The notes under the pieces were generated by a model, which was not told where the DNA came from, ran no database searches, and worked only from the letters and a program-made list of their open reading frames with translations. A DNA stretch of 64,000 nucleotides, taken from Burkholderiales bacterium (lineage in GTDB: Bacteria; Pseudomonadota; Gammaproteobacteria; Burkholderiales; Burkholderiaceae_C). Below, piece after piece: positions 1-64,000 of this stretch. The stretch's first letter is position 1. Every line of letters begins with the position of its first letter. The position numbers were made by a program, and so were the translations under genes. The stretch spans positions 124,001-188,000 of the forward strand of contig JACRNC010000003.1 in the NCBI GenBank assembly GCA_016219375.1, written 5' to 3'.

Positions 1-522
1 CGCGCTGCGGCGGACCACCCGCAGCCCGCCGCGCCCGAGCGCGCTGCTGCGGCGGACGACCGCCCGGTCGAGCGCTCCACGGAGCGTGTGATCGAAGGCC
101 CGGCCGACCGATCCACCGACCGCGCGACCGACGATGCCCGTCGCGCCGAAGCGCGCCGCGCAGAAGACCAGCGCAAGGCGGAAGAACAACGCAAGGCCGA
201 CGAACAGCGCCGGGCCCAGGTGCGCGAAACCGAGGCCACCCGTGCCAAGGCCCTGCTCGAAGGCCGCCCGCCCGCCTCCAGCCCCGCTGCCGCCGGCCGC
301 TTCGTCGTGCAGATCGGCGCCTTCGCCGACCCGGCCGGCGTGCGCGATGCACGGGCCAAGGTCGAGAAGCTCGGCCTGAAGACCTACACCCAGGCCATCG
401 GTGATGGCGCCACCCGGCGCATCCGTGTGCGCGTGGGCCCTTTTGCCGACCGAGCCGAGGCCGAGCGCGCTGCCGCCCGTCTGCGCCAAGCGGGGATGGC
501 GGCAGCCATCCTCACCCTCTGA
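1..522 (+). CDS. SPOR domain-containing protein (5' end outside window)
   Basis: Frame open from base 1. C-terminal FVVQIGAFADPAGVRDARAKVEKLGLKTYTQ...RVRVGPFADRAEAERAAARLRQAG is a SPOR repeat. Lies directly upstream of cvpA-purF, as is common in proteobacteria. Confidence 0.9.
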   Translation, partial: RAAADHPQPAAPERAAAADDRPVERSTERVIEGPADRSTDRATDDARRAEARRAEDQRKAEEQRKADEQRRAQVRETEATRAKALLEGRPPASSPAAAGRFVVQIGAFADPAGVRDARAKVEKLGLKTYTQAIGDGATRRIRVRVGPFADRAEAERAAARLRQAGMAAAILTL

Positions 523-556
523 CCCGATCGGCCAGGGCAGCCGAGGGCAAGGGTGC

Positions 557-1072
557 ATGAGCTGGGTGGATGTGGCATGGTTGGGCGTGCTCGGCCTGTC
601 GGTGGCCGTGGGTGCGGTGCGCGGCCTGCTGGTCGAGGTGCTGGCCCTGCTGGGCTGGGTTGCGGCATGGTGGGTCAGCCGCCTGCTGGCTCCGCAGGTG
701 GCGCCAGCGCTGCCCATCGGGCCGGCGGGCTCGGCGCTCAATCTGGGTGCGGCGCACGGGTTGGTTTTCGTTTTGACGCTGTTCGGCTGGGCCGTACTGA
801 CCTGGCTGCTGCGTCATCTGGTGCGGGCCTCGGTGCTCAGCGGTGCGGACCGCGTGCTCGGGGCGGTGTTCGGCGCGGCGCGCGGGCTGTTGATCGCCCT
901 CGTGCTGGTGTGGCTGGTGGGCCTGACGCCGCTGGCGCGTCAGCCGGCCTGGCAGGCGTCGCACGGTGTGGCCTGGCTGCAGGCGGTGTGGCAGGGCTTG
1001 CGCCCGCTGCTGCCGCCGGTGCTGCAGCGCCATGTGCCGCAGGTTGTGGATCGTGAGCAGGATTGGGGATAG
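557..1072 (+). CDS. cvpA: CvpA family protein
   Basis: In-frame ATG at 557 within ORF 401..1072. MSWVDVAWLGVLGLSVAVGAVRGLLVEVLALLGWVAAWWVS is a CvpA-like membrane protein, immediately upstream of purF. Confidence 0.88.
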   Translation: MSWVDVAWLGVLGLSVAVGAVRGLLVEVLALLGWVAAWWVSRLLAPQVAPALPIGPAGSALNLGAAHGLVFVLTLFGWAVLTWLLRHLVRASVLSGADRVLGAVFGAARGLLIALVLVWLVGLTPLARQPAWQASHGVAWLQAVWQGLRPLLPPVLQRHVPQVVDREQDWG

Positions 1073-1075
1073 GCC

Positions 1076-2611
1076 ATGTGCGGCATCGTCGGTGTGATCT
1101 CGAAAACGCCGGTCAACCAGTTGATCTATGACGCGCTGCTGCTGCTGCAGCACCGCGGCCAGGATGCGGCGGGCATCGTCACGGCCGGGCCGGATGCGCG
1201 CGGCACCAAGTTCTTCATGCACAAGGCGCGCGGCATGGTGCGCGACGTCTTCCGCACCCGCAACATGCGGGCGCTGCCCGGGACCATCGGCCTGGGCCAG
1301 GTGCGCTATCCCACGGCGGGCAACGCCTACAGCGAGGAAGAGGCCCAGCCCTTCTACGTCAACGCGCCCTTCGGCCTGGTGCTGGTGCACAACGGCAACC
1401 TGACCAACGCCCACGCGCTGCGCCAGGAGCTGTTCGCCATCGACCGCCGGCACATCAACACCGAGAGCGACTCCGAGGTCCTGCTCAACGTGCTGGCCCA
1501 TGAGCTGGAGCAGGCCGCCCGCAACCATCCGCTCACGCCCGACGAGATCTTCGCCGCCGTGCGCGCGGTGCACCGGCGCGTCAAGGGCTCCTATGCCGTG
1601 ATCTGCCTGATCGCCGGCCACGGGCTGCTCGCCTTCCGCGACCCCTACGGCATCCGCCCGCTGTGCCTGGGTGAGGGCGACGGACCGGATGGCCGCACGG
1701 TGATGGTGGCCAGTGAGTCGGTCGCGCTCGAGGGCACCGGCCACCGCCTGGTGCGCGACGTGCAGCCTGGCGAGGCGCTCTTCATCGACCTGGACGGCCA
1801 GGTGCACGCGGCCCAGTGCGCCGAGCGCATCGACCCGCATCCCTGCCTGTTCGAGTACGTCTATCTGGCTCGGCCGGATTCGGTGATGGACGGCATCTCC
1901 GTCTACCAGGCGCGGCTCAACATGGGCGAGACGCTGGCGCAGCGCGTCATCTCCACCATGCCGCCATCCGAGATCGATGTCGTCATCCCGATTCCGGAAT
2001 CGAGCCGCCCGGCCGCGATGCAGCTGGCGCAGAAGATCGGCAAGCCCTATCGCGAAGGCTTCGTGAAGAACCGCTATGTGGGCCGCACCTTCATCATGCC
2101 GGGGCAGTCGGTGCGCAAGAAGTCCGTGCGCCAGAAGCTCAATGCCATCGGCTGCGAGTTCAAGGGCCGCCGCGTGCTGCTGGTCGATGACTCCATCGTG
2201 CGCGGCACCACGTCCAAGGAGATCGTGCAGATGGCCCGCGAGGCCGGCGCCAGCAAGGTCTACCTGGCCTCGGCCGCACCACCGGTGCGCTTTCCCAACG
2301 TCTACGGCATCGACATGCCGACCAAGGGCGAGCTGGTCGCCTCCGGCCGCACGACGGAAGAGGTGCGCCAGATCATCGGTGCCGATGCGCTGATCTACCA
2401 GGACCTGGAGGCCATGAAGCGCGCCGTGGCCCAGCTCAATCCGTCGCTCAAGGGCTTCGAGGCGTCCTGCTTCGACGGCTGCTATGTCACCGGCGATGTC
2501 AGCCCGGCGGACTTCGAAGCCATCGAAACGCAGCGCCGCACGCAGCAGACCGAGGACGAGGCCGAGGCCCGCGGGCGGCTGTCGCTGCAGTCGGCTGGCG
2601 ACGTCCTGTGA
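1076..2611 (+). CDS. purF: Amidophosphoribosyltransferase
   Basis: [34 protein letters not shown] (Ntn Cys2 glutaminase) and PRPP motif [19 protein letters not shown]. Confidence 0.98.
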
Positions 2612-2624
2612 GCCGGGGCGCGCC

Positions 2625-3866
2625 ATGACCGACAAGCGCCTGCCCCGCGTGGACCTGCCCGAGGACGCCCGCCGCGACACCCTGGCCGTGCGCGAGGGCC
2701 TGCCCCGCACCGCCTGGGGCGAGAACTCCGAGGCGCTGTTCCTGACCAGCAGCTTCGTGCATCCGGACGCGGCCACGGCTGCCGCCCGCTTCGCCAACGA
2801 GGAAGAGGCCTTCGTCTACTCGCGCTTCTCCAACCCCACGGTGGCGATGTTCGAGCGCCGCCTGGCCGCGCTGGAGGGCACCGAGGCCGCGCTGGCGACC
2901 TCCAGCGGCATGAGCGCCATCCTGCTGCTGGCCATGGGGCTGCTGAAGGCGGGCGATCACGTCGTCTGCTCGCGCAGCGTCTTCGGCTCCACCATCACGC
3001 TGCTGGCCCGCGAGTTCGGCAAGTTCGGCGTGGAGACCAGCTTCGTGTCGCAGACCGATGTCGCCGAATGGCAGGCTGCCGTGCGGCCGACGACTAAGCT
3101 GCTGTTTGCCGAGACCCCCAGCAACCCGCTGGGCGACCTGTGCGACATCGCCGCGCTGGCCGAGGTGGCCCACGGCTGCGGCGCGCTGCTGGGGGTGGAC
3201 AACTGCTTCTGCACGCCGGCGCTGCAGCGGCCCACAGAGTTTGGCGCCGACATCGTCATCCACTCCGGCACCAAGTACCTGGACGGCCAGGGCCGCGTGC
3301 TGGCCGGCGCGCTGTGCGCCAGCAGTGAGCTGGTCGAGCGCGTGTTCACGCCGGTGATCCGTAGCGCGGGCATGTCGCTGTCGCCGTTCAACGCCTGGGT
3401 GGTGCTCAAGGGCCTGGAAACCCTGTCCATCCGCATGGCCGCGCAGAGCGAACGCGCGCTCAAGCTGGCGCAGTGGCTGCAGGTCCATCCGGCGGTCGAG
3501 CGGGTGTACTACCCCGGCCTGGCCGACCATCCGCAGCGCGAGCTGGTGCAGCGCCAGCAAGGCGGCTGTGGCGGCGCGGTGCTGTCCTTCACCGTGCGCT
3601 CGCCGGCCGAGGGCGGACCGGATGCCGCGCGCCGCAACGCCTTCCACGTCATCGACCAGACGCAGGTGTGCTCCATCACCTCGAACCTGGGCGACACCAA
3701 GACCACCATCACCCATCCGTCCACCACGTCCCATGGCCGCCTGACCGAAGAGCAGCGCCAGGCCGCCGGCATCACGCAGGGCCTGATCCGCGTCGCCGTG
3801 GGCCTGGAGGACGTGCTCGACCTGCAGGCCGACCTAGCGCGCGGCCTGGACACGCTGGCCGCCTGA
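2625..3866 (+). CDS. metZ: O-succinylhomoserine sulfhydrylase (Cys/Met metabolism PLP enzyme)
   Basis: In-frame ATG 2625. TLAVREGLPRTAWGENSEALFLTSSFVHPDAATAAARF and PLP-lysine region VIHSGTKYLDGQGRVLAG. purF-metZ adjacency is typical. Confidence 0.93.
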   Translation: MTDKRLPRVDLPEDARRDTLAVREGLPRTAWGENSEALFLTSSFVHPDAATAAARFANEEEAFVYSRFSNPTVAMFERRLAALEGTEAALATSSGMSAILLLAMGLLKAGDHVVCSRSVFGSTITLLAREFGKFGVETSFVSQTDVAEWQAAVRPTTKLLFAETPSNPLGDLCDIAALAEVAHGCGALLGVDNCFCTPALQRPTEFGADIVIHSGTKYLDGQGRVLAGALCASSELVERVFTPVIRSAGMSLSPFNAWVVLKGLETLSIRMAAQSERALKLAQWLQVHPAVERVYYPGLADHPQRELVQRQQGGCGGAVLSFTVRSPAEGGPDAARRNAFHVIDQTQVCSITSNLGDTKTTITHPSTTSHGRLTEEQRQAAGITQGLIRVAVGLEDVLDLQADLARGLDTLAA

Positions 3867-3890
3867 CGCGCCACACGACTCGCCTCTCGC

Positions 3891-5327
3891 ATGACGACCC
3901 CCACGCCTTCCGCGCCTGTGCGCACCCGTTTCGCGCCCAGCCCCACCGGCTTCATCCACCTGGGCAACATCCGCTCGGCGCTCTATCCCTGGGCCTTCGC
4001 CCGCGCCAACGGCGGCGCCTTCATCCTGCGCATCGAGGACACCGACGAGGAGCGCTCATCGCAGGCCGCGGTCGACGTCATCCTGCAGAGCATGGACTGG
4101 CTGCAGCTGGACTTCGACGAAGGCCCGTTCTTCCAGATGGCGCGCATGGACCGCTACCGCGAGGTGGTGCAGCAGCTGCTGGACGCCGGGCTGGCCTACC
4201 GCTGCTACATGACGCCGGCCGAGCTCGACGCGCTGCGTGAGCGCCAGATGGCCGCCAAGCTCAAGCCGCGTTATGACGGCACCTGGCGCCCGGAGCCGGG
4301 CAAGACCCTGCCGCCGGTGCCCGAGGGCGTGCGCCCGGTCATCCGCTTCAAGTCGCCGATCGGCGGCTCGGTGGTGTGGGACGACAAGGTCAAGGGCCGC
4401 ATCGAGATCAGCAACGACGAGCTCGACGATCTCATCATCGCCCGCCCGCCGGCCGAAGACCTGCCGATCGACGCCATCGGCACGCCCACCTACAACTTCT
4501 GCGTCGTGGTGGACGACATCGACATGCGCATCACGCACGTCATCCGCGGCGACGACCACGTCAACAACACGCCGCGGCAGATCCACATCTTCCGTGCGCT
4601 GGGCAAGGAGCCGCCGGTCTATGCTCATCTGCCCACGGTGCTCAATGAGCAGGGCGAGAAGATGAGCAAGCGCCACGGCGCCAAGCCGGTCACGCAGTAC
4701 CGCGACGACGGCTTCCTGGCCGATGCGGTAGTCAACTACCTGGCCCGGCTGGGCTGGAGCCACGGCGACGACGAGATCTTCACGCGCCAGCAGCTCATCG
4801 AGTGGTTCGACCTGGACCACCTGGGCCGCAGCGCCGGGCAGTTCGACGAGGCCAAGCTGCGCTGGGTGAATGCCCAGCACATCAAGATGACGGCCGATGC
4901 GCAGCTCGCCCCGCTGGTGGCCGAGCAGCTCGCCAGCCGCGCGTTGCAGGCGCCGCCTGCGCCGTGGCTGGAGCGCGCCATTGCTCTCTACAAGGACCGC
5001 TGCTCGACCACCGTGGAGCTCGCCGACTGGGTGGCGGTGCACCTGAGCGAGCCGGCAGTGGACGCCGAGCTGCGGGCACAGCACCTGGGCGATGCGATCA
5101 AGCCCGCGCTGGCCGCGCTGGCCGCCAAGCTGGCCGACTGCGACTGGGAGGCCGCAGCCATCAACCAGGCCTTCAAGGCCACGTTGGCCGAGCAGGGATT
5201 GAAGATGCCCCAGCTCGCCATCCCCGTGCGTGTGGCACTGTGCGGCCGTGCGCAGACGCCGTCGGTGGATGCGGTGCTGGCCCTGTTTGATCGGGCAGAA
5301 GTGATCAAACGCTTGCAAAGCGTTTGA
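3891..5327 (+). CDS. gltX: Glutamyl-tRNA synthetase
   Basis: [28 protein letters not shown] (HIGH-type signature) and EKMSKRHGA (KMSKS). Confidence 0.97.
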
Positions 5328-5428
5328 AAGCGATGCTATAGTTGCAGTCTTGCTTGAACGGCGCGACGCGCGATGTTCGAAGCGCCAAGGCAGCAGGCCA
5401 CAAGCTGGCTGCCGGCGTTGAAGATATC

Positions 5429-5504
<76 letters not shown>

Positions 5505-5539
5505 AACGCCCAAGCGCCGTTCGAGTCGATGAAGGACAA

Positions 5540-5615
5540 GTCCCCTTCGTCTAGAGGCCTAGGACACGACCCTTTCACGGTTGTAACAGGGGTTCGAATC
5601 CCCTAGGGGACGCCA
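5540..5615 (+). tRNA. tRNA-Glu(TTC), CCA encoded
   Basis: GTCCCCTTCGTCTAGAGGCCTAGGACACGACC-CTTTCAC-GGTTGTAACAGGGGTTCGAATCCCCTAGGGGACGCCA; anticodon TTC. Confidence 0.96.
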
Positions 5616-5683
5616 AGCTTCCGAGCTTGTCAAGTTTGACGGCACTTGGCTAGTCGCGAGACCGGCGAAGCAGTCACCGACTA

Positions 5684-5760
5684 GGAGTGGTAGTTCAGTC
5701 GGTTAGAATACCGGCCTGTCACGCCGGGGGTCGCGGGTTCGAGTCCCGTCCACTCCGCCA
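5684..5760 (+). tRNA. tRNA-Asp(GTC), CCA encoded
   Basis: GGAGTGGTAGTTCAGTCGGTTAGAATACCGGC-CTGTCAC-GCCGGGGGTCGCGGGTTCGAGTCCCGTCCACTCCGCCA; anticodon GTC. Confidence 0.96.
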
Positions 5761-5765
5761 AACGG

Positions 5766-5800
5766 AAAGCCCTGCAGATTTCGGTCTGCAGGGCTTTTTC
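5766..5800 (+). terminator. Rho-independent terminator after tRNA cluster
   Basis: AAAGCCCTGCAGA-TTTCGG-TCTGCAGGGCTTT followed by TTC; perfect 13-bp stem plus T-run. Confidence 0.9.
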
Positions 5801-5873
5801 CTTTTGGGCCGCTCGCCTTCGCCTGGGTTGCGGCCATTCCCTGGGTTGCGCGCAGTCCTCTTGCTGCGCGCTT

Positions 5874-6674
5874 CTAGCGCACGGGTGCTGTGGCCGCCTC
5901 ATCCTCCGGCCGCGACAGGGCGCGCCACAGGATGGTGAAGAGCTCGTCGAACTGATCCAGCAGCGGGCGCTTCTCGCCGCGCACCAGGTGCATCAGCACC
6001 AGTCGGCTGAGCAGGCCGAGGAAGACGTCGAGCAGGATCTTGCTGGAGACGCGGTCGTTGAGCACGCCGCGTTTCTGGCCGTCCTTGAGCACGCCGAGGA
6101 AGGCGCTCATCAGCGCCGGGCTCTCGTAGATGCGGATGTGGCGGTGGCGGGCCATCGGCACCGAGGTGTAGAGCAGCTGGATCACCGCCGGCTCGCGGTC
6201 CATGTAGTCCAGCATCACCCAGAAGGTCTTGCGCAGGCGCTCGCGCACGCCGTCGATGCCTTGCAGGTGGTCGATCATGCGCACGGCCAGGCGGCTGAGC
6301 ATCACGTCGAGCATGGCGTAGAGCAGCGACTCCTTGCTGCCGAAGTACTTGTAGATCGTCTGCAGCGACACATTGGCCGTGCGAGCCACGTCGATCAGGC
6401 TGACGTCGTGGAAATCGTGCTCGGCAAAGAGCTGCAGCACCGCGCGCTCGATGCGCTGCAGGGTCTCGGCGCGCATGGCGGTGAGCGGGGCGGTGGGGCG
6501 GGCGGCCGGGTCTGCCTTCGCGTCAGGATCGGCGCCGGCGGGGATGTCGTTGCCGGCTGCCGCACTGCCGGTGCGCGCGCTACGGTCGGTGCGGCTGGCA
6601 GCCATGCGGCGTGGGGCCGGGTTCGCGTCATTGCCAGGGCGGGGCACGGGGCGTTCTCCTGAGGAAACGGCCAT
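5874..6674 (-). CDS. TetR family transcriptional regulator
   Basis: RAETLQRIERAVLQLFAEHDFHDVSLIDVARTANVSLQTIYKYFGSKESLLYAMLDVML is a TetR HTH. Divergent from acyl-CoA dehydrogenase. Start uncertain (ORF opens at 6713). Confidence 0.88.
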   Translation of the reverse strand: MAVSSGERPVPRPGNDANPAPRRMAASRTDRSARTGSAAAGNDIPAGADPDAKADPAARPTAPLTAMRAETLQRIERAVLQLFAEHDFHDVSLIDVARTANVSLQTIYKYFGSKESLLYAMLDVMLSRLAVRMIDHLQGIDGVRERLRKTFWVMLDYMDREPAVIQLLYTSVPMARHRHIRIYESPALMSAFLGVLKDGQKRGVLNDRVSSKILLDVFLGLLSRLVLMHLVRGEKRPLLDQFDELFTILWRALSRPEDEAATAPVR

Positions 6675-6882
6675 TACCAAATGCGGCCGAAGATGTGGGG
6701 GATGGGGGCTCACACCCTTGCGGAGCGCATCTTAGAGGGCGCAGCATGCCGCGCACAACGACTGGAAAGCACAAGGCGTCGTGCAGCTGCACATCCGTAC
6801 GCCCACGGCACGGGGCAATGGGTAATAGCAGTTACCTGTACGCCCTCCGCCCTCCCTTCATCACTCACCGAGGATCGCCCCC

Positions 6883-8037
6883 ATGACTATCGAATGCTTC
6901 CCCGCCCCGTGGATGACCGACGAGCACCGCATGCTCTTCGACACGGCCGCCCGCTTCTTCAAGCAGCAATGGGTGCCGCGCGACGAGGCCTGGCGGGCGC
7001 AGGGAATGATGGACCGCGAGGCCTGGCGCGAGGCCGGGGCGCAGGGCTTCCTGTGCGCGTCCACGCCCGAGCAGTACGGTGGCGGTGGCGGCGACTTCGG
7101 CCATGAGGCGGCACTGGTGCTGGCCCAGGGCGAGGCCGGGCTGAGCGGCTTCGGCGGCTCGCTGCACTCCGGGATCGTGGCGCCCTACATCCTCCACTAC
7201 GGCACCGAGGAGCAGAAGAAGCGCTGGCTGCCCAAGCTGGCCACGGGCGAGCTGATCGGCGCCATCGCCATGACCGAGCCGGGCACCGGCTCCGACCTGC
7301 AGGGGGTGCGCACGCTGGCGCTCAAGGAGGGCGATGGCTACCGCATCAACGGCAGCAAGACCTTCATCACCAACGGCCAGCTGGCCAACCTGGTGATCGT
7401 GGTGGCCAAGACCAACAAGGACGAAGGCGCGCACGGCGTGTCGCTGATGGTCATCGAGACCGACGAGGTGCAGGGCTTCCGCCGTGGGCGCAACCTGGAC
7501 AAGCTGGGCATGGAGGCGCAGGACACGTCGGAGCTGTTCTTCGACGACGTCGTGGTGCCGCAGGAGAACCTGCTGGGCGGCGTGGAGGGGCAGGGCTTCT
7601 TCCAGCTGATGCAGGAGCTGCCGCAGGAGCGGCTGCTGGTGGCGCTGGCCGGCGTGGCGGCAATGCGCTTTGCGATGAAGGCGACGCTGGACTACACCAA
7701 GGAGCGCAAGGCCTTCGGCAAGCCGATCTTCAGCTTCCAGAACAGCCGCTTCAAGCTGGCCGAGTGCCAGGCCATGCTGCTGGCCTGCGAGGCGATGACC
7801 GACGCGGCCATGGTGGCCCACCTGCAGGGCAAGCTGGGCGTGGACCGCGCGGCGCTGCTCAAGTACTACGTGACCGATTGCCAGTTCAAGCTGGCCGATG
7901 AATGCCTGCAGCTCTTCGGCGGCTACGGCTACATGCGCGAGTACCCGATTGCCCGCATGTGGGCCGACTCGCGCGTGCAGCGCATCTACGGCGGCACGAA
8001 CGAAATCATGAAAGAACTGGCGTCGCGCTTCCTCTGA
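6883..8037 (+). CDS. Acyl-CoA dehydrogenase
   Basis: [29 protein letters not shown]-like and [16 protein letters not shown] signatures. Confidence 0.96.
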
Positions 8038-8069
8038 AGCGAGCGCAACCCGAGACCGAGGAGACGAAT

Positions 8070-9275
8070 GTGATCGAGGCCTACATCTTTGACGCCGTGC
8101 GCACGCCGCGCGGCAAGGGCAAGAAGGACGGCAGCCTGCATCAGGCCACGCCCGTGTGGCTGCTGCGCACGCTGCTGCAGGCGCTGCAGCAGCGGCATCA
8201 GCTGGACACCGCGCTGGTGGACGACGTGATCCTGGGCTGCGTGACGCCGGTGGGCGAGCAGGGCGCGGACATTGCGCGCACCGCCGTGCTGGATGCCGGC
8301 TGGTCGCAGAGCGTGGCGGGCGTGACGCTGTCGCGCTTCTGCGCCTCGGGCCTGGAGGCGATCAACATGGCCACGGCCAAGATCCGCGCCGGGCTGGATG
8401 ACCTGGTGGTGGCCGGCGGCGTGGAGAGCATGAGCCGCTGGCCGATGGGCAGCGACGGCGGCGCCTGGGTGATGGACCCGCGCATCAACGCGGGCACGGC
8501 CTTTGTGCCGCAGGGCATCAGCGCGGACCTGATCGCAACCCTTGAGGGCTTCAGCCGCGCAGACCTGGACGGCTATGCCGCCGAGTCGCACCGCCGCGCC
8601 GCGGCCGCACAGGCCGAGGGGCGCTTTGCCCGCTCGGTGGTGCCGGTCAAGGATCTCAACGGCCTGCTGCTGCTGGACCGCGACGAGACCATCCGCCCCG
8701 GCACGAGCGTCGAGACACTCAGCAAGCTGCAGCCCTCCTTCGAGATGATGGGCGCGATGGGCTTCGACGCCACGGCGCTGGACAAGTACACGACGATCGA
8801 GAAGATCCAGCACGTGCACCACGCGGGCAACTCGTCGGGCATCGTCGATGGCGCGGCGCTGGTGTTGCTGGGCAGCAAGGAGGCGGGCGCCAAGGCGGGC
8901 TTGAAGCCGCGTGCCCGCGTGCTGATGACGGCCGAGTGCGGATCCGAGCCCACCATCATGCTCACCGGCCCCACGCCGGCCTGCCACAAGGCGCTGGGCA
9001 AGCTGGGCATGACGCCCGCCGACATCGACCTGTGGGAGATCAACGAGGCCTTCGCCACCGTGCCGATGAAGACCGCCAAGGACCTGGGCCTGGGCATGGA
9101 CCGGGTCAATGTGAACGGCGGCGCCATCGCGATGGGCCATCCGCTGGGCGCCACCGGCGCCATCATCCTGGGCACGGCGCTGGACGAGCTGGAGCGCTCG
9201 GGCAAGGCCACGGCTGCGGCCACGCTGTGCATCGGTGCCGGCATGGGCATCGCCACCATCATCGAACGCGTCTGA
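8070..9275 (+). CDS. Acetyl-CoA C-acyltransferase (thiolase), GTG start
   Basis: [38 protein letters not shown] (active Cys), [28 protein letters not shown] at 8070 preceded by GAGGAGA. Confidence 0.95.
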
Positions 9276-9291
9276 GGCAGGAGGCCCACCC

Positions 9292-11441
<2,150 letters not shown>

Positions 11442-11445
<4 letters not shown>

Positions 11446-12557
11446 GCGGCGAGGCAGCGTCTGCTGGGGGCGCGGGGCGAACGGCGGGCCACGGCGTAGG
11501 CAATACAGCGGGCAATACAGCGGGCAGCACGGCAGGCCGTACCGCAGGCAGCGAGCGGGTGGCGGGCATCGCCGTGGCCGCCGGCACGCCGCGCCTGCTG
11601 GACGGCCTGCGCGTGCTGGACCTCACGCGCAACCTGCCCGGCCCGTTCGCCACCCGGCTGCTGGCCGACCTGGGGGCCAGCGTCGTCAAGGTGGAGCCGC
11701 CCGAGGGCGACCCCGCCCGGCAGATCGGCGCGCTGCACGCCCGGCTCAACGACGGCAAGGACGTGCGCACGGCGGACTTCAGGTCGCCCCAGGGCATCGC
11801 CCAGATCCTGGACTGGGCGGCGGAGGCCGACGTGGTGGTCGAGGGCTTCCGCCCCGGCGTGCTGGCCGGCATGGGCCTGGACCTGGACGTGCTGCGCCAG
11901 CGCCAGCCGCGCATCGTGCAGTGCTCCATCACCGGCTACGGCCAGACCGGGCCGTGGGCGCAGCGCGCGGGGCATGACCTGAACTACATGGCCGTCTCCG
12001 GCGTGCTGGACCAATGCCGCAGCCTGAGCGGCGAGCCGGCGATGGCCAATGTGCAATGGGGCGACCTGGCCGGTGGCAGCAGCCCCGCCTGCATCGCCAT
12101 CCTGGCCGCGCTGCAGGCCGCACAACGCACCGGCCAGGCCCAGCATGTGGACGTGAGCATGACCCACGCCCTGCACGCCCACCTGGTCATGGCGCAGTCC
12201 ACTGGCCCGCTGCTGCAGCCCCTGCTGGGCCATGCGCCCGGCGCGGGCGAGGACATGCTCAATGGCGCGCTGCCGTGCTACCGGCTCTATCGCACGGCCG
12301 ACGACCGCTGGCTGGCCGTCGGCGCGCTGGAGCACAAGTTCTGGAAGGCGGCTTCACAAGCCTTCGGCCATCCGGAATGGGCCGACCGGCACTGGCAGCG
12401 GGGGATGCTGCCGCACACGGCGGAGTCGAAGGCCTTGATCGAGGAGGTCAAGGCGGTTGTGGGGGCGCAGCCGCTGGCGGTTTGGGTGGAGCGGTTTGAG
12501 GGGGTGGATGCGTGTGTGACGGGGGTGGCAAGTACGGCGCAAGCCGTGCTGCGCTAA
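11442..12557 (+). CDS. CaiB/BaiF (class III) CoA-transferase, possibly C-terminally shortened
   Basis: LLDGLRVLDLTRNLPGPFATRLLADLGASVVKVEPPEGDPAR, SITGYGQTGPWAQRAGHDLNYMAVSG. ATGA overlap with the upstream gene. Confidence 0.92.
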
Positions 12558-12590
12558 GTCGTCGCAGATCGCCGCACGCGGAACGAGTAG

Positions 12591-13037
12591 TCAGTCTGTG
12601 TGGGGCGTCCCCTTCGGAGGAGCCCCCGACGCCCATATCCCAAACAGAAAGGAATCGTCTCTGTCTTTTGGACTTATCCGAAGGTCCTTTCGCATTTCAA
12701 AGAAGAGCTTTGACATGAGTCGATCGTGCTCGGCTTGAGTGCTGTGGGTGTTGGTGACCTTGATGGCTTGCTGGAACGCTTGAAGTGCCCGTATTACTTC
12801 TTGGGGCGCGATGAGATTCAGGCGATTGCACGCTCTTGCGAACTGCCGTTGAGCCTCCTCTGTTGATTCGCCGGCCACGATGCCGCTCAAGCTGGCTACA
12901 AAGTCCTTGTAGTGCTCCAGCTTCTCCTTTCGTAGCTCAGCCTCGCGTTCCCGCTGCTTCGTAAACCAGTAAGTAGCACCAGCCAGCACGATCGCTCCCG
13001 ATGCGGCGATGAGGGCGGTTGTCACCTCTGCGGCCAT
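12591..13037 (-). CDS. Hypothetical small membrane-anchored protein (148 aa)
   Basis: N-terminal TM (TALIAASGAIVLAGATYWFTKQREREAELRKEKLEHYKDFVASL) plus coiled-coil-like region. Locally low GC compared with neighbours. Confidence 0.7.
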   Translation of the reverse strand: MAAEVTTALIAASGAIVLAGATYWFTKQREREAELRKEKLEHYKDFVASLSGIVAGESTEEAQRQFARACNRLNLIAPQEVIRALQAFQQAIKVTNTHSTQAEHDRLMSKLFFEMRKDLRISPKDRDDSFLFGIWASGAPPKGTPHTD

Positions 13038-13125
13038 GTGATCTGAACGGTAATGGCAGTTGTCGGCTCGTCTCTTGAGCCTAAACGAGCAAGACGGTGG
13101 GTGTCAGGTAGCGAGTGCTGTGTGC

Positions 13126-13920
13126 TTACTCCCACCCCGCCAACCAAGCCAACTCTTCTTCCGTGAACCCCGCCGCCTCCCGCGCCGCCAGATTGAACGG
13201 CGGCTTCAAGCGCGGCGCCTCGTACTGGGCGACCAGCTCCGGATAGCGCGCCACGGCGTCGATGCCGCGTTGCTCGCACAGGTGCCGGTACCAACGGTTG
13301 CCGATGGCGACGTGGCCGACTTCGTCGCGCAGGATGACGTCCAGGATCTCCACGGCGCGGGCATCACCGGCCTTGAGCAGCTTGGCCTGGATGAGCGGGG
13401 TGGCGTCCAGGCCGCGGGCCTCCAGCGTGCGCGGCACGAGCGCCATGCGGGCCAGGATGTCGCCGGCGGTCTTCTCGCACATGGCCCACAGGCCGTCGTG
13501 GGCCAGGCAGTCGCCGTAGCGGGCGCCCAGCGTGGCCAGGTGGTCGGCCAGCAGCCCGTAGTGCAGCGCCTCTTCGGCGGCCACGCGCAGCCAGTCGCGG
13601 TAGAAGGCCTCGGGCATGCCAGGGAAGCGCCAGACGGCGTCCAGCGCAAGGTTGATGGCGTTGAACTCGATGTGGGCGATGGCATGCAGCAGGGCGATGC
13701 GGCCTTCCGGCGTGAAGGGCGAGCGCGTGGGCACGTCCTTGGGCGGCACGAGCAGCGGGCGGTCCGGGCGGCCGGGCAGGCCGGGCGGCGTGGCGAAGAC
13801 GCGGGTGGCGTCGATCGGGGCGTCGGCTGCGGCCAGCTCGCGCACGGCCTGGGCCTTGGCGGGCGGGTCGCGCAGCAGCAGGGCGTCGAGCGCGCGCTGG
13901 CGCAGGCAGGGGTGGGGCAT
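13126..13920 (-). CDS. DUF455 / ferritin-like domain protein
   Basis: RIALLHAIAHIEFNAINLALDAVWRFPGMPEAFYRDWLRVAAEEALHYGLLADHLATLGARYGD...DEVGHVAIGNRWY, typical DUF455 metal-binding helices. Probable start MPHPCLRQ at 13920. Confidence 0.88.
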   Translation of the reverse strand: MPHPCLRQRALDALLLRDPPAKAQAVRELAAADAPIDATRVFATPPGLPGRPDRPLLVPPKDVPTRSPFTPEGRIALLHAIAHIEFNAINLALDAVWRFPGMPEAFYRDWLRVAAEEALHYGLLADHLATLGARYGDCLAHDGLWAMCEKTAGDILARMALVPRTLEARGLDATPLIQAKLLKAGDARAVEILDVILRDEVGHVAIGNRWYRHLCEQRGIDAVARYPELVAQYEAPRLKPPFNLAAREAAGFTEEELAWLAGWE

Positions 13921-14137
13921 GGCGGTGGGATCGGGCCGCGGTGGGCAGGCAGGAATTATCGAAGCCGCCCGGTCGTGCACGACACGTTGCTGCGCACGTT
14001 GCAGGGCGAGTGCGGGGCCCGGTGCGGTGCGGCGCGGCGCCCACGCTGACGCCCGCCTGCTGCGCCATGCCCGCAGGGAACCTGGGCGCCGATGCGGTGC
14101 CTACACTGGTCCGCTTCGCCCAGCCGATCGATCATCC

Positions 14138-17041
14138 ATGCCTGTGTCCCTGCTCCCGCCGTTGACCCCGTGTGTCCTGCCCCGGCTGCTGGCCGGCCCG
14201 CGTGCCGCAGCGCTGCTGTCCATCGGTCTGCTGGCCGCGGGCGTGGCGACCGCGCAGGTGCCGGCTCCTGCTGCACCGGCGGCACCAGCGGCACCGGCCG
14301 CAGCATCGGCTGCAGTGGCCAAGCCTGCCGCCGGCAAGCCCGCAGCGGTAGCAGCCCCGCCGCGCGCGCCGGCCGCCACCGCCGGCCTGCAGTTCGTCAC
14401 CGAGGTCGAAGGCATCCGCGAATACCGGCTGGCCAACGGCCTGCAGCTGCTGCTGATCCCGGATGCGAGCAAGCCCACGACGACGGTGAACATGACCTAC
14501 CGCGTCGGCTCGCGCCATGAAAACTATGGCGAGACCGGCATGGCTCACCTGCTGGAGCATCTGTTGTTCAAGGGCTCGCCCAAGCACCCCAATGTGTGGA
14601 GCGAGTTCACCAAGCGGGGCCTGAGTGCCAACGGCAGCACGGCCTATGACCGCACCAATTACTTCGCCAGCTTTGCGGCCAACCCGGAGAACCTGCGCTG
14701 GTATCTGTCCTGGCAGGCCGATGCGATGGTCCACAGCTTCATCGCGCGCAAGGACCTGGACAGCGAGATGACCGTGGTGCGCAACGAGATGGAGATGGGC
14801 GAGAACGACCCGTTTCGCATCCTCTACCAGCAGACGCTGGGCGCGATGTTCAAGTGGCACAACTACGGCAAGGCGCCGATCGGCGCGCGCTCGGACGTGG
14901 AGGGCGTGGACATCGCGCGGCTGCAGGCCTTCTACCGCCAGTACTACCAGCCGGACAACGCCACGCTGATCGTCTCGGGCGCGTTCGATGAGGCCCAGGT
15001 CAAGCGCTGGGTGGTGGAGGCCTTCGCGCCCATCCCCAGGCCCAAGCGCGTGCTGCCCAAGCTCTACACCGTGGAGCCGGTGCAGGACGGCCCGCGCGCG
15101 GTGACGCTGGAGCGCGTGGGCGGCACGCCGCTGCTGATCGCCGGCTACCGCGCGCCGGCTGGTGGCGATGCGGACTACGCGGCGGTGGAGGCGCTGACGC
15201 TGATCCTGGCCGACACGCCGTCCGGCCGGCTGCACAAGCGGCTGACCGAAGGCGGGCTGGCGGCGTCGGTCTTCGGCTTTGCGCAGGATCTGCATGACCC
15301 GGGGTTTGCCGTCTTCGGTGCCGAGATCGCGCCGGGCCAGGACGTGGCCGTGGCCCGCGACGCACTGCTGAAGACGCTGGAGTCGCTGCGCGAAGAGCCC
15401 GTCACGCAAGCCGAGCTGGACCGCGCCAAGGCCAAGTGGCTCAAGGCCTGGGACCTGGCCTTCACCAACCCGCAGCGCGTGGGCGTGTCGCTGTCCGAAT
15501 CGGTGGCCGCGGGCGACTGGCGGCTGTTCTTCTTGCAGCGTGATCGCGTCAAGGCGCTGAAGCTGGCCGACGTGCAGCGCGTGGGCGAGCAGATGCTGCT
15601 GGCCTCCAGCCGCACGCTGGCCGAATACCGGCCGACGACTGAGCCGCAGCGCAGCCCGCTGTGGGCGGCGCCGGATCTGGCGCAGGCGCTGCAGGGCTAT
15701 CGCGGCCAGGCGGCGGTACAGGCGGCCGAGGTCTTCGACCCGACGCCGGCCAACCTGGATGCGCGCACCCGGCGCTTCGAGCTGCCGGTGGGCCTCAAAG
15801 GCGCTGTCATCCCCAAGGCTACGCGCGGGCAGGTGGTGCAGGCCCAGCTGGTGCTGAACTTCGGCGACGAGCACAGCTTGTTCGGCTGGGGCGATGCGCC
15901 GGCGATGCTGGCCGCGCTGCTGGACAAGGGCACGGCTCGCCTGAGCCGCGAGCAGATCCAGGACCGGCTCGACGAGCTGCAGACCGAGCTGGGCATTGCC
16001 AGCCAGCCCGGGCAGCTGGTGGTGACGCTCGTCTCGCGCCGCGAGCACCTGCCGGCGGCCATTGCGCTGGTGGGCGAGCTGCTGCGCGAGCCGGCCCTGC
16101 CGCCCGCCGCGCTGGAGGAGCTGCGCAGCCAGTCGCTGGCCGCACTGCAGGCGCAGCGCAAGGAGCCGGAGGCGCTGGTGGCCAATGCGCTGGAGCGCCA
16201 CGGCAATCCCTATCCCGCCGGCGACGTGCGCCGCGCACGCAGCTTCGACGAGATGGAGGCCGACCTGCGCGCCGTCACGCTGCAGCAGGTGCACGAGTTC
16301 CACGGCCGCTTCTATGGCGCCAGCCATGCCGAGTTCGCCGCCGTGGGCGATCTGGACGAAGCCGCCGTGCGCCAGGCGCTGCAGCAGGCCCTGGGCGACT
16401 GGGCGAGCCCCGAAGCCTATGCCCGCGTCCCCGAGCCGCTCTACCGGCCGCAGGCCACCCGCATGGTGCTGCCCACGCCCGACAAGCAGAGCGCCACGCT
16501 GTCGGCCCGCTTGCCGGTTGCGCTGTCCGACCGTGACGCCGACTACCCGCTGCTGATGCTGGCCAACCACCTGCTGGGCAGCGGCGGCGACTCGCGGCTG
16601 TGGACCCGCGTGCGTGAGAAGGAGGGCCTGTCCTACAGCCTCTACAGCGCGGTGCAGTGGAACCCGGACGAGCCGCATTCGGTGTGGATGGCATCGGCCA
16701 ACTTCGCGCCGCAGAACCTGGCGCGCGTGGAGGCGGCCATGAAGGCCGAGATCGACCGGGCGCTGAAAGACGGCTTCACCGCCGCCGAGCTGGAGGCCGG
16801 CAAGCGCAGCCTGTTGAGCTTCCGCCGCCTGAGCCGCGCCAGCGACGGCCGCGTGGCCGGCGCGCTGGCCTCCAACCTGCACCGCGGCCGCAGCTTTGCC
16901 GACTCGGCGCGGGTGGACGCCGCGATTGCCGCAGCCACGCTGGAGCAGGTCAACGGCGCGCTGCGCCGGCACCTCACGCCGCAGGCCCTGGTCTGGGCCG
17001 CCGGAGGTGACTTCCGCGCGGCCACGGCGCCGGCGCGCTGA
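14138..17041 (+). CDS. M16 family zinc metallopeptidase (two-domain)
   Basis: HXXEH motif in GMAHLLEHLLFKGSPKHPN, second M16 domain in C-terminal half, signal-peptide-like N-terminus. Confidence 0.95.
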   Translation: MPVSLLPPLTPCVLPRLLAGPRAAALLSIGLLAAGVATAQVPAPAAPAAPAAPAAASAAVAKPAAGKPAAVAAPPRAPAATAGLQFVTEVEGIREYRLANGLQLLLIPDASKPTTTVNMTYRVGSRHENYGETGMAHLLEHLLFKGSPKHPNVWSEFTKRGLSANGSTAYDRTNYFASFAANPENLRWYLSWQADAMVHSFIARKDLDSEMTVVRNEMEMGENDPFRILYQQTLGAMFKWHNYGKAPIGARSDVEGVDIARLQAFYRQYYQPDNATLIVSGAFDEAQVKRWVVEAFAPIPRPKRVLPKLYTVEPVQDGPRAVTLERVGGTPLLIAGYRAPAGGDADYAAVEALTLILADTPSGRLHKRLTEGGLAASVFGFAQDLHDPGFAVFGAEIAPGQDVAVARDALLKTLESLREEPVTQAELDRAKAKWLKAWDLAFTNPQRVGVSLSESVAAGDWRLFFLQRDRVKALKLADVQRVGEQMLLASSRTLAEYRPTTEPQRSPLWAAPDLAQALQGYRGQAAVQAAEVFDPTPANLDARTRRFELPVGLKGAVIPKATRGQVVQAQLVLNFGDEHSLFGWGDAPAMLAALLDKGTARLSREQIQDRLDELQTELGIASQPGQLVVTLVSRREHLPAAIALVGELLREPALPPAALEELRSQSLAALQAQRKEPEALVANALERHGNPYPAGDVRRARSFDEMEADLRAVTLQQVHEFHGRFYGASHAEFAAVGDLDEAAVRQALQQALGDWASPEAYARVPEPLYRPQATRMVLPTPDKQSATLSARLPVALSDRDADYPLLMLANHLLGSGGDSRLWTRVREKEGLSYSLYSAVQWNPDEPHSVWMASANFAPQNLARVEAAMKAEIDRALKDGFTAAELEAGKRSLLSFRRLSRASDGRVAGALASNLHRGRSFADSARVDAAIAAATLEQVNGALRRHLTPQALVWAAGGDFRAATAPAR

Positions 17042-17129
17042 ACGCAGGCGCTCCTGACAGCTTGGGGATGGCGCCGCCGGCCGGCGCCGCGCAGGCTCCT
17101 GGTTCCACCACCACGAACCGGGAGACACC

Positions 17130-17747
17130 ATGAACCTGTGCACCATCCGCCATGCCGCCGGGGCCGCAGCCCTGGCGCTGGCCGCCACGGCCGCGCACGC
17201 CGACGTGCGGCTCACCTTCGATGCCGGCACCGAGGGCGTCACCGCCTTCGACGGCGGCAGCATCAGCCACGATGCCGGCGGCTTCCTGGTGATGGCCGAC
17301 ACCACCGGCGGCGACATGCGCGCCGTGCTGCCGCCTGCGCTGCTTGCCGGTGCCGCCGGCTGGCTGGGCGGGCGGCTGTCGTTCGAGGCGATCAACCTCA
17401 GCGGCGACAGCGCCAACTGGTCGCCTTTCGGCGAGGTCACGCTCAGCGGCGGCGGCCAGACGCTTACCGTGGACCTGGCCGCGCCTGGCGAGCCGGGCGC
17501 CGGCTGGACGACCTATGCCGCCGACCTGACGCCGGCGGTGTGGGGCCCCTCGCTGCCCGCGGTGCTGGCCGCGCTGGACGGCGTGACCATCAAGCTGGAG
17601 TTCCACGACGGCATCGTCGAGACGGCAGGCCTGGACAACGTGTCCATCACTGCCGTGCCCGAGCCCGGTGCCGGCTGGCTGCTGCTCGCCGGCCTGCTGG
17701 CCCTGGCCGGGGCGGCGCGTCGCAAGCCTGCCGCGCCGCGTGTGTGA
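17130..17747 (+). CDS. PEP-CTERM sorting domain-containing exported protein
   Basis: N-terminal signal peptide. C-terminus AVPEPGAGWLLLAGLLALAGAARRKPAAPRV (PEP motif, TM helix, basic tail). Confidence 0.9.
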   Translation: MNLCTIRHAAGAAALALAATAAHADVRLTFDAGTEGVTAFDGGSISHDAGGFLVMADTTGGDMRAVLPPALLAGAAGWLGGRLSFEAINLSGDSANWSPFGEVTLSGGGQTLTVDLAAPGEPGAGWTTYAADLTPAVWGPSLPAVLAALDGVTIKLEFHDGIVETAGLDNVSITAVPEPGAGWLLLAGLLALAGAARRKPAAPRV

Positions 17748-17779
17748 TGCCCACCTCGATGGCCCACCTCGATGCGGGC

Positions 17780-17804
17780 ATGAAAAAGCCGGCCCGCGGG
17801 CCGG
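17780..17804 (-). terminator. Terminator for the H-NS-like gene (minus strand)
   Basis: Plus strand AAAAAGCCGGCCCGCGGGCCGGCT, i.e. minus strand AGCCGGCCCGCGGGCCGGCTTTTT: GC-rich stem followed by T5, just past the H-NS-like stop. Confidence 0.78.
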
Positions 17805-17851
17805 CTGCATCGGGTGCGGGCCAGTGGCAGAGGGCGCCACCGGCGAGCCGC

Positions 17852-18190
17852 TCAGATGGCGAATTCCTCGAGCTTCTTGCCGGAGGCCACGGCGGCCTTG
17901 ACCCAGTTGGGCTGCAGGCCGCGGCCGGTCCAGGTCTCGCCGGTGGCCGGGTTGCGGTATTTGGGCGCTACCTTGCGGCCGGCATTGGCCGAGGCCTTGG
18001 GCGCCTTGCCGTTGGGCGTCTTGCCCGACAGGTCGGCCAGGCTCAGGCCGTGCTCGGCCATCAGCGACTTGATCTGCGAGATCACGCCCGCGCGCTCGGC
18101 ACGGCGGGCTTCGGCCAATTGCTTCTCGAGCTCGGCCTGTTGTTTTTCCAGAGCGGCCTTCTGGGCGAGCAATTCCTGGTAGTTGGTCAT
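17852..18190 (-). CDS. H-NS family nucleoid-associated histone-like protein
   Basis: MTNYQELLAQKAALEKQQAELEKQLAEARRAERAGVISQIKSLMAEHGLSLADL...APKYRNPATGETWTGRGLQPNWVKAAVASGKKLEEFAI; canonical H-NS C-terminal motif. Confidence 0.95.
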   Translation of the reverse strand: MTNYQELLAQKAALEKQQAELEKQLAEARRAERAGVISQIKSLMAEHGLSLADLSGKTPNGKAPKASANAGRKVAPKYRNPATGETWTGRGLQPNWVKAAVASGKKLEEFAI

Positions 18191-18473
18191 GGGCGTTCCT
18201 CGGTGCGATGGTGAAGATAAAACGTCTGCCGCGTGCCGTATGCCGGGGCCGACGCCCGCGGATTTGCGGGCGTGTGGCCGGATATGGCGTGAGCCCGGCT
18301 GCCTAAACCCGGCGCGGGCCGGCCGGCGTGGGGCCTGATGCCTGGTGCCTGACAACCCCGGTGCGCATGCCGACCGGTATTGTCATGAAGCTGCCATCAG
18401 CCTCAGGCAAGCCCGCGCATTATAGGCCTGGCCATGCGCCGCGGCTTTGAAGGGCAATCCCTTGCGCGCAGAT

Positions 18474-19856
18474 TTAATTGACATTGCGCTGGCGCGCCAC
18501 TTCCTCGCCGAGTTCGGTGACGGCCAGCGCATACATGGCCGACTGGTTGTAGCGTGTGAGGACGAAGAAATTGTCGGTGCCGGCCACGTAGCTGGGTGCG
18601 CCGGTGCCATTCTCCAGTTTCACCAGCGCCAGCAGGCCGGAGGCCGAGGCGGCCTGAGCGTCGAGCGCGACGCCGCTGCGCTGCAGCTCCTGCACGGTGA
18701 AACTGGGCACGATATCCGGGCCCAGCAGGCGGGTGAGCTCGGCCGGGCTGGCGTCAATACCCCGCACCGCATGGCGCACCGGCAGGCCGCGCTGCCAGCC
18801 GTACTCGGCCAGGTAATGCGCGACGCTGCCGATGGCATCGGCCGCATTCGTGAACAAATCGACGCGGCCGTCCGCGTCGAAATCCACTGCATGGCGTCGC
18901 CAGGAGCTGGGCATGAACTGCGGCAGGCCCAGGGCGCCGGCATAGGAGCCCTGGATCTCGACCGGGTTGGCATGGATATCGCGCACGAGCAGGAAGAATT
19001 GCTCCAGCTCGGCGCGGAAGAAGGCGCTGCGGTCGCGCGGCGCCTCGCGGGGATAGTCGAAAGCCAGAGTGGTGAGCGCATCCACCAGCCGGAATCGGCC
19101 GGTGTGCTCGCCATAGAGCGTCTCCACGCCGATGATGCCGACGATGATTTCCGCCGGCACGCCATATTGCTGCTCGGCGCGCTGCAGCGCGGCCTCGTTG
19201 GCCTGCCAGAAAGCCAGGCCCGAGCGGATGCGGCGCGGCTCGATGAAGCGGGCTCGGTAGGCAGCCCAGTTCTTGGGCGTGCCGGCAGGCGCGGGCAGGA
19301 TGGCCTTGGCCGCGCCGGGCGTGTAGCGCGCCTCCGACAGCGCGGCGCGCAGCCATTCGATGGGCAGCCCGGTGCGTGCGGCCACCGCGTCGGCCCAGGC
19401 CTGCACGTCCGCGCGCTGGTCATACGGGACGGATCCGGGCTGCGCGGGCGGGGTGAGGGCCACCTCGATGGGCGGCAGCGTCTGCGCGGCCAGCTCGGCC
19501 GCGCGCGCGGTGATGGGGCGCACCTGCACGGCGGCAGCCGACGCCGGCTCGGCCGGGGCCGCTGCACTGGCAGCCGGCGCCGGCGCCGGTGGCTGGGCGG
19601 GACCGGGCGCGGGCTGCGGCGCCCGGGAGGCACAGGCCGCAAGCAGCAGGGCGGCGCACCAGGTGGGCAGATGGCAGGCGGCGCGCGGCCGGCGGGCGGG
19701 TGTGCGGGCCTGCGTGGAGGCCGGTGCCGAGGCCGGTGCCGAGCGCCCCGTGCCGGGCCGGTCACCGGCTGCGGAACAGGCCGCAGAACGGGCAGGGGCA
19801 AGAGTGCAGGTGAGGGCGGCGGCGGGCTGGGGCCAATCGGCGTCGGGCAGGTTCAT
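18474..19856 (-). CDS. mltB: Lytic murein transglycosylase B
   Basis: PAEIIVGIIGVETLYGEHTGRFRLVDALTTLAFDYPR...GALGLPQFMPSSWRRHAVDFDADGRVDLF. N-terminal start approximate. Confidence 0.92.
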   Translation of the reverse strand: MNLPDADWPQPAAALTCTLAPARSAACSAAGDRPGTGRSAPASAPASTQARTPARRPRAACHLPTWCAALLLAACASRAPQPAPGPAQPPAPAPAASAAAPAEPASAAAVQVRPITARAAELAAQTLPPIEVALTPPAQPGSVPYDQRADVQAWADAVAARTGLPIEWLRAALSEARYTPGAAKAILPAPAGTPKNWAAYRARFIEPRRIRSGLAFWQANEAALQRAEQQYGVPAEIIVGIIGVETLYGEHTGRFRLVDALTTLAFDYPREAPRDRSAFFRAELEQFFLLVRDIHANPVEIQGSYAGALGLPQFMPSSWRRHAVDFDADGRVDLFTNAADAIGSVAHYLAEYGWQRGLPVRHAVRGIDASPAELTRLLGPDIVPSFTVQELQRSGVALDAQAASASGLLALVKLENGTGAPSYVAGTDNFFVLTRYNQSAMYALAVTELGEEVARQRNVN

Positions 19857-20063
19857 GTCGCGTCGGGGCTGGGGGTGAGACGGTGGGAGGGCTGGCGCGG
19901 CCGGGTGGAAGCCGCGGCGTTCAAGGAGGCCGCCTGCAGGCCAGGCGATCCGCGGGCCAAGCGCCGCGCCGGCAAGTACCAAAGCAGCCGAGCCAGCCGA
20001 GCCAAGCCAGCCAAAGCGGCACTCCGGCCGCGCTGCGGGTCGGCCGATTGTGGCGGGCGGGGA

Positions 20064-22286
20064 TCAGCCGGCGCGGCTCGGGGGCACCCGCGTGGGCCGG
20101 TTGCCACGGCGCAGTGCGACGGCCAGCGCTCGTGAGGCCGCCTGCACGGCGCGCAGCTCGGCCCGCGGGCGGGTGGGCGCGCCGGCAGCGGCATAGCGCT
20201 GTGCGTCCAGGGCCTGCAGCGCCCGGGCCAGCGGTTGGGCGGCCTCGCCGTGCCGGTGGAGGAGCTCGGCCGCGGCGGTCAGCGGCGGCCAGTGCGCGGG
20301 CCAGTGGCCGCCGGCGCGCACGATGCGGCGGCGGGCGCGCTCCAGCCCGGTCAGCCAGGGGTCGTGCGGTGTGCGGCTCCACCATGCCCAGCCCAGGCCC
20401 AGGAGGCTGGTTGCGGCCAGCAGGCCGGCCACGGCATAGCCCAGGTGCACCCAGTCGGGCGAGCGCACGCCCAGCTTCTCCAGCAGGTTGAACTGCGTGC
20501 CGCGCGAGTAGTTGAGCACCCACTGGTTCCAGCGATTGTTGACCGCCTCCCAGTAGCTGCGCAGCTGCCCCACCCAGCCCGGGTTGACGGCGTCCAGCAC
20601 GCCGGCGACGAAGCCCGGCGCCGGGCGCAGGCTGCGGCTGCGCTCCACGCGCTCGGGCGCGACCGCGGCGGTGGGGTCGGCGCGCTGCCAGCCGATGCCG
20701 GGCTGCCAGTACTCGGCCCAGGCGTGGGCGTCGCGGTTGCGCACGATCCAGGTGTCGTCCACCGGGTTGCGCTCCGCACCCTGGTAGCCGGTGACCACGC
20801 GCGCAGGCACGCCCATCGCCCGCATGGCGACGACGAAGGCGGCGGCGTAGTGCTCGCAAAAGCCCGCCCGGCGCTGCAGCCAGAACTCATCGAGCGTGTC
20901 GCCCCCGTAGCTGCCGGGCGACAGGGTGTAGACGAAGGGCTGGGTGCGCACGTGGCGCAGCACGGCGGCGGCCAGCGCATCGGCATCGCGGCGGGTCAGG
21001 CCCAGCTCGCGCTTGAGCTGCTCGGCCCAGGCGCGCACGCCGGGGTGGGCGCCGTCGGGCAGGGCCAGCAGCTCGCCGCCGGGGGCGCCTGCGTCGCTGG
21101 TCGGGCCGTGGCGGAAGTCGGTCCAGGCGCGGGCCTGGATGCGCAGGCGCTCGGCCACCGGCTGGTCCATCTGCCACCACAGGCTGCGCGCGGCCAGGCC
21201 GCTGGGCAGCGCGGCATGCTGGCCGCCGGGGCCGCCGTCGATGCGGCTGACCTGCAGCGTGGCCTCCAGCAGGGGCAGGGTGTTGAGCCGCGTGGGCTCC
21301 AGCGTCAGCTCATAGCGCAGGCCGGGGCCGATGCCTCGGGCGTTGCTGTCCTGCTGGGTCTGCACGGCCTGCTGCCAGGGGCTGGCGGCCTGCCATTGGC
21401 GGCCGTCGTAGCGGCTGAGCACGGGGCCGCGGAAGTACATCGCCTGCGGGGGCGGCGGGCCGTCGGGGAAGCGCAGCCGCATGGCGATGCTGTCGTCCAG
21501 GGCCAGCTCGGCCACATCGCCCAGCTGCATGCGGCCCGACAGCCCGGTGGTGCCCAGCCCGTCGTCCGGCCGGCCCCACAGCGGGCCGACGCGCGGGAAG
21601 AGCACGAACAGCACCACCATGATCGGCAGCGCCACGGCCGCCGCCCGCCCGGCGATGCCCGCGGCCAGCCGCAGCGGCGGGCGGCCCACCGGCAGATGCG
21701 CCAGCACCAGCGCCGTCAGCAGCCCCCACACCGCCAGCCCCATGCCCAGCGCCGTGAGCAGCGACTGCGAGTAGAGGAACTGCGTCAGGATCAGGAAGAA
21801 GCCCAGGAAGAAGACGACGAAGGCATCTCGCCGTGCGCGCAGCTCCAGGGTCTTGAGCGCCGTGAGCGCCACGATCAGCGTGATGCCCGGGCCCTGGCCC
21901 AGCACCGTGCGGTGGGTCAGCAGCGTCAGGCCCACGGCAGCGCCCAGCAGCAGGGCCAGCAGCAGCCGGCCGGGCAGCGGCGCCTGTCGCCAGGCCAGCA
22001 GCCCGCGCCACAGCAGCGCACCGGCGGCAAAAGCGCTGCACCACAGCGGCAGGCGCGTGACGTGCGGCGCCAGCGTGAAGGCGATCACCGCCAGCAGGAA
22101 GAGCGTGTCGCGCGCATCGCGGCCGATGTCGCGCAGCGCGGGCCAGGGCGCGCGCCAGGCCGGACGGGCAGTTGCGGCGGCTACCGGGCGATCTGCTGGA
22201 CGATCAGCCGGGCGATCGGTCGAGCCATCTGCCGGGCGCCCCGGCGCGGAGCCGCCGGCAGCCCGGCGCGGGCGGGTGGGGCTCAT
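20064..22286 (-). CDS. DUF3488/transglutaminase TgpA-like membrane protein
   Basis: Multiple N-terminal TM helices, RRAGFCEHYAAAFVVAMRAMGVPARVVTGYQGAERNPVDDTWIVRNRDAHAWAEYW (Cys-His-Asp triad region). Confidence 0.94.
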   Translation of the reverse strand: MSPTRPRRAAGGSAPGRPADGSTDRPADRPADRPVAAATARPAWRAPWPALRDIGRDARDTLFLLAVIAFTLAPHVTRLPLWCSAFAAGALLWRGLLAWRQAPLPGRLLLALLLGAAVGLTLLTHRTVLGQGPGITLIVALTALKTLELRARRDAFVVFFLGFFLILTQFLYSQSLLTALGMGLAVWGLLTALVLAHLPVGRPPLRLAAGIAGRAAAVALPIMVVLFVLFPRVGPLWGRPDDGLGTTGLSGRMQLGDVAELALDDSIAMRLRFPDGPPPPQAMYFRGPVLSRYDGRQWQAASPWQQAVQTQQDSNARGIGPGLRYELTLEPTRLNTLPLLEATLQVSRIDGGPGGQHAALPSGLAARSLWWQMDQPVAERLRIQARAWTDFRHGPTSDAGAPGGELLALPDGAHPGVRAWAEQLKRELGLTRRDADALAAAVLRHVRTQPFVYTLSPGSYGGDTLDEFWLQRRAGFCEHYAAAFVVAMRAMGVPARVVTGYQGAERNPVDDTWIVRNRDAHAWAEYWQPGIGWQRADPTAAVAPERVERSRSLRPAPGFVAGVLDAVNPGWVGQLRSYWEAVNNRWNQWVLNYSRGTQFNLLEKLGVRSPDWVHLGYAVAGLLAATSLLGLGWAWWSRTPHDPWLTGLERARRRIVRAGGHWPAHWPPLTAAAELLHRHGEAAQPLARALQALDAQRYAAAGAPTRPRAELRAVQAASRALAVALRRGNRPTRVPPSRAG

Positions 22287-23374
22287 GTGCCGCTCCACAG
22301 GGCCAGCGTCTGCAGGGCGTGGGCGCGGTGCGCCTCGCCGCTGGCCGGCGGCAGCTCGGCCCCGGGCAGCCGCAGCCCCCAGGCGGCGCCGGCCTGGTCG
22401 GCGGCCACCGCCCAGGCGGCCAGGCGGGACAGCCGGGCCTCGGTGGCCAGGCCGGCGGTGGCCTGCCAGTCCAGCCACAGCTCGCGCCGGCTGCGTGCCT
22501 CGCGGTCACGGCTGACCAGCGCGCCGGTGGTCTCGAAGGTGCGCGAGGACTTCTTCCACGCCACCTGGCGCAGCGGATCGCCGCGGCGGTAGTCGCGCAC
22601 GCCCTCGAAGTCGTCGGCCGCCCCGACCACGCCGGCCCGCCCGCCGCCGTCGCGGCTGGCCTCGCGCAGCGGCGGGGCCGGGTGCTCCAGCGCCGGGTAG
22701 ACCAGCGCCTCGCCGGCCGGCCGCCACACCGCCCAGGCGCGGAAGAGGCCGAACGGAAAACGCGTGGACACCTCGATGGTCGGCACCTGCAGCCGCCCGC
22801 GTTGCTCGGTCAGCAGCGACAGGTGCACCACCGTCTGGCCGCCGGCCGGGACGTCGCACCAGGTCTCTTCGTCCTGGCGGTGCAGCCGGTGACGCAGCCG
22901 CAGGCCCACGCCGTGGCGCGCGCGGGCGTCGGGGTTGTCCACCACCGCCTCCAGCATCAGCGCCTGTCCGGCATGCACCGGCCGCGGCGGGCGCAGGTGC
23001 AGCGCCAGGCCGCGCAGGTTGCGGTGCGTCATGTGCATGGAGACACCCGCGCAGCCCAGCAGCAGGAAGGTCAGCAGATGGCCCAGGTTGAGCTGGTAGT
23101 TGATGGAAGCCAGCAGCAGCACCAGCAGCGTCAGGCCGAAGACCCAGCCGGCCCGGGTGGGCAGGATGTAGACGTTGGCATGCGTGAGCGGCGTGCGCTC
23201 GCGGCGGGGGTGGCGGCGGTCCCAGTACGCGGCCCACCGGCGCTGCCAGGCGGCGCGCAGGCTGCCGGGCGGCTGGTCCGCTGATGCGGTGCGTGCGGTG
23301 TGCTCGACGCCCGCGCGTGCGGTGTGCTTGACGGCCGCGCGTGCGGCCGGGGCAGAGGTGATCGGCCGGGCCAT
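22283..23374 (-). CDS. DUF58 domain-containing protein
   Basis: NVYILPTRAGWVFGLTLLVLLLASINYQLNLGHLLTFLL...EGVRDYRRGDPLRQVAWKKSSRT; overlaps tgpA-like start. MoxR-DUF58-TgpA order. Confidence 0.93.
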   Translation of the reverse strand: MARPITSAPAARAAVKHTARAGVEHTARTASADQPPGSLRAAWQRRWAAYWDRRHPRRERTPLTHANVYILPTRAGWVFGLTLLVLLLASINYQLNLGHLLTFLLLGCAGVSMHMTHRNLRGLALHLRPPRPVHAGQALMLEAVVDNPDARARHGVGLRLRHRLHRQDEETWCDVPAGGQTVVHLSLLTEQRGRLQVPTIEVSTRFPFGLFRAWAVWRPAGEALVYPALEHPAPPLREASRDGGGRAGVVGAADDFEGVRDYRRGDPLRQVAWKKSSRTFETTGALVSRDREARSRRELWLDWQATAGLATEARLSRLAAWAVAADQAGAAWGLRLPGAELPPASGEAHRAHALQTLALWSGT

Positions 23375-23390
23375 CGCGGGCCTTGCCTGC

Positions 23391-24329
<939 letters not shown>

Positions 24330-24374
24330 GACAGCTACCTTATCAGGGCGCCAGCCACCGCGTGGTCGTTGTCT

Positions 24375-25373
24375 ATGTTTGGCCTGAGCCGCCTGAGCCG
24401 TCATCTTCCGTTTGGCCGCAAGCCTATGGGCCCGACCGCCTACTACACCCATCCCGAGTGCCTGGAGCACGACATGGGCGAGGGGCACCCTGAATGCCCC
24501 GAGCGGCTGATCGCCATCGAGCGCCGCATCAAGGACAGCCCGCTGGCCGCCCACCTGCGGCGCCATGAGTCGCCCGAAGTCGATCTGGCCGACGTGGCGC
24601 GCGCGCACGAGCAGGGCTATGTGGCCAACCTGCGCGACTTCATGCAGCAGATCATGGCCAGCGGCAAGACCCGCGCCATCGAGCCCGACACCTGGGTCTG
24701 CCCCGGCAGCTGGCAGGCCGCCTTGCGCGCTGCCGGTGCCGCGGTGGCCGCTACCGATGCGGTGCTCGACGGCCAGGCCGGCAATGCCTTCTGCGCCGTG
24801 CGCCCGCCGGGCCACCATGCCACGCGGCGCGAGGCGATGGGCTTTTGCTTCTTCAACAACGTGGCCGTGGCCGCCCGTCATGCGTTGGACGTGCGGGGCT
24901 TGAAGCGCGTGGCCGTGGTCGACTTCGACCTGCACCACGGCAACGGCACCGAGGACATCCTGGCCGGCGACGACCGCGTGCTGATGGTCGGCCTCTTCGA
25001 GGAAGGCGCCTATCCCTTCACCGGCGCGCCGCCGATGGCCGACAACATGCTCAACCTGCCGGTGCCGCCGCGCACGCCGCCGGCGGAGATCCGCGACATG
25101 ATCCAGGCCCAGTGGCTGCCGCGGCTCAACGCCTTCAAGCCGCAGATGATCTTCATCTCTGCCGGCTTCGATGCCCACCGCGAGGATCCGCTGGGCGGCC
25201 TGGGCTTCTCCGAGGACGACTACGAATGGATCACCCGGCGCATCGTCGAGGTGGCCATGCGGCACTGCCACGGCCGCGTCGTCTCCTGCCTGGAGGGCGG
25301 CTACAATCTCAGCGCACTGGCGCGCAGCGTGGAGTCGCACCTCAAGGTGCTGTGCGAGGCCAGCGGCAAGTGA
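24375..25373 (+). CDS. Histone deacetylase family protein
   Basis: CAVRPPGHHATRREAMGFCFFNNVAVAARHAL...VAVVDFDLHHGNGTEDIL...ISAGFDAHREDPLGGLGFSEDDY. Alternative start ATG 24426. Confidence 0.93.
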   Translation: MFGLSRLSRHLPFGRKPMGPTAYYTHPECLEHDMGEGHPECPERLIAIERRIKDSPLAAHLRRHESPEVDLADVARAHEQGYVANLRDFMQQIMASGKTRAIEPDTWVCPGSWQAALRAAGAAVAATDAVLDGQAGNAFCAVRPPGHHATRREAMGFCFFNNVAVAARHALDVRGLKRVAVVDFDLHHGNGTEDILAGDDRVLMVGLFEEGAYPFTGAPPMADNMLNLPVPPRTPPAEIRDMIQAQWLPRLNAFKPQMIFISAGFDAHREDPLGGLGFSEDDYEWITRRIVEVAMRHCHGRVVSCLEGGYNLSALARSVESHLKVLCEASGK

Positions 25374-25649
25374 GGGCGCAGGGCAGGCCGCCCTCGGCTG
25401 CGCGCTGAAGGGGGCTGCGGGTGCATGACGGGTCGGCTGCGGTCGGCCCGTTTTCGTTTGCGGCTCCGCTCCGTGTTCATGCCGCCACGCGTGGCGAGCG
25501 TGGCGGGCGGCGCACCGGACAGCCGGGCCGTCCCCGCCACAATCGCAGGCCCTTGTTGGCCCTTGGTGGCCCGATACCCCGGCCATGTCCGGGCCCCGTC
25601 TGCCCGCGCAGGTTGCAGGGCTCGCGCCGCTCACCGCCATCCCGTCCGC

Positions 25650-26993
25650 ATGAACCCCCGCACTCCCACGCCGCAAGACCTTTCGGACTTCCTGGACCGC
25701 CTGCTGTCGCGCAATTCGCTGATCGAGCTGGGCGTGCTGCTGCTGTGCCTGCTGCTGGCCGCGGGCCTGGCGCGGCTGCTGCAGCGCCGCGCGCCGGATG
25801 CGGTGGACGCGCCGGCCACGGGCATGGCCAGCCTGTGGCGCACGCATCGCCTGATCGACGGCTGGGTGTGGCCGCTGCTGGCCCTGCTGCTGGCGCTGGG
25901 TGCGCGCGAGGTGCTGGCGGCCTACCTGCCGGTGGCCGTCTTCCGCGTCGCGGTGCCGGTGCTGGTGTCGCTGGTCATCATCCGCTTCTCGGTGCGCGTG
26001 CTGCGCGTGAGCTTCCCCAGCTCGCAGGGCGTGCGCCACGTGGAGCGCACGCTGTCGTGGCTGGTGTGGCTGGGCGTGGTGCTGTGGATGACCGGCCTGC
26101 TGCCCATCCTGCAGGACGAGATGTCGGCCGTGACGATGAAGGTGGGCAGCACCACGCTGTCGCTGCGCAACGTGGTCGAGGGCGCGCTGGCAGTCGTCAC
26201 GGTGATGGTCGTGGTGCTGTGGCTGTCGGCCGCGGTGGAGGCCCAGCTCATCAAGGGCGCACGCGGCAGCCGCGAGCTGTCGGTGCGCAAGATCGTCAGC
26301 AACGCGGTGCGCGCGCTGATGGTGCTGATCGGCCTGATCGTGGCGCTGTCGCTGGCGGGGATCGACCTGACCGCGCTGTCGGTGCTGGGCGGCGCCATCG
26401 GCGTGGGCCTGGGCTTCGGCCTGCAGAAGATCGCGGCCAACTACGTCAGCGGCTTCGTCGTGCTGGCCGAGCAGTCGCTGCGCATCGGTGACCTGGTGCG
26501 CGTGGACAACTTCGAGGGCCACATCACCGACATCAACACCCGCTACACCGTGATCCGCTCCGGCTCCGGCCGCGAGTCCATCGTGCCCAACGAGATGCTG
26601 ATCACGCAGCGGGTGGAAAACGCCTCCCTGGCCGACCCGCATGTCATGCTGACCTCGGTGGTGCAGGTGGCCTACGGCACCGACATCCCGGCCCTGCAGC
26701 CGCTGCTGGCCGCGGCCATCGCCGCCGTGCCGCGCGTGATCGCCCAGCCCGCGCCGCTGGTGGCGCTGACCGCCTTTGCCGCCGACGGGCTGGAGCTGAC
26801 CATCAACTACTGGATCGACGACCCGCAGCGCGGCCAGCTCAGCGTGCGCTCCGAGGTCAACCTCGCCATCCTGCGCACGCTGGATGAGCTGGGCATCGAG
26901 ATCCCGTATCCGCAGCGGGTGGTGCGGGGGGTGGGCGGCGACGCGGTTGCGATGGAGGTTCGTGGAGCTCAGGCGGCACAGCCAGGCGCTTGA
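25650..26993 (+). CDS. Mechanosensitive ion channel family protein (MscS-like)
   Basis: GGAIGVGLGFGLQKIAANYVSGFVVLAEQSLRIGDLVRVDNFEGHITDINTRYTVIRSGSGRESIVPNEMLI. Confidence 0.94.
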   Translation: MNPRTPTPQDLSDFLDRLLSRNSLIELGVLLLCLLLAAGLARLLQRRAPDAVDAPATGMASLWRTHRLIDGWVWPLLALLLALGAREVLAAYLPVAVFRVAVPVLVSLVIIRFSVRVLRVSFPSSQGVRHVERTLSWLVWLGVVLWMTGLLPILQDEMSAVTMKVGSTTLSLRNVVEGALAVVTVMVVVLWLSAAVEAQLIKGARGSRELSVRKIVSNAVRALMVLIGLIVALSLAGIDLTALSVLGGAIGVGLGFGLQKIAANYVSGFVVLAEQSLRIGDLVRVDNFEGHITDINTRYTVIRSGSGRESIVPNEMLITQRVENASLADPHVMLTSVVQVAYGTDIPALQPLLAAAIAAVPRVIAQPAPLVALTAFAADGLELTINYWIDDPQRGQLSVRSEVNLAILRTLDELGIEIPYPQRVVRGVGGDAVAMEVRGAQAAQPGA

Positions 26994-27039
26994 CGTTTGG
27001 TCTGGTTGCGCGGTTTGGCTTGCAGCGGTCGGCGCAAAA

Positions 27040-27278
27040 CAAAGCCCCGGGCGGGCCGCCGCTGGCGCTTCGACGGCTCGCCCTCGCTGCGCGAGGGTGC
27101 CCGCCATGCTCGGCAAGCGGCCGGCGCCTCAGAACTCGCTACGCGCCCGCCTGCGGCGTGCGCTGCGCTCGCACATCCGCGGCGAGTCAGTTCAACGAAG
27201 GCGCTGCGCGCCCCGGCCGCTTGCCTGCGCGTGGCGGCTTCGCCGAGGCGCGCCATCGGCGGCCCGCCCGGGGCTTTG
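27040..27278 (-). repeat. 239-bp palindromic intergenic element, copy 1 (inverted orientation)
   Basis: Perfect 22-bp terminal inverted repeats CAAAGCCCCGGGCGGGCCGCCG / CGGCGGCCCGCCCGGGGCTTTG, with internal 13-bp inverted repeat GGCAAGCGGCCGG / CCGGCCGCTTGCC. Homologous to copy 2. Confidence 0.93.
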
Positions 27279-27464
27279 AGACAGCGGGTGGTGGGCGAGC
27301 CTTGGGAAAATGAACGGCCGTCTCGGGCTCCAGTCGAGCCGCTGAGCCGCTTATCCCGGCGCGGCACCCTTCCAGATCCAGCGTACCGTGCGCACCGTGC
27401 GCAACGCGGCCGAGCGAAGCAAAGGCCCAAGAGAGCCGATGCAGTCCTCACACGGTGGACGCGC

Positions 27465-27703
27465 GCAAAGGCGGGGGCGGCAGCCCGCTGGCGCGCCTCG
27501 GCGACGCCGCCACGCGCAGGCAAGGAGCCGGGGCGCGTAGCGCCTTCGTTGAACTGACTCGTGGCGGATGTCCGAACGCAGCGAACGCGAAGCGTGAGCG
27601 CAGTGAGTTGTGCCACGCCGGCTCCTTGCCGAGCATGGCGGGCACCCTCGCGCAGCGAGGGCGAGCCGTTGAAGCGCCAGCGGGCTGCCGCCCCCGCCTT
27701 TGC
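27465..27703 (+). repeat. 239-bp palindromic intergenic element, copy 2
   Basis: Perfect 30-bp terminal inverted repeats GCAAAGGCGGGGGCGGCAGCCCGCTGGCGC / GCGCCAGCGGGCTGCCGCCCCCGCCTTTGC, with internal 13-bp inverted repeat GGCAAGGAGCCGG / CCGGCTCCTTGCC. Inverted relative to copy 1. Confidence 0.93.
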
Positions 27704-27714
27704 CTCCCGGCAGT

Positions 27715-27781
27715 ACCGACAGCGCGATATGTGGCAGAGATGCCCGGCAACGCTCCACATATCCCGCAATCGAATGTCGGT
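27715..27781. promoter_or_regulatory. Nested inverted repeats upstream of GlcG/HbpS-like gene (candidate operator or element end)
   Basis: ACCGACA (27715) .. GATATGTGG (27726) .. CCACATATC (27755) .. TGTCGGT (27775); both pairs are perfect complements and AT-richer than surroundings. Confidence 0.45.
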
Positions 27782-27854
27782 TGCCTGCGAGCCGTTTCCT
27801 AGGCACCCCCCTTGCCCTTGCGCGGCTCATCCACCACCCCGAGAGAGCCCGTTC

Positions 27855-28340
27855 ATGACCACCTTGCCGCTCATCGACCGCCACGCCGCCGAGACCGCCG
27901 TGGCCCTGGCCTTGCCGATGCTGGACCAGTCGCGACAGGTCAAGGCGGTGGGCGAGAGCGGCTTCCTGCACATCGTCGTCATGGACCCGGCCCGCGCGCC
28001 GGGCAGCTGTGCGTTCGAGGAAGCCATCCTGTACGAGTACAGCGTCGGTGACCGCAGCAAGTGGGATGCGGACTACGCCGGCTTCGCCCGCGCCAAGGCC
28101 GAGGTGTCCTGGCGCAGCGGCCTGGACAGCCATGTGGTGCAGACGCTCCAGCCCCACCGCCTGAACGCCGGTGCCACGCTGCTGTGGGGCAGCGTGTGCC
28201 TGGACGGCATCGTCGTCGGCGTCAGCGGCGCCAACGCCTGGTATGACGAGGCCTTTGCCGGGGCCATCGCCCTGCTCATCCGCGCCGAGGCCAAGGCGCG
28301 TTGGGAGCAGGCGCGGGCCAAGGGGCTGTTCCTGGCCTGA
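27855..28340 (+). CDS. GlcG/HbpS family heme-binding-like protein
   Basis: MTTLPLIDRHAAETAVALALPMLDQSRQVKAVGESGFLHIVVMDPARAPGSCAFEEAIL...AGATLLWGSVCLDGIVVGVSGANAWYDEAFAGA; similar to the HbpS-like fold. Assignment by motif impression. Confidence 0.65.
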   Translation: MTTLPLIDRHAAETAVALALPMLDQSRQVKAVGESGFLHIVVMDPARAPGSCAFEEAILYEYSVGDRSKWDADYAGFARAKAEVSWRSGLDSHVVQTLQPHRLNAGATLLWGSVCLDGIVVGVSGANAWYDEAFAGAIALLIRAEAKARWEQARAKGLFLA

Positions 28341-28499
28341 CCCCGCAGCGGGCGGCGCGCCAGGCCCTGCCGCCCATTCCCGGCCTGTGAGCCGAGTGCT
28401 CGTCCTCCTATAGTCACAAGCTTTGCCGTGCGCCCGTCGGGTGCCACCGCGGCCGGCCGGCGTTGCCGGGCCGCTGACCAAGACAAGAGGGAGGACTGC

Positions 28500-29570
28500 A
28501 TGACCGAATGGACCGCGCTGCTGGCGCCCGTGTCCGAGCACGACCCGGCGGGGGAGGACCTGTCCTTCTCGCTGGAGTTCGACCAGATCGCCGAGCTGCG
28601 GCGCGCCGACGACCCCAGCCTGAGCCAGGGCGAGTGGGTGGCGGCGCTCAAGGTGGCCGACTGGCCCGGCGTCGCCCAGGCCTGCGAGCGCCTGCTGCGC
28701 AAGCGCAGCAAGGACCTGCGCCTGGCCATGTGGCTGACCGAAGCCTGGGCCTGGCTGCACGGCGCGGCCGGCCTGGCCGATGGCCTGCAACTGACCCACG
28801 GCCTGTGCGCGCGCTACTGGGCCGATGTGCACCCGCGCATCGAAGACGGCGACGCCGACCAGCGCGTGGGCAACTTGAGCGGCCTGCTGCAGCGGCTGGT
28901 GGAGTGGAGCACCGCTGTGCCGGTCATCGCCGGCACGCAGCTGAGCCTGCAGGCCTGGCGCGCCGCGCGTGCGCTGCAGGCCCGTATCGATAGGGGTGAA
29001 GCCGAGCCGCCTGCTGCGGATGGCGACGCCCCGCTGACCCTGCCGGCGCTGGACGCCCGGCTGCGCAACGTGTCGCCCGCGCAGTGGCAAGCCGCCGTGG
29101 CCGACCTGGAGCGCGCCCGGGCCGCGCTGGCCGAGCTGCAGCAGGTGGTCGATGGCCACCTGGGTGCCGAGGGCCCGGGCTTCGTGCAGGCGCGCGAGGC
29201 GCTGGAGCAGGCCGCCGTCGAATGGCAACGTCTGCTGCGCGACGCCGGCGTGCTGGCCGGCCCGGCGACAACCGACGACGCAGGCTCGTCGCCGGCCGAC
29301 GAGGGCGGTGCTGCATCGACGGCTGTGCAGCCCGCCAGCCCGATCGCGCGCGGCCCCATCGCCTCCCGTGCCCAGGCCCTGCAGCAGTTGCGCGAAGTCG
29401 CCGACTACTTCCGCCGCACCGAGCCGCACAGCCCCGTGGCCTACCTGGCCGACAAGGCGGTTCAGTGGGGCAACATGCCGCTGCACGAATGGCTGCGCGT
29501 CGTCCTCAAGGACCCGGGCGCCCTGGCCCATGTGGAAGAGCTGCTGGGCCTGCCGCGGCAAGGTGGCTGA
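28500..29570 (+). CDS. tssA: Type VI secretion system protein TssA
   Basis: LLAPVSEHDPAGEDLSFSLEFDQIAELRRADDPSLSQGEWV (ImpA_N) and C-terminal RAQALQQLREVADYFRRTEPHSPVAYLADKAVQWGNMPLHEWL. Confidence 0.95.
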   Translation: MTEWTALLAPVSEHDPAGEDLSFSLEFDQIAELRRADDPSLSQGEWVAALKVADWPGVAQACERLLRKRSKDLRLAMWLTEAWAWLHGAAGLADGLQLTHGLCARYWADVHPRIEDGDADQRVGNLSGLLQRLVEWSTAVPVIAGTQLSLQAWRAARALQARIDRGEAEPPAADGDAPLTLPALDARLRNVSPAQWQAAVADLERARAALAELQQVVDGHLGAEGPGFVQAREALEQAAVEWQRLLRDAGVLAGPATTDDAGSSPADEGGAASTAVQPASPIARGPIASRAQALQQLREVADYFRRTEPHSPVAYLADKAVQWGNMPLHEWLRVVLKDPGALAHVEELLGLPRQGG

Positions 29571-29716
29571 GCCCTGTGCGGCCGGTGCGCCGCAGGCAGA
29601 TCACGCCGCCGCGTCGGGGCGCCATCGCCCCTGTCGCCCCTGTCGCCCCTGAGCGCCGCCGGCGGTGGACCGAGCCGGCCGGCCCCGCATCCCCAAGCCG
29701 GCCGCTGCCGGGCCGC

Positions 29717-30685
29717 TCACTGCCCGATGCGGAACTCGATGCGCCGGTTGCGGGCGCGGCCGGTGTCCGTGCTGTTGGACGCCACCGGGCGGTCGGGCCC
29801 GACACCGGACACCGTGATGCCACCGGCCGGCACGCCCTTGGCGGCCAGGTAGGCCTTGACCGCGTCGGCGCGGGCCAGGGACAGGGCGATGTTGGACTCG
29901 CGCGAGCCGGAGGAATCGGTGTGGCCGATGACCTCAATGCGGCGGCCGGGCAGCTTCAGCAGTGTGGCGGCCATCTCGTCCAGGATGGCCTGGCCCGCGG
30001 GCAGCAGCTGGGCGCTGGACGGGGCGAACTCGATGATGCGGTTGGCCAGCGTCTGGTCGAGCAGGGCCTGGTCGCTGGTGGCCACGCGCAGCGCGTTGTC
30101 CACGGTGTAGGTCGGGTTCAGCCGGGCCTGGGTGTCGGCGGCGATCTGCCGGCGCACCGCGTCGCTGCCCACCTCGCCCTGTAGGCTGATGCGGTTGCCG
30201 TCGATCTGCATCTGGCCGCGGCCGACCTGGCGCAGCGACGGGTCGATGACGCGCTGCACATGGCCAGCCCAGCCGGGCGGTGCCACGACCGGCCCCACGC
30301 TGAGCTGGTCCTGCACGCGGTCGGCGCCGAAGACGGCGCGCAGCCGGCCGAGCACCGCCGCCTTGGTGGCTTCATCCGGCACGGTGCCGCTGGCCACCAC
30401 CGGCCCGGTGCCGCCGGGCGGCGCCGCAGGCGGGGCGATGGCGGCGGGCGGCGCGGCGGCCGGTGCGATCTGCTGGGCAGAGGCGGGCGCCAGCACCGCG
30501 CCCAGGGCCAGCAGGCTGGTCAGGGCCGCCGGGCGAAGGGCCAGACGGCCGAGGGCCCCAGGCGGGGCGGCGGCCAGGCGCGTGGCGATGCACCCGTTGG
30601 CGATGCGCCCGGTGGCGTCACGGGCGTGATCGGCGGCATGCGGGGCCGGGCGGGCGGCTCGGTACGCGCTCATGCCCGCACCCAT
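29717..30685 (-). CDS. OmpA-like C-terminal peptidoglycan-binding domain protein, T6SS-associated (TagL-like)
   Basis: RIIEFAPSSAQLLPAGQAILDEMAATLLKLPGRRIEVIGHTDSSGSRESNIALSLARADAVKAYLAAKGV...GRARNRRIEFRIGQ. Lies between tssA and tagF. Start 30685 or 30673. Confidence 0.9.
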   Translation of the reverse strand: MGAGMSAYRAARPAPHAADHARDATGRIANGCIATRLAAAPPGALGRLALRPAALTSLLALGAVLAPASAQQIAPAAAPPAAIAPPAAPPGGTGPVVASGTVPDEATKAAVLGRLRAVFGADRVQDQLSVGPVVAPPGWAGHVQRVIDPSLRQVGRGQMQIDGNRISLQGEVGSDAVRRQIAADTQARLNPTYTVDNALRVATSDQALLDQTLANRIIEFAPSSAQLLPAGQAILDEMAATLLKLPGRRIEVIGHTDSSGSRESNIALSLARADAVKAYLAAKGVPAGGITVSGVGPDRPVASNSTDTGRARNRRIEFRIGQ

Positions 30686-30722
30686 GTGGGCCGGCTGCAG
30701 GCGGCGAAGGCGAGGCTTCACA

Positions 30723-31712
30723 TCACTCTCCCAGGAAGACTTCTCGGAACGTGGCCACCGCCTGGCGCAGCGACAGCTGCGGCTCGCGCAGGTAGGTGGA
30801 CAGCTTGCGCACGCCCCAGTCCTGCTCGGCATAGGCCTCCACCCACTGCGCGTCGGTGGCGACGATGCTGTCCGACGCAGTGGGCCGGCCGGTGAGCACG
30901 GTGTGCAGCGTGGCCGGCGACGCCCCGTTGAAGCCGACGACCAGCATGGGCCGCTGCGCCCAGCGGGTGGCGAAGAGCGCCACCTCGAAATCGCCGCGCT
31001 TGAAGAACGGCGTGACCAGGTCGAGCCACAAGGTGGCCAGATGCAGGCGCACCGCCGGGTCGTGGCCCAGCGGCAGCACCAAGGCCTTGTCCAGCCGCAC
31101 CTGGCCCTGGGCCAGCACCGGCTGCAGCAGCAGCCCCAGGGCCAGCAGCGTCTGGCGCAGCGAGCAGCGCGCAGCCGGCGGGGCCAGCAGTGCCTCGGCG
31201 CTGGCCAGGGTCTGCAGGTCGAGGAACTCGGCATAGGCCGCCTGCGGTGCGGCACCGGCGGCTGGCGGGGGCGGCTCGGTGCGCGCCATGGCCTCCTGCA
31301 TGGCCGCGTAGTCGGTGGCAGCGCGGGCGCCGGTGGTCAGCCGCTCCAGGGTGGCCCAGGCGGCGTGCAGCGCCAGCGGCGCGCGCGCCAGCAGGCGCAG
31401 CGGCTCGGCCACCTCGAACGAGGTGGCGGCCAGGAAGGGGAAGCGCCGGCCGGACGCATCCTGGCTGGGCAGCAGGTGCCCGGCCAGCCCCGCCGTGCTG
31501 CGCGTGCCCAGGAAGGCAAACGCGGTGGGCTGCGCGGCATCGAAGACGCCCTTCCACGCCGGGTCGGTGGCCAGTTGCTCCATGGCCTGGGTGAGCCAGT
31601 GGTCCAGCGTGTGGATCAGCGCCGGCTGTTGGCTGCCGCGCACGAAGTCGCCGCGGCAGGGCAGCTTGCCGAAGTAGATCAGCGGCGCCAGGGCGGTGTC
31701 GCGCGCGTTCAT
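30723..31712 (-). CDS. tagF: Type VI secretion system-associated protein TagF
   Basis: LIYFGKLPCRGDFVRGSQQPALIHTLDHWLTQAMEQL...FLGTRSTAGLAGHLLPSQDASGRRFPFLAATSF; overlaps tssM stop. Confidence 0.94.
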   Translation of the reverse strand: MNARDTALAPLIYFGKLPCRGDFVRGSQQPALIHTLDHWLTQAMEQLATDPAWKGVFDAAQPTAFAFLGTRSTAGLAGHLLPSQDASGRRFPFLAATSFEVAEPLRLLARAPLALHAAWATLERLTTGARAATDYAAMQEAMARTEPPPPAAGAAPQAAYAEFLDLQTLASAEALLAPPAARCSLRQTLLALGLLLQPVLAQGQVRLDKALVLPLGHDPAVRLHLATLWLDLVTPFFKRGDFEVALFATRWAQRPMLVVGFNGASPATLHTVLTGRPTASDSIVATDAQWVEAYAEQDWGVRKLSTYLREPQLSLRQAVATFREVFLGE

Positions 31713-34700
31713 ACGGCCTCCGCGTGGCGTTCGCGCCGGGCGGCGGCGGACGCTGCCGTATGAGCCGCATGATGAGCCGCACCGTGGGCCGCCCCTTGGG
31801 CCGCACCATGGGCCGCACCATGGGCCGCCGCATCATCTGCAGCCGACGTCGCATCCGAAACGGCACCCGGCCCGGGCGCGGCCGCATCCGGCCCGCCGAC
31901 CACCAGGGTGGGCAGGCTGGTGCCGCGCAGGCCGTTGCCGCCGCCGGGCGAGCCGGCTGCACCAGAGGCGCCGGCATCGGCGCTGCCCGCCTGGCTGATG
32001 ATGCGCAGCTGCACCGCCACGCTCAGCCCGTCGGCTGACCAGCGCAGCTCGTGCGTGGTGGCGTCCACCTTGCGCCGCTGGGCCGCGCCGATCATCTTCT
32101 CCAGGCCGAAGCGGCCGGGCTCGATGAAGAAGTCCACGCTGCGGCCGTCGAAGGTCACGCCGCGGATGCGCACGCCTGGCTGGCCGGCGCTGCTGGGCCA
32201 GGTGAAGTTGGTCCAGGCGGCCTGCGTGTTGCGAAAGCGCAGGAGCTGGCCGTCGATCTCCACGCTGTACTCGGTCAGGCCGGGCGCGGGCAGCGGCAGG
32301 ATCTGGAAGACCGTCTGCGGCTGCTCACTGGCTGCCGCACCGCCGGCCGCTGCGGCCCCGCCCACCGGCGCCACCCAGGCAGGGAAGCCCGCGGTGAAGG
32401 CCGGCGACAGGCGCACGCCGCGGTCGGCCCAGGTGCGGGCGGTGAGCACGTCGCCGCGGCGCACGACCAGCGGGCCCAGCGTCTTGTCGGTGAAGCGGGC
32501 GATGGCGCCGTCGCTGCCGAATACCGCCGCGATCTCCGCCGGTGCGGCTTCGATCTTGGCGCCGGCATTGAACGGGTACTTGTCGGCCAGCGTGCGCTGG
32601 AAGGGCTCCAGCACCTGCGCGGTCCACACGCGGTTGATCTCGGCCTCGGCCGGCGCGATGGTCACTGCCCAGGCCTGCATCAGCGGACGCACCAGCAGCG
32701 GCCGCAGGGTGGCGCGGGCGCGGTCGCTCATGCCCACCAGCATCTGCTCATCGACCAGCCGCAGCGCGTCGGCCAGCTCCGAGCCGTTGCCCTCCAGCGT
32801 CTGCTGCATCAGCTTGTGCGCGGCGGGGCCGGCGTCGCCCTGGGTCTTGATCTGGTTGTAGCGGGTGCGCACCTTGGAGAGCATCTCCAGGTAGCTGCGC
32901 ATCAGCGTGGGTGCGTTGTCGCGGTTGATCATCAGCCGGCCCAGCGCCTCGAACTCGCGGCCGATCGGGCCCATCGGGATGCCCTTGCCGTCGCCGGTGA
33001 CGTTGATGTTGACGTTGGCCTGCGAGGGCGTGCCGCGCATCAGCGTCTGCTTGATCCAGGCGAAGAAGCCCTGCTGCGCCTTGGCCAGCTGGGCGTTGAC
33101 GAGCGACGGGTTGTCCCAGGAGGTCTCGTCGTAGAGCGTCTGCATCAGCTTGCCGATGGGCGAGGCGGCCGGGTCGCCCAGGCGGTTCATGCGCTGCACC
33201 GCGTCGTCGAAGGACGCGAACTCGGCCACGCTGACGCCCTGCATGAACTTCTGCCACTCGGCGACGTACTCGGTCTTGTACATCTGCGTGAGCGTCTTCT
33301 GCACCTGCTCGGGGCTGCCTTCGAGCGTCAGGTCGTCGCGCAGCGAGGTCTTGAGCACCCAGTCGTCGGCCTGCAGGTCCTTGTAGGCCGCGTCCTTGAT
33401 GGCGCCCTGCACGTACTCCTGCCAGGCGCGGCGGGTGAAGGCGCCGGAGATGGCATGGCTGCCGGCCACCAGGGTCTTGTCGTCGCCGACGATGTTGGCC
33501 ACGGTGACCGGTGCGAAGCGCGTGGCCGCGCGGGCCTTGATCTCGGCATAGACCCGCTCGCGCGCCGGCATGCCGCGCACCACGCGGCGCAGGTTCTCAC
33601 GCGTCTGGTCCAGCACGGCGAGGTTGCTCTCCACCTGCGGGAAGTCGGGCTGTGCCAGCTGCGTGACGGCGAACGACAGGATGGCCTCGGCGCGGCGGAT
33701 CATCTCCTCGCGCGGCATGCTGCCGCGGTTGGCCTCCAGCCACTCGCGCCAGAAGCGGGTGAGCTGGTCGCTCAGGTGGCCGGCCTCCAGGCGCTGGCGG
33801 TCGGCCAGCATCAGGTAGGTCTTGAGCGCGTTGTAGGCGTCCGTGACGTTGGTGGCCGATGCGGCGACGTAGGGGGTGGCGGGCGCGCCCGCCGATGGGC
33901 CGCCCGCCTGCGCGGTGGCGCCGGCCGCCATCGCCTGGGGCAGCGCGGGCAGGGACGCGGCCCCGGCCGATCCAGCGGCAGCCGGTGAGAGGGCAGCCGG
34001 CATCACGCCCGCTGCATCGGCCGGCGTGGCGGCGGCGGTGCGGATCTCCGACCCCTGAGGCTTGAGCTCGCCGGCATGGGCGTTGACCTCGCGCAGATAG
34101 GCCTCGATGGAGCGCGCGGCGGGCTGCAGCATCACCTCGCGCAGGCCGGCGAAGTACTCCGTGCGCACCTTGGCCTCCAGCGCATCGCCCTGGTAGAGGC
34201 CCAGGGACAGGGCCAGCGGGCGGTCGTCGCGCCAGCGCTGCAGCTGCTGCAGCCGGTCCTGCAGGATCTCCAGCGCCTCCAGGCGCGACGCGAGCTCCGG
34301 CCGGCCCTGCTGCAGCCGCACCACCTTGTCGAAGTCGGCCTGCACATTGGCCACCAGCTGGCGATTGCCCAGCGTGGACCAGGTCCAGCCGGCCAGCAGC
34401 AGGCCCAGCAGGGCCACGCTGCCGAAGAAGGTGGCATAGCGCAGCCGGGTCTTGGCCCGGCTGGTGTACTGCCGCACCAGGTTCTTGTCCGCGAAGATCA
34501 CGCGGGAGAACAGGTGGTTGAGGAAGAAGCCGGTCTGGCTGTAGACCGCGGCACTCGCCGGCTCGCTGGGCTCGGCCAGGCCGAAGCGATGGGCCACGCG
34601 CTCGCTGGAGCGGTTGGTGGACACGCCCTCCTGAACCGCGCTGGTGAAGTAGAAGCCGCGGAAGACCGGGCGGAACTGGTAGGGGTTGTCCTCGAACAGC

Positions 34701-35749
34701 GTGGTGATGAAGGTGCGCAGCGCGGGCTTGAGCGTGGCGAACTCCAGCGGAAAGGTCAGCACGCCCGGCGGCACGGCCTCGCCGCGGCGCATGGACAGGC
34801 TGACCACGGAGGACTCCTTGAGGCCCTCGTAGAGCTCGTCGAAGTGGCGGTCGAACTGCGCCACTGCATCGCCGCCGGCGGCGTCGTAGGGCAGGGTCGC
34901 GCCCCAGACCCGGTCGCGCTCGTCGCGGTCGCGGTCCATGAAGAACTCGGCGAAGCCGGCGATCAGGTCGGCCTTGGTGAAGACCACGTACACCGGCGGG
35001 AAGATCTCCAGCTGCTCGGTGATCTCCTGCACGCGCTGGCGCAGCTGCTTGGCCAGCTCGATGGCGAACTCCGGCCGGTTGTTGCCCAGCTCGGCGAGGC
35101 TGGCGGCGATGACGATGCCGTTGACCGGCGCCTTGGGCCGGTGCTTCTTGAGCAGGCCGAGGAAGCCGCGCCATTCCTCGCGGTCTTCTTCTTCCACCGA
35201 GTAGCGGCCGGCGGTGTCCAGCAGGATGCCTTCGGTCGTGAAGAACCAGTCGCAGTGCCGCGTGCCGCCTATGCCCTGGATGATGCTGCCGGTGTTGTCG
35301 GCAAACGGAAAGCGCAGGCCCGACTTGACGATGGCCGAGCTCTTGCCGGCCGCCGGGTTGCCGATGACCATGTACCAGGGCAGCTCGTAGAGCGCGGCCG
35401 AGCCGGACGTCTCGCCGAGCTTGGATGTCTTGATGGTCTTGATGGCCTCCTGCATGCGCGTGCGCAGGGCCTCGATCTCGGCGCGGCGGTCGGCCGCAGC
35501 GCCCTTGACCGCAGCATCGGCCTGCTGCTCGATCACCGCCTCGAACTGCCCGGCCGCACGGCGCGCGCGCCAGCGCTTGACGCCCCAGACGATCAGCCAG
35601 GCCAGCAGGCACAGGCCCAGAGCCACGCCCACCCAGATCATGGCCAGCTGCAGCGTGCTGGCCCCGACGAAGAGGAAGGCCGCCAGCGCGGCGAAGCCCA
35701 GGACGGTGAGCGTGCGGGCGTCGAGGAGGAAGTCGCGGATGCGGCTCAT
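31709..35749 (-). CDS. tssM: Type VI secretion system membrane subunit TssM (IcmF)
   Basis: ELPWYMVIGNPAAGKSSAIVKSGLRFPFADNTG...GTRHCDWFFTTEGILLDTAGRYSVEEEDREEWRGFLGLLKKHRPKAPVNGIVIAASLAELG; two N-terminal TMs plus one central TM. Confidence 0.97.
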   Translation of the reverse strand: MSRIRDFLLDARTLTVLGFAALAAFLFVGASTLQLAMIWVGVALGLCLLAWLIVWGVKRWRARRAAGQFEAVIEQQADAAVKGAAADRRAEIEALRTRMQEAIKTIKTSKLGETSGSAALYELPWYMVIGNPAAGKSSAIVKSGLRFPFADNTGSIIQGIGGTRHCDWFFTTEGILLDTAGRYSVEEEDREEWRGFLGLLKKHRPKAPVNGIVIAASLAELGNNRPEFAIELAKQLRQRVQEITEQLEIFPPVYVVFTKADLIAGFAEFFMDRDRDERDRVWGATLPYDAAGGDAVAQFDRHFDELYEGLKESSVVSLSMRRGEAVPPGVLTFPLEFATLKPALRTFITTLFEDNPYQFRPVFRGFYFTSAVQEGVSTNRSSERVAHRFGLAEPSEPASAAVYSQTGFFLNHLFSRVIFADKNLVRQYTSRAKTRLRYATFFGSVALLGLLLAGWTWSTLGNRQLVANVQADFDKVVRLQQGRPELASRLEALEILQDRLQQLQRWRDDRPLALSLGLYQGDALEAKVRTEYFAGLREVMLQPAARSIEAYLREVNAHAGELKPQGSEIRTAAATPADAAGVMPAALSPAAAGSAGAASLPALPQAMAAGATAQAGGPSAGAPATPYVAASATNVTDAYNALKTYLMLADRQRLEAGHLSDQLTRFWREWLEANRGSMPREEMIRRAEAILSFAVTQLAQPDFPQVESNLAVLDQTRENLRRVVRGMPARERVYAEIKARAATRFAPVTVANIVGDDKTLVAGSHAISGAFTRRAWQEYVQGAIKDAAYKDLQADDWVLKTSLRDDLTLEGSPEQVQKTLTQMYKTEYVAEWQKFMQGVSVAEFASFDDAVQRMNRLGDPAASPIGKLMQTLYDETSWDNPSLVNAQLAKAQQGFFAWIKQTLMRGTPSQANVNINVTGDGKGIPMGPIGREFEALGRLMINRDNAPTLMRSYLEMLSKVRTRYNQIKTQGDAGPAAHKLMQQTLEGNGSELADALRLVDEQMLVGMSDRARATLRPLLVRPLMQAWAVTIAPAEAEINRVWTAQVLEPFQRTLADKYPFNAGAKIEAAPAEIAAVFGSDGAIARFTDKTLGPLVVRRGDVLTARTWADRGVRLSPAFTAGFPAWVAPVGGAAAAGGAAASEQPQTVFQILPLPAPGLTEYSVEIDGQLLRFRNTQAAWTNFTWPSSAGQPGVRIRGVTFDGRSVDFFIEPGRFGLEKMIGAAQRRKVDATTHELRWSADGLSVAVQLRIISQAGSADAGASGAAGSPGGGNGLRGTSLPTLVVGGPDAAAPGPGAVSDATSAADDAAAHGAAHGAAQGAAHGAAHHAAHTAASAAARRERHAEAV
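31759..31831 (-). repeat. 12-bp minisatellite within the 3' end of tssM
   Basis: Units atgagccgcacc/gtgggccgcccc/ttgggccgcacc/atgggccgcacc/atgggccgccgc encode AAHGAAHGAAQGAAHGAAHHAAH. Confidence 0.85.
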
Positions 35750-35904
35750 GGTGCGGGCGGTACAGCAGGCAAGTGGGTGGCGGGCAGGGGCGGTGGTTCA
35801 GCCAGGCATCAGGCCGGGACGCAGGGGGCGGCAGCCGGGTCGGCGGGCATCGGGCCGGCCTGGGGGTGGCATCGGATGGCGGGCATGCGGCAAGACGGGC
35901 GTGC

Positions 35905-37701
35905 TCACGCCGTGACGGCCGTACGGGGCGCCAGGGCGGCGTCGTTCGTGGCGTTTGAGGGGGCGTTTGACGGCGCGGCGGGCGCAGCCGGTGCAAGCAC
36001 CAGGGCGGCGCGCTCCAGCGGGTCGTGCACGGTGAAGACGAAGGCCGGCTCGGCACGCTCGCGCACCAGGCGGCTGGCCAGCGCGATGGCCAGCAGGGCG
36101 CGCGGCAGGCCGACATCGCCCAGGGCCTGGCCGAGGGCGCACACGTCGCCCACCGGGTCCAGCCCCGGCAGGGCGGCCAGCAGGGCCTGCGCGGCCTCGC
36201 CGCTGCGGCTGGGGCGGGTGTCGAGATCGGTGCAGGCCAGCAGCAGCGGCGGGGCGTCGTCGTCCGCGCCGGCGGTGCTGGCGGCCTCATCGGCGGGGCG
36301 TTGCGGCGCCAGGCCGGCGGCTTCCAGCGCCTGGGTGGCGGCCTGCCTGAGCGCAGTGGCTGACACCCGCTGGCCGCCCGCCGGCTGGCTGCGCCGTGCG
36401 ATGACGGGGCGATGCAGGCGCAGCGGCGCCTCGCTGCCGTCGGGCAGGGTCGCTTCGGCGGGCGCCGGCCAGTCGGGCGTGGACAGGAGCAGCGCGACGG
36501 CGGCCTCGCCGGGCACGCGGCCCTCGGGCCGCTCGCCGCTGAACAGCAGGCCGTGCGCCTCCAGCCGGTCCACCCAGTCGGCGCCGATCTGCGACTCGGC
36601 CGCCAGCGCCAGCAGCAGGCCCGGGCGGCCCTCGCGCCGCCAGTTCACCAGGCGCTGGTCGAGCTGCTGCAGCCCCTGCTCCGCCTGGGCGCAGGGCAGC
36701 ACGAGGACGGCGTCCGACAGCGGCAGCTCAGGTAGCGCCGTGGCCAGCCGGCGGGCCAGCCACAGCCGCGCGAGCTGCCGCTCGGCAGAAGTCCAGTCGG
36801 CCGGGGCGAGCAGGCAGATCGCGGCCGTGGGCGTGGCGGCGAAGGTGGGGGCATGGGCGTGGGCGGGGCTGCCTGTGCCGGTTGCGTCGACGGCATGCGC
36901 GGGATGGCCGGTGGCCGCTGCGCTGCGCCGAGCTGCGGCATCGCGTGCCAACGCGAACGCGGGCCGGGCCTCGCCCGTCTCGCTGGCGACCACGAAGCGC
37001 GGCGCCGCCTGGGCCGCGGCCGACAGCTCGCCGCGCCGGCGCTGGGGCTGCAGCGGCTCGGCCAGCACGGCGAAGGCGACCAGGGCCTCGTGCAGCGGCT
37101 GCTCCAGCAGCGCCAGCGCGCGCACGCAGCGCTCGCCCGGCTCTGCGGGGGCCATGCCGGCCGGGTCGCGCGCCTCGCCGCCCGCCCCGTCGGCTGCCAG
37201 CGCGCGGCTCAGGCCATCGAGCTCGGCCTGCACCTCGTCGGCATCCAGACCCGGGCGGCGGGCGGCGAAGACCGGCAGGCCGCGGCTGTCGATCAGCTCG
37301 GCATCCACATCGGGCCGCAGCTCGCCGGCCTGCAGCCCGGCGGACAGCTCGTCCAGGCTGCCCGCCGGGCCGGCCACCGCAGCGGCGGCCCACAGGGCGT
37401 GGGTCCAGCGGCGCTCGGCCTCGGCGGTGGCGGCAGCCGGGTCGTGAGCGGCCTGGCTGCCCGCGTCCACCGGCGCGGCCGGGGCCGGATTGGTGCGGCG
37501 CGCATGCCGCATCAGCGCCCCGGCAAAGGCATACAGCGCCCAGGCCAGCACGCTGAGCGCCGCCGGCAGCAGCACCAGGTGGAAGACGATCTGGTGGTTG
37601 CCCAGCTCGCGGGGCGCGCGCTGCCACTGCCAGATCGTCACGCCCCAGACGAGCGTGGTGACGAGCAGCAGCAAGGCAAGCGCCTTCAGCACCTTGCTCA
37701 T
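35905..37701 (-). CDS. Uncharacterised T6SS-linked membrane protein (598 aa)
   Basis: Two N-terminal TM segments (LKALALLLLVTTLVWGVTIWQW, IVFHLVLLPAALSVLAWALYAFAGALM), then a large domain ending ALGQALGDVGLPRALLAIALASRLVRERAEPAFVFTVHDPLERAALVLAP. Sits between tssM and PAAR. Confidence 0.8.
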   Translation of the reverse strand: MSKVLKALALLLLVTTLVWGVTIWQWQRAPRELGNHQIVFHLVLLPAALSVLAWALYAFAGALMRHARRTNPAPAAPVDAGSQAAHDPAAATAEAERRWTHALWAAAAVAGPAGSLDELSAGLQAGELRPDVDAELIDSRGLPVFAARRPGLDADEVQAELDGLSRALAADGAGGEARDPAGMAPAEPGERCVRALALLEQPLHEALVAFAVLAEPLQPQRRRGELSAAAQAAPRFVVASETGEARPAFALARDAAARRSAAATGHPAHAVDATGTGSPAHAHAPTFAATPTAAICLLAPADWTSAERQLARLWLARRLATALPELPLSDAVLVLPCAQAEQGLQQLDQRLVNWRREGRPGLLLALAAESQIGADWVDRLEAHGLLFSGERPEGRVPGEAAVALLLSTPDWPAPAEATLPDGSEAPLRLHRPVIARRSQPAGGQRVSATALRQAATQALEAAGLAPQRPADEAASTAGADDDAPPLLLACTDLDTRPSRSGEAAQALLAALPGLDPVGDVCALGQALGDVGLPRALLAIALASRLVRERAEPAFVFTVHDPLERAALVLAPAAPAAPSNAPSNATNDAALAPRTAVTA

Positions 37702-37732
37702 GGCCGGGTGGATCGCGAGAGGAGGACTGCGC

Positions 37733-38005
37733 TCAGCCCGCCGTCGTGCTGACGGACTGGCTGGCGATCAGCGTGGCACCGCAGGCGCAGGCATCGCCGT
37801 GGCGGGCGGCCGGCTTACCGTCGATGATGACGGTGGGGTCGCCGCTGACGATGACGGTGGTGCCGCCGTGGCCCTTCTTGGGGCAGGTGACCTTGTCGCC
37901 CACGCGGGCGATGCGGCGGCCGCCGGTGTCGGTGACGGCGGACGCCCCGACGACGGTGCCGCCATGGCTGGTCTTGTCGCCCAGCACGATGAATGGACGG
38001 GCCAT
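37733..38005 (-). CDS. PAAR domain-containing protein (T6SS spike tip)
   Basis: MARPFIVLGDKTSHGGTVVGASAVTDTGGRRIARVGDKVTCPKKGHGGTTVIVSGDPTVIIDGKPAARHGDACACGATLI. Confidence 0.95.
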   Translation of the reverse strand: MARPFIVLGDKTSHGGTVVGASAVTDTGGRRIARVGDKVTCPKKGHGGTTVIVSGDPTVIIDGKPAARHGDACACGATLIASQSVSTTAG

Positions 38006-38124
38006 TCGGCTTCTCCCTGCGATGTCTTCTTGTGGTCGCGGCCGCTCATGGCGGCCGGCCGGTGTGCGCGAGGGCGAGAGTCTATCGACGCGGCCCGCGC
38101 GCGCAGGCCCCGCAGCCGCGCGTG

Positions 38125-39012
38125 TTACTTCTGGTTGCGCGGTATGCCGGCGGCGGCGGGCTGGCCCAGGCGCACATCACGGCGGCGCCACTCCACATGC
38201 CCCAGATCCATCATCTTCCAGCGCCCGCCCCAGGTCAGGCCGACCGACTCGGCCACCTGGCCGTAAAGCTCGTAGCCGCGCATGGCCCAGGGGTCGCGCT
38301 CGCTGATCACGAGCCTGCCGCCGCGCAGGAAGGCGCAGTCCGCGGCCAGGCCGTACTGGTGCCAGCTCTGCCAGGCGCCGGCGCGGGTGACGTGCTCGCC
38401 CATGCCGGCCAGCATGGCCTGTCGCTCGGGGCTGCGCCAGCCCTCCAGCAGCGCCATCTCGTAGCCGTGCTGCTCGCGCATGATCTTGAAGACCAGCAGC
38501 AGGCGCTGCACGAAGTCCGGGTCCATCAGCGCCCACTTGCGGTCGGCCGTGGCCAGCTCGGGGCGCAGGGCCTGGACCTCGGCGGTGACGAAGACCTCAG
38601 GCGGCAGCGGCGGCGGAGGCACGAGCTGCTCGCCGTGCAGGAGGCGGGCGACGTGCTCGTCGGCGGCGCTCGATTGCGCGTCGTCGTAGCCGTCCAGCGT
38701 GAGGTGGCCGCGCAGCGTCCACAGCGTTGCGGCCGGCAGCACCAGCAGCAATGCGGTCAGTGCCAGATGGCGGCGGTGGCGGGCCAGCACGGCGTGCGCG
38801 GCGGCCATGATGCGGGCGCCGCGGCCCAGGCCACCGGCGGCGGTGGACGCGCCGCGCTGCGCGGCCTGCGCCCAGTCGGCCGGCGCCCTGGCGATGCGGC
38901 GTGCGCCCTTACGCAGCCCGGTCTGCAGTCGCGCCCGCCAGGCCGGGAAGACCAGCAGCGCCAGCGCCAGCGCGGCGGCCGTGCCATAGAGCGTGACCAT
39001 CAGCGCCAGCAT
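38125..39012 (-). CDS. M15 family peptidoglycan endopeptidase, membrane anchored, T6SS-associated (TagX-like)
   Basis: ALLEGWRSPERQAML...RAGAWQSWHQYGLAADCAFLRGG...MDLGHVEWR is an M15/VanY-like HxxxxxxD..H arrangement. Two TM segments at N-terminus; next to PAAR. Confidence 0.85.
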   Translation of the reverse strand: MLALMVTLYGTAAALALALLVFPAWRARLQTGLRKGARRIARAPADWAQAAQRGASTAAGGLGRGARIMAAAHAVLARHRRHLALTALLLVLPAATLWTLRGHLTLDGYDDAQSSAADEHVARLLHGEQLVPPPPLPPEVFVTAEVQALRPELATADRKWALMDPDFVQRLLLVFKIMREQHGYEMALLEGWRSPERQAMLAGMGEHVTRAGAWQSWHQYGLAADCAFLRGGRLVISERDPWAMRGYELYGQVAESVGLTWGGRWKMMDLGHVEWRRRDVRLGQPAAAGIPRNQK

Positions 39013-39149
39013 GGGCGCAGCTCCCCTTCATTCGTGTGTAAGTGCGCCCCGGGGGGCGTGAGGTGGCTGCCTACAATCGCCGCCCGCTGCGACGGCCGCC
39101 ATCCGCGCCGCGCCACGAGATCACAAGAATCATCCCGAGGGGGGAGTCC

Positions 39150-40064
39150 TTGAGCACCACGTCCAAGACGGAAGAGCCGGATCACGGCTTCCGGCCCAGC
39201 CTGCTGGCCGACGACGAGCCGGCCGGCGCCGGGGCGCCCGAGGCGGCGCGGATTCTATCGACGGTGCAGACGCGGGGACGACCCGCTCGCGGGGGGCGCA
39301 AGCCCCGCCCCGGCCGCCGCGCAAGCTGGCCGGGCTGGGTCTTCGGCAGCGTGGCGGTGATGGCTGCCGGCGCCATGCTGTGGGGCCTGTGGCAGGCCGC
39401 TGCGCGCCCGGCGCCCACCCGGCTGGCGGTGCGGCCGCCGGTCGGGGCGAGCTCTGCCGCGGCGGCAGGCAGCGCCCGGGTGGCGGACCCGGCTGCGGCT
39501 GGCGCTTCCGCCGCCGTGGCGCAGGCCCCCGCCGTCGCCTCGGGCGTGGTGGCGAGTGCTCATGAGGCGGCTGTCACGCAGCAGACGGCGCAGGCCCAGG
39601 GGCAGGCCGGGCCGAACGAGGCGGCCGGGCAGACTCTGCCCTTGGCATCCACCGCGCCGACGGATCCTTCGTTTACTGCTCCCTCGCCAACCGCTCCATT
39701 TGCGCTGCTCGACGGCGCGCCTCAGGCGGCGACCGTGGCGGCTGCGGCAGCCACCACTCAGGACCGGGCGCCCCATATGGCCTCGTCTGCGCCGGCGGCG
39801 CGCTCCGGCAAGGCCGCGGGCCAGGCCTCGGCCAAGGCCGGCAGCAAGCCCGCTGTCGGCCCAGCCTCCACCAAGGCCTCCAAGGGCACCAAGGCCGTCA
39901 GCAAGGACGCCGGCAATCGATCCACGGCCCCGGCTGCCCGGCCGCCGGCTGCGTCCGAGCGGCTGGCCACGCGCAAGGCCGATCCGGATGTCGAGCTCCT
40001 GGAGGCCGTGATGCGCCACAGCCCCAGGCTGCCGCGCGCGGCGCGGGCGGCGTCCGCGCCCTGA
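39150..40064 (+). CDS. Hypothetical Ala/Pro-rich single-TM protein (TTG start)
   Basis: TTG at 39150 preceded by GAGGGGGGAG. Cytoplasmic N-terminus, TM WVFGSVAVMAAGAMLWGLWQAA, then low-complexity region and basic Lys/Ala-rich segment. Confidence 0.65.
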   Translation: MSTTSKTEEPDHGFRPSLLADDEPAGAGAPEAARILSTVQTRGRPARGGRKPRPGRRASWPGWVFGSVAVMAAGAMLWGLWQAAARPAPTRLAVRPPVGASSAAAAGSARVADPAAAGASAAVAQAPAVASGVVASAHEAAVTQQTAQAQGQAGPNEAAGQTLPLASTAPTDPSFTAPSPTAPFALLDGAPQAATVAAAAATTQDRAPHMASSAPAARSGKAAGQASAKAGSKPAVGPASTKASKGTKAVSKDAGNRSTAPAARPPAASERLATRKADPDVELLEAVMRHSPRLPRAARAASAP

Positions 40065-40091
40065 TCGCCCCGCAGGCGCGTTCAGCCGCGT

Positions 40092-40313
40092 TCAGCGCTT
40101 GCGCCCGAGCTCGCGCAGCGCCTGGCGCACTTCGCGGGCGGCCTCCTGCCGCCGGCGCGCCTTGCTGCTGCCGTGCGCGCCGGCCTTGCGCCGCGCGGCC
40201 GGTGCGACCAGCGGGTTGCGTGGTGCCGGCAGCGGCACGGCGAGCGTCTCGGCCGCCTTGGCGGCGCCGCGGGCGTGGGTCAGGCGGGTCTTGCGGTGGC
40301 GGGCGGAAGGCAT
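40092..40313 (-). CDS. Small basic conserved hypothetical protein (73 aa)
   Basis: MPSARHRKTRLTHARGAAKAAETLAVPLPAPRNPLVAPAARRKAGAHGSSKARRRQEAAREVRQALRELGRKR. Confidence 0.6.
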   Translation of the reverse strand: MPSARHRKTRLTHARGAAKAAETLAVPLPAPRNPLVAPAARRKAGAHGSSKARRRQEAAREVRQALRELGRKR

Positions 40314-40341
40314 GCGGGACTGGGGATCGAAGGCGGCTGAA

Positions 40342-41229
40342 TCAGGCTGTGGTCTGCGGCGGCGGCCCGCCGGCTGGTCGCCAGTAGCCGGTCGCCAGCA
40401 TGGTGCCCACCACGATCACGGCGCCGGCTGCCAGCATGGTCGGCGTCAACCGCTCGCCCAGGAAGACCGCGCCCCACAGGATGCCGAAGGCCGGGATCAG
40501 AAAGGTGACGGCCGTGGCGCGGCTGGAACCCACGCGCTGCAGCAGCCGGAAGTACAGCACATAGGCCAGCGCCGAGCACAGCGCGGCCAGGCCCAGCGCC
40601 GCCGCCCAAGGCAGCGCGCCGGGCAGCTGCGCCGGCCAGGCGACGGCGGCCGGGGCGAGCAGCGCGGCTGCGGCACCGAGCTGCGTGCCGGCGGCGATGC
40701 CCAGTGGCGGCACGTCGGCCAGCCGCTGCTGCGCATAGGCCGACACGCCGGCATAGCAGGCGGTGGCACCCAGGCAGGCGGCCAGCGCCGGTGCCGAGCC
40801 GTCCAGCCGCAGCCGGTCGGCCACCAGCAGCGCCACGCCGGCCAGGCCGATCAGCAGCCCGGCAATGCGCCAGCCGTCCAGCCGCTCGCCCAGGAAGCGC
40901 CAGGCGATCAGCGCGGCAAAGAGCGGCGTGGTGGCATTGAGCACCGACATCAGGCCCGCACCCAGGTGCAGCGCGGCCTGGCTGAAGGCGATGAAGGGCA
41001 GGGCCGAGCTGAACACCCCGGCGACCAGCAGCGGCCCGGCATGGCCGCGCATCGCACGCGCGTGGCCCCCGGCCAGCGCCAGCGGCAGCAGGAGCAGCGC
41101 CGCGCCGGTGACGCGCACGTCGGCCAGCGCGATCGGCCCGAAGGCCGGCACGGCCAGCCGCATGAACAGGAAGGATGCGCCCCAGATCGCGGCCAGGAGC
41201 AGCAATTCGGCAAGGTCGCGCGGCTTCAT
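40342..41229 (-). CDS. EamA/DMT family transporter
   Basis: Ten hydrophobic segments with two EamA repeats (LLLAAIWGASFLFMRLAV..., LIPAFGILWGAVFLGERLTPTMLAAGAVIVVGTML). Confidence 0.93.
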   Translation of the reverse strand: MKPRDLAELLLLAAIWGASFLFMRLAVPAFGPIALADVRVTGAALLLLPLALAGGHARAMRGHAGPLLVAGVFSSALPFIAFSQAALHLGAGLMSVLNATTPLFAALIAWRFLGERLDGWRIAGLLIGLAGVALLVADRLRLDGSAPALAACLGATACYAGVSAYAQQRLADVPPLGIAAGTQLGAAAALLAPAAVAWPAQLPGALPWAAALGLAALCSALAYVLYFRLLQRVGSSRATAVTFLIPAFGILWGAVFLGERLTPTMLAAGAVIVVGTMLATGYWRPAGGPPPQTTA

Positions 41230-42080
41230 GCGGTGTCCGCATCGCCCCAGGGCAGTTCGGCCTGGGCTGTGGCCTGGGCCCTGCTCGCATGCGCGGTGTC
41301 ACCGCCGGCCGGCGGCAGGGCGGACATCGCGTGTGGGCGGGATGCCGCCGATGCGTCCGGCGCCGGCCCCCGGCCGGGGCGCCCGGCTGGCCGGGGCACG
41401 CGCAGGCGGGCCAGCGCGGCTGCCGGCAGCTCCGGCTGGCTCCAGTCGATCAACCCGATGGGCGGCTGGGCGTCACCGCTGCGGCCTTCGCCCATCGGCC
41501 CGGGCAGCACGCCCTCCAGCCGCAGCAGCGCCAGCTTGCGGGGCAGCCCGCCGCCGAAGCCGGTCAGCCGGCCATCGCTGGCGACGATGCGGTGGCAGGG
41601 CACGATGATCGACACCGGATTGCGGCCCACGGCCGCGCCCACCGCGCGCAGCGCGCCCGCATGGCCGGCACGGGCGGCCAGCCTGGCGTAGCTGTCGGTG
41701 CGGCCTTCGGGCACGGCCTGCAGGGCCCGCCACACGGCCTGCTGGAAGGGCGTGCCATGCAGGTCCAGCGGCACCTGGAAGCGTCCAGCCGGCAGCGGGT
41801 CGGCCGGGGTGCGCCGCCAATAGCCGCACAGCTCGTCGGCCGCCTGCTGCAGCCAGCGGTGGGCCGCCAGCGGGGCGACGGCCGGCCCGGGGTCGTCCCG
41901 CTGGCCGATGAACCACAGCCCGGCCAGCCCATGCGCGGTGCAGGCCAGCCGGATGTCGCCCAGCGGCGAGCCGACCACGGCCTGTGCGATGCAGCCGGGC
42001 GGGCCCAGGCGGCGGGCGGCGGGGGCGGCAGCAGGGCGGGCGGTCACGGCGTGGCTGGTCGAAGGCGGGAAGGCAGGCAT
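41226..42080 (-). CDS. ogt: Methylated-DNA--protein-cysteine S-methyltransferase
   Basis: GTPFQQAVWRALQAVPEGRTDSYARLAARAGHAGALRAVGAAVGRNPVSIIVPCHRIVASDGRLTGFGGGL; PCHRI active site. Start approximate. Confidence 0.93.
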   Translation of the reverse strand: MPAFPPSTSHAVTARPAAAPAARRLGPPGCIAQAVVGSPLGDIRLACTAHGLAGLWFIGQRDDPGPAVAPLAAHRWLQQAADELCGYWRRTPADPLPAGRFQVPLDLHGTPFQQAVWRALQAVPEGRTDSYARLAARAGHAGALRAVGAAVGRNPVSIIVPCHRIVASDGRLTGFGGGLPRKLALLRLEGVLPGPMGEGRSGDAQPPIGLIDWSQPELPAAALARLRVPRPAGRPGRGPAPDASAASRPHAMSALPPAGGDTAHASRAQATAQAELPWGDADTA

Positions 42081-42345
42081 GCAGGGCCATGCCCGGTGCG
42101 GCGGGCCGCCAGTGTGCGGCAGGCGGCCCCGCCCGGGCAGCGCGGGCGGCCGGCAACCCCGTCGGCAAGATGTGCCCGTCTGCCGCGACGCAGCCAGGCT
42201 GCCTTGCGGCACGGCGCTTGCAGCCCGGGCCGCTGCGTCGGGATGCGGGGTCGCGTCACGCGGCGTACACGCGGGCCCAGGTGGGCCGTCCCTAGAATCC
42301 CCGGCACTTTTTCACTTCAACGAACCGCAGCGCAAAGGAAGGTCC

Positions 42346-43737
42346 ATGCAAGTCACCGCTTCCATCTTCAAGGCCTACGACATCCGTGGCGTCGTCGGCC
42401 AGACCCTGGACGAGACGGTGGCCGAGCACCTGGGCCGGGCCTTCGGCACCGAGGCCCGCCAGGCCGGCGAGCGCGCGGTGGCCATCGGCCGCGACGGGCG
42501 GCTCTCAGGCCCGGGCCTCGTGGCCGCACTGATCCGCGGCCTGCGCTCCACCGGCATCGACGTGATCGACCTGGGCGCCGTGACGACGCCCATGCTCTAT
42601 TACGTGGCCGCCACGCGCGGCGAGCAGGGCTGCCACAGCGGCATCCAGGTCACCGGCAGCCACAACCCCAAGGACTACAACGGCTTCAAGATGGTGCTGG
42701 CCGGCCGCGCCATCTACGGCGACGAGATCCAGGCCCTGCGCAAGCGCATCGAGGCCGAGGACTATGCGAGCGGCCAGGGCGGCCTCACGCAGATCGACAT
42801 CCTGCCGGAGTACACCCAGCGCATCGTCGGCGACTGCAAGCTCGCGCGGCCGATGAAGATCGTGGTGGACAGCGGCAATGGCATCCCTGGCGCCTCGGCG
42901 CCCGGCATCCTGCGCGCACTCGGCTGCGAGGTGACGGAGCTCTACTCCGAGGTGGACGGCGACTTCCCCAACCACCATCCCGACCCGTCCAAGCCCGAGA
43001 ACCTGCAGGATCTGGTGCGCACCGTGCAGCAGACCGGCGCCGAGCTCGGCCTGGCGTTCGATGGCGACGGCGACCGCCTGGGCGTGGTCACGCGCGGCGG
43101 CAACATCATTTATCCCGACCGGCAGCTGATGCTCTTTGCCCGCGACATCCTCACGCGGCATGCCGGTGCGCAGATCATCTTCGATGTGAAGTGCAGCCAG
43201 CGCCTGGTGTCGGCCATCCGCGAGGCCGGCGGCCAGCCGCTGATGTGGAAGACGGGCCACTCGCTGGTCAAGGCCAAGCTCAAGGAGACCGGCGCGCCCA
43301 TCGCCGGCGAGATGAGCGGCCACATCTTCTTTGCCGAGCGCTGGTACGGCTTCGACGACGCCACCTACACGGCTGCGCGGCTGCTGGAGATCCTCTCGCG
43401 CGAGGCGGACCCCAGCGCCGTGCTCGACGCCCTGCCCACGAGCTTCAGCACGCCCGAGCTCAACGTGCCCTGCGCCGAGGGCGAGCACCACGAGGTGGTG
43501 GCCAAGCTGCGTGAGGTGGCACGCTTCGACGGCGCCGAAGAGGTGATCACCATCGACGGCCTGCGCGCGGAGTTCAAGGACGGCTTCGGCCTGGTGCGCG
43601 CGTCCAACACCACGCCGGTGCTGGTGCTGCGCTTCGAGGGCCACACCCAGGCCGCGCTGGAGCGCATCCAGGCGCAGTTCATGGCGGCCATCCGCCAGGT
43701 CAAGCCGGACGCGCAGGTGGCGGCTGCGGCGCATTGA
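42346..43737 (+). CDS. Phosphomannomutase/phosphoglucomutase
   Basis: SIFKAYDIRGVVGQTLDETVAEHLGRAFG, QVTGSHNPKDYNGFKM (phosphoserine loop), LAFDGDGDRLGVV (Mg-binding). Confidence 0.96.
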   Translation: MQVTASIFKAYDIRGVVGQTLDETVAEHLGRAFGTEARQAGERAVAIGRDGRLSGPGLVAALIRGLRSTGIDVIDLGAVTTPMLYYVAATRGEQGCHSGIQVTGSHNPKDYNGFKMVLAGRAIYGDEIQALRKRIEAEDYASGQGGLTQIDILPEYTQRIVGDCKLARPMKIVVDSGNGIPGASAPGILRALGCEVTELYSEVDGDFPNHHPDPSKPENLQDLVRTVQQTGAELGLAFDGDGDRLGVVTRGGNIIYPDRQLMLFARDILTRHAGAQIIFDVKCSQRLVSAIREAGGQPLMWKTGHSLVKAKLKETGAPIAGEMSGHIFFAERWYGFDDATYTAARLLEILSREADPSAVLDALPTSFSTPELNVPCAEGEHHEVVAKLREVARFDGAEEVITIDGLRAEFKDGFGLVRASNTTPVLVLRFEGHTQAALERIQAQFMAAIRQVKPDAQVAAAAH

Positions 43738-43841
43738 CGCATTGATCGATGCGGTCGTGCCCTGATCCAGGGTTGATCGGGGCACTGCCGCCCGGTGCAT
43801 CCGCCGCCCGGCCCGGGCAGTGCTCGGCTACGCTCGCGGGC

Positions 43842-45221
43842 ATGGCCGAGCCGCCTTCACCTTCTTCCACTCCAAGCCGCGCCGCTGGCCACCCCACCAC
43901 CGAAGCCCTGGCCCGCGCCGCCTACAGCGGCCTGCTGCGCCTGGGCGCGCCGGCCTACCTGCTCAAGCTGTGGACGCGCGGCCGCGATGAGCCGCTCTAC
44001 CGCGCGCACTGGGCCGAGCGCTTCGGCTTCCTCTCGCGCGGCGTGCAGCCGCAGCCGGGCGCGGTGTGGATCCATGCCGTCTCGCTGGGCGAGACGCGTG
44101 CCGCCGCGCCGCTGGTGGCCGAGCTGCGCCGCCAGCAGCCGGGCATTCGCCTGCTGATCACCCACGGCACGGCCACCGGCCGCGAGGCCGGCCGCGCCCT
44201 GCTGCGCCCGGGTGACGCGCAGGCCTGGCTGCCCTACGACACCCCGGGCGGCGTGCGCCGCTTCCTGCGCCGCTGGCAGCCGCGCATCGGCGTGCTGATG
44301 GAGACCGAGGTCTGGCCCAACCTGCAGCATGCGGCCCAGCAGGCCGGCCTGCCGATGGTGCTGGCCAATGCCCGGCTGAGCGACAAGAGCCTGCGCCAGG
44401 GCCAGCGGCTGGCCGCGCTGATGCAGCCTGCGGCCCGCAGCATGGCGCTGGCGCTGGCGCAGTCCGACGCCGACGCCCAGCGCCTGCGGCTGGCCGGCGT
44501 GCCCCGGGTGGAGGTCTGCGGCAACCTCAAGTTCGACATGACGCCCGATGCCGGCCTGCTGGCGCGCGGCCGTCGCTGGCGTGCCGCGGCCGGCCGGCCC
44601 GTCGTGCTGCTGGCCAGCTCGCGCGAGGGCGAGGAGGCGCTCTTCATCGACGCCTGGTCCGCCCGCCTGGCCGCGCGCGGCGAGCCCGCGCAGCGCCCGC
44701 TGCTGTGGATCGTGCCGCGGCATCCGCAGCGCTTCGACGAGGTGGCCGCGCTGGCGGCCGAGCGCGGCGTGCGGCTGAGCCGGCGCAGCGCCTGGGCCGA
44801 CGACGCCCCCCCGCCCGATGCCGCCGCGGCCGACATCTGGATCGGCGACTCGGTGGGCGAGATGCCGGCCTACTACGCCGCGGCCGACGTGGCCCTGCTG
44901 GGCGGAAGCTACGCGCCGCTGGGCGGGCAGAACCTGATCGAGGCGGCGGCCTGCGGCTGCCCGCTGGTGCTCGGGCCCAGCACCTTCAACTTCGCCGAGG
45001 CGGCCCAGCAGTCGCTGGCCGCAGGTGCCGCGGTGCGCGTGGCCGATGCGGCTGCCGGCGTGGAGCGCGTGCTGGCCCTCCTGGCCGATGCCGACCAGCG
45101 CCGGGCGATGGCCCAAGCCGGCCTGTCCTTCAGCCAGGCCCACCGCGGCGCAGCGCAGTGCATGGCCGAGCGCATCCTGGCGATCGCCGGGCAGGCGGCC
45201 CCGGGCGCGCCGCCCGTCTGA
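43842..45221 (+). CDS. waaA: 3-deoxy-D-manno-octulosonic acid transferase
   Basis: VWIHAVSLGETRAAAPLVAELRRQQPGIRLLITHGTATGREAG...PRIGVLMETEVWPNL...DSVGEMPAYYAAADVALLGGSYAPLGGQNLIEAAACGCPLVLGPSTFNF. Confidence 0.95.
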   Translation: MAEPPSPSSTPSRAAGHPTTEALARAAYSGLLRLGAPAYLLKLWTRGRDEPLYRAHWAERFGFLSRGVQPQPGAVWIHAVSLGETRAAAPLVAELRRQQPGIRLLITHGTATGREAGRALLRPGDAQAWLPYDTPGGVRRFLRRWQPRIGVLMETEVWPNLQHAAQQAGLPMVLANARLSDKSLRQGQRLAALMQPAARSMALALAQSDADAQRLRLAGVPRVEVCGNLKFDMTPDAGLLARGRRWRAAAGRPVVLLASSREGEEALFIDAWSARLAARGEPAQRPLLWIVPRHPQRFDEVAALAAERGVRLSRRSAWADDAPPPDAAAADIWIGDSVGEMPAYYAAADVALLGGSYAPLGGQNLIEAAACGCPLVLGPSTFNFAEAAQQSLAAGAAVRVADAAAGVERVLALLADADQRRAMAQAGLSFSQAHRGAAQCMAERILAIAGQAAPGAPPV

Positions 45222-45240
45222 AACGAGGCTGAAGCGGGCG

Positions 45241-45290
45241 GCAGGGGGCGGTAGGGGGCGGTAGGGGGCGGTAGGGGGCGGTAGGGGGCG
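45241..45290. repeat. Tandem 10-mer (GtAGGGGGCG)x5
   Basis: gcagggggcg gtagggggcg gtagggggcg gtagggggcg gtagggggcg, between convergent waaA and tolC-like genes. Confidence 0.95.
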
Positions 45291-45326
45291 GCAGACGGCG
45301 GCTTCAGCCCGCCGTGCTGCGCCTTC

Positions 45327-46685
45327 TCACTTGGCTAGCAGCTGGTTGACGGCCGCCAGGTCCTCGGGCCGCAGCGTGCCCACGGTCTGGCGCAGGCGCA
45401 GGCTGTTGACCAGCACGTCGTAGCGGGCGCGGGAGAGGTCGCGCTGGGTGCTGTAGAGCTGGGTCTGGGCGTTGAGCACGTCCAGGTTGACGCGCACGCC
45501 GACGCGGTAGCCCAGCTGCGTGGCCTCGACTTGCAGCCGGGTGGAGGCCTCGGCCGCCTCGTAGGCCTGGGCTGCGGCCAGGCCGGACTGCACGCCCAGG
45601 AAGGCCTGGCGCGTGGCCAGCTCGGTGCTGCGGCGGGCGGCGTCCAGATTGCGCTCGGCGCGCTCGGCCAGGGCCAGTGTCTCGCGCACGCGGTTCTGCA
45701 CGGCAAAGCCGGCAAAGATCGGCACGTTGGCCTGCACGGCGATGCTGGCCGCATCCACCTTGCCCTGCACCTGGCCCAGGCCCAGCGAGCCGGCGCTGTT
45801 GTCGGTGCGGCTGAGCGTGCCCACCAGGTCCACCGTGGGCAGGTGGCCGGCGCGAGCCTTGTCGGTCTCGTAGCGGGCCACCTCCAGCGCCACCCGGGCG
45901 CGGCGCACATTGGGCGAGTCCTGGCCCTGGGTCACCCAGTCGTCCAGCCTGCCCGGCGTGAGCTGCGGCAGCGTCACGGGCGACATCAGCGGGCGCGGCT
46001 CGACGCCGGGGCGGCCGACGAGCTGGTCCAGCGCGGCGCGCCGGGTCTGCAGATCGTTGGTGGCGGAGATCTCCTGCGCGGTGGCCAGGTCGAAGCGGGC
46101 CTGGGCCTCGCGCGTGTCGGTGATGGTGGCGTTGCCGACCTCGAAGTTGCGCTTGGCCGAGGCCAGCTGCTCGGAGATGGCCTTCTTGTTGGCCTGGGCC
46201 GCAGCCAGCGCGTCCTGTGCGGCCAGCACGTCGAAGTAGGCCTGGGCGGTGCGCACCATCAGGTCCTGCTCGGCGATCTGCAGGTCGGCCTGGGCGGCGA
46301 TCAGCGACTGCTCGGCCTGGTTGATGGAGGCGGTGTTGCCGGCATTGAACAGCGGCTGCTTGGCCTGCAGCGCGACCTGCTTCTGGGTGTTGGACTGCGT
46401 GTTGTTCAGCGCCTCGATGTCGTAGCGCTGGCGCGTCACATTGCCCTGCAGGCCCACCGTGGGCAGGCGCAGCGCGTCGGACTGGCGCGCTTGGTATTCC
46501 ACCGAGCGGGCCTGGGCCACCGCGGCCAAGTAGGTGGCGTCGTAGCTGCGCGCCGTCTCGTAGACCTCCATCAGGCTCTGCGCCCAGGCGCTGGCGGCGG
46601 GGGCCAGCAGCAGCGCCAGGGCCAGGGTGGTCGGCCGCCACTTGCGCAGGGTTGCGCGGCGGGACTCGGCGGGCATGCGGATCAT
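45327..46685 (-). CDS. tolC: TolC family outer membrane protein
   Basis: SLMEVYETARSYDATYLAAVAQARSVEYQARQSDALRLPTVGLQGNVTRQRYD...VGTLRPEDLAAVNQLLAK. Confidence 0.94.
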   Translation of the reverse strand: MIRMPAESRRATLRKWRPTTLALALLLAPAASAWAQSLMEVYETARSYDATYLAAVAQARSVEYQARQSDALRLPTVGLQGNVTRQRYDIEALNNTQSNTQKQVALQAKQPLFNAGNTASINQAEQSLIAAQADLQIAEQDLMVRTAQAYFDVLAAQDALAAAQANKKAISEQLASAKRNFEVGNATITDTREAQARFDLATAQEISATNDLQTRRAALDQLVGRPGVEPRPLMSPVTLPQLTPGRLDDWVTQGQDSPNVRRARVALEVARYETDKARAGHLPTVDLVGTLSRTDNSAGSLGLGQVQGKVDAASIAVQANVPIFAGFAVQNRVRETLALAERAERNLDAARRSTELATRQAFLGVQSGLAAAQAYEAAEASTRLQVEATQLGYRVGVRVNLDVLNAQTQLYSTQRDLSRARYDVLVNSLRLRQTVGTLRPEDLAAVNQLLAK

Positions 46686-46787
46686 GGACGGTCCTTGTCG
46701 TCGGTCTCGGGACAGCCGGGTACCGGCCGGGTGTGTGTCCGGCAGCGGCCCGGGGGCGGGAGGAAGCCGGCGACGCCGCCGGCACGG

Positions 46788-46822
46788 GCTCAGCTCAGCT
46801 CAGCTCAGCTCAGCTCAGCTCA
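46788..46822. repeat. Pentanucleotide tandem repeat (GCTCA)x7
   Basis: Read directly: gctcagctcagctcagctcagctcagctcagctca. Overlaps the pcm stop codon (tca 46820-46822) and lies about 100 bp upstream of tolC. Confidence 0.97.
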
Positions 46823-47470
46823 GAAGTGGAAGCGCGGCGCCTCAGCAAAGCCGACCAGGCGCGGGGCGATGGTGTCGAACAGCGGCTGCGTGGCGAGGCG
46901 GCCGCCGTCCTGCGTGATGCGCACGGCGGTCATCACCGGCTCGTTGCCGACGATGGCCACCAGCCGGCCGCCCGGCTTGAGCTGGGCCAGCAGCTCCTGC
47001 GGCACCTGGGCCACCGAGCCGGACAGCAGGATGGCGTCGTAGGGGCCCTGGGCCGCATGGCCCTGTGAGCCGTCGGCCTGCACCACCTCGACGTTGGCGA
47101 TGCCGGCGCGGCGGATGTTGTCGCGGGCGAACTGGGCGAGCTCCGGGCGGATCTCCAGCGTGATCACGCGCTGCGCCTTGTGCGCCAGCAGCGCGGCCAT
47201 GTAGCCGCTGCCGGTGCCCACCTCCAGCACGGTCTCGTGCTTGTGCACGTCCAGATCCTGCACCAGGCGGGCCTCCAGCTTGGGCGAGAACATGCTCTGG
47301 CCGCCGGGCAGCGGGATCTCCAGGTCCATGAAGGCCATCGAGCGGTAGGCGGGCGGCACGAAGTCCTCGCGCTTGACGACGGCCAGCAGCTCCAGGAGGG
47401 TGGTGTCCAGCACATTCCAGGTACGGATCTGCTGCTCGATCATGTTGAAGCGGGCTTGTTCGATGTTCAT
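46820..47470 (-). CDS. pcm: Protein-L-isoaspartate O-methyltransferase
   Basis: MNIEQARFNMIEQQIRTWNVLD...TVLEVGTGSGYMAALLAHKAQRVITLEI...YDAILLSGSVAQVPQELLAQLKPGGRLVAIVG. Confidence 0.9.
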   Translation of the reverse strand: MNIEQARFNMIEQQIRTWNVLDTTLLELLAVVKREDFVPPAYRSMAFMDLEIPLPGGQSMFSPKLEARLVQDLDVHKHETVLEVGTGSGYMAALLAHKAQRVITLEIRPELAQFARDNIRRAGIANVEVVQADGSQGHAAQGPYDAILLSGSVAQVPQELLAQLKPGGRLVAIVGNEPVMTAVRITQDGGRLATQPLFDTIAPRLVGFAEAPRFHF

Positions 47471-47613
47471 GGCGTCGTCAGGCGTAAGGGCCGGGCCGGC
47501 GCAGGCCCGGTCGGCGGTGCAGGGCTGCGCCGGCGGCCGGCGCAAACCCCGGGATTTTAGGGAGGGGTGGCCGGGCCGCCGGCCCGTGTTTCACCCCCGC
47601 CGTGTTGAGTGGG

Positions 47614-50600
47614 TCAGGGCGCATCCAGGGGGGCGGCCGGGGCAAGGTGGGCGCCGTGGCCTGCCCGGCGCTTGAGCCAGCCGGAGAGGTCATCCAGCCA
47701 GCAATAGACCACCGGCACCACCACCAGCGTCAGCAGCGAGGACGCGATCACGCCGCCCACCACCGCCTGGCCCAGCGGCGCACGCTGCTCCGCGCCTTCG
47801 GACAGCGCAAAGGCCAGCGGCACCATGCCGAAGACCATCGCCAGCGTGGTCATCAGGATGGGCCGCAGCCGCACGCGCGCGGCCAGCAGCAGCGCGGCCT
47901 CGCGGCCCATGGGCTCGCGGTGGGCGGGGTCGTCGGCCTGCTCGCCCAGGCCCTGGCGCGCGCGGTTGGCGAAGTCCACCAGCAGGATGGCGTTCTTGGT
48001 CACCAGGCCCATGAGCATGATCACGCCGATGATGGAGAACATGTTCAGCGACGAGCGGAACAGCAGCAGTGTCAGCACCACGCCGATCAGCGTCAGCGGC
48101 AGCGAGGTCATCAGCGCCAGCGGCTGGGTGAAGCTGCGGAACTGCGAGGCCAGGATCATGTAGATGAAGATCACCGCCATGGCCAGGGCCTGCAGCGCAT
48201 AGCCAAAGGCGTCCTGCATGTCCTGGGTGGAGCCGCCGAAGCGGATGCCGTAGCCGCTGGGCAGCGGGGTGTCCGCCAGCACGCTGCGGATGTCGGCCGA
48301 CACCTCGCCCAGCGAGCGGCCGCTGAAGTTGGCGGTGATCTCCACCTCGCGGTTGAGCGCGCGGCGGTTGATCTGGCTGGGGCCCAGGTCGTCAACCACA
48401 TCGGCCACCTCGCCCAGACGCACGATGCGCGGCGTGCCGTCGGGCCGAGTGCCCACGGCCAGGCTCAGGCGGGCCAGGTCCTCCGCACTGCGGCGGGCCT
48501 GTGGGGTGAGCTGCACCACGATGTCGTAGGTCTGGTCGTCCTCGGCGCGCCACACGCCGGCCACCTCGCCGGCCACCAGCGGGCGCAGGGCATCGGCGAT
48601 GGCACCCACGCCCAGGCCCAGGTCGGACGCCGCATCGCGCCGCACGCGGATGGACACGGTGGGCCGCGCGGGCTTCTGGCTGGTGTCCAGGTCCACCAGG
48701 CCGGGGATGGCCTTGAAGCGCTCGATCAGCCTCTGGCTGATGCGCTGCAGCTCGCGCAGGTCGCCGCCCTGCACCGACACCGAGATAGGCTTCAGGCCCC
48801 CCACCGGGTCGAGCAGGCCGACGTGCGTCACCGTGATGCCGGGCAGGCGGGCCAGCTGCTCACGCAGCGGCACCGACAGCTCGTCGACGCTGCGGCTGCG
48901 CGTGTGCCGGTCGGTCAGCCGCACATAGATGCTGACGAAGTTGCGCCCCAGGGCCTGGCCGGTGTTGATGGTGGCCACGGTGTAGCGCACCTCGGGCATG
49001 CGGCGCAGCAGGGCCTCGACCTGGCGGGTGCGGGCCTCGGTCACCTCGATGGACGAGCCCATCGGGGTGTAGAAGTTGACGAAGGTCTCGGAGTAGTCCG
49101 CCTTGGGCACGAACTCGGTGCCCAGGCGCGGGATGAGCACGAAGCTGGCAATGAGGCTGGCCAGCGCGATCAGCACCGTGGCCAGGCGGTGGCGCAGCGA
49201 CCAGCCCAGCAGCCGCTCGTAGCCGCGGCCCAGGCCGTGCGACCAGCGGTCCACCGCGCCGGTGAGGCGGCCCAGCGTCCGGTCGTACAGCGATCGCCCG
49301 CCGTGCGCGCCCGGCGCCACCGCCGGGTCATGCCAGACGCTGGACATCATCGGGTCCAGCGTGAAGCTCACGAACATCGAGATCAGCACCGCCGCGACGA
49401 TGGTGATGCCGAACTCGTGAAAGAACTTGCCGATGATCCCGCCCATGAAGCCGATGGGCAGGAAGACGGCCACGATGGACAGCGTGGTGGCCAGCACCGC
49501 CAGGCCGATCTCGTTGGTGCCGTCCAGCGCGGCGCGCAGCGGGCCCTTGCCCATCTGCAGGTGGCGCACGATGTTCTCGCGCACGACGATGGCGTCATCG
49601 ATCAGCAGGCCCACGCACAGGCTCAGCGCCATCAGCGTGACCATGTTGATGCTGAAGCCGAACACCTGCATGAAGAAGAAGGTGCCGATCAGCGCAATGG
49701 GCAGCGTCAGCCCGGTGATGACGGTGGAGCGCCAGGAGTTGAGGAACAGGAAGACGATCAGCACGGTCAGCACCGCGCCTTCGATCAGCGTCTGGCGCAC
49801 GTTCTGCACCGCCACCAGGATGGGCCGCGAGCTGTCGCGCACCACCTCCAGCGCCATGCCGGGCGGCAGCTCCGGCTTGAGCTTGTCGATGGCGCGCTGC
49901 AGGTTGCGCACCACGTCCACCGTGTTCTCGCCCTGGGCCTTGAGCACGTCCAGCGCGATCGTGCGCTGGCCGTTGTAGAGCGCCAGGCTCTCCACCTCCT
50001 GCGGGCCGTCGACCACGTCGGCCACCTGGGACAGGCGCACCACGGCATTGCCGCGGCGCGCGACGATCAGCTCGCCGAACTGCTCGGGCCGGCGCAGCCG
50101 GGCATCGATGCGGGCCAGGCGCTCGCTGCTCTCGGTGCGCAGCGCACCAGCCGGGCGCTCCTGGTTCTCGGCCTGCACGGCAGCCATCACCTGGGCCACG
50201 CTCACGCCCTGGGCCTCCAGGTCCTGCGGGCGCACGCGCACCTGCACCTGGCGCTTGAGGCCGCCGGCCAGCGTCACCGAGCCCACGCCACCGGCGTTCT
50301 CCAGCCGCTTCTTGACCACCTGGTCGGCATAGGTGGTCAGCTCCATCTGGCCGCGCGAGCCGTCGGGGGACAGCAGGGCCAGCGTGAAGATGGGCCGCGC
50401 CGCAGGGTCGAAGCGCAGGATGCGCGGCTCCTTGACCTCGTCGCGCAGCAGCGGGCGCACCGCGGCCACCTTCTCGCGCACGTCATCGGCCGCGCGGCGG
50501 CCATCGACCTCCAGGTTGAATTCGATGATGACGACCGCGCTGCCTTCATAGGAGCGCGAGGTCAGTTGCTTGATGCCGGCAATGGTGTTGACCGCCTCCT

Positions 50601-50802
50601 CGACGCGGCGCGTCACCTCCGACTCGACGATCTCCGGTGACGCGCCGGGGTAGTCCACCTGCACCACCACCACCGGGAACTCGATGTTGGGGAACTGGTC
50701 GACCTTGAGCCGGTTGTAGGCGAACAGCCCCAGCACGACGAAGGCCAGCATGGCCATCGTGGCCATGACCGGGTTGGCGATGGACAGGCGGGTGAACCAC
50801 AT
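47614..50802 (-). CDS. RND efflux permease (AcrB/HAE1 family)
   Basis: MWFTRLSIANPVMATMAMLAFVVLGLFAYNRLKVDQFPNIEFPVVVVQVDYPGASPEIVESEVTRRVEEAV; RND architecture throughout. Confidence 0.97.
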   Translation of the reverse strand: MWFTRLSIANPVMATMAMLAFVVLGLFAYNRLKVDQFPNIEFPVVVVQVDYPGASPEIVESEVTRRVEEAVNTIAGIKQLTSRSYEGSAVVIIEFNLEVDGRRAADDVREKVAAVRPLLRDEVKEPRILRFDPAARPIFTLALLSPDGSRGQMELTTYADQVVKKRLENAGGVGSVTLAGGLKRQVQVRVRPQDLEAQGVSVAQVMAAVQAENQERPAGALRTESSERLARIDARLRRPEQFGELIVARRGNAVVRLSQVADVVDGPQEVESLALYNGQRTIALDVLKAQGENTVDVVRNLQRAIDKLKPELPPGMALEVVRDSSRPILVAVQNVRQTLIEGAVLTVLIVFLFLNSWRSTVITGLTLPIALIGTFFFMQVFGFSINMVTLMALSLCVGLLIDDAIVVRENIVRHLQMGKGPLRAALDGTNEIGLAVLATTLSIVAVFLPIGFMGGIIGKFFHEFGITIVAAVLISMFVSFTLDPMMSSVWHDPAVAPGAHGGRSLYDRTLGRLTGAVDRWSHGLGRGYERLLGWSLRHRLATVLIALASLIASFVLIPRLGTEFVPKADYSETFVNFYTPMGSSIEVTEARTRQVEALLRRMPEVRYTVATINTGQALGRNFVSIYVRLTDRHTRSRSVDELSVPLREQLARLPGITVTHVGLLDPVGGLKPISVSVQGGDLRELQRISQRLIERFKAIPGLVDLDTSQKPARPTVSIRVRRDAASDLGLGVGAIADALRPLVAGEVAGVWRAEDDQTYDIVVQLTPQARRSAEDLARLSLAVGTRPDGTPRIVRLGEVADVVDDLGPSQINRRALNREVEITANFSGRSLGEVSADIRSVLADTPLPSGYGIRFGGSTQDMQDAFGYALQALAMAVIFIYMILASQFRSFTQPLALMTSLPLTLIGVVLTLLLFRSSLNMFSIIGVIMLMGLVTKNAILLVDFANRARQGLGEQADDPAHREPMGREAALLLAARVRLRPILMTTLAMVFGMVPLAFALSEGAEQRAPLGQAVVGGVIASSLLTLVVVPVVYCWLDDLSGWLKRRAGHGAHLAPAAPLDAP

Positions 50803-50808
50803 GGCGGG

Positions 50809-52116
50809 TCAGCGCGCGGCGGCGGGCGTGGACGGCGCAGCCGGGGTGGCCGTCGATGCGGCCGCGCGGCCTGGGGCCGCAGCCTCGACCACCTTGACCG
50901 CCGTGCCCGGCGGCACCAGCCCGGCGCTGCCGGCCAGCACGCGCGTGCCCTCGGCCACGCCGCTGCGCATCTCCATCGCCGGCCTGCCATCGACCAGCCC
51001 GCGCAGGCCCGGCGTCACCGGCCGCTGCACGATGCGCCCGCCTTCGAGTGCCAGCACCGTGGGCTGGGCCTGGTCGGTGCGGACGGCATCCGGCGGCAGC
51101 ACCAGGGCGGGCCGGCGCTCCAGCTCGATCGTCCCGGTGGCGAACCAGCCCTGGCGCAGGGCAGGGTGGGGCGGCAGCGCCAGGTAGACGTTGACCGAGC
51201 GCGAGCCGGCCACGGTGGCCGGCGCGATGCGGGCCACGCGCGCCTGCAGCGCATCGGGCAGGCCGTCCACGCGCAGCATGGCCGTCTGGCCCACGCGCAC
51301 CTCGGCCACGTCGGCCGGCGCCAGGGCCGTCTCCAGCTCCATGCGACGCAGGTCGACGATCTCGACGATGCGGGCATCCACCCCCACGCGCTCGCCCGGC
51401 TGGGCCAGGCGCTGCGCCACCTGGCCGTCGATCGGTGCGCGCAGTACGGTGTCCTCCTGCGCCTTGCGGGCCAGGTCCACCGCGGCGCGGGCAGCCTCCC
51501 AGCTGGCCTGCGCAGCCGCGGCATTGGACTGGGCCGACTCCAGCGCCGTCGGCGAGATGAATCCTTGGCCGACCAGCGCCTGGCTGTTGGCCAGGTTGCG
51601 GCGGGCGATGTCCCACTGCGCGCGGGCATTGGCCGCCTGCTGCTCGGCCTGGGCCAGGCGGGCGGCGGTCTCGCGCGTGTCCAGCCGGCCGATGACCTGG
51701 CCGGCGCGCACGGCATCGCCCTCGCGCACCGTCAGCTGCAGCAGCTCGGCCGCCACCTTGGCCTTGACCATTGCCGTGTCCACCGCACGCAGGCCGCCGG
51801 ACACCGGCACGCCGCGCACCAGCTCCGCACGGCTGGCCATGACCAGGTCGGACGCCGGCAGCTCCAGCGCCGCATCGGCTGGCGGGGTGGCGGATGCAGC
51901 CGCGCCCGTGGTGGCCGGCCGATGTGTCAGTCGCCAGCCCAGGCCGGCGACGAGCAGCACGGCCAGCGCGACGCCGATGAGGCGGGCCCGGAGCGGGCGC
52001 CTGGGGGAAGGTTCCGCCGGTTCGGCAGCACGATCAGCGGCTGCGGCAGGCAAGGGGCGTGACGGCTCGTTGCCAGCCGCGCGGCCGGCATGCGGGCGCA
52101 GGTCGTCGGCGCTCAT
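50809..52116 (-). CDS. RND efflux periplasmic adaptor (MFP) subunit
   Basis: VKAKVAAELLQLTVREGDAVRAGQVIGRLDTRETAARLAQAEQQAANARAQWDIARRNLANSQALVGQGFISPTALESAQSN. Confidence 0.94.
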   Translation of the reverse strand: MSADDLRPHAGRAAGNEPSRPLPAAAADRAAEPAEPSPRRPLRARLIGVALAVLLVAGLGWRLTHRPATTGAAASATPPADAALELPASDLVMASRAELVRGVPVSGGLRAVDTAMVKAKVAAELLQLTVREGDAVRAGQVIGRLDTRETAARLAQAEQQAANARAQWDIARRNLANSQALVGQGFISPTALESAQSNAAAAQASWEAARAAVDLARKAQEDTVLRAPIDGQVAQRLAQPGERVGVDARIVEIVDLRRMELETALAPADVAEVRVGQTAMLRVDGLPDALQARVARIAPATVAGSRSVNVYLALPPHPALRQGWFATGTIELERRPALVLPPDAVRTDQAQPTVLALEGGRIVQRPVTPGLRGLVDGRPAMEMRSGVAEGTRVLAGSAGLVPPGTAVKVVEAAAPGRAAASTATPAAPSTPAAAR

Positions 52117-52763
52117 GCGCCCTCCGCGCGCTGCGCCGTCAGGCCATGGAGCAGCAGGTCGATCTGGGTCTTGAGGAAACTGCGCACGTCGAGATCCATT
52201 TCATGAAAGCCGCAGGCGCCGATGGAGTGGCGGTGCAGCACCAGGTATTGCGCCGGGGCGATCAGCGCGTGGACCACCTCGTCCACGTTGAGCGGCCGGA
52301 ACTCGCCCGAGTCGATGCCGCGCGCGATGGCCTGCGCCAGCAGGCGGCGCGTGGGCAGCACCACCTCGTCCACGTAAAAGCGCGTCAGGTCGGGGAAGTT
52401 GCAGGCCTCGGCCATCATCAGCTTGAAGATGCCCGAGGCGCGGGTGCTGCCCACACGCTCCCACCACACGTCCAGCAGCCGCCACAGCAGTTCGGCCGTG
52501 CTGCCGCGATGGGCCTGCAGCAGGTCGGCGCCGGCGGCGATGATGGGCGTCAGGCTGTGCCGCACCACGGCCTTGAAGAGCTCTTCCTTGCCGGGGAAGT
52601 AGAGATAGACGGTGCCCTTGCTGACGCCGGCCCGGCGGGCCACGTCGTCCAGCCGCGTGGCGGCGAACCCCTTCTCCACGAAGAGGTCCAGCGCCGCATC
52701 CAGCAGCTCCTGCGGGCGGGCCTCCTTGCGCCGGCGGCGGATGGGGCAGGGGGACGGGATCAT
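52113..52763 (-). CDS. TetR/AcrR family transcriptional regulator
   Basis: RPQELLDAALDLFVEKGFAATRLDDVARRAGVSKGTVYLYFPGKEELFKAVVRHSL. First gene of the RND operon (ATGA overlap with adaptor). Confidence 0.94.
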   Translation of the reverse strand: MIPSPCPIRRRRKEARPQELLDAALDLFVEKGFAATRLDDVARRAGVSKGTVYLYFPGKEELFKAVVRHSLTPIIAAGADLLQAHRGSTAELLWRLLDVWWERVGSTRASGIFKLMMAEACNFPDLTRFYVDEVVLPTRRLLAQAIARGIDSGEFRPLNVDEVVHALIAPAQYLVLHRHSIGACGFHEMDLDVRSFLKTQIDLLLHGLTAQRAEGA

Positions 52764-52799
52764 GGCAAGAGGCGGCCGGCTGGGCGATCGCCCAGTTAC

Positions 52800-52813
52800 T
52801 GACCGATCGGTCA
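52800..52813. promoter_or_regulatory. Candidate TetR-type operator TGACCGATCGGTCA
   Basis: Perfect 14-bp palindrome 37 bp upstream of the TetR start; matches common TetR-regulated RND operon organisation. Confidence 0.7.
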
Positions 52814-52989
52814 TTAATGTAGTGGCGCGGTGTCGCCGCAGCAAGGCGCGCCGGCTGACGCCGCGTCAGGGGGGGACCGGGGCTGGGCGCACACCGATTC
52901 AGGCGTGACGGCCCAAGCCGGCCTGCAAGGGTGCGTGGCTAAGATGCGCCGCTTTCCTGCCCAGCCACCCCGACCGCACAAGGCCCCGC

Positions 52990-53847
52990 TTGGACACCCT
53001 GCTGCTGATCAAGGCCGCCCTGATGGGCATCGTCGAAGGCCTGACCGAGTTTCTGCCCATCTCCAGCACCGGCCATCTCATCCTGGCCGGCTCGCTGCTG
53101 CGCTTCACCGGCGAGACGGCCAAGGTCTTCGAGGTCGCCATCCAGACCGGCGCCATGCTGGCCGTGATCTGGGAATACCGCCAGCGCCTGCTGGGCACCG
53201 TCGCCGGCCTGGGCCATGACCCGGTGGCCCAGCGCTTTGCGCGCAACGTGCTCATCGCCTTCATCCCGGCCGTGGTGCTGGGGCTGGCCTTCGGCGGCCT
53301 GGTCAAGGAGCACCTCTTTCATCCAGTGCCGGTGGCCCTGGCCTTCATCGTGGGCGGGCTCATCATCCTGCTCGTGGAGCGCCGTCATCACCGCGCCTAT
53401 GGCGAGCGCGACCTGCAAGGCAGCCGCCTGGCCCGCGTGGAGACCGTGGACGACATGACGGCCCTGGACGCGCTCAAGGTCGGCCTGGTGCAGTGCCTGG
53501 CCCTGATCCCGGGCACCAGCCGCAGCGGCGCCACCATCATCGGTGCCATGCTCTTCGGCTTCTCGCGCAAGGCGGCCACCGAGTTCAGCTTCTACCTGGG
53601 CATCCCGACGCTCATGGGCGCCGGCGCCTACTCGGTGTGGAAGCAGCGCGAGCTGCTGTCCGCGGCCGACCTGCCGATGTTCGCAGTCGGCCTGGTCTTC
53701 GCCTTCTTCAGCGCCTGGCTGTGCATCCGCTGGCTGATCCGCTATGTCTCCACGCACGACTTCACGGTCTTTGCGTGGTACCGCATCGTCTTCGGCCTGA
53801 TCGTGCTGGCCACGGCCTGGAGCGGCGTGGTGGACTGGCACGGCTGA
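52990..53847 (+). CDS. uppP: Undecaprenyl-diphosphate phosphatase (TTG start)
   Basis: [32 protein letters not shown]...[47 protein letters not shown]. Confidence 0.97.
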
Positions 53848-53885
53848 AGCCGCCCACGGCTGCACGGTGCGATGCACCAAAGCAA

Positions 53886-53911
53886 AGGGCCGCTGGAGAT
53901 CAGCGGCCCTT
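53886..53911. terminator. Stem-loop between uppP and tRNA-Gly (likely bidirectional terminator)
   Basis: AAGGGCCGCTG-GAGAT-CAGCGGCCCTT stem; weak T-tract. Confidence 0.6.
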
Positions 53912-53920
53912 GTCGATTCT

Positions 53921-53994
53921 TGGAGCGGGTGAAGGGAATCGAACCCTCGTATGAAGCTTGGGAAGCTGCCGTTCTACCATTGAACTACACCCGC
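53921..53994 (-). tRNA. tRNA-Gly(CCC), CCA encoded
   Basis: Minus strand GCGGGTGTAGTTCAATGGTAGAACGGCAGC-TTCCCAA-GCTTCATACGAGGGTTCGATTCCCTTCACCCGCTCCA; anticodon CCC. One anticodon-stem mismatch. Confidence 0.92.
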
Positions 53995-54065
53995 ACGGCT
54001 GCCCGCATTCTAGCGTCCGGCCCCTGGGCGGCGACAAGGCCGCCAGCGCGCCGGCCCCTTTCTCG

Positions 54066-54815
54066 ATGATCCCTTCTCTGCCTGTTTCCGATCCCGCCGC
54101 ACCCGGCGACCTGCCGCCGGCCGATGCCGCCACCGCCCCCGAGCCCGTCGTGCGCCGGCCCATCCGCAGCTACGTCATGCGCGGCGGCCGCACCACCGAA
54201 GGCCAGGCCCGCGCGCTGGCCGAACTCGGCCCCCGGTTGCTCGTGCCCTACCGCGAGGCCGCGCTGGACTTCGCCGAGCTGTTCGGGCGCGAGGCGCCCA
54301 CCATCCTGGAGATCGGCTTCGGCATGGGTGATGCCACGGCCAAGATCGCCCAGGCCCTGCCCGAGAAGAACTTCATCGGCTGCGAGGTGCACGAGCCCGG
54401 CGTGGGCTCGCTGCTCAAGCACTGCGGCGAGATGGGCCTGGGCAATGTGCGCATCGTCGCCTTCGACGCCGTGCGGGTGCTGGCCCACATGATCCCGCCG
54501 GCTTCGCTGGCCGGCGTGCACATCTTCTTCCCCGACCCCTGGCACAAGAAGCGCCACCACAAGCGCCGCCTGATCCAGCCGCCCTTCGTGGCCGATCTGG
54601 TCACGCGCATCGCGCCCGGCGGCTACCTGCACTGCGCCACCGACTGGCAGCCCTATGCCGAGCAGATGCTGGCCGTGCTGTCGGCCGAGCCGACGCTGCG
54701 CAACACGGCCGAGGGCTATGCACCCAGGCCTGCCTACCGGCCGCTGACCAAGTTCGAGAACCGCGGCCTGCGCCTGGGCCACGGCGTGTGGGACCTGGTC
54801 TTCGAGCGGGTCTGA
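54066..54815 (+). CDS. trmB: tRNA (guanine(46)-N(7))-methyltransferase
   Basis: [39 protein letters not shown]...[25 protein letters not shown]. Confidence 0.96.
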
Positions 54816-54927
54816 CAGGCCGACAAGGCCCGATTTCTTGGCCCGCCGAGCCGGTCTTCGTGGCCGGCGAAGGTGCTAGCCGCAGACACGTTGATCCAGC
54901 GATAGCCGCGGCAGCACCCGCAAACGA

Positions 54928-54952
54928 AAAGGCCACCCGCAGGTGGCCTTTC
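54928..54952 (+). terminator. Rho-independent-like stem-loop between convergent trmB and PPIase gene
   Basis: AAAGGCCACC-CGCA-GGTGGCCTTT followed by CTCTCTT; also works on the minus strand (preceded by AAAA). Confidence 0.72.
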
Positions 54953-54997
54953 TCTCTTGCCCAACCGGCCGCTGGGCAGCCGGGGTGCAGCTTGCGC

Positions 54998-55954
54998 TTA
55001 CTTGGCTGCCGGGGCTGCGCCCGGCAGGCCGGGCAGCGAGGCCGCACCAGCCGGCACGCCGGAGGCCGCCGCATTGGGGCCCGGGGCGAAGGCGCCGACG
55101 TATTCGATCTTGGCGCCGGCGCGCAGGCGCTTGATCTCTTCCTCGGCCATCTTGGTGCGGCGCTCGTTGAGCAGCAGCTGCTCGATCGCCGGCTTGGCCT
55201 GGGCCAGCGTCACCGGCTGCGGCTCGGACTTCACCAGAATCAGCACGTACAGGCCGCCCGGGCGCTCGTTGACCGCGAACTGGCCGTCGGTCATCTTGGC
55301 GATCTTGGCCATCTGCTCGTAGCCGACCTGCTGCACCAGCTGCTCGGCCGCGCGCACCGCTTGGCCGGTGCCGAAGCGCACGCCTTCAGCCTGCAGGATG
55401 GACTGCATCTGCGTCACGTCGGTGGCGGCCGAGAGCTTCTGCTTGAGCGGGGCGATCTGCTCGGGCTTGGCCTCGATCAGGATCTCCTGGAAGTTGTAGA
55501 GGCGGCGCTCGGCGAACATGGCCGGGCGCGAGTCGAAGTACTGCTTGATCTCGGCCTCGGTGGGCTTGGGCGCCGACTGCACCAGGCGCTCCAGGTAGGC
55601 GCGCACGATGATCTCGCGCTTGGCCGCCTCCAGCATCTGCAGCACGTTGGGGTCGCGGTCGATCTTCTGCTCTTCGGCCTGCTGGTAGACCAGCTCCTGG
55701 CTGATCAGGCTCTCCAGGATGGCCTTTTGCGCCTGGTCCTTCTGCTCGGGCTTGATGCCGGGCTGGCGGCTGAGCATGAAGTTGATCTGGTGGACGGAGA
55801 TCTCCTCCTTGTTCACCTTGGCGGCCACCTGGGTCGCCTTGTCCTTCTTGTCGCCGTGGTCGCTGCAAGCGGTCAGGAGGGAGGCGCTGACGAGCAGGGC
55901 AGCAGTCAGCAGGGTGGGCTTGGGCGCGAAGGCCGAAAGACGCATGGCAAACAT
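54998..55954 (-). CDS. EpsD-like peptidyl-prolyl cis-trans isomerase lipoprotein
   Basis: LLTACSDHGDKKDKATQVAAKVNKEEISVHQINFMLSRQPGIKPEQKDQAQKAILESLISQELVYQQAEEQKIDRDPNVLQMLEAAKREIIVRAYLE; SurA/EpsD-type rotamase without canonical parvulin length. Confidence 0.83.
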   Translation of the reverse strand: MFAMRLSAFAPKPTLLTAALLVSASLLTACSDHGDKKDKATQVAAKVNKEEISVHQINFMLSRQPGIKPEQKDQAQKAILESLISQELVYQQAEEQKIDRDPNVLQMLEAAKREIIVRAYLERLVQSAPKPTEAEIKQYFDSRPAMFAERRLYNFQEILIEAKPEQIAPLKQKLSAATDVTQMQSILQAEGVRFGTGQAVRAAEQLVQQVGYEQMAKIAKMTDGQFAVNERPGGLYVLILVKSEPQPVTLAQAKPAIEQLLLNERRTKMAEEEIKRLRAGAKIEYVGAFAPGPNAAASGVPAGAASLPGLPGAAPAAK

Positions 55955-56198
55955 GAACGGGATGCTCCTCTGGTGGCCCGGTATGGAACCGCGGGGTCTG
56001 GAATGGTCTGTGCCGGCGGGCCGCTGGCCTGGCCGGGGCCGGCGAAGTGTAGTCCTCGCAGATGCGCCGGCCCGGGGGCCTGGATGAGGGGGCGCATGAG
56101 GGGAACCACCGTGCGGCGGCCCGATCGGCGGCAGGGGCGATCAGGGTTCGCCCACAGTCCTAGCTCTGGCCTCGCCCCGGCAGATGCCGCCCCGGCGA

Positions 56199-57116
56199 TC
56201 AGCGCACGATCAGGTAGATCAGCCCGCCGATCAGCAGCCACTTGGTCGTGTAGTACAGCGGCTTGCTGCGCTGCTTGAGCTTCTTGGCTTGCTCGCGCAG
56301 CCGGTAGGCTACCGAGAAGAAGCGGTTGATGCCGCCCACGTGCTCGCCGGGCATGTTCTGCGTGGCCGCGGCGCGCATGACCACGCGGGCAAAGAAGCGG
56401 TTGAGCCAGCGCAGCGGCACACCGAACAGGGGGCGCTCGACATCGCAGAACAGGATTACGCGCTGCTGCTGGGTGGTGTTCTCGGCATGGTGGATGTAGG
56501 TCTCGTCGAACATCACCACCTCGCCATCGCGCCAGTGATAGCGCTGGCCGTCGACCTCGATGTAGCAGCCCGGGTCGTTGGGCGTGACGAGGCCCAGGTG
56601 ATAGCGCAGCGAGCCGGCATACGGGTCGCGATGCTGGACCAGGCGCGCGCCCGGCGGCAGCGAGGCAAACATCGCCGCCTTGATGCCCGGGATGCTGTTC
56701 AGCAGCTCGACGGTGCGCGGGCACAGTTGCTGGGCCGAGGCCAGCTCCTGGCCGTACCACTTGAGATAGAAGCGCTTCCAGCCGGTGCGGAAGAACGAGT
56801 TGAAGCCGATGTCGTTGTAAGCGCCGGCGGCCTTGATGTGGCCTTCGTCATTGAGGCGCAGGGCCTCGTCGCGGATGGCCTGCCAGTCGTCCTGCAGCAC
56901 CTTGAGCTCGGGGAAGAGCTTGGGGTCGATGTAGGGCTGGGTGCCGACGCGCGAGAACAGCACCATCAGCGAGTTGAACGGCGCGATCAGCACCGTGTAG
57001 TCGGTCAGCGCGCGCAGCAGGCCGAAGCGCACGCGCCCGCGCAGGTGGGCATGCAGGGCAGCGGCGACGAAGACGAGCACCACCCAGTGGCGGGTGCCCC
57101 AATGGAAGACGTCCAT
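56199..57116 (-). CDS. lpxO: Aspartyl/asparaginyl beta-hydroxylase family protein (lipid A hydroxylase LpxO-like)
   Basis: GARLVQHRDPYAGSLRYHLGLVTPNDPGCYIEVDGQRYHWRDGEVVMFDETYIHHAENTTQQQRVILFCDVERPL; membrane-anchored N- and C-termini. Confidence 0.87.
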   Translation of the reverse strand: MDVFHWGTRHWVVLVFVAAALHAHLRGRVRFGLLRALTDYTVLIAPFNSLMVLFSRVGTQPYIDPKLFPELKVLQDDWQAIRDEALRLNDEGHIKAAGAYNDIGFNSFFRTGWKRFYLKWYGQELASAQQLCPRTVELLNSIPGIKAAMFASLPPGARLVQHRDPYAGSLRYHLGLVTPNDPGCYIEVDGQRYHWRDGEVVMFDETYIHHAENTTQQQRVILFCDVERPLFGVPLRWLNRFFARVVMRAAATQNMPGEHVGGINRFFSVAYRLREQAKKLKQRSKPLYYTTKWLLIGGLIYLIVR

Positions 57117-57235
57117 GGCGGGTATCGGGCAGGAAAGGCGGCTGCGGCCGGCGGCGGTGCCGGGTCGGCGCGCAGGTATCGGTCAGCCTGGGCAGGGGCG
57201 GCGCGCTGCGGCCGTGGACGGCGAGGCGGCGCGCT

Positions 57236-58711
57236 TCAAGCGGACGGCGCGATGCCGCCCAGGCACAAGTATTTCATCTCGACATAGTCGTCGATGCCGT
57301 GGCGCGAGCCCTCGCGGCCGATGCCGGACTGCTTCATGCCGCCGAACGGCGCCTCGGCCGTGGAGATCAGGCCGGTGTTGACGCCGACCATGCCGTATTC
57401 CAGCGCCTCGCCGACGCGGAAGATGCGGCCCACGTCGCGGCTGTAGAAGTAGGCGGCCAGGCCGAACTCGGTGGCATTGGCCAGGGCAATGGCTTCTGCC
57501 TCGGTCTCGAAGCGGAACACCGGCGCGACCGGGCCGAAGGTCTCCTCGCGCGCGCAGCGCATGGAGGCGGTGGCGCCGGTCAGGATGGTCGGCTCATAGA
57601 AGCGCCCGCCCAGCGCCTTGCCGCCGGTGACCAGCTGCGCGCCCTGGCTCAGCGCATCGGCCACGTGCTGCTCCACCTTGGCCAGCGCCGGGGCGTCGAT
57701 CAGCGGGCCCACGGTGACGTCCGCGTCCATGCCGTTGCCGACCTTGAGCGCCTGCACGCGCTCGGCCAGCCTGGCCACGAAGGCATCGTGCACGCCGGCC
57801 TGCACGTAGATGCGGTTGGCGCACACGCAGGTCTGGCCGGCGTTGCGGTATTTGCTGACCAGCGCGCCCTCGGCCGCGGCATCCAGGTCGGCATCGTCGA
57901 AGACGATGAAGGGCGCGTTGCCGCCCAGCTCCAGCGACAGCTTCTTGATCGTCGGCGCGCACTGCGCCATCAGGATGCGGCCGACCTCGGTGGAGCCGGT
58001 GAAGGACAGGTGGCGCACCGTGTCGCTGGCGCACAGCACCTGGCCGATCTCGATGGAGCGCTGGGCATCGCCGGTGACCACGTTGAGCACGCCGCGCGGC
58101 ATGCCGGCGCGGTGGGCCAGCTCGGCCGCGGCCAGCGCGGTCAGCGGGGTCTGCTCGGCCGGCTTGATGACCACCGGGCAGCCGGCGGCCAGGGCCGGGG
58201 CCACCTTGCGGGTGATCATTGCCAGCGGGAAGTTCCACGGCGTGATGGCCGCGCACACGCCCACCGGCTGGCGCAGCACCAGCAGGCGCTTGGTCGGGTC
58301 GTGGGTGGCGACGACCTCGCCCGACACACGCCGCGCTTCCTCGGCGAACCACTCGACGAAGCTCGCGCCGTAGGCGATCTCGCCCTTGGCCTCGGCCAGC
58401 GGCTTGCCCTGCTCGGCGGTCAGGATGCGGGCCAGGTCGTCGGCATGGCGCATCAAGAGCGCATACCAGCGGATCAGGATGTCGTGCCGCGCCTTGGCGG
58501 TCAGCGCCCGCCACGGGCCCCAGGCCTGCTCGGCAGCCGTGATGGCGGCTTGCGTTTGCGCCGCGCCCAGGTTGGCCACCCGGGCCAGGCGCTCGCCGGT
58601 GGCCGGGTTGACCACGTCGAAGCGGCTGTCTGCGGCCAGCCACATGCCGTCGATGTAGGCATCGGCCTTGAGCAGGCCGCTTTCCTGGAGGGGGAGGGGC
58701 GGGGCAGGCAT
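57236..58711 (-). CDS. gabD: NAD(P)-dependent succinate-semialdehyde dehydrogenase family
   Basis: ITPWNFPLAMITRKVAPALAAGCPVVIKPAEQTPLTALA, LELGGNAPFIVFDDADLDAA, RNAGQTCVCANRIYVQ, APFGGMKQSGIGREGSRHGIDDYVEMKYLCLG. Confidence 0.93.
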   Translation of the reverse strand: MPAPPLPLQESGLLKADAYIDGMWLAADSRFDVVNPATGERLARVANLGAAQTQAAITAAEQAWGPWRALTAKARHDILIRWYALLMRHADDLARILTAEQGKPLAEAKGEIAYGASFVEWFAEEARRVSGEVVATHDPTKRLLVLRQPVGVCAAITPWNFPLAMITRKVAPALAAGCPVVIKPAEQTPLTALAAAELAHRAGMPRGVLNVVTGDAQRSIEIGQVLCASDTVRHLSFTGSTEVGRILMAQCAPTIKKLSLELGGNAPFIVFDDADLDAAAEGALVSKYRNAGQTCVCANRIYVQAGVHDAFVARLAERVQALKVGNGMDADVTVGPLIDAPALAKVEQHVADALSQGAQLVTGGKALGGRFYEPTILTGATASMRCAREETFGPVAPVFRFETEAEAIALANATEFGLAAYFYSRDVGRIFRVGEALEYGMVGVNTGLISTAEAPFGGMKQSGIGREGSRHGIDDYVEMKYLCLGGIAPSA

Positions 58712-58764
58712 GACGGGATGCTAGCGCCGTGGGCGACCCTGGAGGCCCCAGGGGCCTCCGGGGC

Positions 58765-59874
58765 TCAGCCGAAGACGATCACGCCGCGCGCATTGCGGCC
58801 TTCGGCCAGGTCGGCGAAGGCCTGCGGCGCCTCGTCGATGGTGTAGCGATGCGTGATCAGCTCATCGAGCTTGAGCCGGCCGCCCTTGTACAGCGACAGC
58901 AGGCGGGGGAAGTCCGCGCGCGGGCGGGCCGAGCCGAAGTAGCTGCCGGTCAGCGTCTTCTCTTCCAGCGTCAGGCTCAGCGTGCGGATGCTGGTCTGGT
59001 CCTTGGCTGGGGCCACGCCCACCACCACCGCCTTGCCGCCCTTGCGCAGCGCGCCGTAGGCCTGGGCCACGACCTCGCCATAGCCCACGCATTCGAAGGC
59101 GTAGTCCGCGCCGCCGCCGGTGAGCTTGCGCAGGGCCTTGACCACGTTCTCCTCGGTCTTGGCATTGACCGTGTGCGTGGCGCCGAAGAGGCGTGCCAGC
59201 TCCAGCTTGCTGTCGGACGTGTCCACCGCGACGATGATGGACGCGCCACTCAGCGCGCAGCCCTGGATGGCATTCAGGCCCACGCCGCCGGCGCCGAAGA
59301 CCACGGTGACTGAGCCCGGCTCGACCTTGGCCGTGTTGCACACCGCGCCCACGCCGGTCATCACGCCGCAGCCGATCAGCGCGCAGCGGTCCAGCGGCAC
59401 GTCCTTTTCCACCTTGACCACGTTGTCCACGTGCAGCGTGGCGTACTCCGACATCACGCCGCAGCCCGAGAAGATGTTCAGCGGCTGGCCCTGTGCGTCG
59501 GTGGTGCGCAGCGTGCCGTCGGGCAGGGTGTAGGTCGCCTTGGCCGCCTGGTCGCACAGCTGCGGCCGGCCGGTGACGCAGTAGCGGCAGTGGCCGCACA
59601 TGCTCACGAAGGAGCTCACCACATGGTCGCCCACGGCGAACTCGGTCACGCCTTCGCCCACCTCGACGACGACGCCGGCGCCTTCATGGCCCAGCACCAG
59701 CGGCGTGGGCAGCGGGATGGTGCCGTTGGTGGCCGACAGGTCGCTGTGGCACACGCCGACGGCAGCGAGCTTGATCATCACCTCGCCGCGCTGGGGCGAG
59801 GCGATCTGGATGGTCTCCACCGCGACCGGCTGGTTGACGCCGCGACAGACGACGGCCTTGGACGTTACGGGCAT
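58765..59874 (-). CDS. Zinc-dependent alcohol dehydrogenase (MDR, class III-like)
   Basis: GVCHSDLSATNGTIPLPTPLVLGHEGAGVVVEVGEGV, SMCGHCRYCVTGRPQLC (structural Zn), VFGAGGVGLNAIQGCALSGASIIVAVD. Confidence 0.93.
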   Translation of the reverse strand: MPVTSKAVVCRGVNQPVAVETIQIASPQRGEVMIKLAAVGVCHSDLSATNGTIPLPTPLVLGHEGAGVVVEVGEGVTEFAVGDHVVSSFVSMCGHCRYCVTGRPQLCDQAAKATYTLPDGTLRTTDAQGQPLNIFSGCGVMSEYATLHVDNVVKVEKDVPLDRCALIGCGVMTGVGAVCNTAKVEPGSVTVVFGAGGVGLNAIQGCALSGASIIVAVDTSDSKLELARLFGATHTVNAKTEENVVKALRKLTGGGADYAFECVGYGEVVAQAYGALRKGGKAVVVGVAPAKDQTSIRTLSLTLEEKTLTGSYFGSARPRADFPRLLSLYKGGRLKLDELITHRYTIDEAPQAFADLAEGRNARGVIVFG

Positions 59875-59880
59875 GTTGGA

Positions 59881-61470
59881 TCACTCCTCATCAGACAAAA
59901 GGGATGCGCCGAGCAGCGCGCGGCGTTGCAGCCAGCTGCTCGGACGATAACGGGGGTCGCCGGTCTGGGCCTGCAGGTTCTTCAGCAGCGCCAGCACGGT
60001 CATCGGGCCGAGCTGGTCGCCCCAGGCCAGCGGGCCCAGCGGATAGCCCAGGCCCAGCGTGACGGCGCGGTCGATGTCGGCCGGCGCGGCGATGCGCTGC
60101 TGGGCGATCTCGCAGGCGATGTTGATGATGGTGGCCAGCACGCGTTGCGTCACTAGGCCGGCGCTGTCGCGGATCACGCTCACCGGCACGCCGTCGCTGG
60201 CCAGCAGGCCGTGGGCAGCCTCGCGCCAGAGCTGGGTCGTCAGCGGATTGGTCATCAGCACGCGGCGCCGGCTGGTATCCATCAGCGTCTCGATGGCCAG
60301 CGTGCGGCGGGCATCGAGCTGCTCGCGAGCGACGCAGGTGGTGGTGTCCTCGCCCAGCGGCGTGACCAGGCACAGGCTGTCGTCGTCCGGGCGCTCGTTG
60401 CCATCGATGCGCGCGCCCAGGCGCTGCAGCAGTTCGACCACGGCCTCGCGGGCCTCGGGGCGCTCGCGGCTGACCCAGACCTTGGCCGCGCGGTCGGTGG
60501 GCGCGGGGGGCTCGTCGAACAGCTCCTGCTTGCCGGCGTCATAGCGGTAGAAGCCGCGGCCGGTCTTGCGGCCCAGCGTGCCGGCGGCCAGCATCTGGCG
60601 CGTCAGCGGCTGCGGGCGAAAGCGCGGCTCCTCGAAGTACTGGTGGTAGATGGATTCCATCACCGGGTGCGACACGTCCAACCCGGTCAGGTCCAGCAGC
60701 TCGAAGGGCCCCAGGCGGAAGCCCGCGGTGTCGCGCAGGATGCGGTCGAGCTGATGGAAGGGCGCCACGCCCTCGGCCAGGATGCGCAGCGCCTCGGTGC
60801 CGTAGCCACGGCCGGCGTGGTTGACGATGAAGCCCGGCGTGTCCTGCGCGCGCACTGCGGTGTGGCCCACGCGCCGGCCCAGTGCGAGCAGGAAGTCACC
60901 CACGGCGCGGTCGGTGAGCAGCCCGTCGATGACCTCGACGATCTTCATCAGCGGCACCGGGTTGAAGAAATGCCAACCGGCCACGCGCTGCGGGTGCTTC
61001 AAGCCGGCGGCAATGGCCGTGACCGACAGCGACGACGTGTTGGTGGCCAGCACGCACTGCGGCGAGACCAGCGCCTCCAGCTCGGCAAAGAGCGCGCGCT
61101 TGGCGTCCAGGCTCTCGACGATGGCCTCGACCACCACGTCGCAGCCGGCCAGGTCGGGCAGGCCGGCGGCCACCGTCAGGCGGCCCGTTGCGGAAGTGGC
61201 CTGATCCGCCGTGAGCTTGCCCTTGGCCTGCAGCGTGGCGAACGTCTGCGCCAGCAGCTCGCGGGCCTCGGCCGCGCCGCCCGGGCGGCCGTCGTGCAGC
61301 ACCACTTGTATACCGGCCTGGGCGGCGATCTGGGCGATGCCCCGGCCCATCACGCCGCAGCCCACCAGGCCCAGACGCAGGGCGGTGGATTCAGCGGCGG
61401 GCAGTGCGGCGGCAGAAGAAGCCGCGGAAGAAGCGGCCGGCGCGGCGGCGTGTCGATCGTTGTCGCTCAT
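59881..61470 (-). CDS. 3-hydroxyacyl-CoA dehydrogenase (PaaH/PaaC-like)
   Basis: GLVGCGVMGRGIAQIAAQAGIQVVLHDGRPGGAAEARELLAQTF...LATNTSSLSVTAIAAGLKHPQRVAGWHFFNPVPLMKIVEVIDG. Start MSDNDRH at 61470. Confidence 0.92.
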   Translation of the reverse strand: MSDNDRHAAAPAASSAASSAAALPAAESTALRLGLVGCGVMGRGIAQIAAQAGIQVVLHDGRPGGAAEARELLAQTFATLQAKGKLTADQATSATGRLTVAAGLPDLAGCDVVVEAIVESLDAKRALFAELEALVSPQCVLATNTSSLSVTAIAAGLKHPQRVAGWHFFNPVPLMKIVEVIDGLLTDRAVGDFLLALGRRVGHTAVRAQDTPGFIVNHAGRGYGTEALRILAEGVAPFHQLDRILRDTAGFRLGPFELLDLTGLDVSHPVMESIYHQYFEEPRFRPQPLTRQMLAAGTLGRKTGRGFYRYDAGKQELFDEPPAPTDRAAKVWVSRERPEAREAVVELLQRLGARIDGNERPDDDSLCLVTPLGEDTTTCVAREQLDARRTLAIETLMDTSRRRVLMTNPLTTQLWREAAHGLLASDGVPVSVIRDSAGLVTQRVLATIINIACEIAQQRIAAPADIDRAVTLGLGYPLGPLAWGDQLGPMTVLALLKNLQAQTGDPRYRPSSWLQRRALLGASLLSDEE

Positions 61471-61730
61471 CGGGATGGAGGCAGCGGAGGGGAGAAGGGG
61501 AAGGCGCCCGGCGGCCGGGGCCGGATCGCGCGCGGGGTCGCCATTGTGTACAGGAAATGCGCCCACTCCCCCTCATTCGCGGTTCACCCCGCATCAACCC
61601 CGTGTTGGTCAAACGGGCGTTCCAATACGGTGCACAGACCGGTTTGTATACCTAGAAACAGCACATGGCCGATCCCGACTGACCCGCCGGCCTTGTCGAT
61701 CCCGCCGCAACCATTGCCCTCGCCAACGAG

Positions 61731-62309
61731 GTGCCGGTCTCCGAGCCGCCCCTGTCCTCGCCGGACGAGACGGCCCGCCTGACCGGCCTGCTGCTGCGCA
61801 TCGGCGAAGGCGACTCGCGCGCCTTCGAGGCCTTCTACGACGCCACCATCCCGGTGGCGCTGGCCTTCGCTCGTCGGCTGGTGATGGAGTCGGACGTGGA
61901 CGACGTGCTGTCCGATGCCTACTTCGACGTCTGGCAGCAGGCGGCGCAGCACGAGGCCCTGAGCGGCACGCCGCTGGCGTGGCTGCTGCAATTGGTGCGC
62001 CGCCACGCGCTGCACCATCTGCAGCGCGCGGCCGAGCGCGAAAGCCTGGCCGAGCTGCCGCCGCCGGTGCACGAGCTGGTGGTGGAGGAGCCGTGCCCGC
62101 AGGACACGCTGTCGCGCTTCCAGTCCGGGCAGCAGCTGCAGGCCGCGCTGGCGGCCTTGTCCGCGCACGAGCGATGGGTGATGGCGCTGTCCTACTATCG
62201 CGAGCTTTCCCACTCGCAGATCAGCCGCCACACCGGGCTGCCGCTGGGCACGGTCAAGTCGCTGATCCTGCGCGCCCAGGGCAAGCTGCGCTCGGTGCTC
62301 GCACGCTAA
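61731..62309 (+). CDS. ECF-type RNA polymerase sigma factor (sigma-70 family)
   Basis: RLTGLLLRIGEGDSRAFEAFYDATIPVALAFARRLVMESDVDDVLSDAYFDVWQQA (sigma2) ... ALSAHERWVMALSYYRELSHSQISRHTGLPLGTVKSLILRAQGKLR (sigma4). Start codon uncertain. Confidence 0.93.
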   Translation: MPVSEPPLSSPDETARLTGLLLRIGEGDSRAFEAFYDATIPVALAFARRLVMESDVDDVLSDAYFDVWQQAAQHEALSGTPLAWLLQLVRRHALHHLQRAAERESLAELPPPVHELVVEEPCPQDTLSRFQSGQQLQAALAALSAHERWVMALSYYRELSHSQISRHTGLPLGTVKSLILRAQGKLRSVLAR

Positions 62310-62337
62310 GGCGGCGCGCGACCGGGTGCCGTCCACC

Positions 62338-62850
62338 ATGAAGCCTGCCGAGCAGTACCGCGCCGCTGATCCCGATGCGCCCGCCCAGGGCGATGCTCCG
62401 CTGGGCGAGCGCCTGCTGGCCGAGCTGCTGCGGGCCCTGCCGCGCGGGGCGGGCAGCAAGGCCGACACCGCTGCCAGCGAGCGCATCAAGTCGCGCCTGC
62501 TGGGGCGCATCGCCGCCGATGTGGCCGGCCGCACGGTGCAGGCCGAGGAGGGCGACTGGCTGCCCATCTGGGAGGGCGTGCAGTGCAAGGTGCTGCACGT
62601 GCACTCGGACCGCGAGCTGTCCTGCCTGCTGCGCTTCGCGCCCGGCGCCTGGCTGCCGGCCCACCGCCATCCGGTGGCCGAGGAGTGCATCGTGCTGCAC
62701 GGCGTGGTGCGCGTGGGCGAGCAGCTGCACGTGCGCGAGGGCGGCTACCACATCGTGCAGGCCGGCGGCCTGCACGCCCGCGTGGGCAGCGACACCGGCG
62801 CGTTGATCTACCTGCGCGGACCGATGCCCGAGATCGGGCTGTTCATCTGA
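62338..62850 (+). CDS. Cupin-domain (ChrR-like) putative anti-sigma factor
   Basis: CLLRFAPGAWLPAHRHPVAEECIVLHGVVRVGEQLHVREGGYHIVQAGGLHARVGSDTGALIYLRG; cupin metal ligands; immediately downstream of the ECF sigma gene. Confidence 0.85.
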   Translation: MKPAEQYRAADPDAPAQGDAPLGERLLAELLRALPRGAGSKADTAASERIKSRLLGRIAADVAGRTVQAEEGDWLPIWEGVQCKVLHVHSDRELSCLLRFAPGAWLPAHRHPVAEECIVLHGVVRVGEQLHVREGGYHIVQAGGLHARVGSDTGALIYLRGPMPEIGLFI

Positions 62851-62886
62851 GGCGCGCGGGCGCCTGGAGGATGTTCAGCGGACGTC

Positions 62887-63246
62887 TCAGTCGTCCCAGC
62901 GGTCCCAGTCGCCACGGCGCTCCCAGCCGTGGGGATAGGCGCGGCGATCCCAGTGGTGATGGTGGTGATGGCGGCGGCGCGGCTCGACGATGACCACCGG
63001 CCGCGGCGGCACGGCATAGACCGGCTGCGGCGCGTAGACCACGGGGGCGGCGCCATACACGACCACGGGCGGCGCGTGCATCACGCGCGGCGGCGGCGTG
63101 TTGGACAGCCGGGTGCGCACGCCGGACTGCGGCGCGTCGATGCCCACCGACCAGTAGACCTTGTCGGCACGGGCGGCCCCGCTGGCCAGCAGTGCGCCCA
63201 GGGCCAGGGCGCCGAGCAATGCGCGGCCGGTGATCGATTTCGACAT
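62887..63246 (-). CDS. Exported His/Arg/Pro-rich hypothetical protein
   Basis: Signal peptide MSKSITGRALLGALALGALLASGAARA, then VYAPQPVYAVPPRPVVIVEPRRRHHHHHHWDRR. Confidence 0.8.
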   Translation of the reverse strand: MSKSITGRALLGALALGALLASGAARADKVYWSVGIDAPQSGVRTRLSNTPPPRVMHAPPVVVYGAAPVVYAPQPVYAVPPRPVVIVEPRRRHHHHHHWDRRAYPHGWERRGDWDRWDD

Positions 63247-63450
63247 GGTTTGGCTCCTCTCGTTGTGACCGGCCGGGCGTGGCCGCCCGTCTACCGTCCG
63301 TCATCCAACGCGCCAGGCGGCCTTGCGGTTCACTGACGTTGCACAGAGAAGCGTAAGGAAGTGCAAAGCGGGGAGTTCGAAGCGGGGGAGTGCGAAGCGC
63401 GAAGCGCGCGGAGTCGAGCCGCCGCGGCGGGTGCAGCGCCGTGCGCTGCG

Positions 63451-64000
63451 TCAGTGCAGCTCGTCCATGCGCGAATGCGCGAACTGCCGCGCCACCTCGT
63501 CCGGATAGCGGCGCAGGTTGGCGCGGTGACGCAGGCCGATGAGCACCATCGTGGCCGCCACGACGATGCCGAACACCGTGATCGCGCCGAAGGCCGACAT
63601 GCCCCAGCGCGTCATGCCCACGTAGAACGCGCCCAGCGCCAGGATGCAGGCCTGCTCGTTGAAGTTCTGCACCGCGATCGAGCGGCCGGCGCCCATCAGG
63701 TTGTGGCCGCGGTGCTGCAGCAGCGCGTTCATCGGCACCACCAGGAAGCCGCCCAGGCCCCCCAGCAGGATGAGGAAGGGCACGGCCAGCTGCACGGTGT
63801 CGATGAAGTTCATGCCGACCACCAGCAGGCCCATCGCCACGCCCACCGGGATCACCGCCGTGGCCTGGTGCAGCTGCATGCGCCACGAGGCCAGCACCGC
63901 GCCCACCGCGGTGCCCACCGCCACCACGCCCACCAGGGCAGAGGCTTGCGTCGTGCCGTAGCCCAGGGCCGCGGCGGCCCATGACAGCACGATGTAGCGC
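63451..64000 (-). CDS. lplT: Lysophospholipid transporter LplT (MFS), N-terminal part outside window
   Basis: FLILLGGLGGFLVVPMNALLQHRGHNLMGAGRSIAVQNFNEQACILALGAFYVGMTRWG is typical of LplT. Confidence 0.9.
   Translation of the reverse strand, partial: RYIVLSWAAAALGYGTTQASALVGVVAVGTAVGAVLASWRMQLHQATAVIPVGVAMGLLVVGMNFIDTVQLAVPFLILLGGLGGFLVVPMNALLQHRGHNLMGAGRSIAVQNFNEQACILALGAFYVGMTRWGMSAFGAITVFGIVVAATMVLIGLRHRANLRRYPDEVARQFAHSRMDELH

Follow-up and report, generated by a model that had tools for sequence, protein, structure and literature searches.

The window, a stretch of 64,000 nucleotides from a Burkholderiales bacterium, carries two inverted elements of 239 bp, just where the initial annotation had placed them. 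Copy 1 occupies 27040-27278 on the minus strand and copy 2 occupies 27465-27703 on the plus strand, so that the RNA sense of the first reads leftwards and that of the second rightwards, in both cases outward from the unit. The central spacer of the pair (27279-27464) contains no recognised gene, and a search of the spacer for a sigma-70-like promoter found none. In copy 2, the outer helix P1 joins a 5' arm at 27465-27494 to a 3' arm at 27674-27703 (both plus), a perfect match over 30 bp. The inner helix P4, which is covarying helix 4 of the family, joins GGCAAGGAGCCGG (27519-27531, plus) to CCGGCTCCTTGCC (27618-27630, plus), and both arms were used in the covariation analysis and in the comparison of G-U with A-C mismatches described below. 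The P4 return is followed by the conserved loop strand GAGCATGGCGGG (27631-27642, plus; family consensus GAGCANCGCAGGG) and by the hairpin CCCTC-GCGCAGC-GAGGG (27645-27661, plus), which is equivalent to family helix 11. Similarly, in copy 1, taken in the element sense on the minus strand, the 5' and 3' arms of P1 lie at 27250-27278 and 27040-27068, with one A.G mismatch, and those of P4 lie at 27213-27225 and 27112-27124. The motif GCGCCGACCGCTGCAAGCC (27017-27035, minus) recurs immediately beyond the outer helix in several copies of the host and is a candidate for the end of the unit. One terminator-like match, a GC-rich hairpin with a U-run, falls at the outer arm of copy 1; the region has 2 such matches in total, against 0.7 expected by chance.

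With regard to the surroundings, apparent type VI secretion genes, named by eye, start downstream of the element pair and extend over 28428-35749; they include a TssA-like gene at 28428-29570 on the plus strand, and TagF-like, OmpA-like and 1346-aa TssM/IcmF-like genes on the minus strand. The tRNA genes of the window (Rfam RF00005) are a cluster of three at 5429-5757 and a single gene at 53924-53994.

By superposing the two copies in the element orientation, agreement is obtained at 200 of 241 alignment columns. The outer arms, 29 positions each, had been described as differing at seven pairs, every one compensated on the opposite arm. These seven compensated pairs are present, but eight pairs differ, the eighth being an A.G in copy 1 against a C-G in copy 2 at arm position 23. 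The inner 13-bp stem differs at two pairs, both compensated as claimed, and the original count of nine compensatory changes out of nine consequently becomes nine out of ten (7/8 in the outer arms and 2/2 in the inner stem). The near identity reported for the segments between the stems is borne out, with one difference in 24 nt and one in 43 nt. Approximately 85 nt between the inner arms, which the initial annotation did not describe, are more variable and also fold and covary.

The folding energy of copy 2 as RNA is -174.8 kcal/mol (z = -9.6 relative to dinucleotide shuffles), and when folded as DNA the same sequence lies 9.5 standard deviations below the shuffles; because the two values are similarly extreme, energy alone cannot tell which molecule matters. 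Read from 5' to 3', the element consists of P1, a loop strand (consensus CGCCGAGNAGCGCAG), the inner helix P4, a small GC hairpin, a CTGACTCG segment, the long hairpin P5 (TGTYYGARCG, GCAGYGAGTT), the P4 return, the loop strand CGAGCANCGCAGGG, a variable hairpin and the P1 return. Each half of the unit is predicted to be multi-branched, with 181 model positions lying inside an additional outer helix. In an alignment of 44 diverse sequences that was not fitted to the structure, 93.3% of the pair cells are paired, compared with 71.6% after shuffling and 32-46% after sliding, and double changes occupy 436 cells, compared with 134.6 and 73-109, respectively. Such double changes are seen in 38 of the 47 pairs. 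In addition, the two conserved loop strands each contain a single variable base, and these two bases make a standard pair in 177 of 179 distinct helices. The covariation shows that the predicted multi-branched fold is kept on one RNA strand.

The host genome (3.58 Mb) contains 17 clear copies, which fall into two sequence subgroups, together with three weak copies, and same-genus relatives carry diverged homologues in which the stem sequences are different and the loops are the same. The gapped pattern of conserved loops was found in at least 120 stretches from named Burkholderiales genera, including Rubrivivax, Variovorax, Aquabacterium, Hydrogenophaga and Rhodoferax among the matches listed. 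From 44 of these stretches, mostly from other genomes and with copy 2 itself among them, a covariance model (R1) was built; it scores copy 2 at 115 bits (27493-27675, plus) and copy 1 at 87 bits (27067-27251, minus), and gives no other convincing match in the 64-kb window. On the rough E-values of the two models, R1 has members in 40 of 250 genomes of the order (E <= 1e-6), including a shorter version of the element, and a second model (R2), representing the short version, has members in 35 of 291 genomes sampled across the class (E <= 1e-7). Two of the checks proposed in the initial annotation, a search for further copies and a covariance model from many of them, have thus been carried out: copies exist in the host and in its relatives, and the arm changes remain compensatory in the larger alignment, so neither of the outcomes named there as fatal, a lack of other copies or uncompensated arms, was encountered. 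No Rfam 15 model matches the element: a scan of the window at the gathering score gave no hit on it, a scan of the element alone gave none at E values up to 5, and 16 diverse family loci likewise have no match at the gathering score. Plasmids and phages searched with the window element gave no match, nor did a pattern search of IMG/VR.

Downstream of the short version come a U-rich tract and a conserved hairpin. This hairpin, TTTCTTTGGCGAAGCAAAGAAAG, also occurs alone, with no clear R2 match, in intergenic regions of distant bacteria (loci L313, L315, L316 and L317, from Ilyobacter, Chitinibacter, Pasteurella and Burkholderia), and the lone form is possibly a separate widespread repeat. On the Variovorax paradoxus VAI-C megaplasmid (CP063167.1, locus L314), a divergent pair of the short version, at 950-1090 and 1377-1517, lies between convergent genes. 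Long open reading frames that run through the element, with FERSEF or QLTHCPCSNAA-like peptides (L103, L108, L138 and others), may carry hypothetical-protein annotation in Burkholderiales.

In 100 Burkholderiales loci, all 56 pairs of neighbouring copies no more than 1.5 kb apart are divergent, with gaps of 88-726 bp and a modal gap of 103 bp, and of the 126 copies whose flanks are long enough to judge, 98 have a divergent partner within 1.5 kb. What has spread in Rubrivivax sp. ACE_PRO12 is the whole inverted pair, approximately 650 bp with its outer inverted repeats: every full unit combines one X with one Y element at a constant internal spacing, it occurs in both genomic orientations with unrelated flanks, and its outer inverted repeats are approximately 28 bp, near GGNCCGGTTTCGGCGCGTTGCGGACG. 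In genome G242, outer inverted repeats of approximately 45 bp are found at 2 of 11 copies, and in the host such repeats are suggestive only. At the window locus, the HDAC-MscS gene order is kept in 27 same-genus relatives with no element behind mscS, which implies that the insertion in the window is lineage-specific. In two other Burkholderiales families (f50 and f51), copies are mostly single, and the pair is therefore not universal. Overall, the family comprises many dispersed copies, which are specific to lineages and organised as divergent pairs.

These outer repeats, together with the lack of coding capacity in most units, would suit a classical DDE-transposon MITE, in which a resident transposase uses the outer terminal inverted repeats and the inner RNA is a passenger from an ancestral element. 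On the other hand, no target-site duplication was seen by eye at nine ACE_PRO12 loci or at two G242 units, where the limits of the unit are hard to place exactly; lineages differ in their outer repeats but have the RNA core in common; and an RNA that was only a passenger would have lost its strand-specific fold across such distances. We regard an origin of this kind as decidedly unlikely.

Some (-,+) pairs have wide gaps and enclose different, unrelated small genes without assigned function (L109, 4123-4849; L222, 1640-2766; L225, 1650-2809), and further gene-enclosing pairs of the same order are found at L226 (1231-2213) and L108 (794-3255). The enclosed stretch is approximately 0.7-2.5 kb, and its products include a membrane protein of 150 aa in Hydrogenophaga and proteins of 175 aa and 239 aa in other families; the small genes are possibly cargo. 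An autonomous form of the element was considered for two widely spaced pairs (L103 and L108) and rejected, as these enclose ordinary genes only.

The question of which molecule is selected was approached through the mismatches in the stems. Folding of DNA, or repair from arm to arm, would tolerate G.T and the equivalent A.C mismatches equally. When P4 is paired gaplessly between two anchors and scored on Watson-Crick matches alone, the ratio of G-U to A-C mismatches is 64:1 in the long family (103 distinct helices) and 35:1 in the short family (69 distinct helices), and over all helices of 130 cores it is 332:66, while base composition predicts merely 1.3-2:1. With the two arms on the same strand, an excess of G-U could also arise from biased C-to-T mutation; however, singleton variants in 24 X and 25 Y recent copies of ACE_PRO12 comprise 18 G-U and 12 A-C, and a ratio of 18:12 among such recent, nearly neutral variants implies that mutation bias cannot explain ratios of 64:1 and 35:1. 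The preference for G-U over A-C, on one strand only, argues for RNA as the selected fold rather than a DNA cruciform or homogenisation by repair, and this RNA would be the one read from the element-sense strand, that is, plus for copy 2 and minus for copy 1.

The same results bear on upkeep at the level of DNA, whether by hairpin- or cruciform-templated repair, by template switching or by selection of folded single-stranded DNA, of the kind known from REP/RAYT or attC-like systems. Points in its favour are the length and high GC content of the arms, the block-like P4 haplotypes of the Y elements in ACE_PRO12, and the compensatory changes that are also seen in REPINs (PMC3116915). Nevertheless, such processes are strand-symmetric and do not account for stem mismatches that are almost only G-U, and mixed, unrepaired arms are present among the recent copies. 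The RAYT/Y1 partner that had been suggested was not found either: the Y1 transposase domain (PF01797) is absent from the host genome, in a search whose control was positive in E. coli and four others. DNA-level upkeep is therefore very improbable as the main cause of the compensated arms, and from the options left open in the initial annotation, a MITE/REP-like family and a folded RNA are favoured together, whereas folded single-stranded DNA and homogenisation by repair are disfavoured. A separate proposal, that P4 serves as a target-specific guide, was rejected because the recent copies share few P4 haplotypes.

The nearly neutral decay of recent copies, combined with the extreme conservation of the fold over long range, suggests that selection acts mainly on propagation. 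In vertically inherited (orthologous) copies, approximately 14 G-U against 3 A-C mismatches remain after double counting is removed; these are few events, and the ratio leaves room for some function in place. Crude gene calls put the units behind genes, the flanking genes being convergent in 12 cases, codirectional in 18 and divergent in 1, and place the upstream gene in the element sense at 14 of 19 single copies in f50 and f51. Such a context, along with the orthologue ratio and the U-rich tract and hairpin after the short version, would fit a host-serving 3'-UTR or intergenic regulatory RNA that acts in place, for example in termination, mRNA stability or protein capture, with dispersal being secondary. 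However, a pair of terminators serving convergent genes would call for an arrangement other than the strict minus-plus order, the position at the window locus is not conserved among relatives, and the recent ACE_PRO12 copies decay nearly neutrally. A location that does no harm is equally expected of selfish repeats, as in the Pseudomonas repeats, which are likewise described as avoiding promoters (PMC2718517). A primarily host-serving role is thus possible, although we think it rather unlikely.

As to what could move the element, no transposase of its own was found, in line with the initial annotation, and neither an enriched gene family, of transposases or of other proteins, nor a mobilising gene was detected near the copies, where the recurrent frames are ordinary paralogues or spurious frames that run through the element. 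The searches of whole genomes covered Y1 transposase and reverse transcriptase. Reverse transcriptase (PF00078) is absent from 9 of 15 genomes with copies, among them the host, ACE_PRO12 and the single-contig G242, and a reverse transcriptase-dependent (SINE-like) retroelement was rejected on this basis.

Judged from sequence comparison, the family is probably a REPIN/MITE-like, non-autonomous dispersed repeat that depends on a strand-specific structured RNA, with the pair in the window as one unit. The unit would be the inverted pair of minus element, spacer and plus element, and each half would encode a folded RNA of approximately 240 nt, conserved in shape rather than in sequence and read outward from the spacer. 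This RNA would be needed for the element to propagate and would probably be bound by a protein supplied in trans. Finally, copies that come to lie between genes would drift, being tolerated at the 3' ends of genes. Several points count against this reading, namely, the failure to find a promoter-like site in the spacer, a mobilising gene near the copies or a target duplication at the unit ends in two genomes, the single copies in two families, and the orthologue G-U excess, which also fits selection on resident copies. A bolder version, for which we see only a modest chance, is that the family represents a previously unrecognised, RNA-dependent class of mobile elements in Pseudomonadota, whose units would end in two folded RNAs facing outward; these would recruit a putative protein in trans and could bracket cargo. 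If this were true, the gene-enclosing pairs would be cassette-like carriers.

Searches of the open-access literature by topic and by motif letters found no paper on the element, and the family, for which Rfam likewise gave no match, is apparently undescribed. It constitutes a strongly covarying structured RNA that is present in tens of copies in a single genome and distributed across a bacterial class. Should this RNA be the driver of its own dispersal, the family would add a form of RNA-dependent non-autonomous mobility that does without the usual Y1 transposase in the host and without reverse transcriptase in most of the genomes examined for it. Should the RNA instead act for the host, it would be an abundant uncharacterised RNA at gene ends. 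The comparison of G-U with A-C in stems, with recent copies as a control for mutation bias, can also be applied to other palindromic repeats to tell whether selection acts on RNA or on DNA.

Among known systems, HEARO/omega RNA, IS110 bridge RNA and group II introns are strand-specific structured RNAs that occur in many copies, often without a protein gene, and they provide a working analogy for the putative element RNA; the element differs from them in having no Rfam match and no partner gene near its copies, and in not requiring the presence of reverse transcriptase. ERIC, BOX, NEMIS/Correia and bcr-type repeats are dispersed intergenic palindromic repeats of approximately 100-250 bp with compensatory changes. 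The element resembles them in size and palindromic dispersal and matches no Rfam 15 model; to our knowledge, they have other sequences and hosts and are not described as obligate divergent pairs. The R0-R200 repeats of Pseudomonas fluorescens, compared here by description only, share with the element GC-rich inverted repeats, a variable core, a tail-to-tail gene context and rarity between divergent genes (PMC2718517), and differ in that they are not known to have a strand-specific complex fold. Later work treats R0 and R2 as REPINs (PMC3116915). The closest likeness is to REPIN/REP-BIME repeats with their RAYT, which are also non-autonomous, extragenic inverted doublets with lineage-specific amplification, single copies as remnants and compensatory stem changes (PMC3116915, PMC2817692). 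As in REPINs, the inverted doublet is the dispersed unit, being divergent throughout and recurring with different flanks; unlike in REPINs, the halves are multi-branched and roughly 140-240 nt rather than a short REP hairpin, and no RAYT gene accompanies them in the host genome. In kind, therefore, the family belongs with the dispersed inverted-pair repeats exemplified by REPINs (PMC3116915), and the part that differs is a large fold, apparently selected on one RNA strand, in a host without a Y1 partner.
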